Source: Daucus carota subsp. sativus | Taxonomy: Eukaryota > Streptophyta > Magnoliopsida > Apiales > Apiaceae | Reading direction: 5' to 3' | DNA length: 64,000 nt | Assembly: GCF_001625215.2 (NCBI RefSeq) | Contig: NC_030381.2 | Coordinates: 6,287,131-6,351,130, forward strand | In this document: positions 1 to 64,000 of the stretch, piece after piece | How positions within the stretch are numbered: the first letter of the stretch is position 1 | How the letters are laid out: the number at the start of each line of letters is the position of its first letter | The notes under the pieces: model-generated | Databases searched by the model: none | The model's input: only the letters and a program-made list of their open reading frames with translations | What the model was told of the DNA's origin: nothing | Program-made: the position numbers and the translations under genes

Positions 1-393
1 AAGAGTGCTGACCAATATTTCAAGTAGTAATTTTAGAGATTGAAGCTCTCTACATCCATGGACCATGGCTATGGTACAACACTTTCGGTAAAATCAGTCT
101 TTGATCTTTAGTCTGTTATAGATAAATTGTACTGTTGTACTGTTTTTACAGGTGAATTGTAGCTGGATTTGTGATGTGTAGTATTGTGATTAGCGATTTG
201 TACTCTCCTAGGTATGGTCATAGATACATGGTTATATCGGCTGCATTGAATATGCAAATTGTACACAAGTTTTTGATCACTAATTGTACCTATTTAGGTG
301 TGTTGAAACAAAAAATTGTTGGATTAATGTACCAATTTAGGTTATATCTATTTGATTCTTTGCTATTTTTTTTTTTGATTCATCTGTTTGCAG

Positions 394-658
394 CTTTGAG
401 CTGGGGGTGGACAAGGCCATCGATGGCGGAAACAAGTTGGAGATGCAAGAATTACTCGGAAGGCTGCTGACAGCTGGAAAGCATGGTTCAACAGATCTCT
501 CAATCTTAATATATCTTGCCATTGTATTGATACAAGTTATTCAGCTTTATTTTTGTTATCACTTGCAATCTGGTTTTAGTAAGAAGGATTGTTTACTTGC
601 AATCTGGTTTTTGGTCTTAACAAAATTATGGGGCTGTGTAGATAATATATTAATTTGA
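394..658 (+). CDS. possible 3' terminal exon of an unidentified gene
   Basis: A polypyrimidine tract followed by TTTGCAG at 387-393 looks like a splice acceptor. The frame after it stays open to the TGA at 656-658. The first part reads like a soluble helix (VDKAIDGGNKLEMQELLGRL) and the rest becomes hydrophobic, so the true stop or a 3' UTR could come earlier. A 17-bp sequence (ACTTGCAATCTGGTTTT) is directly repeated near 561 and 595. AATAAA-like signals occur near 915 and 1000. The upstream exons would lie left of the window. I do not recognise the protein and this call is weak. Confidence 0.3.
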
Positions 659-659
659 G

Positions 660-1260
660 ATAATAGGAAGTGTGTGAATCCATGGTGCTGCCTGCTCAAT
701 GTAAATTGACATGACGTTGCTTTTGTTAGATCTGTATGTGTTTTGTCGTTAATTTGCTCAAACACACAGGCAAACACACAGGCTATACAGTCCTTTGCTC
801 AAACCAGAAAGGAACAGTGCTGGGGCTGCGATCCCACCATCAAGTACGAAGCACTTAGAAGATGTGTTGTACCCAGATATGTAGTATATCGGTGATGTGA
901 GTCGTTTTTTAGTGTAATAAAAATCATGCGTTAATTGTAGAGATCTCTTCGGTGTGGCCCGGAGCTTTTCTCAACTGAGGACCTTATATGGCTATATTGA
1001 ATAAAAACTCTAACAATAATTTTATTTATAATTTCTATTAATATTATAATATTAAACTAGATATCTTTTAGTAAAAAAATGACGTAACAATGTAATAAAG
1101 AGTGTGAAAAAGGTAAGAATTGAATATTTAATCACTAAAATTCAAACGAGAAATGAGTCGGTCATTATCATTTTATGAGGAATTAAAAGTGGAATGTAAG
1201 TGTTTTCGAGCGAAAGATTATAACATATTTCTTAAAATTATAATTTACGGTATCGAATAG
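660..1260. other. intergenic, no gene seen
   Basis: Low-GC sequence after the putative terminal exon. It contains AATAAA motifs near 915 and 1000 that could serve as polyadenylation signals. No coding-like frame is visible on either strand. Confidence 0.4.
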
Positions 1261-1264
1261 CTAA

Positions 1265-1375
1265 TTTATTGGAGATACTCTTAGTCATATTTGATATTTT
1301 CAATATTTATGACTAGAGCCGACAATATTTATTGGAGATGCTCTTAGTCATATTTGATATTTTCAAAATTTGATG
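1265..1375. repeat. short tandem duplication of a MITE-like end
   Basis: The string GGAGATRCTCTTAGTCATAT with its following bases occurs twice about 65 bp apart (near 1270 and 1335). It resembles the TGGAGATGCTC terminus of the Harbinger-like MITE at 58533-58905, so it is probably a decayed duplicated end. Confidence 0.45.
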
Positions 1376-1379
1376 GTCA

Positions 1380-1670
1380 ACTTTCGTCCCCTGAATTTTC
1401 ATGTTTCGTGCAGTTGAAATGGAAACTCATATCCGTCCATTATTAATTTTGTGTACTTAACTTAAAACGCGAATCTGATCCAAAACATTTCGTGTATTTC
1501 TCGTGTACATTATATATAAAAATTATTATTATTTTAATTAAAAAATATCTTCAAAATAGTTTTTTGTAATTTTTTTTAAATATTAATGAAATATTTATGC
1601 TTGAATACAACTCTACACAAATTTAGTAATATATATAATATATATGTGTGTGTTTTACATAATTACATTA
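1380..1670. repeat. decayed copy of the TTTCGTGTA hAT repeat family
   Basis: This stretch shares an ordered series of motifs (TTTCGTG, ACTCATATCC, TTCGTGTATTTCTCGTGTA, TATATATAAAA, ACAAATTTAGTAAT) with the intact hAT-like element at 21549-22129. No terminal repeats or target duplication are visible here, so it is a fragment. Confidence 0.5.
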
Positions 1671-1714
1671 TCAATATATTAACGCCCATAACATACAAGT
1701 AATGCCCAAGATAA

Positions 1715-1990
1715 CATGATATTGAGAGAAATGATCTCAAATACCATATATTAACGCCTGATAATTCGAAATTTTTATTTTTGATTAATAACTCTAAATC
1801 GTATTATGTTTAGATTTGAAAACCCTAAAAAACACTACACGATCTAACATCTGGATCTGAAAAACCATAGAAAAACATTACACAATCTGATGTTTTAGGA
1901 ACTAAATGCTAAATGAAATAAATGTTAGAGAATCTAGCATTCTGAATTGTAAACTCACGGCTATCTTATGCGACACTGATATATGAGATC
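1715..1990. repeat. dispersed repeat shared with 26295-26420
   Basis: The ordered motifs TCAAATACCA, TATTAACGC, TGATAAT, a T-rich run and CTAAATCG recur in the same order near 26305-26380. The family is unknown and no termini were found. Confidence 0.4.
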
Positions 1991-2715
1991 ATTTTCTTGA
2001 AAATTATGATAGTCATGACCAACACCCTATTTAATCCTCATCAAGGTTTTTTTAAAAATACCACACACGATTGCTCCAATATTGGTATTTAACCTGAAAA
2101 GATTTATAAAAAAATCTAAGTTAGTAGTTTGTACATAATATTATTTAATTGGATTATTATAAGGAATAATGTTTTTAAATATTAGCTAACTATTTAAAGT
2201 TAACTCAGTTTTGAATAAAAAATTATGATTACTTTTATAAATAGGGATGAATCTATTATTATAAAATTAGGTTAGTACGATGGGTCGATATTAAGTTTAC
2301 GCGTTTTCTTAACTTATAATATTATTTATATTTTATTATTAATTATTAATAACGAAATCTTAAAAGGTTAATTTGATGGTTTATATCTGGATTTATGAGT
2401 CTCCTTAAATAATATATATATATATAACATTCTCATGAAAATATATATGTTCGACCTAATTTTTAATTAATCATCTAATAAAACTTAACTATTAAGAATT
2501 TATTCAGCTGTTAAATAATAAAATTATTATTTTAACGTGCAATGCATAGATTATAAGCTGGTATATTATAAAACCCCCAATCTACTAACATATGTAATTC
2601 AGTAACGTAGGATATAAGTCAATAATGAACAATATATAACTCATATTTTGAAATTTATTTTACTAAAGAAACATTTATCATTAATTTTTTTAGTTTGGAC
2701 TTGATCGATGATTTA

Positions 2716-3092
2716 GGGCAAGTCCAACAATGTCCTAGGAAGTGCCCTATATATATTATAAAAAAAAATGTTATTTAAGACATCATTTTAATATAACAAC
2801 TCCAACAACATGCCTTATTATTATGCCTTATTATTTAAATAATAGTATATTTGAATTATTGTTGGAGAAAAGTGAAAAAGAAAGAGAAGACAGGTGTGTT
2901 GGAATGTGAGTAAGCTAATATTTTATTGATAAAAATGGTTTAGGGCATGCATGATTGTGCCTAAAAATATGGCATTTGTTAGATGTCCTAGTGTTTTGAG
3001 GTACCACTAGGACATTGTTAGAGCTCTATTTAACTTCAAATGCCTTAAATTTTGATTTAGGACATGATTTTAGAGCACTCTTGGACTTGCTC
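2716..3092. mobile_element. Harbinger/Tourist-like MITE
   Basis: The left end GGGCAAGTCCAACAATGTCC is the imperfect inverse of the right end AGAGCACTCTTGGACTTGCTC. TTA precedes and TCA follows, compatible with a 3-bp TWA-type target duplication after one mutation. The inside is AT-rich, without coding frames. A related palindromic segment (ACTAGGACATTGTTAGAG) near 3007 suggests an internal inverted duplication. Confidence 0.6.
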
Positions 3093-3094
3093 TC

Positions 3095-3529
3095 AGGATC
3101 TAAATCGATTGGTTATCTCATCATACTTTTGACCGGCTTTTTGAAAAAGTTGTCAAACTTTGACATCTCATATATATTGCAAAACTTATAAAGTAAAAAC
3201 ATAGAACTATTTTATTAAATTACATAACAAACATGAGTGTTGTTTATGAAAAAAAATTTAAAGCCTTTTTTTATTAGTTTCCTAATTCAAAAATTATTAA
3301 AATAAATTTTATTGAAAAATCATTAACATATATTCATAGTATATTTACTAAAAAGATTTTAGTTAAAAATAACATTTACTATGTATAAGTAGTGTTCGAA
3401 ACTCCACTGATTTATTAAAAAATTCTCGATTAATTCTTAAAATAATTACCGATTATATCCCGACTAAAAAAATCTGATAAATCATCTCATCTAAGCCTGG
3501 ATGGATAAATCAATTGATTCGATTTTCAG

Positions 3530-3580
<51 letters not shown>

Positions 3581-4671
3581 CAAAATTAATGATTACAAAT
3601 AGAAAGTAAAAGATAAGTGCATATATGATCATGGATGAATGATCATGGATATAGGAGAAAATATAGTAAACCAATATATAATTTATGTTTTGAATTTTAT
3701 TTTTCTATATATATATATAATTAATTTTTCAGTTTAAATCTGATCGATTTTAAATATAATTCGATTAATTAATCCATTTTTTGATCTATTTTTTTAAAAT
3801 AATAATTTCACCTGATTTTCAATTAATCAGTCAACTAGACAGAATAAGACATCGTTTGATCCTAAATCACACCGACGTCGACGCACATCTGGAAATTATG
3901 CCACCGAGAAAGAAAGAGTCACATAGAAGAGAATGAGAGGGAAGTAGCTCTTGTCATTTCCATCCAAACACAATCTACCCTAAAGATAAGATAATATAAA
4001 TATTCATGTAATAATTCTCTAGAGTAGGCATGTTCCATTAGAACCGGGAGAATTAGTGAGATGTAACATATTTTTTTGAAATTACATACTTTCAATATTA
4101 TAAAAAAAATAGGTAAACAGGTTCAATATAATAATCGTTATAAAACTAGTCGTTATCCAACATATTTCTCCTGCTTTGTACGTATAAATAGTATTACAAA
4201 TATTGAGAAAATATGAACGAATTTTTATATAAATGCACCGGTAAACAAATTTTTTGAATTTGTTTTCCGTTAAAATATCAATTTTAAATTATTGGTTATT
4301 GATTTTTGACTGTTCCAGTTGCCAAGGTTTGTTAATGGATGTTGAGTTTGAGTGGTATTTACAACTTGGATATTTGAAAAGAGTAGATGTGAAAGGTTTG
4401 TAAGAGCTGAAGGAGATACTAAGGTTTGCCGATGAATGATTTCACAATCTAATATCTTAAATCATAGTAAAGTTGTTCAAATTTTGTTATTTAAAACCTT
4501 TAAATCAATAAATAAAATTTATTATACATTAAAAATATAAAACTTTATAATTAAAAGTAAAATGTCATAATTAATTACAAATCAGTAAATAGTTCAAAAA
4601 AAGTTAGCATTTTTGATTCCCAACTTTTGACTTCAAAAGTCTCAAAAATGCATTTATGATTTTTTTTTGGC
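3095..4671. other. AT-rich intergenic DNA with a (TA)n microsatellite
   Basis: A TA dinucleotide run occupies about 3529-3576 and shorter runs occur near 3703-3719. No coding-like frame or terminal-repeat element was recognised. The segment ends at the target site of the long Copia element. Confidence 0.45.
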
Positions 4672-4678
4672 AAAGAAT
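4672..4678. repeat. left target-site duplication AAAGAAT
   Basis: The seven bases AAAGAAT abut the first TG of the 5' LTR and recur at 18455-18461 just after the final CA of the 3' LTR. Copia integrases usually make 5-bp duplications, so the 7-bp match is slightly longer than expected. Confidence 0.75.
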
Positions 4679-5277
4679 TGTAAGTCTAAATGTAAAGACA
4701 ACCCTATCTGTTACATAGGGATGATAACTCAACAATAGAACAGGACAAGTAAATAACACTACGCCTGCACCGGAATCGGAAGATACGAAGACAAAGGTTG
4801 AAGAAGCCATCTACAGTCTTGAAGGAATAAGTTCACTGGAAGAAGTTCATTAATATGTTCATGCCTCAGTGAAGAATAAAGATTGAAGTATTCAAGATTG
4901 TGGAAGCAATGAAGATGTTGTCCAAGTACTCGAAAGATTTCAGTGCAACCCCTGAAGCAAGATATTTCTATATATCTTGGTTGGTTATTTATAATCAACA
5001 AACTGAAGCATAAACTAACCCGGAACCGACTGATCAATGGTTGCTGACAAAGACGGTACAATGTTCAACTTCAGTGTTAGTCGCTTGTGAACCAGACCAG
5101 TGCACTAAGCGTCAGCACGTACGGAGCTTTGCAAAGTATTTATCGATCGAAGAATTGATCCAGTCATATCAAGTCATTTGTTCCAAAGCCAAGTCAAGCC
5201 AAATGCCAGCTATGCCAAAGCTTACTGCTCAAATGCCATATGTCAAAGCTTCCACAGAAAGCCATATCAGGAAGTGA

Positions 5278-5760
5278 CATTTTATATATGTGTGCACTTA
5301 TATATTTGTATATGTACAAATATAATTATATATGTATATATGTATATTTAATTAAATATAATATATATAATATATATGTATATATGTTTTTAAACATATG
5401 TATATGTATATTTATATGTATATATATTTAAATAAATATATATGTATATAGTATATGTATTTATATTTTACATAAACATTTATATATTTAAGTGTATATA
5501 TATATATATTATATTATGTGCATAAATATGTGTATATTTATATCTATAGATAATTATATATATATCCCTATATATATTTATATTTATATTTACATATAAT
5601 TTTATGTATATTATATATATTTAAATATATGAGAATATATTTAAATATATGTATATATATATATTACTATATGTTTATATAAATATTATTTATATATATA
5701 TATATATCCTTATTTATACATATATTTAAACATAATATTATGAATATAATATGATATATG
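5278..5760. repeat. A/T-only tract inside the LTR U3
   Basis: About 480 bp made almost entirely of TATATA, TATATG and TTTAAATA words. It is repeated exactly at +11,556 bp in the 3' LTR, including run lengths, which is notable because such tracts change length fast. Confidence 0.85.
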
Positions 5761-5774
5761 AATGTTGGGAAAAA

Positions 5775-6290
5775 TGTCTAAGTACATATACAGTGGAGTG
5801 AATTCAAGTGGAGCGCAAACTTTGACTTAGTCAAAGCTTGCGCCTCCTCACAAAACTCTGTACTTAGAATTTTCTAAGTACTCACTATGTACACAGTGGT
5901 GCACCATGGGGCGCAATCTTTGACCTTGGTCAAAGCGCCAGTTAAGCTTTTGTCAAGAATTTCTAAGGCAATACTCTACAGGGGAACATACAGTGAAGAA
6001 GTTGGCGCAATGTTTGACTGTAAGTCAAAGCGCAACAATTGACTTCTTCAACTGGAAAGGATTGGCACATGCAAAAATATTCTAAGTAATTTGAGTCATA
6101 CAGGGGAACACTCTAGTGAAGGGGCGCAATGTTTGACCATGTCAAAGCGCAAGGTTTGACTTAGTCAAAACTTGCGCTTGACACTGAATCAACTCTGTGG
6201 CCAAGTAAATATTCTATCTCAAGTCACATATGGATGCACTGTACAAGCGCAAACTTTGACCAGGAGGCGCCAAGTTTGACTCTCTCAATT
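5775..6290 (+). promoter_or_regulatory. LTR tandem array of palindromic W-box-like units
   Basis: Four to five diverged units begin with TCTAAGTA-like words at 5777, 5873, 5962, 6081 and 6201 (spacings 96, 89, 119, 120 bp). Palindromes with GCGC arms and inner TTTGAC...GTCAAA lie at 5813-5843, 5910-5939, about 6004-6034, 6124-6150 and 6147-6177, with single half-sites to 6280. TTGAC is the core of the W-box bound by WRKY factors. Regulation by WRKY proteins is inferred only from the motif. Confidence 0.7.
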
Positions 6291-6429
6291 GAAGACACTG
6301 GAATATACATATATGTATATATGGAGCGCAACTTAGCTATACATATATTCATATATATATATATGTATATGAAAGTGGCGCCAATCTCCTGTGTTCTTTG
6401 GAGATAGATTTATTTTTATAAATCGAATC

Positions 6430-6469
6430 CGTCCAGGACGAACTCAAGTCGTCCAGGACGAACTCGTTA
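6430..6469. repeat. 20-bp tandem duplication upstream of the LTR TATA box
   Basis: CGTCCAGGACGAACTC occurs at 6430 and again at 6450. Each copy contains the near-palindrome CGTCCAGGACG. The pair sits about 40 bp upstream of the TATA-like box and is duplicated in the 3' LTR. Confidence 0.75.
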
Positions 6470-6900
6470 ACCATGGTTAGTTTATGAAAGCCTATAAATA
6501 TGTGATTGTGGTTCTCACAATTAACATCATCCTTCGGGATGGATGGCCAAGTGCTATGCACAAACTCTCTCAAATATACACACACCCTAGCCTAGTTTTG
6601 TACCATAAATATTTGTAGTGGATAGGGCTTGTAATATTTAGAGGAGTGGTCATTGTAGCCAACCTTCGGGTTTGGATTTGTAGCACCTTCGAGGTATTTA
6701 TCAATATACAGATATACCTTGGAAAATATTGTGTGTTGGTTTAATATTTTCATATCCTCAGAAACCGACCCAATATATATCCGGAACACGAAACCCATTA
6801 CAGAACTGCAATTTGTTTATCCGCAAGATTCGAAAGAATTTTAAATTGTAGTGAGTATCGTATTCAACCCCCCCTTCTACGATACTTTGGACCTAACAAT

Positions 6901-6916
6901 TGGTATCAGAGCCAGG
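6901..6916 (+). other. primer binding site, initiator tRNA-Met type
   Basis: TGGTATCAGAGCCAGG starts two bases after the 5' LTR. TGGTATCAGAGC is the classical complement of the 3' end of plant initiator methionine tRNA used by Copia elements. Confidence 0.93.
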
Positions 6917-7076
6917 TTGATTGATATACAAATCAGGATCCTTATCGTACGGAAAATCAAGAACCTAGCTTTTGATATTTGATTAGGGGAAATGTTCTTC
7001 CGGTTTGTGTTGCTGAATTTGTCCGTAGGCCTAAGCAAGGATTATCCGTCGGATACTGAACTTTGGACTGGGACTT

Positions 7077-7690
7077 ATAAATTTATACTTTAAATTTTAA
7101 TAAGTTTATTTTATAAATTTGACTTAATTTATTTTAAACTTATTAATTGAGTTTATTATGAATTAATTAAATTTATCTTATAAACTTAATTAAATTTACT
7201 TTATAAACTTTACTAAATTCAATTATTAAATTTGTTTAAATTTATTTTAAACTTGTAAAGTTTACTCTTAGACTTATCAAGTTTATCATAAATTTTTATA
7301 AATTTATTATTTAAATTTGTATAGTTTATGATTTAAATTTAAGTTAAAATATAAAATATAAATTTAAAAGGATTTAACTGATTATGGATATAAGTTCAAG
7401 TTCAAGGGTTCAATTTAGTTTGTTCTGGAAGCTATGATTTAATTGGAGACGAGACACTTGAATATTTTCAAAAATTAAATTTATTTAATAAATTTTAATA
7501 TATTTACTAAATGAATTTGAAATAAATTTGTTCTAAACTTATTCAGTTTATTATGAATTTATTTGAATTTATTTTTTAAATATAATTAAATTTACTTTAT
7601 AAATTTAACTAAGTTTATTTTATACTTTATTTCCTTTCATCTTTTAAAACTTATTTTTAAATTTATTGTCTTTATAATTTAAACTTAGTT
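7077..7690. repeat. AT-rich repetitive leader after the primer site
   Basis: Two blocks (about 7077-7370 and 7480-7690) are built from variants of AAATTTATTTTATAAACTTA. They are separated by about 100 bp of normal composition. This occupies the untranslated leader where gag would normally begin soon after. Confidence 0.6.
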
Positions 7691-7699
7691 TAAATAATC

Positions 7700-9790
7700 A
7701 AGTGTCCCGTAACCTTTTTAATTATTCTACTCCAAGACAAATCAGATTGACATTTAGTTGAGACAGATCAGGCTGACAGATTACAAGACAAACATCGGGC
7801 TTTCAAATACCAGATTCTCAGAACCGATAATGGAAGTACATTGATGACCCAATCCAATTGATTACTCAAAGGATTATTAGAAGCAGTTTTCTATGTTCGA
7901 CAAAGCTGATTGTGATTCGAAGAAGATTCTATTGAAGACTGATTGGACACTACTGACAGTGAATTTTGAAGAAGGTACTTCAGGCCTTGATCTGAGTAAT
8001 TACTCCTACTTGATTATCAGATCACCAGATCAGGATGGGAATTTGCTACATCTGCAGTGAAGCATCTTTCCAGGGCTCGGAATGTCAACTTTGAATGGCA
8101 CCACTGGTAGTAGGAAAAGAGAAGTTTTTACGGACGAATCTTCAAGGGATTTCAATCTAACTCAGTGATTCGGGGATATACAATTACACAGTGAATTGTA
8201 GCAATGCTAAATCCATCCAGAATCAACTGAATCAAAGACAGAGAACTGTGGAGGTTTAAGGATATAATTATCGAGTTACTACCGCACCAAATCAGTTTCG
8301 TGCATTTATGTCAAAACCTTAGGATTGAACAGAAGAGTTTGTAACTGCTGAATTTGAGGAAGCTCAAGTCGACGAAAGTTAACACTTTTGAAGAATGTGA
8401 GGACAGAACTTCAAGGATTAGCATAACACTGTCTGAGAGGTTTAGTCATGTCAGATTCAGATGGAATCCATTGGTTTCAAGTGGAGACTCTTCGGGGTTT
8501 AGTTCGACAGGTTGTTTGAAAACTGAGTTGGTAAGTACACACAATATTGATTGGTATCTTTAGCAAAGAAGGGTTGCTATATATATTGAAGCCTCGACAA
8601 ACAAGGACGATAGGATTTGTCTGGAATTCAAGTGGATGTTTTGAAAGAAGCATCATAACAAGTTCTAATGCTACATAAGGAAAGGTGTGAGATGGATCAG
8701 TTGCTGATGAGAAGGATGATTATGGTTATCTGGCTATCCTAGCATTCTCTGAAGATGACTCAACTCGCACATCTCAGGTACGAATTCTTTCTAACTATGC
8801 AATACATATTTCTTTATATTCAAAGCATGTTATAAATCTCTGAGTAGAATTGTTTAACACACAAGCACAAGCATGATAGCATCACAGTAGAAAATGTTAA
8901 ACTGGTATGCTAGATGACTGTTCTAGTTACTAGGCTTGATGATAATCTTGTGCATGTGTCTTTAGCAGATTCTTAACATGTGTATGAATATTTAGGATTT
9001 GATTATTTGCAATGGTGAGATTAGAAGCTTTCCTTTGGAAAACAACTCTTAGTTTTAGGGGTTATGATCCTAGCATATATAACTTTGTTAAAACATTTAC
9101 TTTCAGATTCCCTAGTACAATTAGATTTGCTTATTTATCTGAATTGTTTGTTAAGGAATTTATTTGTTCTATGATGGAATGTCTACCTTGTGTCAGTAGA
9201 ACCTTTAGAACTTCATGTTAGATCTAAAACTGACTTAGGTAATAGAGATAGTATAATGCCATATAACAACAGACTGGGATTAGTATGAAATGATAATGTA
9301 ATTATTAATTTCTTGTGTCTAATCCATATGCCTTTCGAAGATTATTGAATGTATGTAATTCTACTTGCTACCTGTTGCACTTGTGTTAATTGGTTTAAGT
9401 AGAGAGTATTGAATCTTCTGAATTGCATAACTACATGTCTTGCTCTTGTCTTATCTTTGATTGTTTGCCATGTGTATTCAACATCATGTCTGCTTATTTT
9501 CATGTCGTGAATGCATGTCTTTGTACTTGCATTGAATTTAGAAAAGCATGTTTGAGAATCACATTAGGGCAATGTCTAGATAAGAATTAGCATGTTAAGG
9601 TTGCTTCTGTTGTTACCACTGTTAAAGAAAAATCTCTAATCCATCCGGACCCAGTTATGATTGGGGACCATAGAACTCTTTCCATTTGTGATTGCAGGTT
9701 ATATATATTCCATATGATTTTTGGTGCACTCTGTTTGCTGAGTAGCTGAAATCATATGAATCACAAAAAGTACCCTGTTAGCAAATGTGA
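7700..9790 (+). pseudogene. decayed leader/gag region of the Copia element
   Basis: Composition returns to about 40% GC from 7700 to 8760, suggesting former coding sequence. No frame stays open beyond about 70 codons and I could not recognise a zinc knuckle. By position between the primer site and the protease/integrase remnants this should be former gag. Confidence 0.5.
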
Positions 9791-10230
9791 TCATATGAGC
9801 AGTTCCGTCAATAATCTTTGGAAGATGACAACAAAGATTCTCTTATGGAACATGCTCCTTTCCTGGAATGTCATCATGGAAGCATATCTTTCTTGCAAGG
9901 AGTCAAAGCACACAAATTCTTAGTATCAGACTGTTCTCTGACAAAGGACATTATGTCAGTTCATGGAATAGTGTTTTATCTTAAATCAAGAAGGATGTGA
10001 ATTTTTCTCGTAGCTAATATGGAACTTCAATTGAAGATGGAGTGAGTTGTTTTGATAGTGAAGCTTCATCTGATGAGTATTAGCTATGGCACTTGAAGCT
10101 CTCAAACTTGTATGTCAAAACAAGGAGCTCTTTTTATTGGTAAGAAGAGAATTGATGAGAGGACTACCTCATCTGGAATTCATTATGGATGAAGATTATG
10201 AGGTATGTCAATAGGGAAGTCGAAGGAGCA
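9790..10230 (+). pseudogene. decayed protease-side and GAG-pre-integrase remnant
   Basis: Scattered in-frame pieces match the Copia order before integrase: a WNVIM..YLSCKESKH stretch near 9865, a FILNQEGCEFF stretch near 9975, and LWHLKLSNL then RRELMRGLPHLEFIM near 10085-10190. The last motif is highly typical of the GAG-pre-integrase domain. Stops and frameshifts interrupt every piece. Confidence 0.8.
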
Positions 10231-10254
10231 TCGCACAAAAGTGAAGACATGATC

Positions 10255-10420
10255 AACATTACTGAGCCGCTTCAGATGATACGTATGGAATTCTACGGAT
10301 CAGCTAATGTCATGTCTGCAAAAAAAAGGCCAGATATCTTTTTGCGATGATCATTGACTACTCTAGATTCTTTCGTGTTGTTCGTATGTGTTCGAAGGAC
10401 AAGAGACGTCACAAATGAAG
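10255..10420 (+). pseudogene. decayed integrase core remnant
   Basis: After shifts between frames, an EPLQMI..EFYGSANVMSA stretch is followed by a YLFAMIIDYSRFFRVV stretch near 10335. These correspond to the first catalytic region and the DYSRF hallmark of Copia integrases. The reading frame is broken and the domain cannot be functional. Confidence 0.82.
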
Positions 10421-11084
10421 GTTGATCAAGATGAACCCTGATCATTGAATAATCCAGAAAGACACCATTCTTGCCAGTGGCCAATCAGAAGCAAACACTA
10501 ACTTTTGGTATGTGTTTGGAGGAAAATGCCTCTTCGAAAGTCTTGCATTTGAAGATCAAAGAATACTTTCCTCGGCTACTCTATGGAGTCTACAGTCTAC
10601 AGGGTGATTGTGATTAATCAACAGAAGGTGATTGTAAGTCTGGACAGGACATTGAACGACACTTTGCTCCAAGCTGTTAAAGGTGATATTATTGGTATAA
10701 TAATGATTCAGATCCAAGCAGAATCTCTTTGCAAGGATAAGGATTATTAAGGAGATCCCAGCAACAGCTTAGGGGGAGCATTTGGTGGATCCACTAGTCA
10801 AACTCAACACCACATTGAAGATGAACAGGACATATCAAGAACGTATCTGCTTAGACAAAGGGTTTGAGTCTATATCATTCCCGGGTTCTAGTTCTTAAAT
10901 GTTTCTAATGGTGAAGAGACGACTGGGAGAGCTACTGTGAAAGGATGTTATTTCTTTGGGTTTCAATCTGAAGTGAAACTTGAGGAAGATTCAGAACCTC
11001 TTAAAGGGATCCAGATTGAGTGATTGCACCACAAGATGATCTCAATCAATTTGAAAGCAGATTGTGCGGATTCTGATACCCTGA

Positions 11085-11225
11085 CCTAATGACAATTCAG
11101 TACTTAGTACTTGTTGGGTATTCAGATTCCAACTGGATAATTTTGGCTCTGTTACGAGGGACAAGCCAATTTGGTTGCTTAAATTTACTTCAAAGGATAA
11201 GGTTATGAAGATGATAGAAATATAA
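11085..11225 (+). pseudogene. decayed reverse transcriptase N-terminal remnant
   Basis: The reading WVFR..LDNFGSVTRDK near 11110-11165 matches the WVFRNKxDexGxVtRNKARLV start of Copia reverse transcriptase. Downstream the frame is lost, and the YVDD-box region was not recognised. Confidence 0.75.
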
Positions 11226-11939
11226 TCTTCAAGTTCAGGACTCTACATCTTAGGGGACTCAACGACCTTCATGATTGAACTAAGGCACCATTGACGAGAC
11301 TCGGGTTCAGGATATTACAGTGAGCTAGAAGATGAAGCTTCATGCAACATTTCAAGGACTTTGCAGTTGCAGATCCAACGGAGTTTGTATTCTCTTTCTT
11401 CACCAGCTCTCTATGAGTTGTTATCCAACACCTGATGATCGTCACAGACATGGTATGACTTCTGACTAGCATATTATTTTAATATCTATTTGCTAGAGTC
11501 ATATTTGGTATCCAAATTATTACCTCTCATGATACAAGGCACACACAATATACTATCTGTGCTGTGATACCATGATTATATTATATGTGGACTAACGTCA
11601 CTTGTGCAAGATAATTGCTAAGTGAATGCAGATTAGTGATATGATGAGTTTGTTGGAAAGTTGCAAGTCTTTATGATCTACTAGTTAGCCTAAAGAATGA
11701 TGGCAATAAAAGGAAGTCAAGGATCTTTTGAATATGCGCATTTTGGAAGATTCTAGACCTGCCAAGACTTAAGCCAACAACCACTGAACTTGATCAGTAC
11801 AAGAAAGGTACATCAACTGAAATGTCAAGTCTTAGAGGTATTCAACTCATCACTTTACTTAACTGCAAAATGATCACATGTTATATTTTCTCTATGTCAA
11901 TGTTCATGGTTTTGAGTGGATTTTGGAGAATCTATCCAT

Positions 11940-12165
11940 TTAGTTGTTAAGAGGTTTATAGTTATTTTTGGGGATTGCCTAATCTATTGGAATGGTACCC
12001 TAAAGATACTGTGCTTAACCTGTACAACTACATAGATATTGTTTTACAGATTGTCAGAAAGACATGGGATTTATTCTCTCTTGAAGCTGTCATTCGTGGA
12101 AGGAGGTTGATTTCTTGTTATAATAAGAAGATGTCAAGAACAAGGAAATAACTCCATTTCCAGCA
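11940..12165 (+). pseudogene. decayed RT C-terminus / RNase H remnant
   Basis: Pieces VKRF, GLPNLLEWYPKDTVLNLYNY and GRRLISCYNKKM follow the order of the VKRI-LKGTPNLGLWYPK...GGRLISWxSKKQ segment that joins reverse transcriptase and RNase H in Copia. Stops lie between them. Confidence 0.78.
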
Positions 12166-12169
12166 ACTC

Positions 12170-15100
12170 TGTGAAGCACTCTCTACTCCCTTGAACCTAA
12201 GGATCTTGCTATTGGAACCTAAGGACCTAACTCGATCTAGTGCTCGTTGACATAAGGTATTACTTCTTTCATGAGCATGTCTATCGTATTTCTTGAATGA
12301 ATTCATGAGTATTAAATTGTCTATACATAGGACTTGTGAATTTATTTAAAATCCAGTACCTCGTGCTTTTTGCTATTATATGTAATTACCATGTTTATTG
12401 CTTTGCACTTAGATGGTGATTATGTGTTTTAGCATGAGTGTTTGTTATTTCAAATTATTTAAATTATGGTGCATGACAATTAAGTGACTTATTTGTTCAT
12501 GATTTAAATGATTAGAGATGACATGAAGCATGACCTAATTATGTTATTTTTCTTGATCTATACCTCTTCAACAATTGGTATCTAGTAGAGAACTTTGTCA
12601 TAATCCAGTTGTGATATATCTGTATTTGTGAACATACTTAGGATTATCTTCTAGGTTGAATTCATTTTTTATAGGTATAAAATCTGAAGCATGACTTGTT
12701 TGTTTCTAGACTTATGACTTGTATCAGTAATTGGTATCTAGTTTGAATCTAGTTAGAATTTAGTCATGATATACTAGTATTTGTGGAGTTACTTAGATTC
12801 TCTCTAGGCTGAATCCATTTATATTAGTGTATATACTTGAAGCATAACTATTTGTGTTGGATATTTGATGATTTATTAATTGATATTTTATTTCATGTCT
12901 AACTGCATATAGTTGTGATACTTTTAGTGTTAGTGATATTATTGCATGCTTATATGTAGATCACTAATATTAATTGTTAATATTTTTCTGCGAGGAGTTG
13001 TGTGCGTTCACGTGTGTTTAGTGATTATTTGTATAGGACTCGTGAACTTTTCCTCAACTTTCCCTCGGGCTTGCGAATATCTTTGTATGATTGTCATGAT
13101 TTTAGTTGTTATATGCTGATCTGATAATTATATGATATTGCGTAAGTAATTTTTATTTTATCTTAGTTAAATTGTGATCCATGACAATTATATGCTTATT
13201 TGTTTCATGATTGACTTTGATAGAATAATAGATGCATGATTAATTTACGTTTTGAAATATTTAATTGGTATCTCTTTCTGATACTTTATTGATGTTTTAT
13301 TTGTGAATTGATTGTGATGTATTGGCACTGGTGAAATATTGTTGCATATTTCTTAAAACCACTGGTGCTAATATATTTTAGGTGTTTAATATTCTGAGTA
13401 CAAGGGAGACAACATAATCTTTATTCTGTCTCATATTTATGTTCTGGAGTGGTGAGTTTCTTCAAAGAAATTTTCTTATCAATTGATTTCAATAATTGGT
13501 ATCCACTACTCTATTTCATAAATATCTCTTAGAATATTTTGCATCTATACATGTAGCGTCATAGGATGAGACATTGATTATCTTGTATTTGTGTACTTGG
13601 TGATCTTTGTCACTTGCAGCGTCTGTTTTGACGATGTGCTAGTATGAGGCCTTTTCACTAATTTGTGTGGTGAGTGCTTTATACACTGTAGCACATAAAT
13701 TTTTTTTTGTTTCCTTTTTAAAATTGTAGTGAGAAACAGGAGTCTGTGTCTTTTTCAAAGACAATTTCATTTAAACCTTTTAAGCATAGATTCAGACTCT
13801 CGTACTCAAACCAGTTTTTAAAGGAAAACTTTGATTCTTTCATCGGTTGTGATTGTCATTCTTTATGCAAATCATTTTTACAATCACAACTGATTCATTT
13901 TTCCTCAAAAGATTAAATGCAATTGCTTTCATTCAAAATCATAGATTTTCTAAAATGCATTTATATCTCTTTCTGTTCTTCGGAACTTAATCAGCTTCTT
14001 GGCTTTCCTAAATAGTCATAAGGTTGAAAACCAACAATCTTTATCCCAGACTATAAAACCAAATTCAGAACACATCCCAACTTTCCCCCTGGAGTGATAA
14101 GGAACTTATTAGACTAGAGGTCAATGAGGGAGAAACTGTACTCGTTACAGCAAATAAGGATGTGAGGGATAGTGTACCCACAGCTCTACCTCTCAAGGAG
14201 AAAAGGTGTTTTCAAACTTGAGGTAACTGTTGCTCATCTGTATTCTCCCAAAAGAATATAGAGCTGAAAAGGCAATAAAACAGTCTCTGGAATCATTCTC
14301 TCAACAGGATGAGTCCATTGAAATTCGCTCGTCAGCCAGAGCATCTTGTATTGAGTCAAGCACATCATCAGTAATCACTCTGATGAAGAGCCTAAACAAA
14401 AAAATCTTATGGACACAATACAAGAGAGTGCACAGTAAGGTTAAAGGTTTTGTTCCAGAAGCAACTTCTTCATTTACCATTTTACGGTAAATAAGATGGT
14501 TGATGCCTTTACCGGTGTAAGGAGGAAACGAGGATCTCAATTGCCAAATCTTCAGGATTCTCGTCTCCCTCCCCAGATAAGAACAGATCTGGATCCAATC
14601 GGAATGGATTTCCTATTTATAGGAGATCGGCAACTCTCTGACTATGAGTCAATTTATTGATGAGTCAGTTGAGGATCGGGGATTTACGAAACCCCATTGC
14701 ACCGCCAGTGACCTCTTTTGAAGGGGCTATGGTGATTTTCTCATGCAGGTACAGAAGACCATACTTTGAGTGCTGAGAGAAACACTGTGAGCCAAACACT
14801 GAGAGTTAAACACTTGGTGAGATTCTGAGAAGGACCAGTGAGATATCAGAATGAGAAATATGTGAGCATGAGTGAGTGCAAACACATAGGATTTTGAGAA
14901 GAGTGAAACACTTGTGAGGTACATATAATAATAATTGGTATTGAAAGCTCACAAGTTGTTGAAAGAATTGACGGAAGCAACTACGGTTCATTCCATTTCA
15001 CGTTGTGAACTTATGGTTGATGATTCTCTTGAATCAAGTGTCTTCACAGACATTGAGGAGGACTTAGGCCTTTGCCATAATTAAGCCTTTGTCTAACCTC

Positions 15101-16234
15101 CCAGAGCAAACAACTCTGGATCCTTAATTGGATAAGCCACTTAGTGGTTGGCAACTTGTGGACCATGATTCGGATTTATCTGATGAGTCTGCAGGGACTG
15201 GGAATTACGAACTCCCATTGCACCACCGGTGACCCCCTTTAAGGGTGGCTAAGGTGATTTTCTTGCAGGTACTCAGCATTTTGGAAGCTCAGTATTTGTG
15301 TGGAGGGATACACTTACAGAACTCGTGAGTGACACCCTTACCCAAAAACCGAGAGAAAATTGAGTGTTGAGTGATACACCTGCAGAACATTTTAGTGAGA
15401 CACCTACTAATTACCAAATTTATACCTAAAGACAAGGTGGATGTTGTTACTGGAATGTCAGTTCTTATTCATTACTTTTCCGTTTGGAACCTATTCTTTC
15501 AGCATAGGGACCAACCCAATCAAAGTAAACCCTTCTTCTGAACTCTTTCTTCGACCCCAGCTTTAGCGTTGTTTAGTTCTCTACGGGGAGATTATCTTTT
15601 GGTACAGGAAGTATTGTACACGTTCCTTGACCTATTTGATACCACATATCCTCGGAGGATTCCACAACTAAGGGGGAGAATATATTTAGGGGGAGAATAT
15701 ATGAAAGGGGGAAGAAAAAGTAAGTTAGCTTTCTTTAGTTGTCTACAACTAAAGGGGATTAAACTACTCTTTAGTTGTGTACTACTGAGGGGGAGATTCT
15801 TCTTTCAACTGAGGAGGAGGATTGATCTTTCATCTAAGGGGAGACAACTACTTATCACTAAGGGGAACCTGATCAAGGTAACGGGAGGAGAAGTATAAGG
15901 TGATACATCTATTCTTCAGTATGTGGTAGACATGAACTTATTCATTACCACTGAAGAATTCAATGAAGCTGCTGATTGTTCTTTGCATAATGGAATGTTT
16001 TGAATTCTCTTCAAGACAGACTATGAGGATTATCTGGCAGGTAAGCAAGAACCAAGGAAATACAGGTGATATGCACATCTGTTGTTTCTATTAATGAAAT
16101 CTGGAAATGTATTATATGATCCAGAAACTTTGTAGCATTATTTACTAGTCCAGGACTTTTACTTTTTCTAGTGTTAGTTGAGTTATCCTCCAGAGGATTT
16201 GCTTGTTATGATTAACAAACAAATAGGGGGAGAT
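12170..16234 (+). other. long post-RNase H region of the Copia element
   Basis: About 4 kb lies between the RNase H remnant and the 3' LTR. Sireviruses often have an extra reading frame or long non-coding stretch here. I see no convincing gene. It contains a two-copy repeat of about 155 bp (12569-12850), a two-copy repeat of about 100 bp (14650-14751 and 15173-15274) and a G-rich polypurine array (15660-15900). Confidence 0.7.
15660..15900 (+). repeat. array of polypurine tracts
   Basis: AAGGGGGAGA-type tracts occur at least seven times (AAGGGGGAGAATATAT, TTAGGGGGAGAATATATG, AAAGGGGGAAGAAAAAG, TGAGGGGGAGA, GAGGAGGAGGA, TAAGGGGAGA and TAAGGGGAA). A final one, ATAGGGGGAGA at 16224-16233, abuts the 3' LTR. 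Multiple polypurine tracts upstream of the 3' LTR are reported as a hallmark of Sireviruses. Confidence 0.8.
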
Positions 16235-18454
16235 TGTAAGTCTAAATGTAAAGACAACCCTATCTGTTACATAGGGATGATAACTCAACAATAGAACAGG
16301 ACAAGTAAATAACACTACGCCTGCACCGGAATCGGAAGATACGAAGACAAAGGTTGAAGAAGCCATCTACAGTCTTGAAGGAATAAGTTCACTGGAAGAA
16401 GTTCATTAATATGTTCATGCCTCAGTGAAGAATAAAGATTGAAGTATTCAAGATTGTGGAAGCAATGAAGATGTTGTCCAAGTACTCGAAAGATTTCAGT
16501 GCAACCCCTGAAGCAAGATATTTCTATATATCTTGGTTGGTTATTTATAATCAACAAACTGAAGCATAAACTAACCCGGAACCGACTGATCAATGGTTGC
16601 TGACAAAGACGGTACAATGTTCAACTTCAGTGTTAGTCGCTTGTGAACCAGACCAGTGCACTAAGCGTCAGCACGTACGGAGCTTTGCAAAGTATTTATC
16701 GATCGAAGAATTGATCCAGTCATATCAAGTCATTTGTTCCAAAGCCAAGTCAAGCCAAATGCCAGCTATGCCAAAGCTTACTGCTCAAATGCCATATGTC
16801 AAAGCTTCCACAGAAAGCCATATCAGGAAGTGACATTTTATATATGTGTGCACTTATATATTTGTATATGTACAAATATAATTATATATGTATATATGTA
16901 TATTTAATTAAATATAATATATATAATATATATGTATATATGTTTTTAAACATATGTATATGTATATTTATATGTATATATATTTAAATAAATATATATG
17001 TATATAGTATATGTATTTATATTTTACATAAACATTTATATATTTAAGTGTATATATATATATATTATATTATGTGCATAAATATGTGTATATTTATATC
17101 TATAGATAATTATATATATATCCCTATATATATTTATATTTATATTTACATATAATTTTATGTATATTATATATATTTAAATATATGAGAATATATTTAA
17201 ATATATGTATATATATATATTACTATATGTTTATATAAATATTATTTATATATATATATATATCCTTATTTATACATATATTTAAACATAATATTATGAA
17301 TATAATATGATATATGAATGTTGGGAAAAATGTCTAAGTACATATACAGTGGAGTGAATTCAAGTGGAGCGCAAACTTTGACTTAGTCAAAGCTTGCGCC
17401 TCCTCACAAAACTCTGTACTTAGAATTTTCTAAGTACTCACTATGTACACAGTGGTGCACCATGGGGCGCAATCTTTGACCTTGGTCAAAGCGCCAGTTA
17501 AGCTTTTGTCAAGAATTTCTAAGGCAATACTCTACAGGGGAACATACAGTGAAGAAGTTGGCGCAATGTTTGACTGTAAGTCAAAGCGCAACAATTGACT
17601 TCTTCAACTGGAAAGGATTGGCACATGCAAAAATATTCTAAGTAATTTGAGTCATACAGGGGAACACTCTAGTGAAGGGGCGCAATGTTTGACCATGTCA
17701 AAGCGCAAGGTTTGACTTAGTCAAAACTTGCGCTTGACACTGAATCAACTCTGTGGCCAAGTAAATATTCTATCTCAAGTCACATATGGATGCACTGTAC
17801 AAGCGCAAACTTTGACCAGGAGGCGCCAAGTTTGACTCTCTCAATTGAAGACACTGGAATATACATATATGTATATATGGAGCGCAACTTAGCTATACAT
17901 ATATTCATATATATATATATGTATATGAAAGTGGCGCCAATCTCCTGTGTTCTTTGGAGATAGATTTATTTTTATAAATCGAATCCGTCCAGGACGAACT
18001 CAAGTCGTCCAGGACGAACTCGTTAACCATGGTTAGTTTATGAAAGCCTATAAATATGTGATTGTGGTTCTCACAATTAACATCATCCTTCGGGATGGAT
18101 GGCCAAGTGCTATGCACAAACTCTCTCAAATATACACACACCCTAGCCTAGTTTTGTACCATAAATATTTGTAGTGGATAGGGCTTGTAATATTTAGAGG
18201 AGTGGTCATTGTAGCCAACCTTCGGGTTTGGATTTGTAGCACCTTCGAGGTATTTATCAATATACAGATATACCTTGGAAAATATTGTGTGTTGGTTTAA
18301 TATTTTCATATCCTCAGAAACCGACCCAATATATATCCGGAACACGAAACCCATTACAGAACTGCAATTTGTTTATCCGCAAGATTCGAAAGAATTTTAA
18401 ATTGTAGTGAGTATCGTATTCAACCCCCCCTTCTACGATACTTTGGACCTAACA
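16235..18454 (+). repeat. 3' LTR (2,220 bp)
   Basis: Same length as the 5' LTR at a constant offset of 11,556 bp. It contains the same U3 A/T tract, palindrome array, 20-bp duplication and TATA-like box. No difference was found in the blocks compared, including the microsatellite-like tract. Confidence 0.93.
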
Positions 18455-18461
18455 AAAGAAT
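18455..18461. repeat. right target-site duplication AAAGAAT
   Basis: Matches 4672-4678 on the other side of the Copia element. Confidence 0.75.
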
Positions 18462-18942
18462 ACATAAGAAGTAGAACCAACTTAAAGTACTAAAAAAAAT
18501 CAAAACCTTTTCAGCCAAACACGCTCCAAATTTTATCGATCAGTGATGGATATACAAGATGCATGAACGAGCATGTACAAATCTTATATGTGTGAGTATA
18601 ATAAATTATAAGGAAAATGCTAAGTACTCTAAAAAGTGTTTTTAAATATCCCTTAAATTCAGTTAGTACTCACACTAATAATAATGGGACCTGTATGCAC
18701 ATCAACCATCCAATTAAAATCAACTATCAATCTGTCACGTGATTTGATAACAAAATTTGGGATACCTAACATTACACATTACTCATAGATAAAATTGCAT
18801 CACAAACTTGACATCTAAGTATCATAAATGACAAATAACATGTAAGATATACTTGCAAATTTGTAAACGATACACTTTTGAAGAGAGGCACACACCCATC
18901 GCTTTTTTACAAGTGGAAAATGAAATCGACCATTTACCCCCA

Positions 18943-19496
18943 CTCTTCCGTCCCAATGATCTATATACATGGGGTGTGACACAGAAGTTATTTTTTTTAA
19001 TTTAGTGAATAAAAATAATTAAAGTGCATTTTAAAAAATAATTAAAGTGATGGGACCAACTAATATTTAATGTATAAAGTGGGTTGAGTGTGAGTAAAGT
19101 TGTGGGACCAATTAATATTTAATATATAAAATATGTATAGTGGAATAAAAGAGTGAGTGTAGTTAATATTTTATATTATAAAATTTTCCTATTTTTAGAA
19201 TGTATGAGATGTCTTAAAATAGAATGAGGGGATTGAGGGAGTTCAAGTTACTTTCACTGTGGTCTCATTTCTTTATAATATTTCTATTTTTATTTGACAC
19301 ATATTTTAAGATGTATATAAAATAAAATTTTATAATTTTTATAAATTTATATTCTATATAAAAGTTCAATTATTAAATTTTTATTTAGAAGAAAAAAATC
19401 AAAAATAATTTATTAAATTATATTTTATAAAAGGATTAAAACAAGTGTCGAGCCTTCGTCCCCCAATGTAAACAATTGAGTGAGACAGACGGAGTA
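18943..19496. mobile_element. decayed Stowaway-type element
   Basis: The left end CTCTTCCGTCCCAATGATC and the right end (read inverted) ACTCCGTCTGTCTCACTCAA both resemble the CTCCCTCCGTCCC Stowaway terminus. Inside, GGGACCAACTAATATTTAAT-like words are tandemly repeated near 19052 and 19108. It is long for a Stowaway and may be two nested copies. Confidence 0.4.
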
Positions 19497-19643
19497 CAAG
19501 AAATCGATAGCTTTGAGTTAAAATAATGATAAAATAATAATTAAATTTTCTTATAATAGATGAAGATTAATTTAATTTTAAGTTTTTCTGATTTGACTTG
19601 GAAAAAAAAGTTTGAAGTTCTATTTCTCGTCTCTTTTTTTTTA

Positions 19644-20468
19644 GGGTATTTGACAAAAATACCTCCTTTTGTCATATTATTTGCAAAAATACTTTTTACC
19701 TATAATCATTGCAAACGTACGTTTTCCTTATAACTTCATTTGCACAGATACGGGACTTTGTTCTACTGTCCCCATTTTCATCTTCCTTTCGTCTTCTTTC
19801 ACTCTCCGGTCTCTATTCTTCTTATCCTTTCTTCTCGTACTCTCTCTCATCACCATCGTCGATCGTAAAAAGCAGTTGAAAAGCTGGAAGAGATTGTAGA
19901 TCTGGAGATGAAGCTTCAAATAATGTTCGAATAGATCTTGACTTCGCTGGAAGAGCACTGCGCCGCCGTGCTCCTCTGCGTGCCTTGCGCTTCACGTGAC
20001 GTCATTCGCCTTCGTGATGATGTATTTGAAAAATGATGTTTTCGTTGGTTATGAAAGATGGGAGGATGAGGATTGTCGTGATTGCCCAGGTTGCGGGGTG
20101 TGAGGAGGCGTGGGAGAGTTTCGCAAGGTTGGTTTGTTGGTTGATTTGTTAGATTTTAGTTGATTTTGTGGTTTCTAGTTTGTTGTTTTAGTTGTTTTTT
20201 AGGTTGCAATGTTTGGCCCCGCAGGGGCACTCTTTTTTCGACTTTTGCAACCACTTGCAACTTAATATGCAACTAAACGTAATTTTCAAAAAAAAATTTC
20301 AAAGTTGCATTTGTGGTTGCATATATGATTGCTAGAGTTGCAGATATGGTTGCATATCGTATTTTCGCAAATATATTTTGAAATATAGTATTTTTGCAAT
20401 TTGTTTTAAAAAATGAAAGTAATTTTGCAAAAAATCATTTAAATTTGGATATTTATGAGAAAAGCCCC
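19644..20468. mobile_element. Mutator-like (Pack-MULE-type) element
   Basis: The left end GGGTATTTGACAAAAATACC and the inverted right end GGGGCTTTTCTCATAAATAT are similar terminal repeats. Both sides carry T9A (19634-19643 and 20469-20478), matching the 9-10 bp duplications made by Mutator transposases, although the target is low-complexity. The centre (about 19750-20150) is much GC-richer than the ends and looks coding-derived, as in Pack-MULEs. No transposase is present. Confidence 0.6.
19868..20130 (+). pseudogene. captured gene fragment inside the MULE
   Basis: One frame reads KAVEKLEEIVDLEMKLQIM, a stop, then ILTSLEEHCAAVLLCVPC and RDVIRLRDDVFE. Another frame near 20050 reads MKDGRMRIVVIAQVAGCEEA. 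The text is protein-like and GC-rich compared with the flanks. I do not recognise the parent gene. Confidence 0.4.
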
Positions 20469-20559
20469 TTTTTTTTTAAAACACTTTGTGTTTCAAAAAT
20501 AAAACGAACTTATTAATAATTTAACAAATTAACAAACAAATAAACAGTTCCTATCTCCA

Positions 20560-20780
20560 CAAGCAACACTTGAACACCAAACACAAGCGTCGATAGCAAT
20601 CCTTGAAAAATAAAAACCCCCGTGATAAACTGTATTGCATCACCACTGAAGCTGCTACAAGAGCGGGAGAAAATAAGGCTTTTCACTTCGTTATTGCTCT
20701 GACCCTAAATACTATACACATATTTCAAGACTCCAATTCCACACCCTTCTTCAAGAATTACACTTTTATCAACTTAAAAG
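20560..20780 (+). other. possible 5' UTR exon of the downstream gene
   Basis: A moderately GC-rich block ends in TTAAAAG followed by GTACTT at 20781, a plausible splice donor. A matching acceptor CCTACAG at 22353-22359 precedes the ATG at 22375. The implied 1.6-kb leader intron would hold a Stowaway and a hAT element. Confidence 0.3.
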
Positions 20781-21232
20781 GTACTTATTTTTCACTTGCA
20801 AAGTATTAATTTAGGTTTAGGATGCTCATGATATGTTTGATTAAATTCCCAACAGAATTTCTTGCTGTGTATTCGATTTGTTTCGATATTTTCGATTTAA
20901 TTAATGTTTTAGGGTGCTTTTGCATTTGAATGGGGACAATTACTAGTATCACTTGTGGGAAAGTTTAGAACTTTGGTGTGTATATAATGTTTCATTTTTA
21001 AAGAAGATTACCTGTGGAGGATCAAGAATTTAATTTTTTTTGCAATGATTTCGACACATGGAGCACCATTTCAAAGCTTAATTGGCTACATCTACAGTAA
21101 GCATAGAGAGGAGGAGTGTGATCAGAACTTATATGGCTAGAATTTCTATATCAAGTGAAAGAAAAGGTGTTTGGTGAAGTTTAATAGATGAGATAGTATG
21201 AGGGTAATGATTTGCGAGGTCAATTACAACTA

Positions 21233-21490
21233 CTCCCTCCGTTTCTTTTTTTTTTCCTGTTTGTGATGTCGGTACTGTTCATAACATGAGACATATTACT
21301 AATTTATATCTAATCTATAAAACTAAATATAGTCATGAGTGATCTTGTTAGATTCGTATTCACGAGTACTTTAATACGGTGAAGTTTTTATATTTAATGC
21401 TACTATGAAATGAAAGATATGAACGATCAAAAGTGTGTATTGGCAAACGTGAAAAGTACAAACAGGAAAAGTATTTAGAGACGGAGGGAG
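21233..21490. mobile_element. Stowaway MITE (258 bp)
   Basis: The left end CTCCCTCCGTTTC and right end GAGACGGAGGGAG are inverted repeats flanked by TA at 21231-21232 and 21491-21492. Further in, CCTGTTTGT pairs with ACAAACAGG. Confidence 0.85.
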
Positions 21491-21548
21491 TAGTTGCAAT
21501 TAAAAGTTTAGCTGTTGATATAATTGGGTGTAGGATGTCTGATGTGAG

Positions 21549-22129
21549 TAGAGGTGGTAATCGTTTCGTTTCGTATATTTTCGTTTCGTGTATCTTCGTG
21601 TTTCGTGTACTCGAAGGTAAAACCCGTATCCGCTCGTTATTGATTTCGTGTACCTAATTTGAAACTCATACCCGATCCGAATCGTTTCGTGTATTTTTCG
21701 TGTATATTATATATAAAATATTAATATAATTTTAATCAAAAAATAGTTTTAATATATATTTTCTTGTTTGATTTTACTAAATATGAATGATATATATATA
21801 CTTGGCTACTTGCATACAATTCTCTACAAATTTGTTAATGTATCTCTAATATATATTTACATATACATATAAATATATATATTTTTTACACAATTATATA
21901 TATAATATATTATAACATATATATAATTAAAATTATGTACAAATATTTCGTGTACTTTCGTGTATTTCGTGTACCCAAAATGAAAACCCATATCTGACAC
22001 GAAATCTTTCGTGTAATTTCGTGTTCGTGTACTTTCGTGTTTCGTGTATCAAAAATCAAAACCCATATCCATTTTTTTCATGTCGTTTCGTTTCGTGTTA
22101 GCGTGTTACGTGTCAAATTGCCAGGCCTA
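21549..22129. mobile_element. non-autonomous hAT element with TTTCGTGTA subterminal repeats
   Basis: Flanked by a perfect 8-bp duplication GATGTGAG (21541-21548 and 22130-22137). The left end TAGAGGTGGTAATCG matches the inverted right end TAGGCCTGGCAATTTG at most positions. TTTCGTGTA and TTCGTGTA are repeated more than ten times, clustered within 150 bp of each end, while the middle is AT-rich. Subterminal motif clusters of this kind are transposase binding sites in hAT elements. Confidence 0.85.
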
Positions 22130-22374
22130 GATGTGAGTACTGTGGTATCTGTGGATAGCTAACTAATTTAAGCAACATTAAAAAATTTGATTCAATGAAT
22201 CGGAGGTTGGAGTCGACATTATTTTTTCAGATAGGTGCATTATCAAGACAAGATGTGGTTATAAATTATATTAAATTATATTTTTTAAAAGAGAAATGGA
22301 TTCTAGGTTTATATTAGAAACGAATTTTAGAGATTATAACAATATTTGCGTACCTACAGGCTGAAAATTGTATA

Positions 22375-25300
22375 ATGGCTAAACAAGCTCAAAACCTCTT
22401 TTTGGAGGAATGGCTTACTCTTAACAGTAATGGTAGCAGCAGCATCAGCTCTATACAATCTTCTTCATCATCAGCAAGAGCCATCATCCAAGCATGGGGT
22501 GATCTTAGGGACTCCCTAAAGCAAAATTTCTTCCAACCACATCATCTTCAATCTCTACAAGTCTTGCATAATTCCCAATCCTCTGTTTATGTGTCAGACC
22601 CGCAAGCAAAACTTCTACTTTCTATTCTGTCCTCAAAAGACCTCTCACCTCCGCTTGAATCCTATCCTCTCCTTCTCAGACTTCTGTATATATGGGTTAG
22701 AAAGTCATCCAAGCCATCTTCAGTGCATATTGATTCAGCTGTTGTCATTCTTCATCAACTTTTCTCATTGCATATTCATTCAGAGCAGAGCCCTTATTTC
22801 TACTCTGAGGCTTTTTTACTTGCGGGTGCTCTTACGTGCGTGCCTTCCATATCTGAGAAGTCAAAAACGGATTGTTTGGAATTGCTCAGCAGACTATTAA
22901 AAGAAGAGTATCCATATATTTTTACAAGTAATGGGTATACTGCAAAATTTCTTGCTGGAATTGGATATGCTTTATCTTCTTCGGGAACTGTTCATCTTGT
23001 AAGGATTGTGGATTCCCTACTTAAAATTTGGAATAGAGCTGATGGACCTTCTGGCAGTGTATCAGATGGTCTCATGATATTGCATCTTATAGAATGGGTT
23101 CTTTATGGATTTGTCAAGACACATTCTTCAGATAAAATTAGTGTTCTTACCGGGGAGATTTTAAGAACTTCAACTCCAACATGTGCTTCATTTGCTGTGC
23201 TTATGGCTGCTGCTGGAGTACTGCGAGCTTCCAGTAGATCTGTATCAAGTGTCTTAATGGTATCAAGGAGTTCTGCAGAAGAATGTATCGGGCGTGTTGC
23301 AAGAAACTTGATTTCCGGGACTGAAGGTTGTAATACTTCAGGGAGCCAACCAGGGAACATTCTCTTACTACATTGTATATCATTAGCTTTGGCCCGAAGC
23401 GGTCCTGTCTCTTTCCAGGTCTCCCTGCTTATGTGTCTCTCTTCAGCTTTACTGAATGAAATATTTCCCCTGAAACGTCTCTATGCAAAGATACTGGAAA
23501 ACCACCATGATAGTTCAACAATTGTGTTTAATGAGGTAAAGCAGCACTTAAGTAGTGCCATCTTTAGGGAAGCTGGTGCTATAAGTGCTGTCTTTTGCAA
23601 TCAGTATCTCTTAGCCGATGAAGGGTCAAAGAGTGTAGTGGAAAATTGTATATGGAAGTACTGTGAGGATGTCTATTCGTTGCACCGCCAAGTGGGTTTA
23701 GTGCTTAGAGGGATCGAGGTTGAGTTGATAGGGAATTTGGAGAAAATTGCGGAATCTGCATTCCTTATGGTTGTAGTTTTTGCATTGGAAGTTACAAAAC
23801 AGAGGCTGCACTCCAGGTTTTCACGAGAAACCCAACTAGAAATTTCAGTCAGAATTTTAATTGCATTTTCATGTTTTGAGTACTTTCGGCGAATGCGATT
23901 ATCTGAGTATATGGACACAATCAGAAAGGTTGTTGTTAGTGTCCAAGAAAATGATTTGGCTTGCATATCGTTTGTAAAATCTATCCCTTCATACAGTCAA
24001 CTGATAAATAAAGATGGTATGTCACTTCATCCTGGCATGTTTCAATTTGTTGCACTATGCCCTTCAGATATATATACACATCCTATTTTTCATTTGTAGG
24101 ACCTTCCAGCTTGAATAAATTAGACTATATATGGTCTAAGGATGATGTACAGACTGCTCGGATCTTGTTTTACCTTCGGGTCATTCCCACTTGCATAGAA
24201 CAGGTACCAGCTTCTGTATTTCGTGAAGTGGTGGCGCCAACAATGTTCTTGTATCCTCATAGCGACATTTTATTCAACAAGTAAAAAAAAAATGAATTGC
24301 ATTCATTTCTATGAAATATTGGTTCCTTATTACACATTCAATCAGATACATGGGACATCCCAATGGAAAAGTCGCTCGGGCATCGCACTCTTTGTTTATG
24401 GCTTTTATTTCTTCTGCAAAGGATTCTGACGATGAAGAAAGATTATCATTGAAGGAGCAACTAGTTTTCTTTTATATGCAGAGATCCCTGGAGGTATCCA
24501 TACCTTAAAATATATAAATCTGATTTGTCAAATGGAAGCTTGTGATAGATGCTCTGTTTGCTAATTTTATGACTTGATGGATATGTAGAGTTATCCCGGG
24601 CTTACTCCTTTTGAGGGGATGGCTTCTGGAGTTGCTGCATTGGTTCGATATCTTCCTGCTGGAAGTCCTTCTACATTTTACTGCATTCATAGTCTTGTTG
24701 AAAGAGCTAATAACCTTTCCAGTGAAATCATGGCTGATGACAATGAGGCATGGACAAATTGGCAAGAGGAGGCAGAGCCCTGTAAGAAACTTCTGGAACT
24801 GCTCATGAGGCTTCTCTCTCTGGTTGATATACAAGTAAGAATAAATCTGTTGTACATTTTATATTGATACCTTTATAAGGAGAATGTGAAATGTTTTCAT
24901 CGATCTTTGTACACTCCCTGTTTATAAAATTGGTGTGCTTATAGGGACCGTGTAACTATTTGGGTTTTGTTCAACAGAACCAGTCTCATTGGACTGTGTT
25001 ATGCATTTCTTAAGATTTCAGAGTAACAATATTATGCATTTTTGTTTGAACTTAAGATAGATTATAGTGTTAAGTTTATACTCCCTCCGTCCCAATGAAT
25101 TGTATACAGTTTCCTTTTTGGACGTACCATCAATTGTATACATTCCAAAAGTAGTAAATTTTTATAATATAAAACATCATTACACCAACAACTTTCCTCC
25201 ACTATCTTGATTCTATAATAATATAAACACTATTACCCCAACTACTTTCCTCCCCTATCTCAAATCTATTATTAAATATAAATGGGTCCCACCACTATAC

Positions 25301-25757
25301 CCACTTTTCATCTAACTTTACTCATTTCTTACACAATTTCTTGATCTCCGTGTCCCAACCATTTGTATACAAATGGCTGGGACGGAGAGAGTAGTAATTA
25401 AAATAAAATACATTCACATCAAATGTAAAACTACAGATGTGCAAAATAAAATTTGAAAGAGGCTTCATTAGTTTTCACAGTCGGAAGAATTAATATCTTT
25501 GTTTCCCCCAGGTCCTGCCAAGTCTTATGAAGCTGCTAGCCCAGCTGACTGTGCAGCTTCCCAAGGAGGGTCAAAACATGATTCTCAATGACCTATATGC
25601 TCAAGTTGCAGAATCTGATGATGTTATTCGAAAACCGATTCTGGTTTCATGGCTGCAGTCCTTATCTTATCTTTGTTCTCAACCTACCAGTGGAAATGCT
25701 GCTTTAACTGCAAATACTGGTGATTTAGGCTTCAACAAAATTGATGCACGACTATGA
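22375..25757 (+). CDS. conserved plant helical-repeat-like protein of unknown function (820 aa)
   Basis: Five exons close in frame: 22375-24016, 24100-24280, 24346-24493, 24589-24834 and 25512-25757. The ATG at 22375 follows an acceptor-like CTACAG and starts MAKQAQNLFLEEWL. The product is rich in leucine and alanine helices throughout, with no signal peptide and no catalytic motif I can name. This looks like an ARM/HEAT-type solenoid scaffold. It resembles, from memory, the single-copy Arabidopsis At1g73970 family (sometimes labelled obscurin-like), but I cannot verify that. Intron 4 contains a Stowaway MITE. All four introns obey GT-AG. The function is unknown. Confidence 0.85.
25081..25391. 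mobile_element. Stowaway MITE in intron 4 of the preceding gene
   Basis: The left end CTCCCTCCGTCCCAATGAAT and the inverted right end CTCTCTCCGTCCCAGCCATT are bounded by TA on both sides (25079-25080 and 25392-25393). TTGTATACA pairs with TTGTATACAA inside. The central ACTATCTCAAATCTATTAT text recurs near 59140, so the two are one subfamily. Confidence 0.85.
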
Positions 25758-26730
25758 GAAACTTAGGTTTGGTTTTACTATAATCGAGTTTTCTTACCTT
25801 GAACCAGATGGCCTAATTTGTTCCATGCTGGGTTTTGCCCAATGTAGCTTGACAATCTGTAATATTTGTGTATGTGTAACATAATAAGCCTGTAATATCT
25901 TTTCGGCATGGTGCCACAGTAAGGGAAGAACGTAGTCATCTGTGCTTGTACTTGTTGAAGCATAGCATGATGTTATCTACCAAATGCATAATAAGAATGA
26001 GACTGTTTGGTTTATGATTACAAGAAATTATCTATTGCTGCTTGAAGTGAAGAAATATATTACAGGTTATTTAAGTGTTTAAATGATGTGATTTATAAGT
26101 TATGTGTGACCGTATAATTAAAATTATTATTATCAGAATTTTTATATAAAAATATAATTAATATTATAATTCTAGTTTTTTTTAAAATAATAAATTTAAT
26201 TATGCAGTAAACAATATGGCGATATTCGTTTCAAAACAGATAAAAATGATTCCGGATCTCACAAAATTCGGAAGTAATATCCAGAATATGAGAGTTGGAA
26301 AAAATAACATCAAATACCAGTTATTAACGCTCGATAATCTAACATTTTTAATTTGGTAATAAAAGCTAAATCGCTAAATCGTGTAATGTTTTGTTGTTTT
26401 AACCCATCAAAACGTTACATGATATAGGGCAGATTTTGCAACTACTCTGGAGTAGACAAAGAAAGTACAACGCCTCTTGAATTTCAGTGTTTTTATATTT
26501 ATAACTAAATAATTCAAAAAGCCTAACTTTTTGATATTCCGACTTCGAGGGTTTCTAGTCACTTGATTTTTGCTGAAAGCTAAGAATTTAACTGGTTCAA
26601 GTCCATTGTACTTGTACTCCGAAATCCTAACAGATAAATCATTGATGTATTTGAGCAGATGCATGTTATTTGACACAATACACAATCACTAATGGACATG
26701 AAATCAAGGTGCTTATTTAATCTACATTCA
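25758..26730. other. intergenic, 3' UTR plus dispersed repeat
   Basis: The first 250 bp are the probable 3' UTR of the upstream gene. The segment at 26295-26420 shares ordered motifs with 1715-1990. The rest is AT-rich with no coding-like frame. Confidence 0.45.
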
Positions 26731-26732
26731 CC

Positions 26733-26740
26733 TATATAAA
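26733..26740 (+). promoter_or_regulatory. TATA box of the P450 gene
   Basis: TATATAAA lies 38 bp upstream of the in-frame ATG at 26778. A start of transcription about 30 bp downstream would fall near 26765, leaving a leader of only a dozen bases and making the ATG at 26766 unlikely as the start. Confidence 0.6.
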
Positions 26741-26777
26741 TATGTGACCCAGTTTATTGCTAATTATGCACTTTAAC

Positions 26778-28364
26778 ATGGACTTGTTCTTGCTCATTTC
26801 TCTTCTTTCTCTTTCGTTTTTACTGCTTGTAATTCACCATGTAAGAGCATTATGTCATAGTAAAAACCTTCCTCCAGGTCCCAGAGGCCTTCCTATCTTC
26901 GGGAACCTCTTCGATATTGGCTCGAAACCTCACGAGTCATTAGCCAAGCTTGCTCAACTATATGGTCCCCTAATGACTATAAAACTGGGAAGTGTCACTA
27001 GTGTAGTAGTATCCTCACCAGAAATGGCAAGACAAGTTCTGCAGAAGCACGATGAGGCGTTTTCAGGCAGAGTGGTGCCTAATTCCATCACTGAACTAGA
27101 ACATTCATCTCATGCAGTGGCATGGTTGCCAATTGGTGAAGAATGGAGACTCATACGAAGAGTTTTAACTTCTTACTTGACTAACTCAAAAACACTGGAC
27201 TTGTTGAGAGGTATCAGACACGACGTGGTTCAAGAAATGGTTTGCCATCTCAAGGATGTTTGTACAAAGGGAGAGAGTGTTGGAATCAACAAGATTGCCT
27301 TCACAACTATCATGAATATGATGTCGAGGACGTGTTTTTCTGTGAATGTGGATGAGTATGAGCTGGGAAATGAGAAGGGTTTTAGGAATGCAGTGACTAC
27401 TATAATGAAGATTACTGCGAAATTCAATATTGCTGATTATTTCCCTTGTGTTAGATGTGTGGATCCTCAGAGAGCAAGGCAAAAGGCCAAGGCTGCTTAT
27501 GGATGTCTTGAACAACTTTGTGATTATTTTATTCACCAGAGGCTAAACCAGAGAAGCTCTGGTATTTCAAGACGCGGAGATATATTGGATTCTTTGCTCG
27601 ATTTCAGCCAAGAAAATCAATCTGATTTTAACTTGAAACATATTCAAGTTCTGCTAGTGGTATTGTTCCTTGATCCTCTATCATACTGGACTAGTACTTA
27701 ATTTTTCAGTGACTATGGTTTAGTTTCTGATGTAACTTTTTTTATTTTGAAGGAACTGTTTTTGGCTGGTACAGAAACTAGTGCCATAACGACTGAATGG
27801 GCATTAGCTGAGCTAATAAGCCATCCACACATAATGTTGAAACTACGCGATGAAATCTCTGAGATGGTCAGAAAAAGGGGAACAATTGAAGAAACGGAGA
27901 TTCTTCGACTACCCTATCTGCAGGCTGTTGTTAAGGAGACAATGAGATTGCACCTTGCAGTGCCTTTTCTGGTTCCCCATAAGACCGAAGAAGATGTAAA
28001 CATAAGTGGCTACGTCGTACCCAAGGACACACAAGTTTTGGTGAATGCATGGGCTATAGCTAGAGACTCTGATACTTGGGACAAGCCTACATGTTTTATA
28101 CCAGAGAGGTTCTTGAAAAGTGGAATGGATTTCAAGGGCCAAACTTTCTCCTTCCTCCCGTTTGGTTCAGGGCGTCGGATGTGCCCTGGAATGCCACTTG
28201 CTCACAGAGTGGTGAGCTTGATGATAGTTTCCCTTGTTCATTATTTTGAATGGAAACTTCCCAATGAATCAACAGAACCTGAGGGCTTAGACATGACTGA
28301 AAGTTTTTCATTAACATTGCAGAAGGCTAAGCCTCTTGTTGCTGTTCCCACCGCAAGGCCTTAA
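26778..28364 (+). CDS. cytochrome P450, CYP76-like (497 aa)
   Basis: Two exons, 26778-27659 and 27753-28364, joined in phase 0. Order of features: N-terminal membrane anchor (MDLFLLISLLSLSFLLLV), proline hinge LPPGPRGLPIFGN, I-helix oxygen-binding motif AGTETS (about 299-304), ExxR as ETMR (about 356-359), PERF (about 411-414), and the heme loop PFGSGRRMCPG with ligand Cys about 438. All key residues are present and the length is normal. The single phase-0 intron just before the I-helix is the common A-type position. Overall resemblance is to CYP76, whose known members oxidise monoterpenols such as geraniol, among other substrates. It should be an ER-bound monooxygenase fed by a P450 reductase; the substrate cannot be read from sequence. 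An upstream in-frame ATG at 26766 would add four residues. Confidence 0.93.
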
Positions 28365-28697
28365 ATAAGAATTGTCATTGTTTTACTGTAAGGCTTGATT
28401 CGAATACCATTACATTTGTAATTGAGGTTTTGTAGATTCTGCAGGAAGATGTGTGCTTTTTGTACAAGTTCATTGGAATATGCATACTGTAACATTGAAC
28501 TGCACAAAGATAAATTTGCGTTTTGTATTTGATAGTTTAGGACAATTCCATGGATGTTATGAGTTAGCTTATTAATCTAAGAAATTACAAGGATCTGTAA
28601 GAAAGAACCAAGTACCAACACAAACAAATGCCAACCAAATTGGAAACACCCCCGATTGAATGAAATGTAGCAGATGATCCTCGGCTGCCTTTTTCGA

Positions 28698-30899
28698 CTA
28701 AAACTTGACAGAGATGGGATTTCTCACCACATGTTTACCAGACATCCACATAAGCGATCCTTGAACAAATGGAGTCTTGGGAGCCTCGCCTGATGGGCTG
28801 AACTGCACTTTATAGGTCAGTTTCTGGTTCACACTCGAAAACTCAAGGGTAGCTGGGGTGACACTAACAACGACACCAGGTGGGGAAACAATTTTCAAAG
28901 TGTAAGATGAAACAGCATCGCCGACATTAGTCACAACTCTAGAGAATTCTACTGTTGAGGAGCCTAATGCAATAGAGAAAGAAGGGTAGTTTAGCTGAGC
29001 TTCAGGGATGCTTGTTTCATTAGCACAGCTAACCACCCCATTAACAATCATTCCAACTTGTTCATCAGTGTATCCTAATCCGCACAAGTAAGGAATGTAA
29101 TCAGATGGCTGAATGTCGTAGATAAGGCCAGGATCACTGGCTTTAGAAGGATTTACATGGCCTGCACCAATAGCAAAGAAGTCCGCAGGCAATTCATTTT
29201 GATCAATAATAGGATCGTTGGCTAGGTTTAGCTGATCAGCTGTGGTCATGATTGCAGACTTAATGGCAGCTGGAGACCAAGTCGGTTGGGTGCTCTTTAG
29301 CAAAGCTGCAATGCCACTAAGGTGAGGACAAGACATCGATGTGCCTGAAATCATATTGAAGGTTGCTGTCGTACTTGCGTTATCAATAGAAACAGGCCAT
29401 GCTGCAAGAATGCTGACCCCAGGGCCTATGATGTCAGGTTTCAGGATTCCGGGGCTGGCAACACTGGGACCTCTAGATGAGAAAGACGTAACAGCAGGAG
29501 CCCAATCTACTCCAATTATAGTTCCCCTGAATAAGATTGTGGCCACAGGCGACGAGGTTGAATTCATATACTGCTTGACTGAAACTCCAACAGAATAGCC
29601 CACATGAGTTGCTGGAAGAACATGAGGATCAGCTAATGTACTTTCTCCGTCTAGCTCTTGATTCATTAGTATCATTGCAGCTCCACCAGCATCTTTCACT
29701 GTCTGTCCTTTGGCAATTCTTGCTATACCACCGCCTCTTTCACACAAGACTACTTTGCCTTTAACATCGACGTTGTCCAGTGAACCTTCAGCACACCATG
29801 CAGCATTCTCATCACCGTTTGAACCAGGGAAAACAAGTGGCATCAAAGTCTGAGGGAAATCCTTTGGCTGGAAGAGGGATTCACCATCCAATTCATCTTT
29901 GTTTCCCAGAAGTGCAGTTGCTCTTATGTTTCTATCAATCGTGCTAGCTCCAACAGTAAGAATCCAAGGAGCCTCATTCGACATAGTACTATTCTCCGGA
30001 CCAGAATTCCCTGCTGAGCAACTCACAAAAATCCCCTTCTGAATAGCACTAAATGCCCCCACAGCAATACTATCAGCATAGAAAGGGGCTGACAGGCCTC
30101 CCAACGACAACGAAAGAACATCCACACCATCCTCCACAGCAGCATCCATTGCAGCCAATATATCACTCTCAGCACAAGTCTCTGAACAAACCTTGTACAT
30201 TGCCACATGAGCCAGAGGCGCCATGCCAGAAGCCGTCCCATTCGCCATCCCAAACACATTAGCTCCCTTCACAAAATTCCCCCCTGCAGTACTCGCTGTA
30301 TGAGTCCCATGCCCTTCCTCATCAGTAGGCGGTCCAGCCTCCCCTGCAACAAAATTCCTAGCTCCAATCAACTTATTATTACACGTCGTCCCCTCACACG
30401 ACCCCTTCCACTTAGCCGGTGGAGGAGGCATCCCCTCATCGCTAAACGACGGATGATCAGATGTGATCCCAGTGTCCAAAAGCCCAATAATCACCCCCTT
30501 CCCATAACTTGAGCCATTCCAAACCCCAAAATTCTGGTGCAGCCCCAAGAAGTTAGGACTATGCGTCGTATGCAAAGAGTACACACTCTGCGGCCTAATC
30601 GACAAAACTCCATCCTTCTTCCCTACAACCTCAGCTTCCTCATCCGACAATCTAGCAGCAAAGCCATTAACAACGTTCCTATAACTATGAACCATCCGAA
30701 CCTCCTGATCTGAACTCGATATCGTCTCGGGCAAAAAAGACCGATAATAACCCTCATGATTTTCAAACTGAGCTAAAGCCTTGTCATCAACAATTCTTAC
30801 ATGCACAATGTAGGTCTTGAAACTGGCATTTTGAGCAATGCTTAAGCACAAGAAGCTTAAAACACAAACAATACTCAAAAAGAAACCGAAAGCAGCCAT
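28698..30899 (-). CDS. subtilisin-like serine protease, SBT1-type (733 aa)
   Basis: An intronless frame on the minus strand, ATG at 30899 and TAG at 28698. Order: signal peptide (about 1-22), inhibitor I9 prodomain (about 28-112, TYIVHV ... SLHTTHSP), peptidase S8 domain with Asp about 142 (LLDTGI), His about 197 (GHGTHTAS), oxyanion Asn about 298 (SAGNSGP) and Ser about 521 (GTSMSCPH), a protease-associated insert between them, and a C-terminal fibronectin-III-like domain ending ISVKF. The triad is intact and the length is typical. The product is secreted, cleaves its own prodomain and acts in the apoplast. Lack of introns is usual for the SBT1 group. It converges on the P450 gene with about 330 bp between stop codons. 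Confidence 0.95.
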
Positions 30900-30960
30900 G
30901 TTAAATATTTATTGTGCTGCTTGTTATATAACTTATAAGTCATCTCAGTTACAACACAAG

Positions 30961-30968
30961 TATTTATA
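30961..30968 (-). promoter_or_regulatory. TATA box of the subtilase gene
   Basis: TATTTATA on the + strand reads TATAAATA on the minus strand, 62 bp before the ATG at 30899. A start near 30930 would give a leader of about 30 bases. Confidence 0.55.
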
Positions 30969-30969
30969 G

Positions 30970-31895
30970 TCTCACACGTTGAGTTATGTTCGGGAACTAG
31001 AATTCGACATTTTTTGTTTCGTGGAACATGATACGCATGTCGTACGAAAATATTGGATTCGACGAAGTGATAGCTTGAGGTTTTGGGACGGCTGGGTTAT
31101 GTTACTAAGTAATGGACATAGAATCTATCTATTGTGAGGCGATTAAGCTTAAGTTCATTGTAAATTCTTTATTCTTGGTTAAGACTCTTTGTTTTGAAGT
31201 ATCTGTAAAAAAAGTTTCGATCGTCGTATTATTTAGCTCATTCTAGTTGACCTTCACCCAGGGTATAAAATTTGGAATAAAAGGCATGTGAATATTTTTG
31301 CGGAGAAATCTGATTAAGAGGACGCTTGGTTTCAAATGATTTAACGTGAATGTGATAATGTAGAAATTTAAAATGTGTATTGGGGTATTGTTGATTTATT
31401 GGTAACTTATGACTTATTAAAAATGTAATAATAAAAATAAAAGTTACTTATAGTTAATTTATGACTTTTGAATAATTTTTATTAAAAATTAAAAAAAGTA
31501 AGTAATTAAAATTAATATCTCAAAATTTTAACTCAATTTCTAACTTGTTAACTTTAAATTGAATTCTGTTTTGTTACCCAAATAGAAATTTTACAATAAT
31601 TTTAAACTAATAACTTTTAACTTTAACAAACTGGCTCTAAATTTGTGTTTACGGCTTGTACAATATATTTGATGCTCGTTTGTAATGGAAATTAGCCATT
31701 AACGTATTAAGCTGTAATTTTGCATTTAAAAATATGTTTACACATTGAGGAACATTTTGTATTTATATCTCAGTACATATTTAACGTACGTTTAGTCATA
31801 AATTTGTAATTAAATTGTATTTATATATGCTGCATGCTTAATGTGCCTTCTCATCGGTGAATAACGTATGTTGAGTCATAAAAATATTATTATAT
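30970..31895. other. intergenic upstream region of the subtilase
   Basis: AT-rich DNA. The piece from about 31311 (GGACGCTTGG) to about 31645 has the look of a decayed hAT-type MITE, but no target duplication or clean inverted ends were found. No gene is visible. Confidence 0.35.
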
Positions 31896-31899
31896 CAAA

Positions 31900-32110
31900 C
31901 TATTTTGCCTCATAAACTACCATGTCTAGACAAAAGCAATACAAGCCCCATTCCAATCCGAAAGAAGCCCCTTGAGAATAAGAACCAGAAACAGTAGGCA
32001 GCAGTGACAGAGAACCATGAACATTAAGAGTAACCATACCTGCTTGATGAATACAAGGAACACGATACTTGAAAACACATGCCCTTTGAGTATCGAACTC
32101 GTTAAGGCAT
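31900..32110 (-). pseudogene. short coding-like fragment, unidentified
   Basis: On the minus strand a frame runs open for about 70 codons to TAG at 31900-31902. It contains RACVFKYRVPCIHQAGMV and SYSQGASFGLEWGLYCF, which read like a real protein domain rather than random AT-rich translation. No start codon or firm splice acceptor was identified. It may be a terminal exon, a pseudogene piece, or chance. I do not recognise the family. Confidence 0.3.
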
Positions 32111-32848
32111 TACAAAGCTATTGTATAATTTCACACACCATATGCTTAACAAAGGAACTCACGTAGTGATATACTGCATAACAAAGTAACTCGTAACAAA
32201 GTAAAATTTGACACATCCAAAGACGGATTCCAGAAAATACCAACCAATATAGAACTTTGTTAAGAGTACACAGAGACAAACATCATGATAAAAGAAATTC
32301 CTGTACCAAAACCGATACTCTGTTGCTACATCAACCATCCACCTCCACTTCTTTGTTTCTGAATTATTTATCAAATCTAAGTGATGTTAATAATTGCAAA
32401 AAACTGAATCTTAAACCTTTGAAAATGACACTAACAGCGGAATATTCTATAAAAGATCATTTACTGTTACTATGGTGCATAAAAACTAATCTCAGAGCAA
32501 GACTACAGGGGAAACTAATGTCAGAGCAAGATTCAAAAGGAAACAAAGCTATCCTATTACACCTCCATACTTTCCAGCCAAGAACATATAAGGGCAACTA
32601 AAGTATACATATCGACATCGTGATTCATTCTATTATCTTCGATTTCCAATCAAAAGAACTATTATACTAGATTCTTCCGAGGCAAAAGACAATGGAAGTT
32701 ATAAACGGGATCCTGCCTTCAGACCATCATTGTTCATAGCTAGACCACAGAAAACAGTTTAATATTTTTGCAGATTATAATTCTAAAGAGAATGATCTCT
32801 GGGACAAACCCTTCAAAAGATAATTATAAGTGTGAGAATAGTAACTCA

Positions 32849-35039
32849 TCATGCAAATCCAGGTGGTAAATCAGGGTCTTCATCACTACCATCACCTGGC
32901 TGGTTTTGCTCTTCAGTCATAGGCACTGCAGGGCGTGTAGAAGGATTCACATTATCTCTGTTGAAGACATCATCTGAACGCTGGGCCTCTCTCTTAAGAT
33001 CCTCTGATGGTAGCTTATCTTGAGCTTCCTCTTTTATTTGTTCCTCCAAATTGCTATTATGATGAAGAACATGGGGTGCAAAACCGGGTGGCTCATTTGG
33101 TTCAGTATCAGAAAAAGTGCCATTGATTTCGTCCGGTAAAGCAACAATAGACCCATTATTATTATTAGGTCTAGTTTCAACTGCCATTGCATTGGCATTA
33201 GAGGATGGTCCCCCACCTTGACTTCCTTCCGGATTCAGCAACCTACTGTAAACAGACTGTACTGTCTCATTTATTTCACTTTGCATACCACCACCTGATC
33301 TAATAACTTCCCAAACCCCATCAGAAATCTGACTCATTACTTTCTCCCTACAATAAACAATATCAGCAAGTTCAAGAATTTAGCATAAACCGCTTCAAAC
33401 CTAACATAAATTCAATAATCAAGAATCGATTGTAAGGATAATTTACCAAAATAAACAACTGCCAATAAAATCATAGAATAAGTATTGTGCCCAAGTCTAT
33501 AACAAAACACACACATCAACTTCTTTATATATTACTTCTGTTGTAAAAAATCCAAAAATTGTTGCAATTGTTAGTTTACACATCAAGATTTAGAAAGCAG
33601 GGACTCTTCAGACTTTTCACTCACCTGCTGCACAGTGCACGCATTTCTCGGGGATTCTTCTTGTAATTAATTAACTAGATGATTCTTTATCACTTAGCTA
33701 CCATAAAATGCCAGTGTTATTAAGTAATTATTATATCAATTGCTAAGAATAATTTTATTTATATGATTATTTTTTATTTTTTTTTGACAGAATTTATATG
33801 ACTATTTAGTTTAAATATAAATGTAACTATTGAAACAGAGGCAGATACACTCAGGGGCCCTGGGGTTCTGTGCCCGCATAATAATAAAAAATGTTGGTAT
33901 TTTTGTTTTTGCTTTTTTTATATATGCTGATTTGCCCTCACTAAATTTAATAAATATTAAAATAAATAAAAAGAACTAAAGTGGGAACAAGACACGGTAA
34001 TGCAGATACAATGACAAAACGGCGTAGAAAGACTAGGGAGAAAAATGTTTTTGATTGGTCAAAATGCCAGGAAGCTTTTGTAACAGACATAGTATGTCTT
34101 TTGATGTTATCAGGTTAGTAAAAAAAATTTGTGCCCCCTTATAAGTTACTCTGTGCATCCGCCACTGTATTGAAACATACATACATTCTATTTATTTTTA
34201 AAGTTTGAATAATTGCCGAATCCCCACACGTCTGAATCCCCCATACAGCCGAATTTCCCGTATTCTTGCGCCCGCACTCATGCTTCCTAGATCATGATCC
34301 TCTTACTCCATTAAGTTCAAATTGCTTTCAAATACCTAAAAGAACCCTTTAACACACAAACCATCAGAATAAAACTAAAAGTTAAATCACAACAGCATAA
34401 TACCTAATTTCTTGATGAATAGCATCGGAAAGCTGACGGGGCTTCAAATTCTCAAATCCCGGAGTATTAAGAACAGCTGATTGTTTCACCGCAGACACAA
34501 TCGAACTCCGCAATTCTTCCTGCAACAATTCCAACATAATTAAGCATCAGCCTTACTCACAGCCCCTAAACACAACTCCACAACATCCAGCTAACAACAC
34601 AAACATGGGTTCAACTACATCACACCCTCCAACTCAAAGCACAACAATGCATCACATTATCTATAACTTTATACCAAGTACCGATATACCATACTATAAC
34701 CCTGTCATTTCAAGTCATCAGTTCGATTCTCGCTCACCCCGCAAATTATTGAAACATATACTAATTTGTAAACCATATAAGCCTAATTATTAAAAAAAGT
34801 ACTAATCACCAATCAAATGAGTAAATAAAAATAACACAAAAAATAAAAAGATGGGGTTTTCAATAATGCATCAAGAAACACAACAAAACAATTATATAAA
34901 TTTATTAAACGCAACAAGATTGAATCTTTCTTACATTTTCTTTGAGCTTACGAATAATCTTGACGCGGAGCCTATCGAAATCACCATCATCTTTGATTTT
35001 AGAAATCACATCCTCTTTGCTTATGCTGTGATTCAACAT
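32849..35039 (-). CDS. SHG1/BOD1-domain-like nuclear protein (239 aa)
   Basis: Three exons on the minus strand, 35039-34935, 34519-34404 and 33347-32849, give a 240-codon frame. The N-terminal 110 residues (MLNHSISKEDVISKIKDDGD, FDRLRVKIIRKLKE, VKQSAVLNTPGFENLKPRQL, SDAIHQEI) are helical and fit the SHG1/BOD1 fold: an I-K-G-x-FD-LR start followed by a second helix pair. In yeast, Shg1 is a COMPASS histone methyltransferase subunit; animal BOD1 proteins act at kinetochores and with SET1 complexes. The remaining half is acidic and disordered, with two PPGFA motifs (after TEPNE and at the C-terminus). Intron 2 holds a hAT element. The family assignment rests on pattern memory and is moderate. 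Confidence 0.75.
33836..34167. mobile_element. non-autonomous hAT element in SHG1-like intron 2
   Basis: The left end CAGAGGCAGATACACTCAG and the inverted right end CAGTGGCGGATGCACAGAG are flanked by a perfect 8-bp duplication TATTGAAA (33828-33835 and 34168-34175). It is 332 bp long with no coding capacity. A related piece lies in an intron of the STAY-GREEN gene at 57022-57156. Confidence 0.88.
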
Positions 35040-35660
35040 GTCAATTCAAGAATATGGGTCTTTTTCTGTATGTATATGTGTGTGTATGTATGCAAGATTA
35101 CAGGGATTCAAGGAGAAGAAAGAGATGAACTGAAGCTCAATGAGCACGCAGACTAACAGAGAAATTATTATGCTCGATATTGTTCAGTAATGTTAAATAG
35201 TAAAATAAAGTAGTGTGATAACTGATAAGTTCAAAAAAAATAAAAAACAAATAGAGTAGTGTGAGATTTTTTTTTTGAGAGATTTTTTTTTAGGTAGGGT
35301 GATGAATATTAAAATTTTCCGTCATATTAAAATTAATAATTTTTAATTTATATTTGACAATTTAATTATTTTTAAATCAGAGTCAATCATAATTTTAGAT
35401 AAAACTGTTAATGAGATAAGTGTTCGTGTATGAGATATTTGGGAGGAATTTCAAAATCATATTAATTAAATTTGAAAATTTTCCAATAAAAAAATATCTT
35501 GTAAGAGATTAAAAAGATATAATTATTTATATTATTACTAAAGAATTCAATTTCACAGACCATACCAACAAAATATTTCTATTATTACAAGCCCCACTCA
35601 TTGTATGCTTGTGGTAAAGGCCGATATTGTATACTTTGTTATCATAAAACTCGTCTCTCG
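35040..35660. other. promoter-side intergenic DNA of the SHG1-like gene
   Basis: The first 120 bp probably contain the 5' UTR of the minus-strand gene. The remainder is AT-rich with T runs, and no element or gene was recognised. Confidence 0.35.
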
Positions 35661-35677
35661 ATAGATAATAAATAAAA

Positions 35678-36521
35678 AAGACGCCTATTATATACTTATA
35701 TATAATAAGCGTAAGGGAGATAATTTGGTCGCATGGTCCTCTGGTCCAAAAGCTTATCATCCGTTGGATCTTATATTGAACAAATAAGCACCGTTAGATT
35801 AAAACAAAATTAAATTCTGTTCTAGAAGGCAACTGATATCTACTTGCATGTTTATAATTCCTTTTCTGAATCCAAAATAAATTATGTCTTTCACATGTAT
35901 ATGATTTTTTTTAATCCTAAATAAATATTTCCTACCAGTTTTATTCGTAGAATCATATAAATCTCACCGTCACAATTTTTTTATAATATATTTTAAAATT
36001 AATAAGCCGGATTTATGTGATGAACAAATACAAAAACTTTTTCTTAATCCAAAATAGATACTACCTTCTTATTGCATATTTATGATTCCTTTTCTTAATT
36101 CAAAACAAATTATGTTTATCAATTTTAATTTAGAACCATATAAATTTTTTGAAAAATATTTAAATCACATTATAATAATTTTAATATAAAATACATTTAT
36201 TAATATAATTTAATAGAAGTTGGCATAATGTATTCCACTCAAAATATATTAAAATTTGATAGATAGAATTTAATACTTTGGCATGATACATACGAGAAAA
36301 GGAATTGCTTGATTAAAATAATTTATTTGAAACCATTAATGCCTGTGATGATGTATTTACCAAAGTTCTAACTTACAAACAAATCATAATTTCGAATTTT
36401 ATTTTATTGAAAATTTTAATTTATTATTTATAAATTAAATGTTTCCACACCATTTAAAATATATTTAAAAAGTTTATAAATAATTAAAAAGCTCCCGTGC
36501 CTTGCACGGGCTATAAGCTAG
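35678..36521 (+). mobile_element. Helitron-like segment with hairpin and CTAG 3' end
   Basis: CCCGTGC-CTT-GCACGGG (36494-36510) forms a perfect 7-bp hairpin, followed seven bases later by CTAG and then T (36518-36522). That is the standard Helitron 3' terminus. The 5' end is uncertain. A 17-bp string ATAGATAATAAATAAAA occurs at 35661-35677 and again at 36524-36540, bracketing the segment. Inside, ATTCCTTTTCT with AAATTATGT is repeated (about 35858 and 36085). No Rep/helicase is present. Confidence 0.6.
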
Positions 36522-36954
36522 TAATAGATAATAAATAAAATATAAATTTTTTGGTGGAGAGTAAATTTAGAAGAAACGATGATACTATTTGGGATGGATA
36601 TTAAATTTTTCTCTCTAAATTTAAATTTGGAAAGAAAATTCTTAAAAGTTCATAAAACTTTTTAGGTTAGCTTGATCTATAAAAATTAATAACGAAATCA
36701 CGTTAGGTCAAATTTGAACCTTCCATATAGAATTCAACCGGAAAAAATTAGTGAAAAAATACATTTATCTAATACTTAATTGTCTAAAACTAAATAAGAT
36801 TGTTTCTGTTTGAAAAAAAAAATACATTGATATTTTAATTGGATCAATTATCAATAGAGTGATAAAAAATATATTATTAAAAATATATATAATAATAGTC
36901 AAAAATATATGAATGATAATAGAATATGTTCGGCATAAAAAATATTAGAGGTGA

Positions 36955-37410
36955 AAAACTATGATCTTTGTTTGGTAATGATGTGTTTGTTATGGGGTCG
37001 TATGATCATAGTGTTAAGGTTGGGGATGTGAGGGTGGGGAATGGGGGGAGTGTGGTGGAGTTTATTCATGAGAAGCCGGTAGAGGATGTTTTTTACTCCC
37101 ACGTCCCTTTAATAGTTCACGTTCCCTCACTGTTTGCACGCATTTTAAGACTCTTATAAAATATAGTTTTATAATTTTTTTTAAAAATTTTCTTCTTTTG
37201 AATAAGGGTTTAAACATCAAATTTTTATTCAGAAAAAATATATTTTTTAAAAAATATATTATGGAAGTATACTATTAACGAGTCTTAAAAAACGTGCCAA
37301 AAAATAACGTAAAGAAATGAGAGAGACAAAGTGAGTATTTGCTGTCTAGAGGGTTGGTTGCTGTGTAAAGATTTGAGATGTGATTGAAGGTGGGAAGTTG
37401 CAAAGGCCCC
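36955..37410 (+). pseudogene. UTP15 (SWA1-type) WD40 gene fragment split by a MITE
   Basis: Before the MITE the frame reads FVMGSYDHSVKV, DVRVGNGGSVVEF and EKPVEDVF. After it, LLSRGLVAV, KI*DVIEGGKL. Both match consecutive parts of the WD40 domain of UTP15, a U3 snoRNP protein for 18S rRNA processing. If the MITE and one TA are removed the frame continues across the junction (VEDVFY then LLSRG). The conserved Trp in the V-WD motif is Gly here, a stop replaces Trp in the next repeat and a few residues are missing. It is a dead fragment, not a gene. Confidence 0.75.
37096..37335. mobile_element. Stowaway MITE inserted in the UTP15 fragment
   Basis: The left end CTCCCACGTCCCTTTAATAG and the right end GAGAGAGACAAAGTGAG are flanked by TA at 37094-37095 and 37336-37337. 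Inner parts pair: TTTTAAGACTC near 37142 with GAGTCTTAAAA near 37279, and TGCACG with CGTGCC. It is 240 bp long. Confidence 0.8.
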
Positions 37411-38239
37411 CCAAGAAAACCATCTCATAAATCATAATTCTAAGTACCGGAATTAGATGGATTTAGAGATAAATTATGTAAAGAGATTTGAATAGAAAAC
37501 GGTCAAAAAGGTGCAGAGATCGGAAATTTGGGATACAACATGATATTCTATTACAGGGAGACGGGAGACCAAATCGAAAAAACACCCTAAAATACTAGAT
37601 GCAAAAAAAAAATAGAAAAATTCCGCTGAACATATACCATTAACGGAACTTGTAGATATAGACCATCTTTGACTGCATATCAAAGTTTAAATGTAGCCCA
37701 GTGAAGAACTATGCCCCCAGAAGTAATTTTCCGTCTAAATTGAAGCTTGGCATATTTTTCATTGTTATAGTATGTTTACTTTGCATAACAAAATAGCTCA
37801 TCTGAACTCGGCAATAAACTTTGCTGCTAAAATAACAACACATTTCTGCACCAAAATAGCTGTACAATTGAAAAATGTCGACATACTTGAAACTGGTTTC
37901 AAATCCTTAAATGATTTATTCCTCTTCGGTAGAACATAACATCACAACCGACCAGCCATTGCTAAGTAAGCGGTCAATTTTGACCCTGTTTCTTACCAAC
38001 ATATAGTAATCGGGATGGGGAAACTTAATGTACAATGAAGAATTAAAATACAAGTTTCTAAGATGCCTTTGTACAAGTTTGGTTGGAGCAATATAAAATT
38101 CAAGTTCCTCCAGGGCATTCATATAATAAGGTAAACATACGCTGATACGCATGTAGAATATGAAAGACCCATGATGAAACCCAATAATAGTACAATATAA
38201 TCATATTCACGATGAGAAATGCTATCTTCTTTGCTGTTG
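37411..38239 (-). other. 3' UTR side of the YTH gene and intergenic spacer
   Basis: The part nearest 38239 should be the 3' UTR of the minus-strand YTH gene. No other gene or mobile element was recognised here. Confidence 0.4.
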
Positions 38240-41200
38240 TTATTCCTGAGATTGCTTATGACTTCTCTTGGGCGTCCGATTCCTTCGACAGTGTCTGCAA
38301 GATTTAAGTTATAATTACACAATGAATCTTATTGGGCGCAAGAGGTGTTAAAAGCAATATGACTTCACTTACGAATCATCACTCTTTTCTTTGGTTGATG
38401 ATGACTCTTGACTTTTCCGTGAAGGTATAGCAGCCTGTCAAAAACATCAGAGTTTACATGACTTCACTTGGAAAGATTTTGTACATATCTTAGAGAATAC
38501 TGTGTTTAAGACCAGAATCACATTGACAGATCCGAATAAAGGTCAATGTACAAGCTCCATCTCTAAAAAGAAATACGGGATTATCTCTTGTCAAAGGCAG
38601 AAATGTGGAATACACGACAAGGTAAGTTGTAATTTGAAGTGATGATATCATAATATTTAGACAACCATAGTACATCATCAACTCATGATCAATAATATTT
38701 ACACAACCATAGTACATCATCAACTTACTGACCACTGCAAACCCTAGCCCTTGGACAAATTTCTGTATGCTAATTATCAGCATAAATATTTAGCAGAATA
38801 AAAAATAAACAACTTAAAATATTTGCAATAGTGTGAGAAACAGGCTGTCTGGATATATAATGATAATAATTTGCTCTGATCGGGCAAGAGTGAATAACAA
38901 CTAAGACTATTAAACAGCTACATATGACATGATGAACAAAGTTGAGCCACAGCCAAGCCTTCATATTAATAAGTGATCCTAGGATAATATTTCAACTTTT
39001 GAAGAGAAGCCTGAAAACAAGGATAAAATAAATAATTTTTTTATATTAAATTTATTCAGAAGACTGACAAATATGAATACATGCTTCTATAGTAATGCTA
39101 GAATCTGATCTGTACTTCGAAAATCCTACACAGGGCTAATCCTTACTCATAGATCTAGAAGCATAAGTAATAAGAGGGATTCTCTAAACTCTACTGAATA
39201 TTTACAATGGAACTCAAGGTCTTGATCTTGTAAAATTCTAAATCCAAATGAATACACAGCAACTGATCCCAATAAAATAGGAGTTTGGGACCACTTCAGG
39301 TGTCATCATCAATACGAAACAAAAAATTACAAATTCATATAAAAGTAGCATATCCATTGGAGAGCATCGGGAAAGTATACTAACTGTATGGTATGGCATG
39401 TTTTTGTTGTGGGCCTCCAGGTACTCTTCATACGTCTGCATTAATGCAACAAGAATAAACAAATTATACCTTTATTCATAGCAGCGGACCCCAGAAAATT
39501 AAGAATAAATAAAAAGGGAAAGAGGAACGATATATAATTAACACATGTAATTGACACCTTAGTCAACACACTGCACTAATCAAGTAACAGCACTCAGATG
39601 AACACAAATATCATACACAAACACACACACACATGTATCAGTCAAGATCGCCGACAAGATGTTTTAGTCAACGACTCTCCTTCCTTCCAATCAATTATCT
39701 CTTCAAATTAGGGCATGTTTGTATCAGTTTGTAGGTGAAATTCAATCAAAAGTATACAATTTATGCCATCGTCGCACCCCCTTCTCGCACCCCGACGAAT
39801 CTGATCGGCAAAAGACGGGAATATGCCAGGTGGTGCACCCCGTACATATCTGGCCTCAACCCCCAACATGCTTCCCAGGTCCAGAGACACCAAAAGAACT
39901 CAGTCCCAACAACACCAAACTAAAAGAGGGCGCGTGCTTTATTAAAATGATGGGGGAAAAGACAACAAAAAAAGATGCTTCTTCATCCCCTTTGAGTCTT
40001 TGACCATAGTTTCTTTTGCAGAACACATTGAATTTGCACTCAATATATATGATAAAACTTAGAAGTAATCTGACTAAGATTTCAGATATAAGGAATCTGA
40101 TCCTTTCTACCTTCAGATATTTGAAGTATCTTCTGTACCAACTTGTAAATTAGGCAGTGCCTGATATCTACAGAATTCTAAGAGTGCAACATCAAATTCT
40201 GTTTATTGTTACATATGATGAAGTACTTCATTCTTCATTTTTAAAGATGAGAAATTAGAGGATTTAAAATTTGAAAAATTTCTCACTATTTAAGAAAACC
40301 ATATTTATTTCCAAAATTAGCTCTACATATGAAAAAGTAAAATTATTTCACTAAATTGCATATTATGAATAAAAAAGGTGCATGAACAGGTGCAGAACTA
40401 TATATATCAAGGGTTTACTCACCTAGTTTAGAGTTCATAACACAGTCACAGACCATAATAACAGCCTTTAGTTTTACAGGAAGATAGAATAATCAACAAC
40501 AACGAGTTAAGATGGCGAAGCAATACCATTTCAAGAATATCATCGTCAGTTAGGGCACTGCCAACAGAGCTCCCTTCTGCAGAGAATCTCCAAATATCAA
40601 GTTGAGAAGAACAACCATGATCAGAATCAACATTCATTTCACCCCCTTTGACATGAGAGAGTTCGGAACAAGCCATTCTTGGAGACCCAGAGGCGACAGG
40701 TGAATTATCACAAAGATATGTCTGAGCTGATCTCTGATGTGCAAAATGAGTCCTACTCGATTCAAGTTGATGTTGGTAAAATAAGGAAGGATAAAGTCCC
40801 CCTGTCCTAGGCATATGAGGAAAATTAAATTCCTCATCACGGACAGACCAAGATGGCTCAACATGAGGTCGTTCAAATGATGGGTAATCCCTGCCAAAGT
40901 CAATTCACAGTTACCTATATATGATGATCACTGTTTTAATTATATACAATGCAATATTGCAATTAAAGAGATACCTTATCTGCTTGTCATTGTTATCAAT
41001 CTTTCTATCAAGGAGCTCACAAAGAGCTTCTCCAATATCCTGAGGTAGCTCCTGAAACGAGTAGAAAATAACTTGTTATTTAGGAAAAACCATGTAATTT
41101 GCATCACATAACTGACACATACAAGACAAGGAGCAAATAATTTTTTACAGAAATTATTACTAGAAATTACCTGGCAGTCCCTACTAATTTTCACAGGTTT

Positions 41201-42546
41201 GAACTGATTCAAAGGGTTTTTTAGATGAAGGGTCTTTTGGAAGGGCAAGTCATGTAACTGTAGCCATTTAACCTTAAAACTGCGCCCCCACTGATTATTA
41301 CCACCACTTCCTGCACTCCAAACTTTGTCTCTTCTCCAGCCAACAGGAGACATCATTTGAGCATATCCTTGAAAGGAACCACTCATGTTGACACTAAATA
41401 TTAGAATCACCTTCCCAGAATTCTGCAAGATAAGATTTTGCATATAGGTGAATCATTATAAACTAGTCACGATTATTCATATTTAACAATAAGAGGCATC
41501 TTACGTGAAAGGCTTCTTCCAATATTGGCTCATTCATGAGTTGAGTAGCCCAAATTCCCTTCTCAATTGATAATTGGATATTCTCATGATTCAAACTCTT
41601 AATGATGAAATATCTTGTACCAATCGTTCTATGTTTCTTAGCACCAGAGGTTCCCACCTGCTCGCATGAATACCCTTGCTCTTGTTTCTTAAAGCTATAG
41701 GCATGTCTATCCACTTTGTACTTTGGGCTTTCTGACAGAATTTTTCATCTTACCCATGTTTAATCAGAATATATATAAACTTCAAAGAATGTCAAATAAG
41801 AATCTGTAATATGTTTATAACTAGATTCCATTCCAGAACACAGTATACATGTGCAAATCATCTATGTGTACAACCATGATGGGCAATATTGTCTGGACAA
41901 ACACCAAGTCTTCAGCATGTTGTGGTAGCATTTTATTCCTTCTCATGGAATGGATGAACGCATACATATTTTATACAATGTCGTAGTATTAGTATATAAC
42001 TATATATAAGAAGGAATGAGGGAAAAGAAACGAGATCTGGGATATTGAAAAAGTGGTTGTACGATTCGGTTAAAATAATGTTGATTGGGCCTTTCTATGA
42101 GAAGTACTCAGCCGAGTCGCTGAAAATAATCAATTTTCAACAGTTTTCATGTCTCAATAATCTAATGTAACTTATCCAATGTTAAAGTCAGAAATTTTAA
42201 AATCATAATAGTATATCATGCTCTTTGTAACATCACCGATTCTTTTAAATGTCAATGTGTACCATATTTCTAGCACAAATAAACTATTAATCTGATTCAT
42301 ATTTAATCCTGATAAAATAGAGGACATCTAAAGTAGAGGCCTTTTAGCATTTGCAAATTTAATTATATCTAGAGAGATAAGGAAAATAAAAGGCCACACT
42401 ATACAACATTAATGCATCTATAAGATTCTACACAAGAAAATGAGATGGTATATACCTGAAAAATCTAAATTCCTCTTATCATGCTTTGTCTCAGTCAGAG
42501 ATGAATCGGCTACAGATGTATACCCTTTTCCTGTATCAGGGGACAT
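38240..42546 (-). CDS. YTH-domain m6A RNA reader, DC type (392 aa)
   Basis: Eight coding exons on the minus strand: 42546-42456, 41731-41505, 41422-41171, 41051-40975, 40890-40527, 39435-39385, 38434-38373 and 38294-38240; together 393 codons in frame. The YTH domain spans about residues 69-206 (TRYFIIKSLNHENIQLSIEK, GIWATQ, VILIFSVNMSGSFQGYA, FKVKW, LPFQKTLHLKNPLN, PVKISRDCQELP). Cage tryptophans are plausible at W91 (GIWATQ) and W135 or W141 (GWRRDKVW), so m6A binding should be intact. VKISRDCQEL places it in the DC type, closest in memory to Arabidopsis At4g11970. The C-terminal half is low-complexity and ends in a basic tail (CRRNRTPKRSHKQSQE). A 5' UTR exon probably lies at about 43251-43320. 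Confidence 0.9.
38650..38734. repeat. 43-bp tandem duplication in a YTH intron
   Basis: ATAATATTTASACAACCATA plus the following AGTACATCATCAACT occurs twice head to tail with few mismatches. It lies between coding exons at 38434 and 39385. Confidence 0.7.
39765..39935. other. GC-rich island inside a YTH intron
   Basis: About 170 bp are distinctly richer in G and C than the surrounding intron (for example CGCACCCCCTTCTCGCACCC and CCAGGTGGTGCACCCC). No terminal repeats, tRNA or coding frame could be assigned. It may be a fragment of an inserted element. Confidence 0.35.
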
Positions 42547-43473
42547 TCTCTTTTGCCTACTCCTGATGCATAAATATTATTAAAAAACAAAAATTTCAAA
42601 TCAAAGATAATGGAACATATATTCAAGCTTATTGCACTACGAGCCACTAAATATCCTATTAGGTAGTCCTAAACAACCTCATTGTTAGTATTACGTACTC
42701 CTAGGCGAAATATGTAATTTTATAAACCAATCAAAAAAATCATTTCCTACGCTTACCAAAACTTTTAGTAAAATTTAGACTGAACATAATTCATAAGCTG
42801 CATAAAAACAGTATCATAACTTGTTCGAACTCAACTAGTGTAGTTTAAAACCACGTAACACGCAATCAACTTGTAATATAGTACGAGTTGAGGACAGCAG
42901 CTGAATGTACTGGGTGAATTTCAAAATTATTACTGAATTATCAGGTATCAAGTATTTACGAACTCAAACGATAACACTTGGACTTAATTTACAGCATTGA
43001 AGAATCCGAGTATTACGACACTATGCAATATACTGTTTACTACTTACGCATGATTAATCACTAGATAAAACTTACTGGAAATGGGTACAATAGCAAGATT
43101 ACATTATTATGTCAAGTAAGGCAAGTAATCATAACACACGGGCATAATACAAAGTGAAAAACATCAGTATAAAAGATGTGTAGCACTGATGATAAATTGG
43201 GGGAAATGATAGATACAAAAATCAAGATGATAGATACAAAAGAAAAATACCTTTTGGCGAAGAGATGATGGAGCAGAAGGGGAGTGAGTGCCGAGTGAAT
43301 TGAATTGATAAACCCGAAAGACGTGCCCTAGATTCTTTCCGGGTCAAGCCCCCTTCATCCGGCCCAAACCCAGAAGCTGTACTATTTCTTTCCTCTTTAT
43401 TTTTCGAAAAAAAAAAAACCTACAATAATCCTCTCGAATCCGATTATACTACAATCCGATTAAGAATCTAATA

Positions 43474-43847
43474 GGGTCGTTTGGTTCACGAAATGGTATG
43501 AGGTTGGAATGAGAAATCGGGTTAAAGTGGTACAAGGATGAGGTATCATTCTTGATATTGTGTTTGGTTGAGTGATGAAATGAATAATATATTGAATTTG
43601 AATATTTTTAAATTATTATTTTTTATTGATGAAAAATTATTTTATAATTTTATTTTATCCAATTTTGAGTTGTTGATTTAATTTTGTGTCAAGCATTTGA
43701 TGTGATTGTATATAATATAAATATATTTTTGATTCCTCATACTCATGTTCCATACCCACCTCCCTCCTAAGGTATCTAAAACCCATAGTTTGGGGGTTTG
43801 AGGTAATCCTAAACCCTAATACTTGAAAATGATTAACCAAACGACCC
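43474..43847. mobile_element. MITE with GGGTCGTTTGGTT termini
   Basis: The left end GGGTCGTTTGGTTCACGA pairs with the right end GATTAACCAAACGACCC. No clear target duplication was seen. The TIR type is common among plant hAT or Harbinger-like MITEs. It lies just upstream of the YTH gene. Confidence 0.6.
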
Positions 43848-44689
43848 CATTTATCAAAACAATATCTTCATAAATCATAAATGATAGGTCATTAATTAAT
43901 CACTCAAATAATTATCATTTTCAATTTTTATAATTTGATCAGATTTGTATTTCAATTAAATTTTAAATATAGACGATAAAATTATAAATATTATAAATCA
44001 CATGACAATTGACACGGGTTATAAATTAGTTAATTATATTAAGATTGTATAAAATGAGAGTAACAGGAGACGACACTCACATATTATAATATATATTTAA
44101 TATTTATAATACATTTAATATTCAATATTGAATTAAATGTTTTAAAATTTATTAATATCTAATATCGTCAATTAAAATTTTATCATTTTAAGAAATTCAA
44201 ATTTTATGAATGTGACTGTGTTAATTATATATTATTGTGAATATCATGTTGACGATTCACTAAAATAATTATATATCTATAATAATGTTACTTCAAAATT
44301 ATTTATGATATCAAACAATTTGTATAATCATCTAAACATGAATAATGAATAGATTACTCATTTATTTAATATAATTTATTTTGTACTGTGGGATAATCAC
44401 ACGTGGGATAAACGGGGCACACTCGAAAAGCAGGTTGCACGTGAAACTGCCAGGTGAGCACAGTCCTAGATTTCTTGTGCTGACCTGGCACACACATAAT
44501 GTAATAAATACATACTAGTAAATAACAGAACACGATACATGTAAAGATTTGGTTCACGAATTTCCCTCCACACATGAACAAAGTAGCCTTATCTTATACT
44601 TGTGTTACAATATTTTCCACTTTGTAATAACAAAACCAAATGCACACCTCATTTTTATCACCACCATTGCTTGAGCTTCACCATCAAAA
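43848..44689. other. intergenic/promoter region between the YTH and PGRL genes
   Basis: Very AT-rich. GACACGGGTTATAAATTAGT near 44011 resembles a decayed Helitron 3' tail. The last 150 bp before 44690 should hold the PGRL promoter and leader. No gene is visible. Confidence 0.35.
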
Positions 44690-47600
44690 ATGGCCTCCAA
44701 AATGGGGTTTACCATAACTACCCCTAAGTTCTTTAATGCCCCCTTTCGTAAGCCTTTCATTTATGCTTCTTCTTCACCATGTTCAACAAGGGCTCATCAG
44801 ACTATTCACTTCATTAGAAGAAACCACCTGCCCATCAGAAGAGTCATCTTGCTTTCCCCTAAGGCTACTACTGATCAACCAGGTTTGTCTATTTTTGGTA
44901 TGTATTGGCTAATAAGATGGATGATTGGTGAAATTTTTGAGGTGTTGGGAGGAGGCTTACCGGTCCATGATTAAATATGGGAATTTTGGGGGTCGCAGAT
45001 AGTCGAACTCGAGTCTCCCGTGAGATTGATATCCTCCGGAAACTGGAGTGCTTACTTAGATCATATTCTAACAATATTGGTGAAATATTTGTTGTTAGAT
45101 GTTTTAGCTCCGGGTCATTTTAAATTCTAATTGCGCTGCTAAGGCTTCATGTTTTTCTTGAATTTTAGATGCTTAACGAGTTTAAGGTAGTTTTGGGGGA
45201 CTACTTGCACATATTGTGTAAGAAGTTATAGACTTGTTGTCTACCTTGTTTAAGTGAAACTTGATGTGTATATTAATTAATCGGACAATTTGGTTATGAG
45301 TCGGACATGTCACTTGTTATGTGTTAGATCCTTTGATGTCATTTGGACACTTTAATCAACTGAAAAAAGAGAGAGTGAGAAATGAGTAAAGCAAAGAGGA
45401 GGATGAGACAACCATATTGAAATTTATAATAAGACATGGGTTTACTTTAATTGGAGAGTTGCATACTTGCATTGCCATGACAATTAATTCTAAAAATGAT
45501 TAAGAACATTTATACGCACTTCTGTGTGATATCGTTTGCAAATGTTTATCTCATACATCCATTTCTCAACCATTCTGTCCTAGCAGGTCAGGTCCAGGAA
45601 GATGAGGTCCAGGACAGTAATGTACTGCCCTATTGCAGCTTAGAGAAGAAAAAGAAGTCAATGGGGGAAATGGAACAAGAATTTCTGCAAGCACTACAAG
45701 TACTAACCATAAACTAGAGTTAATTGCTAGTCCTATCTATTTGAATTAAAACTAGATAAATCATCAGTAATATAATTTCATTCCTTTGAAGATGTTTATA
45801 TAATATGTGATTAACCAAATGAAGATGCTTCTATATAGGCTTGGAGTTGCAGATAATTTGAATGTAAGTCAATAGTCCATAGTAATATAATAGTAATCCA
45901 AAAAAAAAAAAAAAACTTTTAATGAAGTTCGTCTCTGGTAACTACAACACCAGATTGCGGACTATGTTCTGCCACTCAAGATTCTATAAGAATGGGAATT
46001 GTAGGCTTTGAGTTGAAGTACAATGGAAAATATGTCGACAATATCAATCAGATATATCATCAAACCTCAACATTTCCCCTAAATGCAATATATATGGGCT
46101 TAATGAAGTAATGCTGAATTTCATTTATGTTAAGGCAGATAACCAAGTATATTTTCTCTCTACCACTATCATCATGCAAGTTTAGTTATACTTCAGATTT
46201 GAATTGTATCATAAACTTTACTTAAATCTTAAAATTTCTAGATTATTTACCCATATCATACTAACTGAAAGAGCAAGCCAAGTTATCTTATAATGTAATA
46301 GTCTGAGAACAGCCAAAGCTTTATCACTACCTAGATGTTATTATTAATATCTATGCTCAAGCACCTATTTTTCTAACGCTTTCCTGTTCCGCAGAGTTTA
46401 TATGCATAGATATTGACCAAATAATAATGCTATTGAATATGAAAAGAATGCTATCATATAGTCACGATTGTACTTTGGTTGCATAGATCCCCACTCTTTC
46501 AAATAATTATTCTGTGGTATATTGAGTTTTTTATTTGTTCTGTTGCAGTCGTTCTATTACGAAGGAAAGGCTATTATGTCGAATGAAGAATTTGATAACC
46601 TCAAGGAAGAACTAATGTGGGAAGGAAGCAGCGTTGTTATGCTAAGTACGCTCAACTTCCTCTCTAGGGAGGCATGGATCTTTTCATCAGTTCTTTTTAT
46701 ATGGTAATTTACTTTGAGTAACCGAATGCAGGCTCTGATGAGCAGAAGTTCTTGGAAGCATCCATGGCTTATGTATCAGGAAACCCTATTCTGACTGATG
46801 AGGAATTTGACAAACTGAAGCTGCAATTAAAGGTCTATAGGCCCTGTATATATTATTTACATTCCTCAACTAAACATGTGCATATAATTAGTGGCATTTG
46901 TTTATCAATAAGTAAAAAGACATCAAATGTCCCCGATTTCTTATGTCGAGAAAAAATAAAACCCACAACAATGGAGCGACTGTGTAATAAAGATGAAAAC
47001 CTCTAGCTAAGATCTTCACTTGTCTGAAAAGTTAACTTGGGAACTTTGGCTGTCATTGTTGGTACTGATCATTAACTTTACTGTCATTGTTGGTACTAAT
47101 CTTTTTTATTAAAATATATTGGTATATATACTTGCTGACTTCATGTCATGTCCACTTGATTTATCTCAATCAAATAATTGACTGTGCTACAAGTTGTTTC
47201 ACTGTAAAACAAATATATAGTACATTGCTGAAAAATCCTTTTGGCCTAGGACATTTTTCCTCCACTTAGGTTTCATAACATTAAAACATGTCTTAATATC
47301 TGAAGAATAACAAACTTATTGGTTAACAGAAAGTGAAAACTTATAATTTCATGTTGAAATATAGTAAAAGAAGTTTGTCCACTGGTTGAATGTTTTTTCT
47401 CTGAGCTTGTTTTGCATATACTAACACCTAACAAGTTTAATCTGGCCTCTAGATGGATGGAAGTGATATTGTTGTTGAAGGACCGCGGTGCAGTCTTCGT
47501 AGTAGAAAGGTGTGTGCATGAATTTCAGTAATTATGTACATTTTTGTAGACAGATTTTCGTAACCTTGCTTATTTTCTATTGTAATGCATATACAAGCAA

Positions 47601-50600
47601 AAGAGTAGTACTTGATGTTATTTCTATGGTTTTTCATTGTAAATTATATCAGGTTGATATAATTTCACCATCTTTATTTAAAGATGAGCCAGTCTTCATT
47701 TAGACATAGTTTAGAAAAAATCTGAGAAACAAGTCTTTGTGTTAAGCAAATAAAAAAAAAATGGAAAATGTCTTTCCACTACCAACAGTAGGAATTCTCG
47801 TATACTTAGAAATTTGAAATGCATCTTAACTCCAATAATATGTAGCAGGGTCCTTACTAATTCCCTTGAGCTTGATTTTTTATGGTAACATACGATTATA
47901 CACATGTTATAACATATGTCAATGCTGTTCGCATCTCAAGAAAAGTTTAATTTTTTTTTTTCTATACATTAGCATCCTACATAAGTTTTACATTAATGCC
48001 TATGGGTGGAATCAACCTGTGCCAAGTCAAATACTGCTCGAAGCTCAGCTCGAAAAAATTCAATAAAGCCAGTAATGTAGACCAAAGCTCTCGATTCAAA
48101 CTCGACCTGTTTTATGTAAGATATATAATATTTATACATATTTATATAGTGACATATTTATTTTTTGACAAAATAAATATGTCACTATATAAATATGTAT
48201 AAATATTATACATATTTATAATATGGAATAAATATATAAACTAAAATCTCATTTAAACCTTACGAGCCGAGTAATTTGATCCTCGAGCTTCGCTCAATAA
48301 TGTATTTAAATAGCTTGAGCATGGATCGGTTATTGTTGAATGTAAATATCTCACTGATAGTTTCACTCATTTACACCCTACTTATGCCGTATGCTACTGT
48401 ATATCTTATCATAGAGCTTTAACATGCGCTTAGTCTTACAGATTTTCTTATAACTGCTACATACTAATATCAAAATGAAAAAGGATGGTGGTTGAATCCT
48501 TAAGGTACTGAAAAATAGTTAATATCTTTGTAATTTAGCATTAATTGATTAAAATTATATGTCATAGTGTGGACTCGTGAAGTTTGTGTTAATGTTACTC
48601 TAACTTAATGGACATCGACAGTCACACTGCTTATTTAAATTGTGTCCTGCAGGTGTACAGTGATTTATATGTTGACTATCTCAAAATGTTCCTATTGAAT
48701 GTTCCTGCAGCTGTGGTTGCATTAGGATTGTAAGTATCTGTGTAACTTAATAGATAATTGCATTTTAGTTGTCTTTAGTCATCTGCAGTCAATCAGTCTA
48801 GATTTTACTGTTTGTTAATTAATGTGGTTACTAGCGTACCAGGCTACCACCTCACTTCTGTGCATATTTTAAGTACCACAGCCGACCCAAATTTGGCGGG
48901 ATGTGCGGTTTGAATTTTATTGATGGGTTCAGTCAGTAAATGATTACGTACCTACTGGAGCTCAACAAATTTCATGAACGCTCCCGTTTTTGGCACAATA
49001 GGATACTGCATTACTGCTGGACAGTGGAAACCTTTTAAAATTCATTATCAGTATTATGAAGTCATCAAATGTGAAATATATCTGGACAACTTGAATAAGT
49101 AAATAAATCATAGTAACAATTAGCAGTTTTGCACAATAATTTATATTGCTGCATCAAAGTAATAACAACAGATTATTACATTTATTTTCATCGAAGTACT
49201 CAGGTCTTTCAAAATTGAAAGAATTCAAGATCCCTCGTTTAAATTCCCTCTGCTTTTCCTTGGGTATGTTCTTAATAATGTGGTGTTTTTGGATTCCTGG
49301 TGATTGAAACCCTTACCAAATCTTTTTAGCAAGTCAATCAACAAAGTCATTTTCATATAATGCTATCTGTATTGCTAGAGGAAGCATTTATCTCCCCAGC
49401 TGAAAGCAGTAGTATTATCTCTCTAAATTTTGCCTTCTGCTTCTCTCACTAGTCTAGATGGCTCTAAATTAAAAAAGAAGTTTCTTCCGTTTTTTATAAC
49501 AATAGTTGGTTCATCACCTCATAATCTTAATACAGAGGTTTGTGATAATTAGTTCGGGTAAGGCTAGTTTTTTTTGTAGATTGAGATGCGTAAAAATGCA
49601 AAGATCTCTGTTCATGTAAAAGTCTTCTGCTCATGCTGATTTCTGTACGGTTAAGAGATTTCAACAGTTCTGTACATTATACAAAGAATTTAATTGGTAT
49701 ATGTTCTGTGACATTTGGAACTCTGCCATTCATTAACTGTTTGTCCTTTTTGTTGACAGATTTTTCTTCTTGGATGATTTGACAGGATTTGAGATCACAT
49801 ATCTATTGGAGGTAGTAGATCTCTCTGAACTGAGATTTAACAAATATTTGTGCTATTACAGTAAGAGCTATGTTAGACTGGAGAATTGATGCAGACCAAT
49901 TTTATGCCAAATTTCACAGTTGGCTCCATGTGAATATGTGATTTAATGAAAAACATGGATCTTTATTTGACAAATAACTAGATAATCAATACAAAAATGC
50001 TATCTTGGCACATCGGCCGCGATCCATTCAAAATATATTGTTAGGTCTGTACATCATTTTTCCTCAGCTCAGTGCCGTTTTTAACTTATAGGCCAATTTC
50101 ATTAGCCTTGAGGATAAAATTTTAACATCAAGAATACAGTATGAACATTATTTTTCATTACAAGTAGGCAAGAAAGGTGGAAAGAGGTTTGTGGGTTTTC
50201 CATTTTTTTTTGAATAACTGTAATATAGTATTGTTCTCGTAATAGGTCACTTACAAATGTTTGTTCAGATCAAGCATGTTAATTTTCAAATATTATATTT
50301 GCTCTTCCTTCATGTGACTAATTCTGTAGTCAAATTTTTTTGTGGAATCATAGTTTCTGATTCATTGAGTTGTGCAGCTTCCAGAGCCATATAGCTTTAT
50401 TTTCACCTGGTTTGCTGCTCTGCCCCTGATATTGTATTTGTCTCAAACATTCACAAACTTCATTATAAAGGACTTTTTGATCTTAAAGGTAAAATCTTTT
50501 CTTGCATTAGTAAGAGGTTTCCGTAAGGCGATTGTTTGTGAATCATACTAACAAAATCCATCATCTTTTAGGGTCCCTGCCCGAATTGTGGTACAGAGAA

Positions 50601-50816
50601 CACATCTTTCTTTGGGACCATCCTTACAATATCTAATGGTGGTTCAAGCAACACCATTAAGTGCACAAAGTGAGTTTTTGCGGCTCATATTGACTTTACG
50701 TTTCACATGTTTATCTCGATGATGATTAAATGATTTTCTTTTCTTCATTCAGCTGTCAAACAGCTTTGGTCTATGATTCAAAAACACGTTTGATAACGCT
50801 ACCAGAAGGAACTTAA
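44690..50816 (+). CDS. PGR5-like thylakoid protein, PGRL1/PGRL2 family (320 aa)
   Basis: Ten exons join in frame: 44690-44882, 45587-45699, 46549-46645, 46732-46832, 47453-47509, 48653-48729, 49760-49811, 50378-50488, 50572-50669 and 50753-50816. The N-terminus is a Ser/Arg-rich chloroplast transit peptide. Then come two acidic helical repeats (YYEGKAIMSNEEFDNLKEEL and YVSGNPILTDEEFDKLKLQL), GPRCSLRSRKVYSD, two membrane spans (about 203-222 and 243-262) and a zinc-ribbon-like tail with CPNCG and CTNCQ. PGRL1 anchors PGR5 for antimycin-A-sensitive cyclic electron flow around photosystem I. The sequence departs enough from PGRL1 that it is more likely the PGRL2-type paralogue (Arabidopsis At5g59400), which affects PGR5 stability. 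The paralogue choice is from memory. Confidence 0.88.
48127..48207 (+). repeat. perfect 38-bp inverted repeat in PGRL intron 5
   Basis: Bases 48127-48164 are exactly complementary to 48170-48207, separated by the 5-base loop TTGAC. The arms start AATATTTATACATATT and contain TAGTGACATATTT. The transcript of the gene would fold this into a 38-bp stem. Flanking CTCGAAGCTCAGCTCG and CTCGAGCTTCGCTC words suggest it is the core of a hAT-type MITE. Confidence 0.8.
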
Positions 50817-51790
50817 GGTGAGGTACTTTTCTCTAATTAATCGATAATTCTTTTTTTATCAACTTCTAAAAATTCAATTAACTCAAAATTTTAAGATGAT
50901 GTAAAAAAAAATTCCCTACGAAACGCCTTGAATTTACTTGACAATATTATAGTTAACTTACATGCCCTATTACAAAGATTTCCTTTTGCATACGCAAGTC
51001 CTCAGTTGATCAATTAGTAACATCTTCAAGGTCTCAATGCAGCGTTGAAATATATGATGGGATGAGCTACGCAAATGGCATGGAGAGTTTTGCAGTACAT
51101 GCATATATAGTAGTAGGAAGAAACATCGGTCCTAAGAGAGGAGAACTCTATCTGGATGTGACAGTTGTGTTGTCTGTTCATAGCACTGTAGTAATGTTTG
51201 TTTGTGATGTACAGGCTTCGTTCCTCTACAAGCATGAATTGTAGTCAATTATGATTTAAACCTTCTATTATACTACACATGTATAAATATCAAGTTGCTA
51301 TCAAATCATTTTACATATCCATTCCTGTCATTTTATTGTAGTATATAATATCAGTTGTCCATAATGCTGCAATTTCATAGGTGACTTGTACATCAGATAT
51401 GCATGTCGCAGATTTTAGTCCCTTTGTATTGTTTCGGACATTCTCTAAATTGAGAATCATGTGGAGGATCTAGAGGTGATCAATGTTTGGTCCTGTTTAA
51501 TGATTAACAAATAACAGGTAAGCATCTCGATAAGGTGCTGAGAGTAAACCAGACATTTGCTTCGGTTGACATTAAATTATTTAATTGAAGATGCATGATT
51601 TGACAAGTTGTATGTAAGATCCTGGAGTTCACAATAGTATAATACCTGCACGCACGTTGTCTTTTCATTGACACAATGTTCTTTTTTCTAACAACTAAGT
51701 GGCACAGGACTAAGTTTATCGCAACATTCTTGAGGTAATATACCACAAGAAAGCATGCAACATATGTTGACTTTGATAAACCAATATACT
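50817..51790. other. 3' UTR of the PGRL gene and spacer
   Basis: Only short chance frames are present. No mobile element was recognised. The right part leads into the expansin promoter. Confidence 0.35.
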
Positions 51791-51799
51791 ATTGATCAT

Positions 51800-51862
51800 C
51801 TTCGTGATTGTCACGAAGGCAATCGATCTCCTTTGGATATTGCAGTCAGATGGATTATATAA
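51800..51862 (+). promoter_or_regulatory. expansin core promoter with inverted repeat
   Basis: CTTCGTGA-TTG-TCACGAAG (51800-51818) is a perfect 8-bp inverted repeat with CACG in each arm. TATATAAG at 51855-51862 is a TATA box 81 bp before the ATG. The inverted repeat lies about 37 bp upstream of it. Confidence 0.55.
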
Positions 51863-51942
51863 GGACTGCATGCACAGGTTCATAAATCATAAGCAATTAG
51901 AGATCAAATAGCAAACAGTTTCTTAAGCTTAACAGTAGAGCC

Positions 51943-53205
51943 ATGGCTTCTTTCATCGCATTCCTGGTGTTTGTTTTAGCAACATTTCTGAGGAAATCCT
52001 TAGCTGTTCAAATATATCGACCCGGGCCATGGTCTCTTGCCCATGCCACGTTTTATGGCGACGAGACTGCATCTGCAACAATGGGTATGAGTGCTATCTC
52101 AATGCATCTGATATTTATTTTCAAGTTGTTGCTTTTGGGAATGCTTGGGATTATGAAGTATATAATCTAGAACATGGAGAGCCGGAAGGATTGGTTCGAA
52201 CCCGTGAATTAGGGTGTCAAAGAATCCTGAAGCTTCCCACTTTTTGACAACTTAAAGTACAAATTTAGATTATTTTTTTAGTTTTTACCTATATGCAACT
52301 ATATTGAAAGTGTTGCATATGCAAATGCAGCAACAGAAGTTACTTGTGTTGCTTTTCGTATCCTGTGGAACCTGCAACACATGCTGTTTCAAACATCTGA
52401 ATATTTTCATTTTTGTAATGTTTCATAATTGGTTAAATTTGCAGGAGGGGCTTGTGGATACGGAAACTTGTTCAACAATGGTTATGGCGTCGATACAGCA
52501 GCACTGAGCTCGACTTTATTCAAGAATGGATATGCATGTGGAACTTGTTATCAGATAAAGTGTGTTAACTCTCCTTGGTGCTACAAAGGGTCACCTTACG
52601 CGACAATTACAGCCACCAACATTTGTCCTCCCAACTGGTCTCAAGACTCCAACAACGGTGGTTGGTGCAATCCACCCCGTACTCACTTCGACATGGCAAA
52701 GCCTGCTTTCATGAAGATTGCTCAATGGAAGGCTGGCATTGTCCCTGTCATGTACCGAAGGTAATTGCATAGACTACAGCTTGTACTTTTTGCATCCAAA
52801 TTTTTACATTTTACCGAATCATCACTAGTGATGTTAAAGATTAATACTTGAATTCTGAAAGTTTGATAAACTAATGTCCATTGATCTTGCAGAGTGCCAT
52901 GTGTCAAAAAAGACGGCCTTCGATTCACGTTTCAAGGGAATGGCTACTGGCTGTTGGTGTATGTGATGAATGTAGCTGGAGGAGGAGATATTGCTAACAT
53001 GTGGGTAAAAGGAAGCAGAACAGGGTGGATCAGCATGAGCCACAACTGGGGAGCTTCCTACCAAGCTTTTGCATCGTTAGGAGGTCAAGCTCTTTCATTC
53101 AAGCTCACTTCCTACACTTCCAGAGAAACTATCATTGCCTGGAATGTTGCGCCTGCAAACTGGAACGTCGGATTAACTTACAAGGCATGGAAAAATTTTC
53201 ATTAA
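51943..53205 (+). CDS. alpha-expansin (256 aa)
   Basis: Three exons, 51943-52084, 52445-52760 and 52893-53205, with the family's usual intron phases, give 257 codons including stop. There is a signal peptide (about 1-22), a domain-1 start [18 protein letters not shown], conserved cysteines ([17 protein letters not shown]), the alpha-type insertion [18 protein letters not shown] with the HFD motif, and domain 2 ([39 protein letters not shown]). The invariant YRRVPC linker is present. Alpha-expansins loosen cell walls at acid pH without hydrolysis, by weakening cellulose-xyloglucan contacts. Sequence flavour suggests the root-hair EXPA7/EXPA18 side of the family, which is uncertain. Confidence 0.95.
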
Positions 53206-54110
53206 TGTGCCCTTTGTCACATTGTTCACTTGTAGATATTTAAGTCTGCAGAATTGCAGTTCCAAGCCTCGAGGCATTTTGTTTTTTGCGCTTCAAGTAT
53301 TCTCTGCCTTTCGTTTATTCAGTTAGTCATGAAAGGGCAGGGCTGTATCTGTATTCTCACTTGAATTTTATCAAGTGTCAAGAAATATTAGTGTTACTAC
53401 TTAACCATCAAAATATGTCACTAGGAAAGTGAGAACTAAAATGGTAAAATGTACGCAGACCTTTTACAATAGTACAAATCCGCTCTCGTACAAATAATAA
53501 GATGAGAAGCAGCATGTAGCTGGAGTGGAGGGACATGTTACCAAACACAATAATATATAATTTTGCCCCACTGCATAGAGGCAGAAACAGATGTTTAAAG
53601 AAGCTTTCTCTTTACTTTGTTCCCTGAGCACGCCTCCCCTTCTTTTGACTCTCAATTTCATCATCAGCCCCATTCTCCAAATCATTTCTCCACCCTTCTA
53701 ACCACCTCTGTAATCTTCACCTCAAGATTATTAGTGAAATTGGATCAAACTTCTTTTGTTATCAATTTATATTGGAAACTTTCTTTTTAAGGATAATATT
53801 ATGGATAATTAGAAATGATGATAAACTAGTTACTAAGCAAAACAAAAGCTTTTTAAAAGTAGTACTCATCTCAGCTTTTACCATGCCAACAAACATAACT
53901 CAGGCCACCAATTTCAGTGCTTGAGGAATTCCACATGGAATGTTATATAAACAAGATTAAAGCTTTACTTTTTCTTTTTTACATGCATTATTCTTGAAAG
54001 CTTCTTTGCATTACAATTAACAATTCTTCTTATAGATCTCCAGCTTTCTCTTCAATCTCCAACCCATCTTTTGCATACAAACTGGCTAGATTAAACTTTC
54101 AATACATCAA
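53206..54110. other. intergenic; promoter of the DUF1191 gene
   Basis: The left part is the expansin 3' UTR. TATATAAA at 53944-53951 lies 160 bp upstream of the next ATG and is a candidate TATA box. No mobile element was recognised. Confidence 0.4.
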
Positions 54111-55049
54111 ATGGGCTGTGTCCTTGTTTTCATTTTCATAGTTCTTGCAATGGTGGCATTGAAACCAATGTCATGTACTACTGAGGCTCAAGTGAGTATC
54201 AAATCGGCTCGACTTCTTGATCTTGTCATTAGAGATTACACATTCCAGTCGTATAGCAACCATATAGGAACAGGTAAGCTGCACAGAATTCATCTTCCAA
54301 CAAACCTCTCAGGCATTAATGTTAACACTATAAGGTTTCGTTGTGGAAGCCTCCGGAGGTATGGTGCAAAATTCAAAGAATTCCACTTAGGTATTGGTAT
54401 TACTGTCTACCCTTGTGCTGAAAGAGTTCTTGTAGTGACACAAAATCTGGGATACAACTGGTCATCTATATACTATGATAACTATGAACTAACAGGTTAT
54501 CAGCTTATTTCTCCTGTATTAGGCCTTCTAGCCTATAACGCGGGTGATGATATGAATTTCAGCACTCCGTATGAGATTGGAATCAAAGCCGGAGAAAGAC
54601 CAATCAAGATAGATTTCAGTAACACTACATGGCTTGTCAACTCCACTGGAGGAACTATACCAATGTGTGCTAACTTCGGACACGATGGAAAGGTAACATT
54701 AAGCCATCAAGTCTCTGATAATGTTTGTGTTTCGATGGGGCATGGTCATTTTGGATTAGTTGTTCAATCTCCCTTAATGCCATCGAGAAAGAAGGTGATT
54801 ACAAGGTGGAAAGTAGTGATTGGAACCGCGGTTGGAGCTGCGATTGGTGCTTCACTCTTGGGATTGCTTCTGATTGCCATGTTTGTGAAGGTGAAGAAGA
54901 AGAAAAGAATGGAAGAAATGGAAAGAAGGGCTTATGAAGAGGAAGCACTACAAGTGTCAATGGTAGGGCATGTGAGAGCCTTTACTGCAACTCCCACTAG
55001 AACAGTTCCTATAATAGAGCATGAATACAGACCTCCTCCTCCTCCATAA
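54111..55049 (+). CDS. DUF1191 membrane protein (312 aa)
   Basis: An intronless frame. It has an N-terminal signal peptide (about 1-24), an extracellular domain with RLLDLVIRDYTFQSY, TGKLHRIHLP, IRFRCGSLRRYGAKFKEFHL, PCAERVLVVTQNLGYNWSS, YQLISPVLGLLAYNA and PMCANFG, four or more N-glycosylation sequons, a single membrane helix (about 233-256, VVIGTAVGAAIGASLLGLLL), a basic KVKKKKR stop-transfer, and a short cytosolic tail ending in six prolines. These match the plant DUF1191 family, which is of unknown function. Type I plasma-membrane topology is inferred. Confidence 0.9.
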   Translation: MGCVLVFIFIVLAMVALKPMSCTTEAQVSIKSARLLDLVIRDYTFQSYSNHIGTGKLHRIHLPTNLSGINVNTIRFRCGSLRRYGAKFKEFHLGIGITVYPCAERVLVVTQNLGYNWSSIYYDNYELTGYQLISPVLGLLAYNAGDDMNFSTPYEIGIKAGERPIKIDFSNTTWLVNSTGGTIPMCANFGHDGKVTLSHQVSDNVCVSMGHGHFGLVVQSPLMPSRKKVITRWKVVIGTAVGAAIGASLLGLLLIAMFVKVKKKKRMEEMERRAYEEEALQVSMVGHVRAFTATPTRTVPIIEHEYRPPPPP

Positions 55050-55737
55050 AAGGTTCATGTCTACAACTTCTACATGTTTCTTGTATAATTGAACAGAGAT
55101 TATATAGATTAAAAGTTAAAACTGAATAGGATGTATAGATGTGCAATGCCTTCTTTTTAGGGTGTTTGTTTGTGTAGTTTTATATCAAAAAAGTAATTAG
55201 GAATGATCTCAAGTCAGATTATGATGTATTGGTATTACATTTTTTGGTCGTGTTAGGATCGAGAGTGATTTTGAGTCGACTCATCTTAAATCAACGAGTC
55301 GACTCATCTTACACCGTTGATTTACTCCAAACATGTTTTTAGTTTTTTAGTGACTATCTCTATTTCAAACATATTTTTAACAAGTAAACTGTGTTTATCT
55401 CTTCCGCTCTAACGGTGTAAGATGGACAAACTTAAAATCACGAAATCATATATAAATGTCGCTAAAAATTTATGAAACATTTATGATCCAGGGCTGATCT
55501 GGTGCCAAACACAGACAAAAAAATTGGCAGAACAATCACCAAACTATTCATCATTTTGTCTGTACATCTAAAAATCAACTTGGGACCAAGAACATGTGAA
55601 ACCCCATCTCATATTTTCTTAACATGATGTCTTGTATGCTAAAGAAAAAGGCTGTTTCTATGTACATTTACAATAATCAATATTCTAAATCACAAATAAC
55701 CAAATGTTTCGTAAAGCATATGAACAAATAATATAGT
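55050..55737. other. convergent intergenic region
   Basis: GAGTCGACTCATCTTA occurs twice (55273-55288 and 55296-55311), and the inverse of CATCTTACACCGTT appears near 55411, giving a small inverted-repeat structure. Otherwise it holds the 3' UTRs of the two convergent genes. Confidence 0.5.
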
Positions 55738-57827
55738 CTATGGTTCTTGAGGCAAGCTCTGAATCGCCTCATCACTGCTCTGCTCAACAGGATTCGAAAG
55801 TTGTCGGGGCCATGGGATTGAACTCATTGGTGGGAAGCAACAACTACAAGCCTCCTCACAGGGCTGTGGTAAATTCCAGTTACTTGATGGGCTCTCTTCA
55901 TTCTGATTGGCTCTGACTCTGAATCCACTAGATGGTGCAGCTGCCTCGATGAGCGGACCCCAGCACTCCACTCTGTTGAACTCTGGAAGGTTTGAGTGAA
56001 AATATACCCAAACCATAGCTTCTTGTAATTCTGGGTAATTGTTTAACAAATTCCCATCTCCGTGGACAAAAGCCCTCAAAACCTGTTTATAGATAAATAG
56101 ATTTATAAATTTTTCTTTTCAATTAATATTGATTGTGGAAAGTAATTTGTAACATATTGTTTAGAAGGAAGGCTAGTGAAAGTACCACAGGGAGCTCTTT
56201 CGAGAAAATGAAAAATCTGAGCCTCGCAAAGAGATCTAACAAGAAATGACCGCCGCTTATGTGACAATGAACATGTAACGACATTTTTCCTTTCACTTTC
56301 TTCCACTCTGCTACCACTTCATCTCTTTGCAGTTTATTGTACCACCCTTGTATCTAAAATTAAAAAAAATAAATAAATTTTCGAGAATTCTCTTTACTAT
56401 AGTATTATGTTCAGGCCATTCAATATGCTTGCATCAAGAAACTATAACTTGACTGATCCATATGCTATTTACTGGAAGTAGTAGTCCCCTGTTTCACTAC
56501 AGAGGACTTCAAATTAAATGCTTAATTCAAAATTCAATCACAATGTAATGTGACGATAGCCTTTATATGAAACACAGGATGAAAATCATGTGAACTAAGC
56601 TTTGTCAGGAAATAAAATTCGATGAATAACTTAAATTTGTTCCATTTTTCGGGTCAAATAATATCACTGCAGTTTAACCTCCGCAAATGAATAGTGTCAG
56701 AACTGGAGAAATTTCTTAATATATCAAGATTGACAATGCCTGTTATGCTTCGACCGTAAGCAAACACTAATTTATCAAGATTATTACTTTACTGATTACT
56801 AATTTACTGAGACTATAATGAATTTTTTTCATTTTATTTTCCAATCTATCCCCTGCTTCCTATACTGCTAAAAACTGGATCTCTCCATAATGTTTCTTAC
56901 TCAATATCTTTAAAAACCTGTCATCGAAACTTTTGAATGTGTCATTTTATTTCAATTCTATCTTCTTGCATCAATCTCTTCCTCCTAGTTTCCTTATTAA
57001 AAGATTATTGACATCACAACCCAAAAGGCGGATGTAGAGGCCGGGGACACATGTTCCCCCCAAAACATTTTTTTCACCGTTCTAAATTTTACAAAATTAT
57101 AGAAGTGTCCCAGAAAATTTGATAATATAGGCCCCTCTAAGATAGATCCGCCCCTGATCAACCCTATCAATTATTTAGACATGAGAATGATTCTCAAAAG
57201 TTCTTTGATACATACCTGAGAATTATTAATGGTCTGAGAAATAGCAAGGGTGAGCTTAGAAGTAATATCACTATGAGTAAGTGTATAAGTTCTTGGAAGA
57301 TTCCCTGGATGCTTCTTTTCATCGACTCCCAGAAAAAGAACCTTGAGCTTTGAAGCTTCAAATATAGCTGGCCCAAACAATCTAGCAACCTGATCAAATC
57401 ATAATAATCATTAGAAAATATATATATATCATTTCTTTAACAAACTCAAACCCATCATGAAAATCAGAATTACAAAACAGCCGCGGCTGAACCTATAAAT
57501 AAATACCACTAATTGTTTCGGATCAAGTGAGGCTTAAAATAATCTTCTTACTATTTTTCAACTAAAATCGAGGATTCAGAAAAATCATTCTACTGAATTT
57601 TGGAATTTAGTCAGTACTACAGTCTCGACTACCCCACTGGTTCCGCCACTACACATCAAATATACACACAAAACAAATCAAAATAAATAACTTACAGGAA
57701 ATAAAGAAGAATATTTCTTGGGTCTTCTGGTAAAGTAATAAACAGAGCTTTGAGATTTCTGAGTAATATTAGGTTTGAACTTAGGAGGGATATGAAGAGA
57801 AAGAGAATTAGCAGTCAAAGTAGCCAT
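55738..57827 (-). CDS. SGR: STAY-GREEN magnesium dechelatase (272 aa)
   Basis: Four exons on the minus strand, 57827-57696, 57389-57216, 56353-56186 and 56082-55738, total 273 codons. There is a plastid transit peptide of about 45 residues, then the SGR domain (ARLFGPAIFEASKLKVLFLG, LPRTYTLTHSDITSKLTLAI, DEVVAEWKKVKGKMSLHVHC, HISGGHFLLDLFARLRFFIF, KELPVVLRAFVHGDGNLLNN, VWVYFHSNLPEFNRVECWGP) and a C-terminal cysteine-rich motif (CEEACSCCFPPMSSIPWP). The enzyme removes Mg from chlorophyll a to give pheophytin a, the first committed step of chlorophyll breakdown, and recruits other catabolic enzymes at light-harvesting complex II. Presence of the cysteine-rich tail places it with SGR/SGR1 (NYE1) rather than SGR-like. 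A hAT-type fragment sits in intron 2. Confidence 0.96.
57022..57156. mobile_element. short hAT-type MITE in STAY-GREEN intron 2
   Basis: The left end CAAAAGGCGGATGTAGAGG and the inverted right end CAGGGGCGGATCTATCTTAG resemble the ends of the hAT element at 33836-34167. The 8-bp flanks are only partly alike (TCACAACC and ATCAACCC). Confidence 0.6.
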
Positions 57828-58532
57828 ATCTCGGAACCTTCTACACACCCTAAAATCCAAACCCTTTTCTCAAATCTCCAAGATTTTAGGAGTTAGTTAC
57901 AACTGAGAAATAAATCTTGTATATGTTGTAATAACAAAAGTATGAACTAGGACATGAAATAAGTGTGTTTAGGTAGGTTAGGACAAGTGATAATTAGGGA
58001 GTGGGCAGAGAAGATTTGGCGGAGAAAGTGTGTTAGAGAGTAGAGAGTTGAGAGTAATGGGTTCCGAATGTATAACGTAGATCATGTCTTGCGTGTGTGT
58101 TGTGTAAGAAAGTTTGAGCATATTAGGGAGGTTGCTTGTCCCGCTAAAGTTGTGTTTGCGTTGACACTACATATTGCTACAGATTTACCACGTATGCACT
58201 TTGAAAACCTGTTTAACCGATTAAACCACCTATTCGACTTTCGTTTACTCAAAGAGTCTAAAAATCAAGGGGGTTAGGTTGAGAATTATAGATTAAAAAT
58301 ATCTGTTTAAATACTACCAACCACATATATATATATATATATTTGGTGTACATGAAGATTGAAGAAAAAAATAAACAATAGTGAAAAATAATATAATAAT
58401 AAAATTAATATATAAAATTAGTATCATGAAGAAAAATGATAGAATAATGAATTTTTATTTCACTAAATTTTATTATGTATAATAATTTTTGAAAGATAAA
58501 TAATTGTATAGAATATCTCACAAAAATTATAA
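57828..58532. other. STAY-GREEN upstream region
   Basis: 5' UTR and promoter of the minus-strand gene. No clear TATA box was found. A 69-codon frame at 58068-58277 looks faintly protein-like but matches nothing I can name. A (TA)n run lies near 58326-58341. Confidence 0.35.
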
Positions 58533-58905
58533 GAGAATCTCCAAGGGACTCTCTAAATGAGCTCTTAACTTTAAATTTAAAGAGCAAAGCAAAAATTAGA
58601 GCTCCAATGGGCTCCTAGAAACTCTTTAAAAATTTAAGAGCTTATCATCTCTCCTCTCTTTTAAAGAGGATGTAAGAGCTCTTAACTTCTTTTTCATGAA
58701 TATAATATTGATTTCCCTCCAACTTTACCTCCAACAATTCTCTCTTTTTACTTTTCTCTCTCATTTATATGAATAAAATATGAATAAGGAGCAAGTATAA
58801 AAATGAGCATTGGAGTTGAAATCTTTTTCGATGTCTTAACTCACTAGGAGCCAAATATTATATTATATTTTGAAGAGTGATTTAAGAGCACCATTGGAGA
58901 TGCTC
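58533..58905. mobile_element. Harbinger-like MITE (373 bp)
   Basis: The left end GAGAATCTCCAAGGGACTCT and the inverted right end GAGCATCTCCAATGGTGCTC are flanked by TAA on both sides (58530-58532 and 58906-58908). AGAGCTC words are repeated inside in both orientations. Confidence 0.8.
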
Positions 58906-58969
58906 TAAAGAAGTGAAAGAGAGTTATAATTTGCAGGGTCTGTCAGAACTACCTCAACCGAATTATGCA

Positions 58970-59255
58970 ATGGTACTCCATTCTTGTATACAACCAATAT
59001 CACTGTCATTACTATTTTGGGATGTCCTCTCACTTCTTTACGTTATTATAAATAGTAAGATTTTCTCATCATTACACCCACTATCTTCTCCTACTATCTC
59101 ATATTTAACAATAAAAACTACTATTTACACCCACTGCTTTCTTCCACTATCTCAAATCTATTATTAAATATTGATAAATCCCACTACTTTACCTACTTTT
59201 CATCTAACTTTGCTCATTTTTTATACATTGTTTTGGTATTCTCTCTTTTTTAGGT
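58970..59255. mobile_element. partial Stowaway of the 25081 subfamily
   Basis: ACTATCTCAAATCTATTATT, ACCTACTTTTCATCTAACTT and TTGTATACAACC occur in the same order as in the Stowaway at 25081-25391. The terminal CTCCCTCCG bases are mutated or lost, so the copy is old. Confidence 0.6.
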
Positions 59256-59681
59256 GAAGAATTATTCTCTCCAACACTTAAAAATGTGTTTTGCGTCTAA
59301 CATAAAAAAATCCAATGGTCAAACTCGGATAATCAGTACAATCGGCTGATGTTTTCATAATATTGTATATGGACTCTGGGTAAATTAATAATTTAAACTT
59401 TATTATTCTTAAAATTTCTTATGTTAAATAATTTGATTTTCTAAAAATTATTTTAAATTTAAAATTATCAGATTTTCTACTTATTTATAAGTTAAATTAT
59501 CCAAACACATAAATAATTTATAAGCAACATCATTCAAACATTTCATCAATTTATGAATTTTAACTATCACTTATAATTCACTTCCCTGATCAACTAACTA
59601 ACTTCTCCTTAATTTGGCCAAATGATCTCAAGAAAATAATAAGAAAAATTTATGTCTTATTTCTATCTTAGAAATTATATA

Positions 59682-59939
59682 CTCCCTCCGTCCCAAATTA
59701 ACTGTCCAGTTTGACTTTTTGATGGTCAATTTGACCCAACTTTGACTGAAAATTAAAAATTATTCTTTTACGATTTTACAAAACTGAAAAATATATTCTA
59801 AAATAGATTTGATAATCTTTTCAATGATATATATTTCATAATTTTATTCAGTTATTTAATATACATATTTTTCAGTCAAAGTTGGGTCAAATTGACCATC
59901 AAAAAGTCAAACTGGACAGTTAATTTGGGACGGAGGGAG
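59682..59939. mobile_element. Stowaway MITE with 71-bp perfect terminal inverted repeats
   Basis: 59682-59752 is exactly complementary to 59869-59939 and starts CTCCCTCCGTCCCAAATTAA. TA dinucleotides flank it. Each arm contains TTTGACT, GGTCAA and TTTGACC words. The perfect arms imply recent insertion. Confidence 0.92.
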
Positions 59940-60297
59940 TAATTATTTATATTTTGGAAAGGGGGCAAGGTCTTATTCTTCTGCCGAAACACACTGTTTA
60001 AGAAAAAGAAAAAGAACATATAATACACTGTTTGTTTTTACGAAGCCAAACCTTCAATACAGCAAAACCCTTACTGGGCTTATAACCCATAAGATACGGG
60101 TCAAACAAAATCAAGGTATATGTACAATCCATGATACAAATTTGATGGACATGTTTGGGCCAAGGCCCTTCACTCACTCCCCATGCTAACTTAATACACT
60201 CTGCTTTCCATTTCACATAACTGAACTCAACTTAAATTGGGCAACTTATTAGTACAGGTAATACTGTGTAGAACAGAATGTCAGCAACGCTTCCTGC

Positions 60298-62055
60298 CTA
60301 ATGGCTTCTTCGTCTTTCCGGCGTCGGTCCCAAGAACAGCCCGATCTCAACGTCCTCAGCTTCTCCTTTTGAATTTTTTTCGAACTTATTTTCCCAGGAT
60401 GAATCTTGCGATCCTGACTGTAATTTTTGGTTCAAGCAAACATTAGCTTGCCATAAGTTGTATTGATCAACCCCCATAATATAAGAAATGTCTTAAGGTA
60501 ACATGCAAATAAATAAGAGTAATACTAGCTACGTGTTTCAAATCTTGTTCCAATTCTTTTTCTCAAATGACAAATAAATAACTGATTTTAATTAGATGAT
60601 TAATGTGTATAGAGAGAGTATCATTATTATTAATGTGTATGAAATCAATTAAACATTGCAAACTAGGATTCGAGAAAAAAAATTGGGAACAACAGTTAAA
60701 ATACCTAGCATTTTTCAAAGATTAATAAAGTATATATATAATTGATGCATTACCTTCTTTAGTTCTGCGTTTTGTTGGGCCAATCTTCGCTCCTGGTATA
60801 GCATGCATAAAACACAATTTTAATTTCAATAATGATTAATAGCGCTTATCAACTTAACAAAGACCTAGTAGCTTGATGGAAACTTCTGTTTGCAAGTATA
60901 CTTTGACTTTTTTAGTTAGTAACGGTCAATTGCAGAAATCTAAACTCATACGCTTTAACCTTCAACCTCTTGTTATACCAACCAAGATAACCAGATTAGA
61001 ATGCTAGCAATGGGCAAATAACGTATGCAATTGAGATTGTAATGTTATAGATAACCACCTCTTTCTTTAGATGGTCAATCTGCTGCTTGAGTAACTCGTG
61101 CTGCAAGAAGAAAATCACTCAAAAATTAAATTTTATCAATTAATTTCAGGCTGATCAAAGAACTTTTTTCAAGTGACTTGCTCCAACACAAGGAAAAATA
61201 TATATATATACCAATAAGCTGAAATCAACAGCATATTAATTACGCATAAATGTATACCTTTCTTGCCCTAATGTTCTTTAAACTTAGGTCTAAGTCTTTT
61301 TCTAATTCTTGTAGCTCATCAACAGTGTAAGACTCCAAACCAACTCCCAAAAGCTTTCTGCATTAGAAAAAAATTTCAATTCTGTAATATTTAATTAAGT
61401 TCAGCTGCGGTACAAAATAAATCATTCCAGTATCTATCATGTTAATTAGCAGCTGAATCTGAATACGGAACAGTGAACTTACTCTTGACATTCTTCAAGC
61501 TGCTTAATCTTTTCCGACATGGTTGCAACCACTCCCTCCATATCATGCTGCATGTTCATGACTATATTATCTACTCATTGTGTACCAAGAAGCTAATACA
61601 TATGTCCATATGAATATGCTAAGAACTAGTAACAATTATTACCTTTTGTTTGTTTAGAAGGATTTTAATCCCGGGATAACTACATTATTTTTTTAAAACT
61701 TAAAAGGACTATGATCCCATGAAATTGTATTGTAATATTTTTCCTGATTCTGATTCATGGGATTATAATACCTCCTTCTCTTACAAGGTATTTCCCATGA
61801 AAATTGACTACAACAATTATTGAGATATAATTTATGGGATTATAATCCTATATAATGTAGATAAACAGGATAATCATCCGTGGATTATAATTCCTCCAAA
61901 TATCAAGCAAACTTTAGTTCACATAAAAAGACAGCATAGCTGAACAGTCCTTTAATGAAAGAATCCTAACCTGCTTGGTTTCATCAACTGCTAAACATTT
62001 TCCGGTTTCCTGGTCATTGCCAATCTTCTGATATCGCTCTATAGTACCAATAATA
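60298..62055 (-). CDS. MADS-box transcription factor, SOC1/TM3 clade (3' part)
   Basis: Six exons on the minus strand, 62055-61971 (85 nt), 61547-61483 (65), 61357-61258 (100), 61100-61059 (42), 60792-60754 (39) and 60417-60298 (120), fit the MIKC exon pattern and join in frame for about 150 residues. They encode the end of the I region (TIERYQKI), the K-box (KLLGVGLESYTVDELQELEK, LSLKNIRARK, HELLKQQIDHLKKE) and a C-terminus ending EDVEIGLFLGPTPERRRSH. The E-V-E-x-x-LFxG motif marks the SOC1/AGL42 clade, which promotes flowering. The MADS exon was not found up to 64000, so a long first intron must run past the window edge. The start is therefore missing. Confidence 0.88.
61645..61912. mobile_element. 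MITE-like insertion in a MADS-gene intron
   Basis: TTTGTTTAGAAGGATTTTAA at the left and the inverted right end GTTTGCTTGATATTTGGAGG with AATTATAATCC form loose terminal repeats. GGGATTATAATCC palindromes recur inside. No target duplication was seen. Confidence 0.5.
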
Positions 62056-62481
62056 CTGAAGAAATCCCATAAAAAAACAAATGAATATATACATATGCAC
62101 AACATACATATATATATACTTGCATCTATTGATGTATATAGCCGGTCACAAAGTGTTTGGGTGGCCACAATCAAATGAACACTATATGTATTGTCTTCTA
62201 AGGAGGAAATAAAAATAATAGCTTCCGCTCAAATTGGAATTTGAGATGTATACAACTATGTGCTTAGATAAAATATAGGTGAAGTGTCAATCTTTTGATA
62301 CAATTTTAGAAGAAAATGAGTATATAGATTTCTTTTCCCCACAGGAATGAGCATAGATGAGTGACGACAACATGTTCAATAACTGTGATAAACTGAAATA
62401 GATTATTGCTAATTATTATTAAAAAGTGATAATTTTTATGGTACTAAAATACTAGCATTATGTCTACAATATTAATGTATT

Positions 62482-62664
62482 GCCCCTGTTTGTAATGAGA
62501 AGCACGTTCTGCTTCTGGCTTCTACTTTGTGAGAATGCTAACTTCTCTCTCAACTCCTGTTCTTTTCCAAACACTTTATTGATTTATTTACTTCTTACTT
62601 CTACTCCACTTCTTTGCTTTAATTAATAAGTGATTTTTTTTTTAATTTTAACCAAACGGCCCCA
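62482..62664. mobile_element. hAT-type MITE with GGCCGTTTGG terminus
   Basis: The left end GCCCCTGTTTGTAATGAG and the inverted right end GGGGCCGTTTGGTTAAAA are similar. CTTCTACTT-type repeats fill the inside. It lies in the presumed first intron of the MADS gene. Confidence 0.5.
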
Positions 62665-63084
62665 TTGTCTAAATCTTATTAATACAAATATAAGCAACTT
62701 TTAAATATAGAGCATTTTTGAAAAAACAAAAGTAACTAACTTTCAATTACTCCACACTTTTAATTATCCTTTGTTCATTCTCCAATTTTTTTTACTTTTA
62801 GCAAGATAACAATTATTACTTCATTCTATCATTGTTCTATATATATCAACCACAAATTATAGAATTGTGAAATTTATGAGTTTAGCGCACAATACGTAAT
62901 GATAGATTTAAATTTTTGTCCAAGAATTATACATAAGAAGATATAGCACATATTTAATTTGAGTTCTTTAATAATATTTATAAAATGGATGGCTTGATAT
63001 AGATCCGTCAAATACACGAAAATGATACAAAAAATAATGTCGCCTTAGTTATTTCTATATATATACGCCACGAAAAAATATGTA

Positions 63085-63206
63085 ACCCTCCGTCCCATCA
63101 GGAAGTTTACGCATTTTGAGACTCTCCTAAAGTATAACTATATAACGTATATTTAATTTTTTTTCTTTTTTTAAATAAAAGTCTAAATTTCAAACTTTTT
63201 TCAGGT

Positions 63207-63256
<50 letters not shown>

Positions 63257-63327
63257 GTAAGTATATTTTATACAAGTCTTAAATACGTGTCAAAAAGTAA
63301 CTTAAAGACCCGGTAGGACGGAGGGAG
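63085..63327. mobile_element. Stowaway MITE with internal (TA)n
   Basis: The left end ACCCTCCGTCCCATCAGGAA and the inverted right end CTCCCTCCGTCCTACCGGGT are flanked by TA (63083-63084 and 63328-63329). TTTGAGACTC near 63115 pairs with the inverse AAGACTTG-like bases, and a TA run of about 40 bp occupies 63213-63253. Confidence 0.78.
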
Positions 63328-63329
63328 TA

Positions 63330-64000
63330 GTTCATTGGGTGTTTGGATTTATACTTTGGAGACATGTCACGAATATAAATTACATAAGTATCTTTAAATT
63401 TAAGTAATAATATTTTTAATAGAATAGATACACATCAACATTGTATAAACATACATACTTTTATAATATATAATATATATAAATATATTGCTGGTATGTA
63501 TATTTAATGTATAAAAGTAAAAATATACATTAAAACCTAATATTTTCACATATATAATTATTCAATTCTATATTTATTTTTATATAATATTAAATGATAG
63601 CACAACACAAAAAATAGACAACACTAAAAATACGAATTATGAGAGATTTAGTTAAAGAGAGAATAAATATAAATAATAATATATATCGAATATTTTTTTA
63701 ATTGAATATATTAATTTCAGCACTCAACCAAATAAACAAATTATCATATATGATACAACAAACACATACCATCTTAGTCCGATTTCTCAATCCAATCTCA
63801 TACAACTCGGCGAACCAAATCATCCTTAAAATCTTTTTTTTGTATTCATACATACAAAGATAATATATACGTACATATATAATCGACTACCGAGAAAAGA
63901 ATTGGTAATTAAGATGAATGTAACATTAATTAGTACCATCGGATCAAATTTGAAATTTCTCATAAATGTTTTCATGCAGGCAAATGTACCGGACTAGTGA
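63330..64000. other. AT-rich DNA, presumed first intron of the MADS gene
   Basis: No MADS exon, other gene or clear element could be recognised up to the window edge. Confidence 0.35.

Follow-up and report, generated by a model that had tools for sequence, protein, structure and literature searches.

The window, the whole 64-kb stretch of DNA that was analysed, contains a complete LTR retrotransposon with two LTRs and an internal body, together with a cytochrome P450 gene, a subtilase gene and an ORF encoding a DUF1191 protein. No matches were returned by tRNA and Rfam searches across the window. Among relatives with a species name, the protein encoded at 22375-24099 is most similar to those of Escallonia, Lonicera and Camellia (63-64% identity), other matches being closer (75% to 99%); this points to a eudicot host, probably an asterid. 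The features of the element and the neighbouring genes are as follows.

4672..4678, plus strand: 7-bp direct repeat AAAGAAT on the 5' LTR side (sequence read)
4679-18454: complete LTR retrotransposon, two LTRs and internal body
4679..6898, plus strand: 5' LTR, TG...CA, 2220 bp, with 0 mismatches against the 3' LTR at offset 11556 (blastn 100% over 2220)
5299..5759, plus strand: AT-rich low-complexity stretch (TRF), directly upstream of the palindromic array
6430..6460, plus strand: CGTCCAGGACG, a second repeated motif, in two copies at 6430 and 6450 (20 bp apart); the pair stops 31 bp short of the TATA-containing string
6493..6500, plus strand: TATA-like box TATAAATA (sequence scan); the string containing TATA begins at 6491
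6868..6874, plus strand: poly-C tract C7, candidate Sirevirus-type integrase signal, 24 bp before the LTR end
6899..6912, plus strand: LTR/PBS junction of Sirevirus type, ATTGG + TATCAGAGC
10553..10747, plus strand: decayed pol remnant, a short open fragment (Pfam PF25597, E 5.5e-5, 23.4 bits against a cut-off of 27)
15671..15795, plus strand: upstream PPT copies AGGGGGAG at 15671, 15688 and 15788, within 0.6 kb of the terminal PPT
15706, plus strand: PPT variant AGGGGGAA, among the upstream copies
16225..16232, plus strand: terminal PPT AGGGGGAG, then AT, beginning 10 bp before the 3' LTR TG at 16235
16235..18454, plus strand: 3' LTR, TG...CA, identical to the 5' LTR over 2,220 bp
17369..17840, plus strand: palindromic array of the 3' LTR, identical to that of the 5' LTR
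18455-18461, plus strand: 7-bp direct repeat AAAGAAT on the 3' LTR side (sequence read)
26757-28364: cytochrome P450 gene, two ORFs, probably with an intron between them
28698-30899, minus strand: subtilase gene, after the P450 gene
54111-55049: ORF of a DUF1191 protein

The element is recently inserted: with 0 differences between the LTRs, the 95% upper bound on its age is ~52,000 years at 1.3e-8 substitutions per site per year and 97,000 years at 7e-9. The flanking AAAGAAT repeats are a probable target-site duplication; in Copia elements this duplication is usually 5 bp, and the flanks can alternatively be read as a 5-bp repeat (AAGAA) if one extra base belongs to each LTR end.

Lineage, coding capacity and relatives of the element

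Sireviruses had been brought in as the comparison by the first-pass annotation, and the junctions of the element show this choice to be right. The published signature (Bousios et al. 2010, PMC2829016) comprises CA/ATTGG + TATCAGAGC at the LTR/PBS junction, the PPT octamer AGGGGGAG 10 bp upstream of the 3' LTR, several identical PPTs clustered before that LTR (average 4) and, at the LTR end, a 19-bp motif and a C-rich tract. In the element, CA/ATTGG + TATCAGAGC occupies 6897-6912, the octamer lies exactly 10 bp upstream of the 3' LTR and is followed by AT/TG, and identical PPTs cluster at 15671, 15688, 15788 and 16225; one more copy is found at 10771, far upstream of the cluster. The C7 tract resembles the Sirevirus poly-C signal (PMC2829016) by its C-rich nature and its place alone. 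Sirevirus PPTs are also bordered by an inverted repeat, averaging 28 bp with the right arm ~28 bp inside the LTR and absent in 3 of 21 elements (PMC2829016); here a candidate for such a repeat is short, with 11-nt arms (16218-16228 / 16258-16268, 91%), the left of which runs into the PPT, and a separate 15-nt inverted pair lies nearby (16177-16191 / 16275-16289, 93%). The monophyletic Sirevirus clade is defined by RT/RNase H (PMC3599292). With no readable RT found in the element body, the placement rests on the junction hallmarks, and PPT, multiple PPTs, PBS junction and poly-C tract match the published signature of a Sirevirus-type Copia element.

The 9,336-nt body has little coding capacity, the longest stop-to-stop fragment on either strand being 118 aa. 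A Pfam scan covered 40 of the 42 plus-strand fragments of at least 40 aa, the 44 minus-strand fragments being left out, and one of the 40 (10553-10747) resembles a retroelement protein, with similarity to the retroviral polymerase SH3-like domain below the Pfam cut-off. Three other weak matches (E 0.04-0.07) are to unrelated families and look like chance. Intact LTRs, PBS and PPT thus enclose an almost non-coding body, and because the coding capacity is this small despite intact Sirevirus junctions, the element is probably non-autonomous.

Public predicted proteins include 19 relatives of the 10553-10747 fragment (55-85% covered, 86-98% identity), ten of them 55 residues long; the search returns proteins of 0.55-1.75 times the query length, so that intact relatives could not appear, and the contigs of the 19 may stem from one plant or several. 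When ten relatives were aligned, five terminated at the same residue as the fragment in the window and five elsewhere. Decayed copies of the element seem numerous, as if it belonged to a multi-copy non-coding family, which would fit the spread of such a family after coding decay.

The palindromic array in the LTR

The array lies ~0.2-0.7 kb upstream of the TATA-like box and begins 1134 bp into the LTR. Its assignment to U3, made in the first-pass annotation, is supported by the limits of the LTR (4679-6898), the TATA-like box at 6493 and the PBS junction at 6899. The AT-rich stretch upstream (G+C 9.8% and zero CpG in 5300-5770) may explain the unusual distance from the LTR start. The units, from unit alignment, and the motifs that they contain are listed below.

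5775..5870, plus strand: unit 1
5813..5843, plus strand: palindrome 1, GCGC-N5 arm on both sides
5871..5959, plus strand: unit 2
5911..5938, plus strand: palindrome 2, left GCGC-N5, right GCGC-N1
5960..6079, plus strand: unit 3
6005..6033, plus strand: palindrome 3, left N5, right N1
6030..6043, plus strand: extra half-site GCGCAACAATTGAC, without a TTGAC mate
6080..6206, plus strand: unit 4
6124..6150, plus strand: palindrome 4, left N5, right N1, with GCGC 6147-6150 common to palindrome 5
6147..6177, plus strand: palindrome 5, N5 on both sides, then TTGAC at 6178 directly on GCGC
6207..6300, plus strand: unit 5, two direct half-sites (6247-6260, 6267-6280) and no palindrome

At least a dozen TTGAC/GTCAA cores had been claimed at a density beyond chance, and shuffling bears this out. 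Positions 5775-6290 hold 15 cores (mean of 5000 dinucleotide shuffles 1.75, max 8), 12 of the W-box form TTGACY/RGTCAA (mean 0.91, max 6) and, as TTGAC-N2..9-GTCAA, five pairs (mean 0.01, max 1), and 0/5000 shuffles reached 15, 12 or 5, respectively. Ten of the 15 cores form inverted pairs 8-10 bp apart, at 5822/5830, 5920/5929, 6014/6024, 6133/6141 and 6156/6164, with spacers of 3, 4, 5, 3 and 3 nt and dyad centres 98.5, 94.5, 118 and 23 nt apart. The proposed architecture of five GCGC-armed palindromes in tandem units of about 90-120 bp holds in part: the five palindromes and the tandem units are present, but a long GCGC-N5 arm on both sides is found in palindromes 1 and 5 only, the right GCGC of palindromes 2, 3 and 4 being 1 nt from the core, and palindromes 4 and 5 fall in one unit while the fifth unit has direct half-sites instead.

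Outside the LTRs, where windows were taken at 50-nt steps, the densest one reaches 9 cores in 516 nt, so that W-box density alone is less exceptional than the palindromic composite. Eight of those nine cores lie in the arms of an inverted repeat (59673-59948; arms of 83 nt, 95% complementary and separated by 110 nt), which may be a foldback or MITE-like element.

The repeated unit of sequence is not the W-box alone but a 14-bp composite, GCGCAANNTTTGAC, with the half-site GCGCAANNTTTGACY. On either strand, GCGC stands 5 nt from the core at 10 of the 15 cores, 1 nt at three and 0 nt at one; the core at 5952 has no GCGC nearby. The ten observed GCGC-N5-TTGAC compare with a shuffle mean of 0.003 (0/3000 shuffles reach 10), and within the 64-kb window this composite is confined to the two LTRs, with ten in each. 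In all ten of these N5 half-sites GCGC and TTGAC are unchanged, as is the second A of the AA after GCGC; the NN positions differ. Other sites were sought in the LTR as sources of the GCGC arms: E2F (TTTSGCGC), CAMTA-type (CGCG), G-box (CACGTG) and GCC-box (GCCGCC) strings each occur 0 times and TGACG once, and the arms are unexplained by them.

Aligned to one another, the five units have a mean identity of 58% (0.576) outside the 14-bp motif and 91% inside it, with unit borders placed by eye and the motif itself helping to anchor the alignment. Invariant columns number 12/14 in the composite versus 9/78 elsewhere (Fisher p 6e-8, columns treated as independent). In 60 sets in which the flanks were shuffled and the motif kept, outside identity was 0.375 (sd 0.031, max 0.455), with a mean of 3.2 invariant flank columns (max 8); the higher observed identity marks the units as genuine duplicates that have diverged. 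When the upstream spacers are aligned locally in pairs, the match is clear for units 3 and 4 (0/300 shuffles as good), which share a stretch of 77.6% identity over 76 nt, and weaker for the other pairs of units 1-4 (1 to 12/300). For unit 5, spacer homology is weak with unit 1 (13/300 shuffles as good) and unsupported with units 2, 3 and 4 (87, 52 and 243/300). The contrast between motif and spacer suggests that the motif was preserved while its background largely decayed; since the five units are one duplicate lineage, the half-sites are not independent.

A conceptual 51-aa ORF spanning palindromes 2 and 3 served as a probe for non-coding relatives, and its sole match was a public 53-aa ORF (P0140, on a 674-bp contig) in which 46/47 residues agree. 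Conservation of the palindromes between family members is in this way supported by one relative, at the protein level and over palindromes 2 and 3. The first six residues of the 53-aa ORF equal the translation of window positions 5762-5779, so that ~119 nt including palindrome 1 seem to be missing in that copy. Going by this single public fragment, copies seem to differ in unit number while keeping palindromes 2 and 3, although collapse of the repeat in a short-read assembly could give the same picture as loss of unit 1. Scans of viral and prokaryote contigs found no relative (one pattern scan matched 27 stretches, none confirmed); plants are not expected in these collections, and the result has no bearing on rarity.

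Candidate WRKY factors and competing explanations

The explanation that we favor, at somewhat better than even odds (roughly 0.55), is that the array is a palindromic repeated-motif (RM) enhancer in the U3 of a recent, non-autonomous Sirevirus-type Copia element and would be WRKY-responsive through its GCGCAANNTTTGACY half-sites. Under active stress or immune signalling, WRKYs, probably of groups I, IIc or III, would each occupy a half-site, with cooperative binding where these are inverted pairs, and would then increase transcription from the TATA box at 6493. Extra contact or selectivity would come from the GCGC arm, which is also the sole place for CG methylation in the array, and the element RNA would be reverse transcribed and integrated by the proteins of an autonomous partner. 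An element controlled in this manner may wake up when the plant is attacked.

Involvement of WRKYs is plausible because TTGAC is followed by a pyrimidine in all ten N5 half-sites (7 T, 3 C, 0 purine), as in the W-box TTGACC/T (PMC4012195); across the array this pyrimidine is absent in 3 of the 15 cores. The preceding base is T in 9/10 N5 half-sites and, over all 15 cores, T in 12, C in 2, A in 1 and G in 0. Tested WRKYs of groups I, IIc and III favor C, A or T at this position and those of IIb/IId favor G (Ciolkowski 2008 via PMC4012195); the lack of G is nevertheless a weak clue to the WRKY group, the region being AT-rich. A further resemblance is provided by PRE4, TGCGCTT, of which the array has four copies, three overlapping a TTGAC core (shuffle mean 0.07; 1/3000 shuffles reaches 4), and which is bound by OsWRKY13 in addition to W-boxes (PMC4891567); this factor is from rice and may not apply to the present host. 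We regard both the base preceding TTGAC and the PRE4 sites as leads to the factor.

W-boxes alone do not explain the GCGC arms, because GCGC is equally invariant. It is conceivable, although on balance unlikely, that the U3 enhancer is read by another, perhaps undescribed, DNA-binding factor that recognizes the whole GCGCAANNTTTGAC, the W-box being coincidental. Such a factor would explain why GCGC, the 5-nt spacing and most of the AA after GCGC vary no more than TTGAC in the ten N5 half-sites, and for Sirevirus RMs no site shared by all was traced to one known factor (PMC2829016). It would not account for the pyrimidine after TTGAC in 10/10 N5 half-sites and 12/15 cores overall, which fits a W-box. 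Moreover, GCGC lies 0 or 1 nt away at four of the 15 cores and is missing near a fifth, which suggests that the TTGAC core tolerates changed GCGC spacing.

Alternatively, the palindromes might be kept for structure, as RNA hairpins formed by the transcript in its 3' U3 (or as cruciforms), serving packaging or as small-RNA sources. RNA folding of the array region is indeed more stable than that of its shuffles (z -4.69, 0/100 as good), and five of six single stretches fold below shuffles: palindrome 1 at -21.4 kcal/mol (z -4.91), palindrome 2 (z -2.39), palindrome 3 (z -2.67), palindromes 4+5 (z -4.18) and the CGTCCAGGACG pair (z -3.60). In maize, Sirevirus palindromes are small-RNA hotspots (PMC5311732, PMC10760457). 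We nevertheless consider this structural explanation distinctly unlikely, given that the palindromes hold only 10/15 cores while 14/15 keep GCGC at 0, 1 or 5 nt, that the half-sites of unit 5 are direct and do not fold better than shuffles (z +0.70, 151/200 as good), that the arms of palindromes 2-4 are unequal and that one of the two N positions is unpaired in palindromes 1 and 5. It is the half-site and not the stem that looks conserved, which favors protein binding over structure, though the palindromes may have a structural role as well.

A third alternative is neutral duplication in tandem within an AT-rich LTR, the motif being the best-preserved piece of a functionless minisatellite. The genuine tandem duplicates (units 3 and 4 above all) would suit it, and so would the apparent lack of unit 1 in one public fragment, which implies that units may come and go. 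It is nevertheless very unlikely in view of the strong motif-spacer contrast inside the same units and because the unit-aligned GCGC is kept in 5/5 units, although in silenced elements no dinucleotide decays faster than methylated CpG.

Known LTR systems and CG methylation

The WRKY-responsive enhancer that we favor can be set against several described systems. Sirevirus RMs are palindromic, number 8-32 per element (linker + 3' LTR) with 3-14 in the 3' LTR, lie upstream of TATA, contain a CGG-CCG core in 12 of 13 cases (Tnd-1 being the exception) and carry factor sites that, by PLACE, are mainly stress-related (PMC2829016). The array is like them in being a repeated palindromic LTR motif before TATA with CpG in the arms. 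In number, its five palindromes (15 cores) fall within the range for the 3' LTR and below 8, the composite being restricted to the LTRs. Unlike in Sirevirus RMs, the core is GCGC...TTGAC in place of CGG-CCG, and the body of the element is almost non-coding. Position also differs: Sirevirus RM arrays begin 200-400 bp after the LTR start, and TATA lies near mid-LTR, ~37 bp after a CpG island (PMC2829016), whereas here the array starts 1134 bp in, TATA is at ~82% of the LTR length and CpG o/e is 0.48. This unusual location counts against the enhancer, and the low CpG o/e led us to reject a CpG island, such as that described for Sirevirus RMs, for the array itself; the short stretch 6290-6480 has a CpG o/e of 1.33 on 8 CpGs. 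The CGTCCAGGACG repeat near TATA is palindromic, short and GC-rich as Sirevirus RMs are, but lacks the CGG-CCG core.

Tobacco Tnt1 and Tto1 have tandem stress boxes in U3 and so share with the array repeated activator boxes in a Copia U3; by description, they are set apart by other motifs and other Copia lineages. Symmetry of Tnt1 box I is mentioned in PMC2829016. According to a review (PMC12786077), WRKYs activate EVADE/ATCOPIA93 by acting at W-boxes in its LTR, and the likeness of W-boxes in a Copia LTR leads to the prediction of immune-responsive transcription under weakened repression here too. Unlike EVADE, as compared by description, the present element is Sirevirus-type and has 15 cores in a composite palindromic tandem array. 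A palindromic WRKY target is also known from the cotton CAD1-A promoter, where a W-box palindrome is bound by GaWRKY1 (Xu 2004 via PMC5996158); that one lies in a host gene promoter, and the comparison concerns the core palindrome alone. Among the papers listed by searches of open-licence literature, none was found to describe a Sirevirus-type array with a W-box/GCGC motif; subscription journals may contain one. Within that scope, the W-box/GCGC content in place of CGG-CCG is new, the RM array architecture and a WRKY-controlled Copia LTR (EVADE) being already known.

The distribution of CpG raises an additional possibility. All 11 CpGs of 5775-6290 lie inside GCGC, and 14/15 W-box cores have a GCGC arm within 5 nt; with arm and W-box locked at few spacings, CG methylation of the array would fall within a few bases of a W-box core. 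In Arabidopsis, the W-box promoter region of RLP43 must be demethylated for WRKY binding (PMC7880685), and EVADE is induced by WRKYs only where epigenetic repression is weakened (PMC12786077). With all CpGs of the array confined to GCGC arms and such an arm close to nearly every core, GCGC-N5-TTGACY might serve as a methylation-gated immune switch, in which CG methylation would close U3 to WRKYs and demethylation together with an immune signal would open it. This AND-gate would let the element spread, through a partner's proteins, only in stressed, demethylated cells. We offer this as a speculative extension of the WRKY explanation and rate it as rather unlikely. Epigenetic gating of WRKY-induced EVADE is already in print (PMC12786077), so that the new part is a fixed CpG-W-box composite that is repeated and conserved. 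Because the GCGC arms are conserved, the connection shown for RLP43 (PMC7880685), in which methylation governs access by WRKYs, becomes testable in a transposon.

The reader of the Sirevirus palindromes is left open in PMC2829016, and the W-box half-site described here supplies a concrete candidate and a simple test. If the WRKY explanation is true, a non-autonomous element would be keeping its promoter logic under constraint, and a Sirevirus-type element would be a mobile carrier of WRKY enhancers; in the window, the 3' LTR copy of the array ends ~4.5 kb upstream of the next ORF of at least 150 aa (22375).
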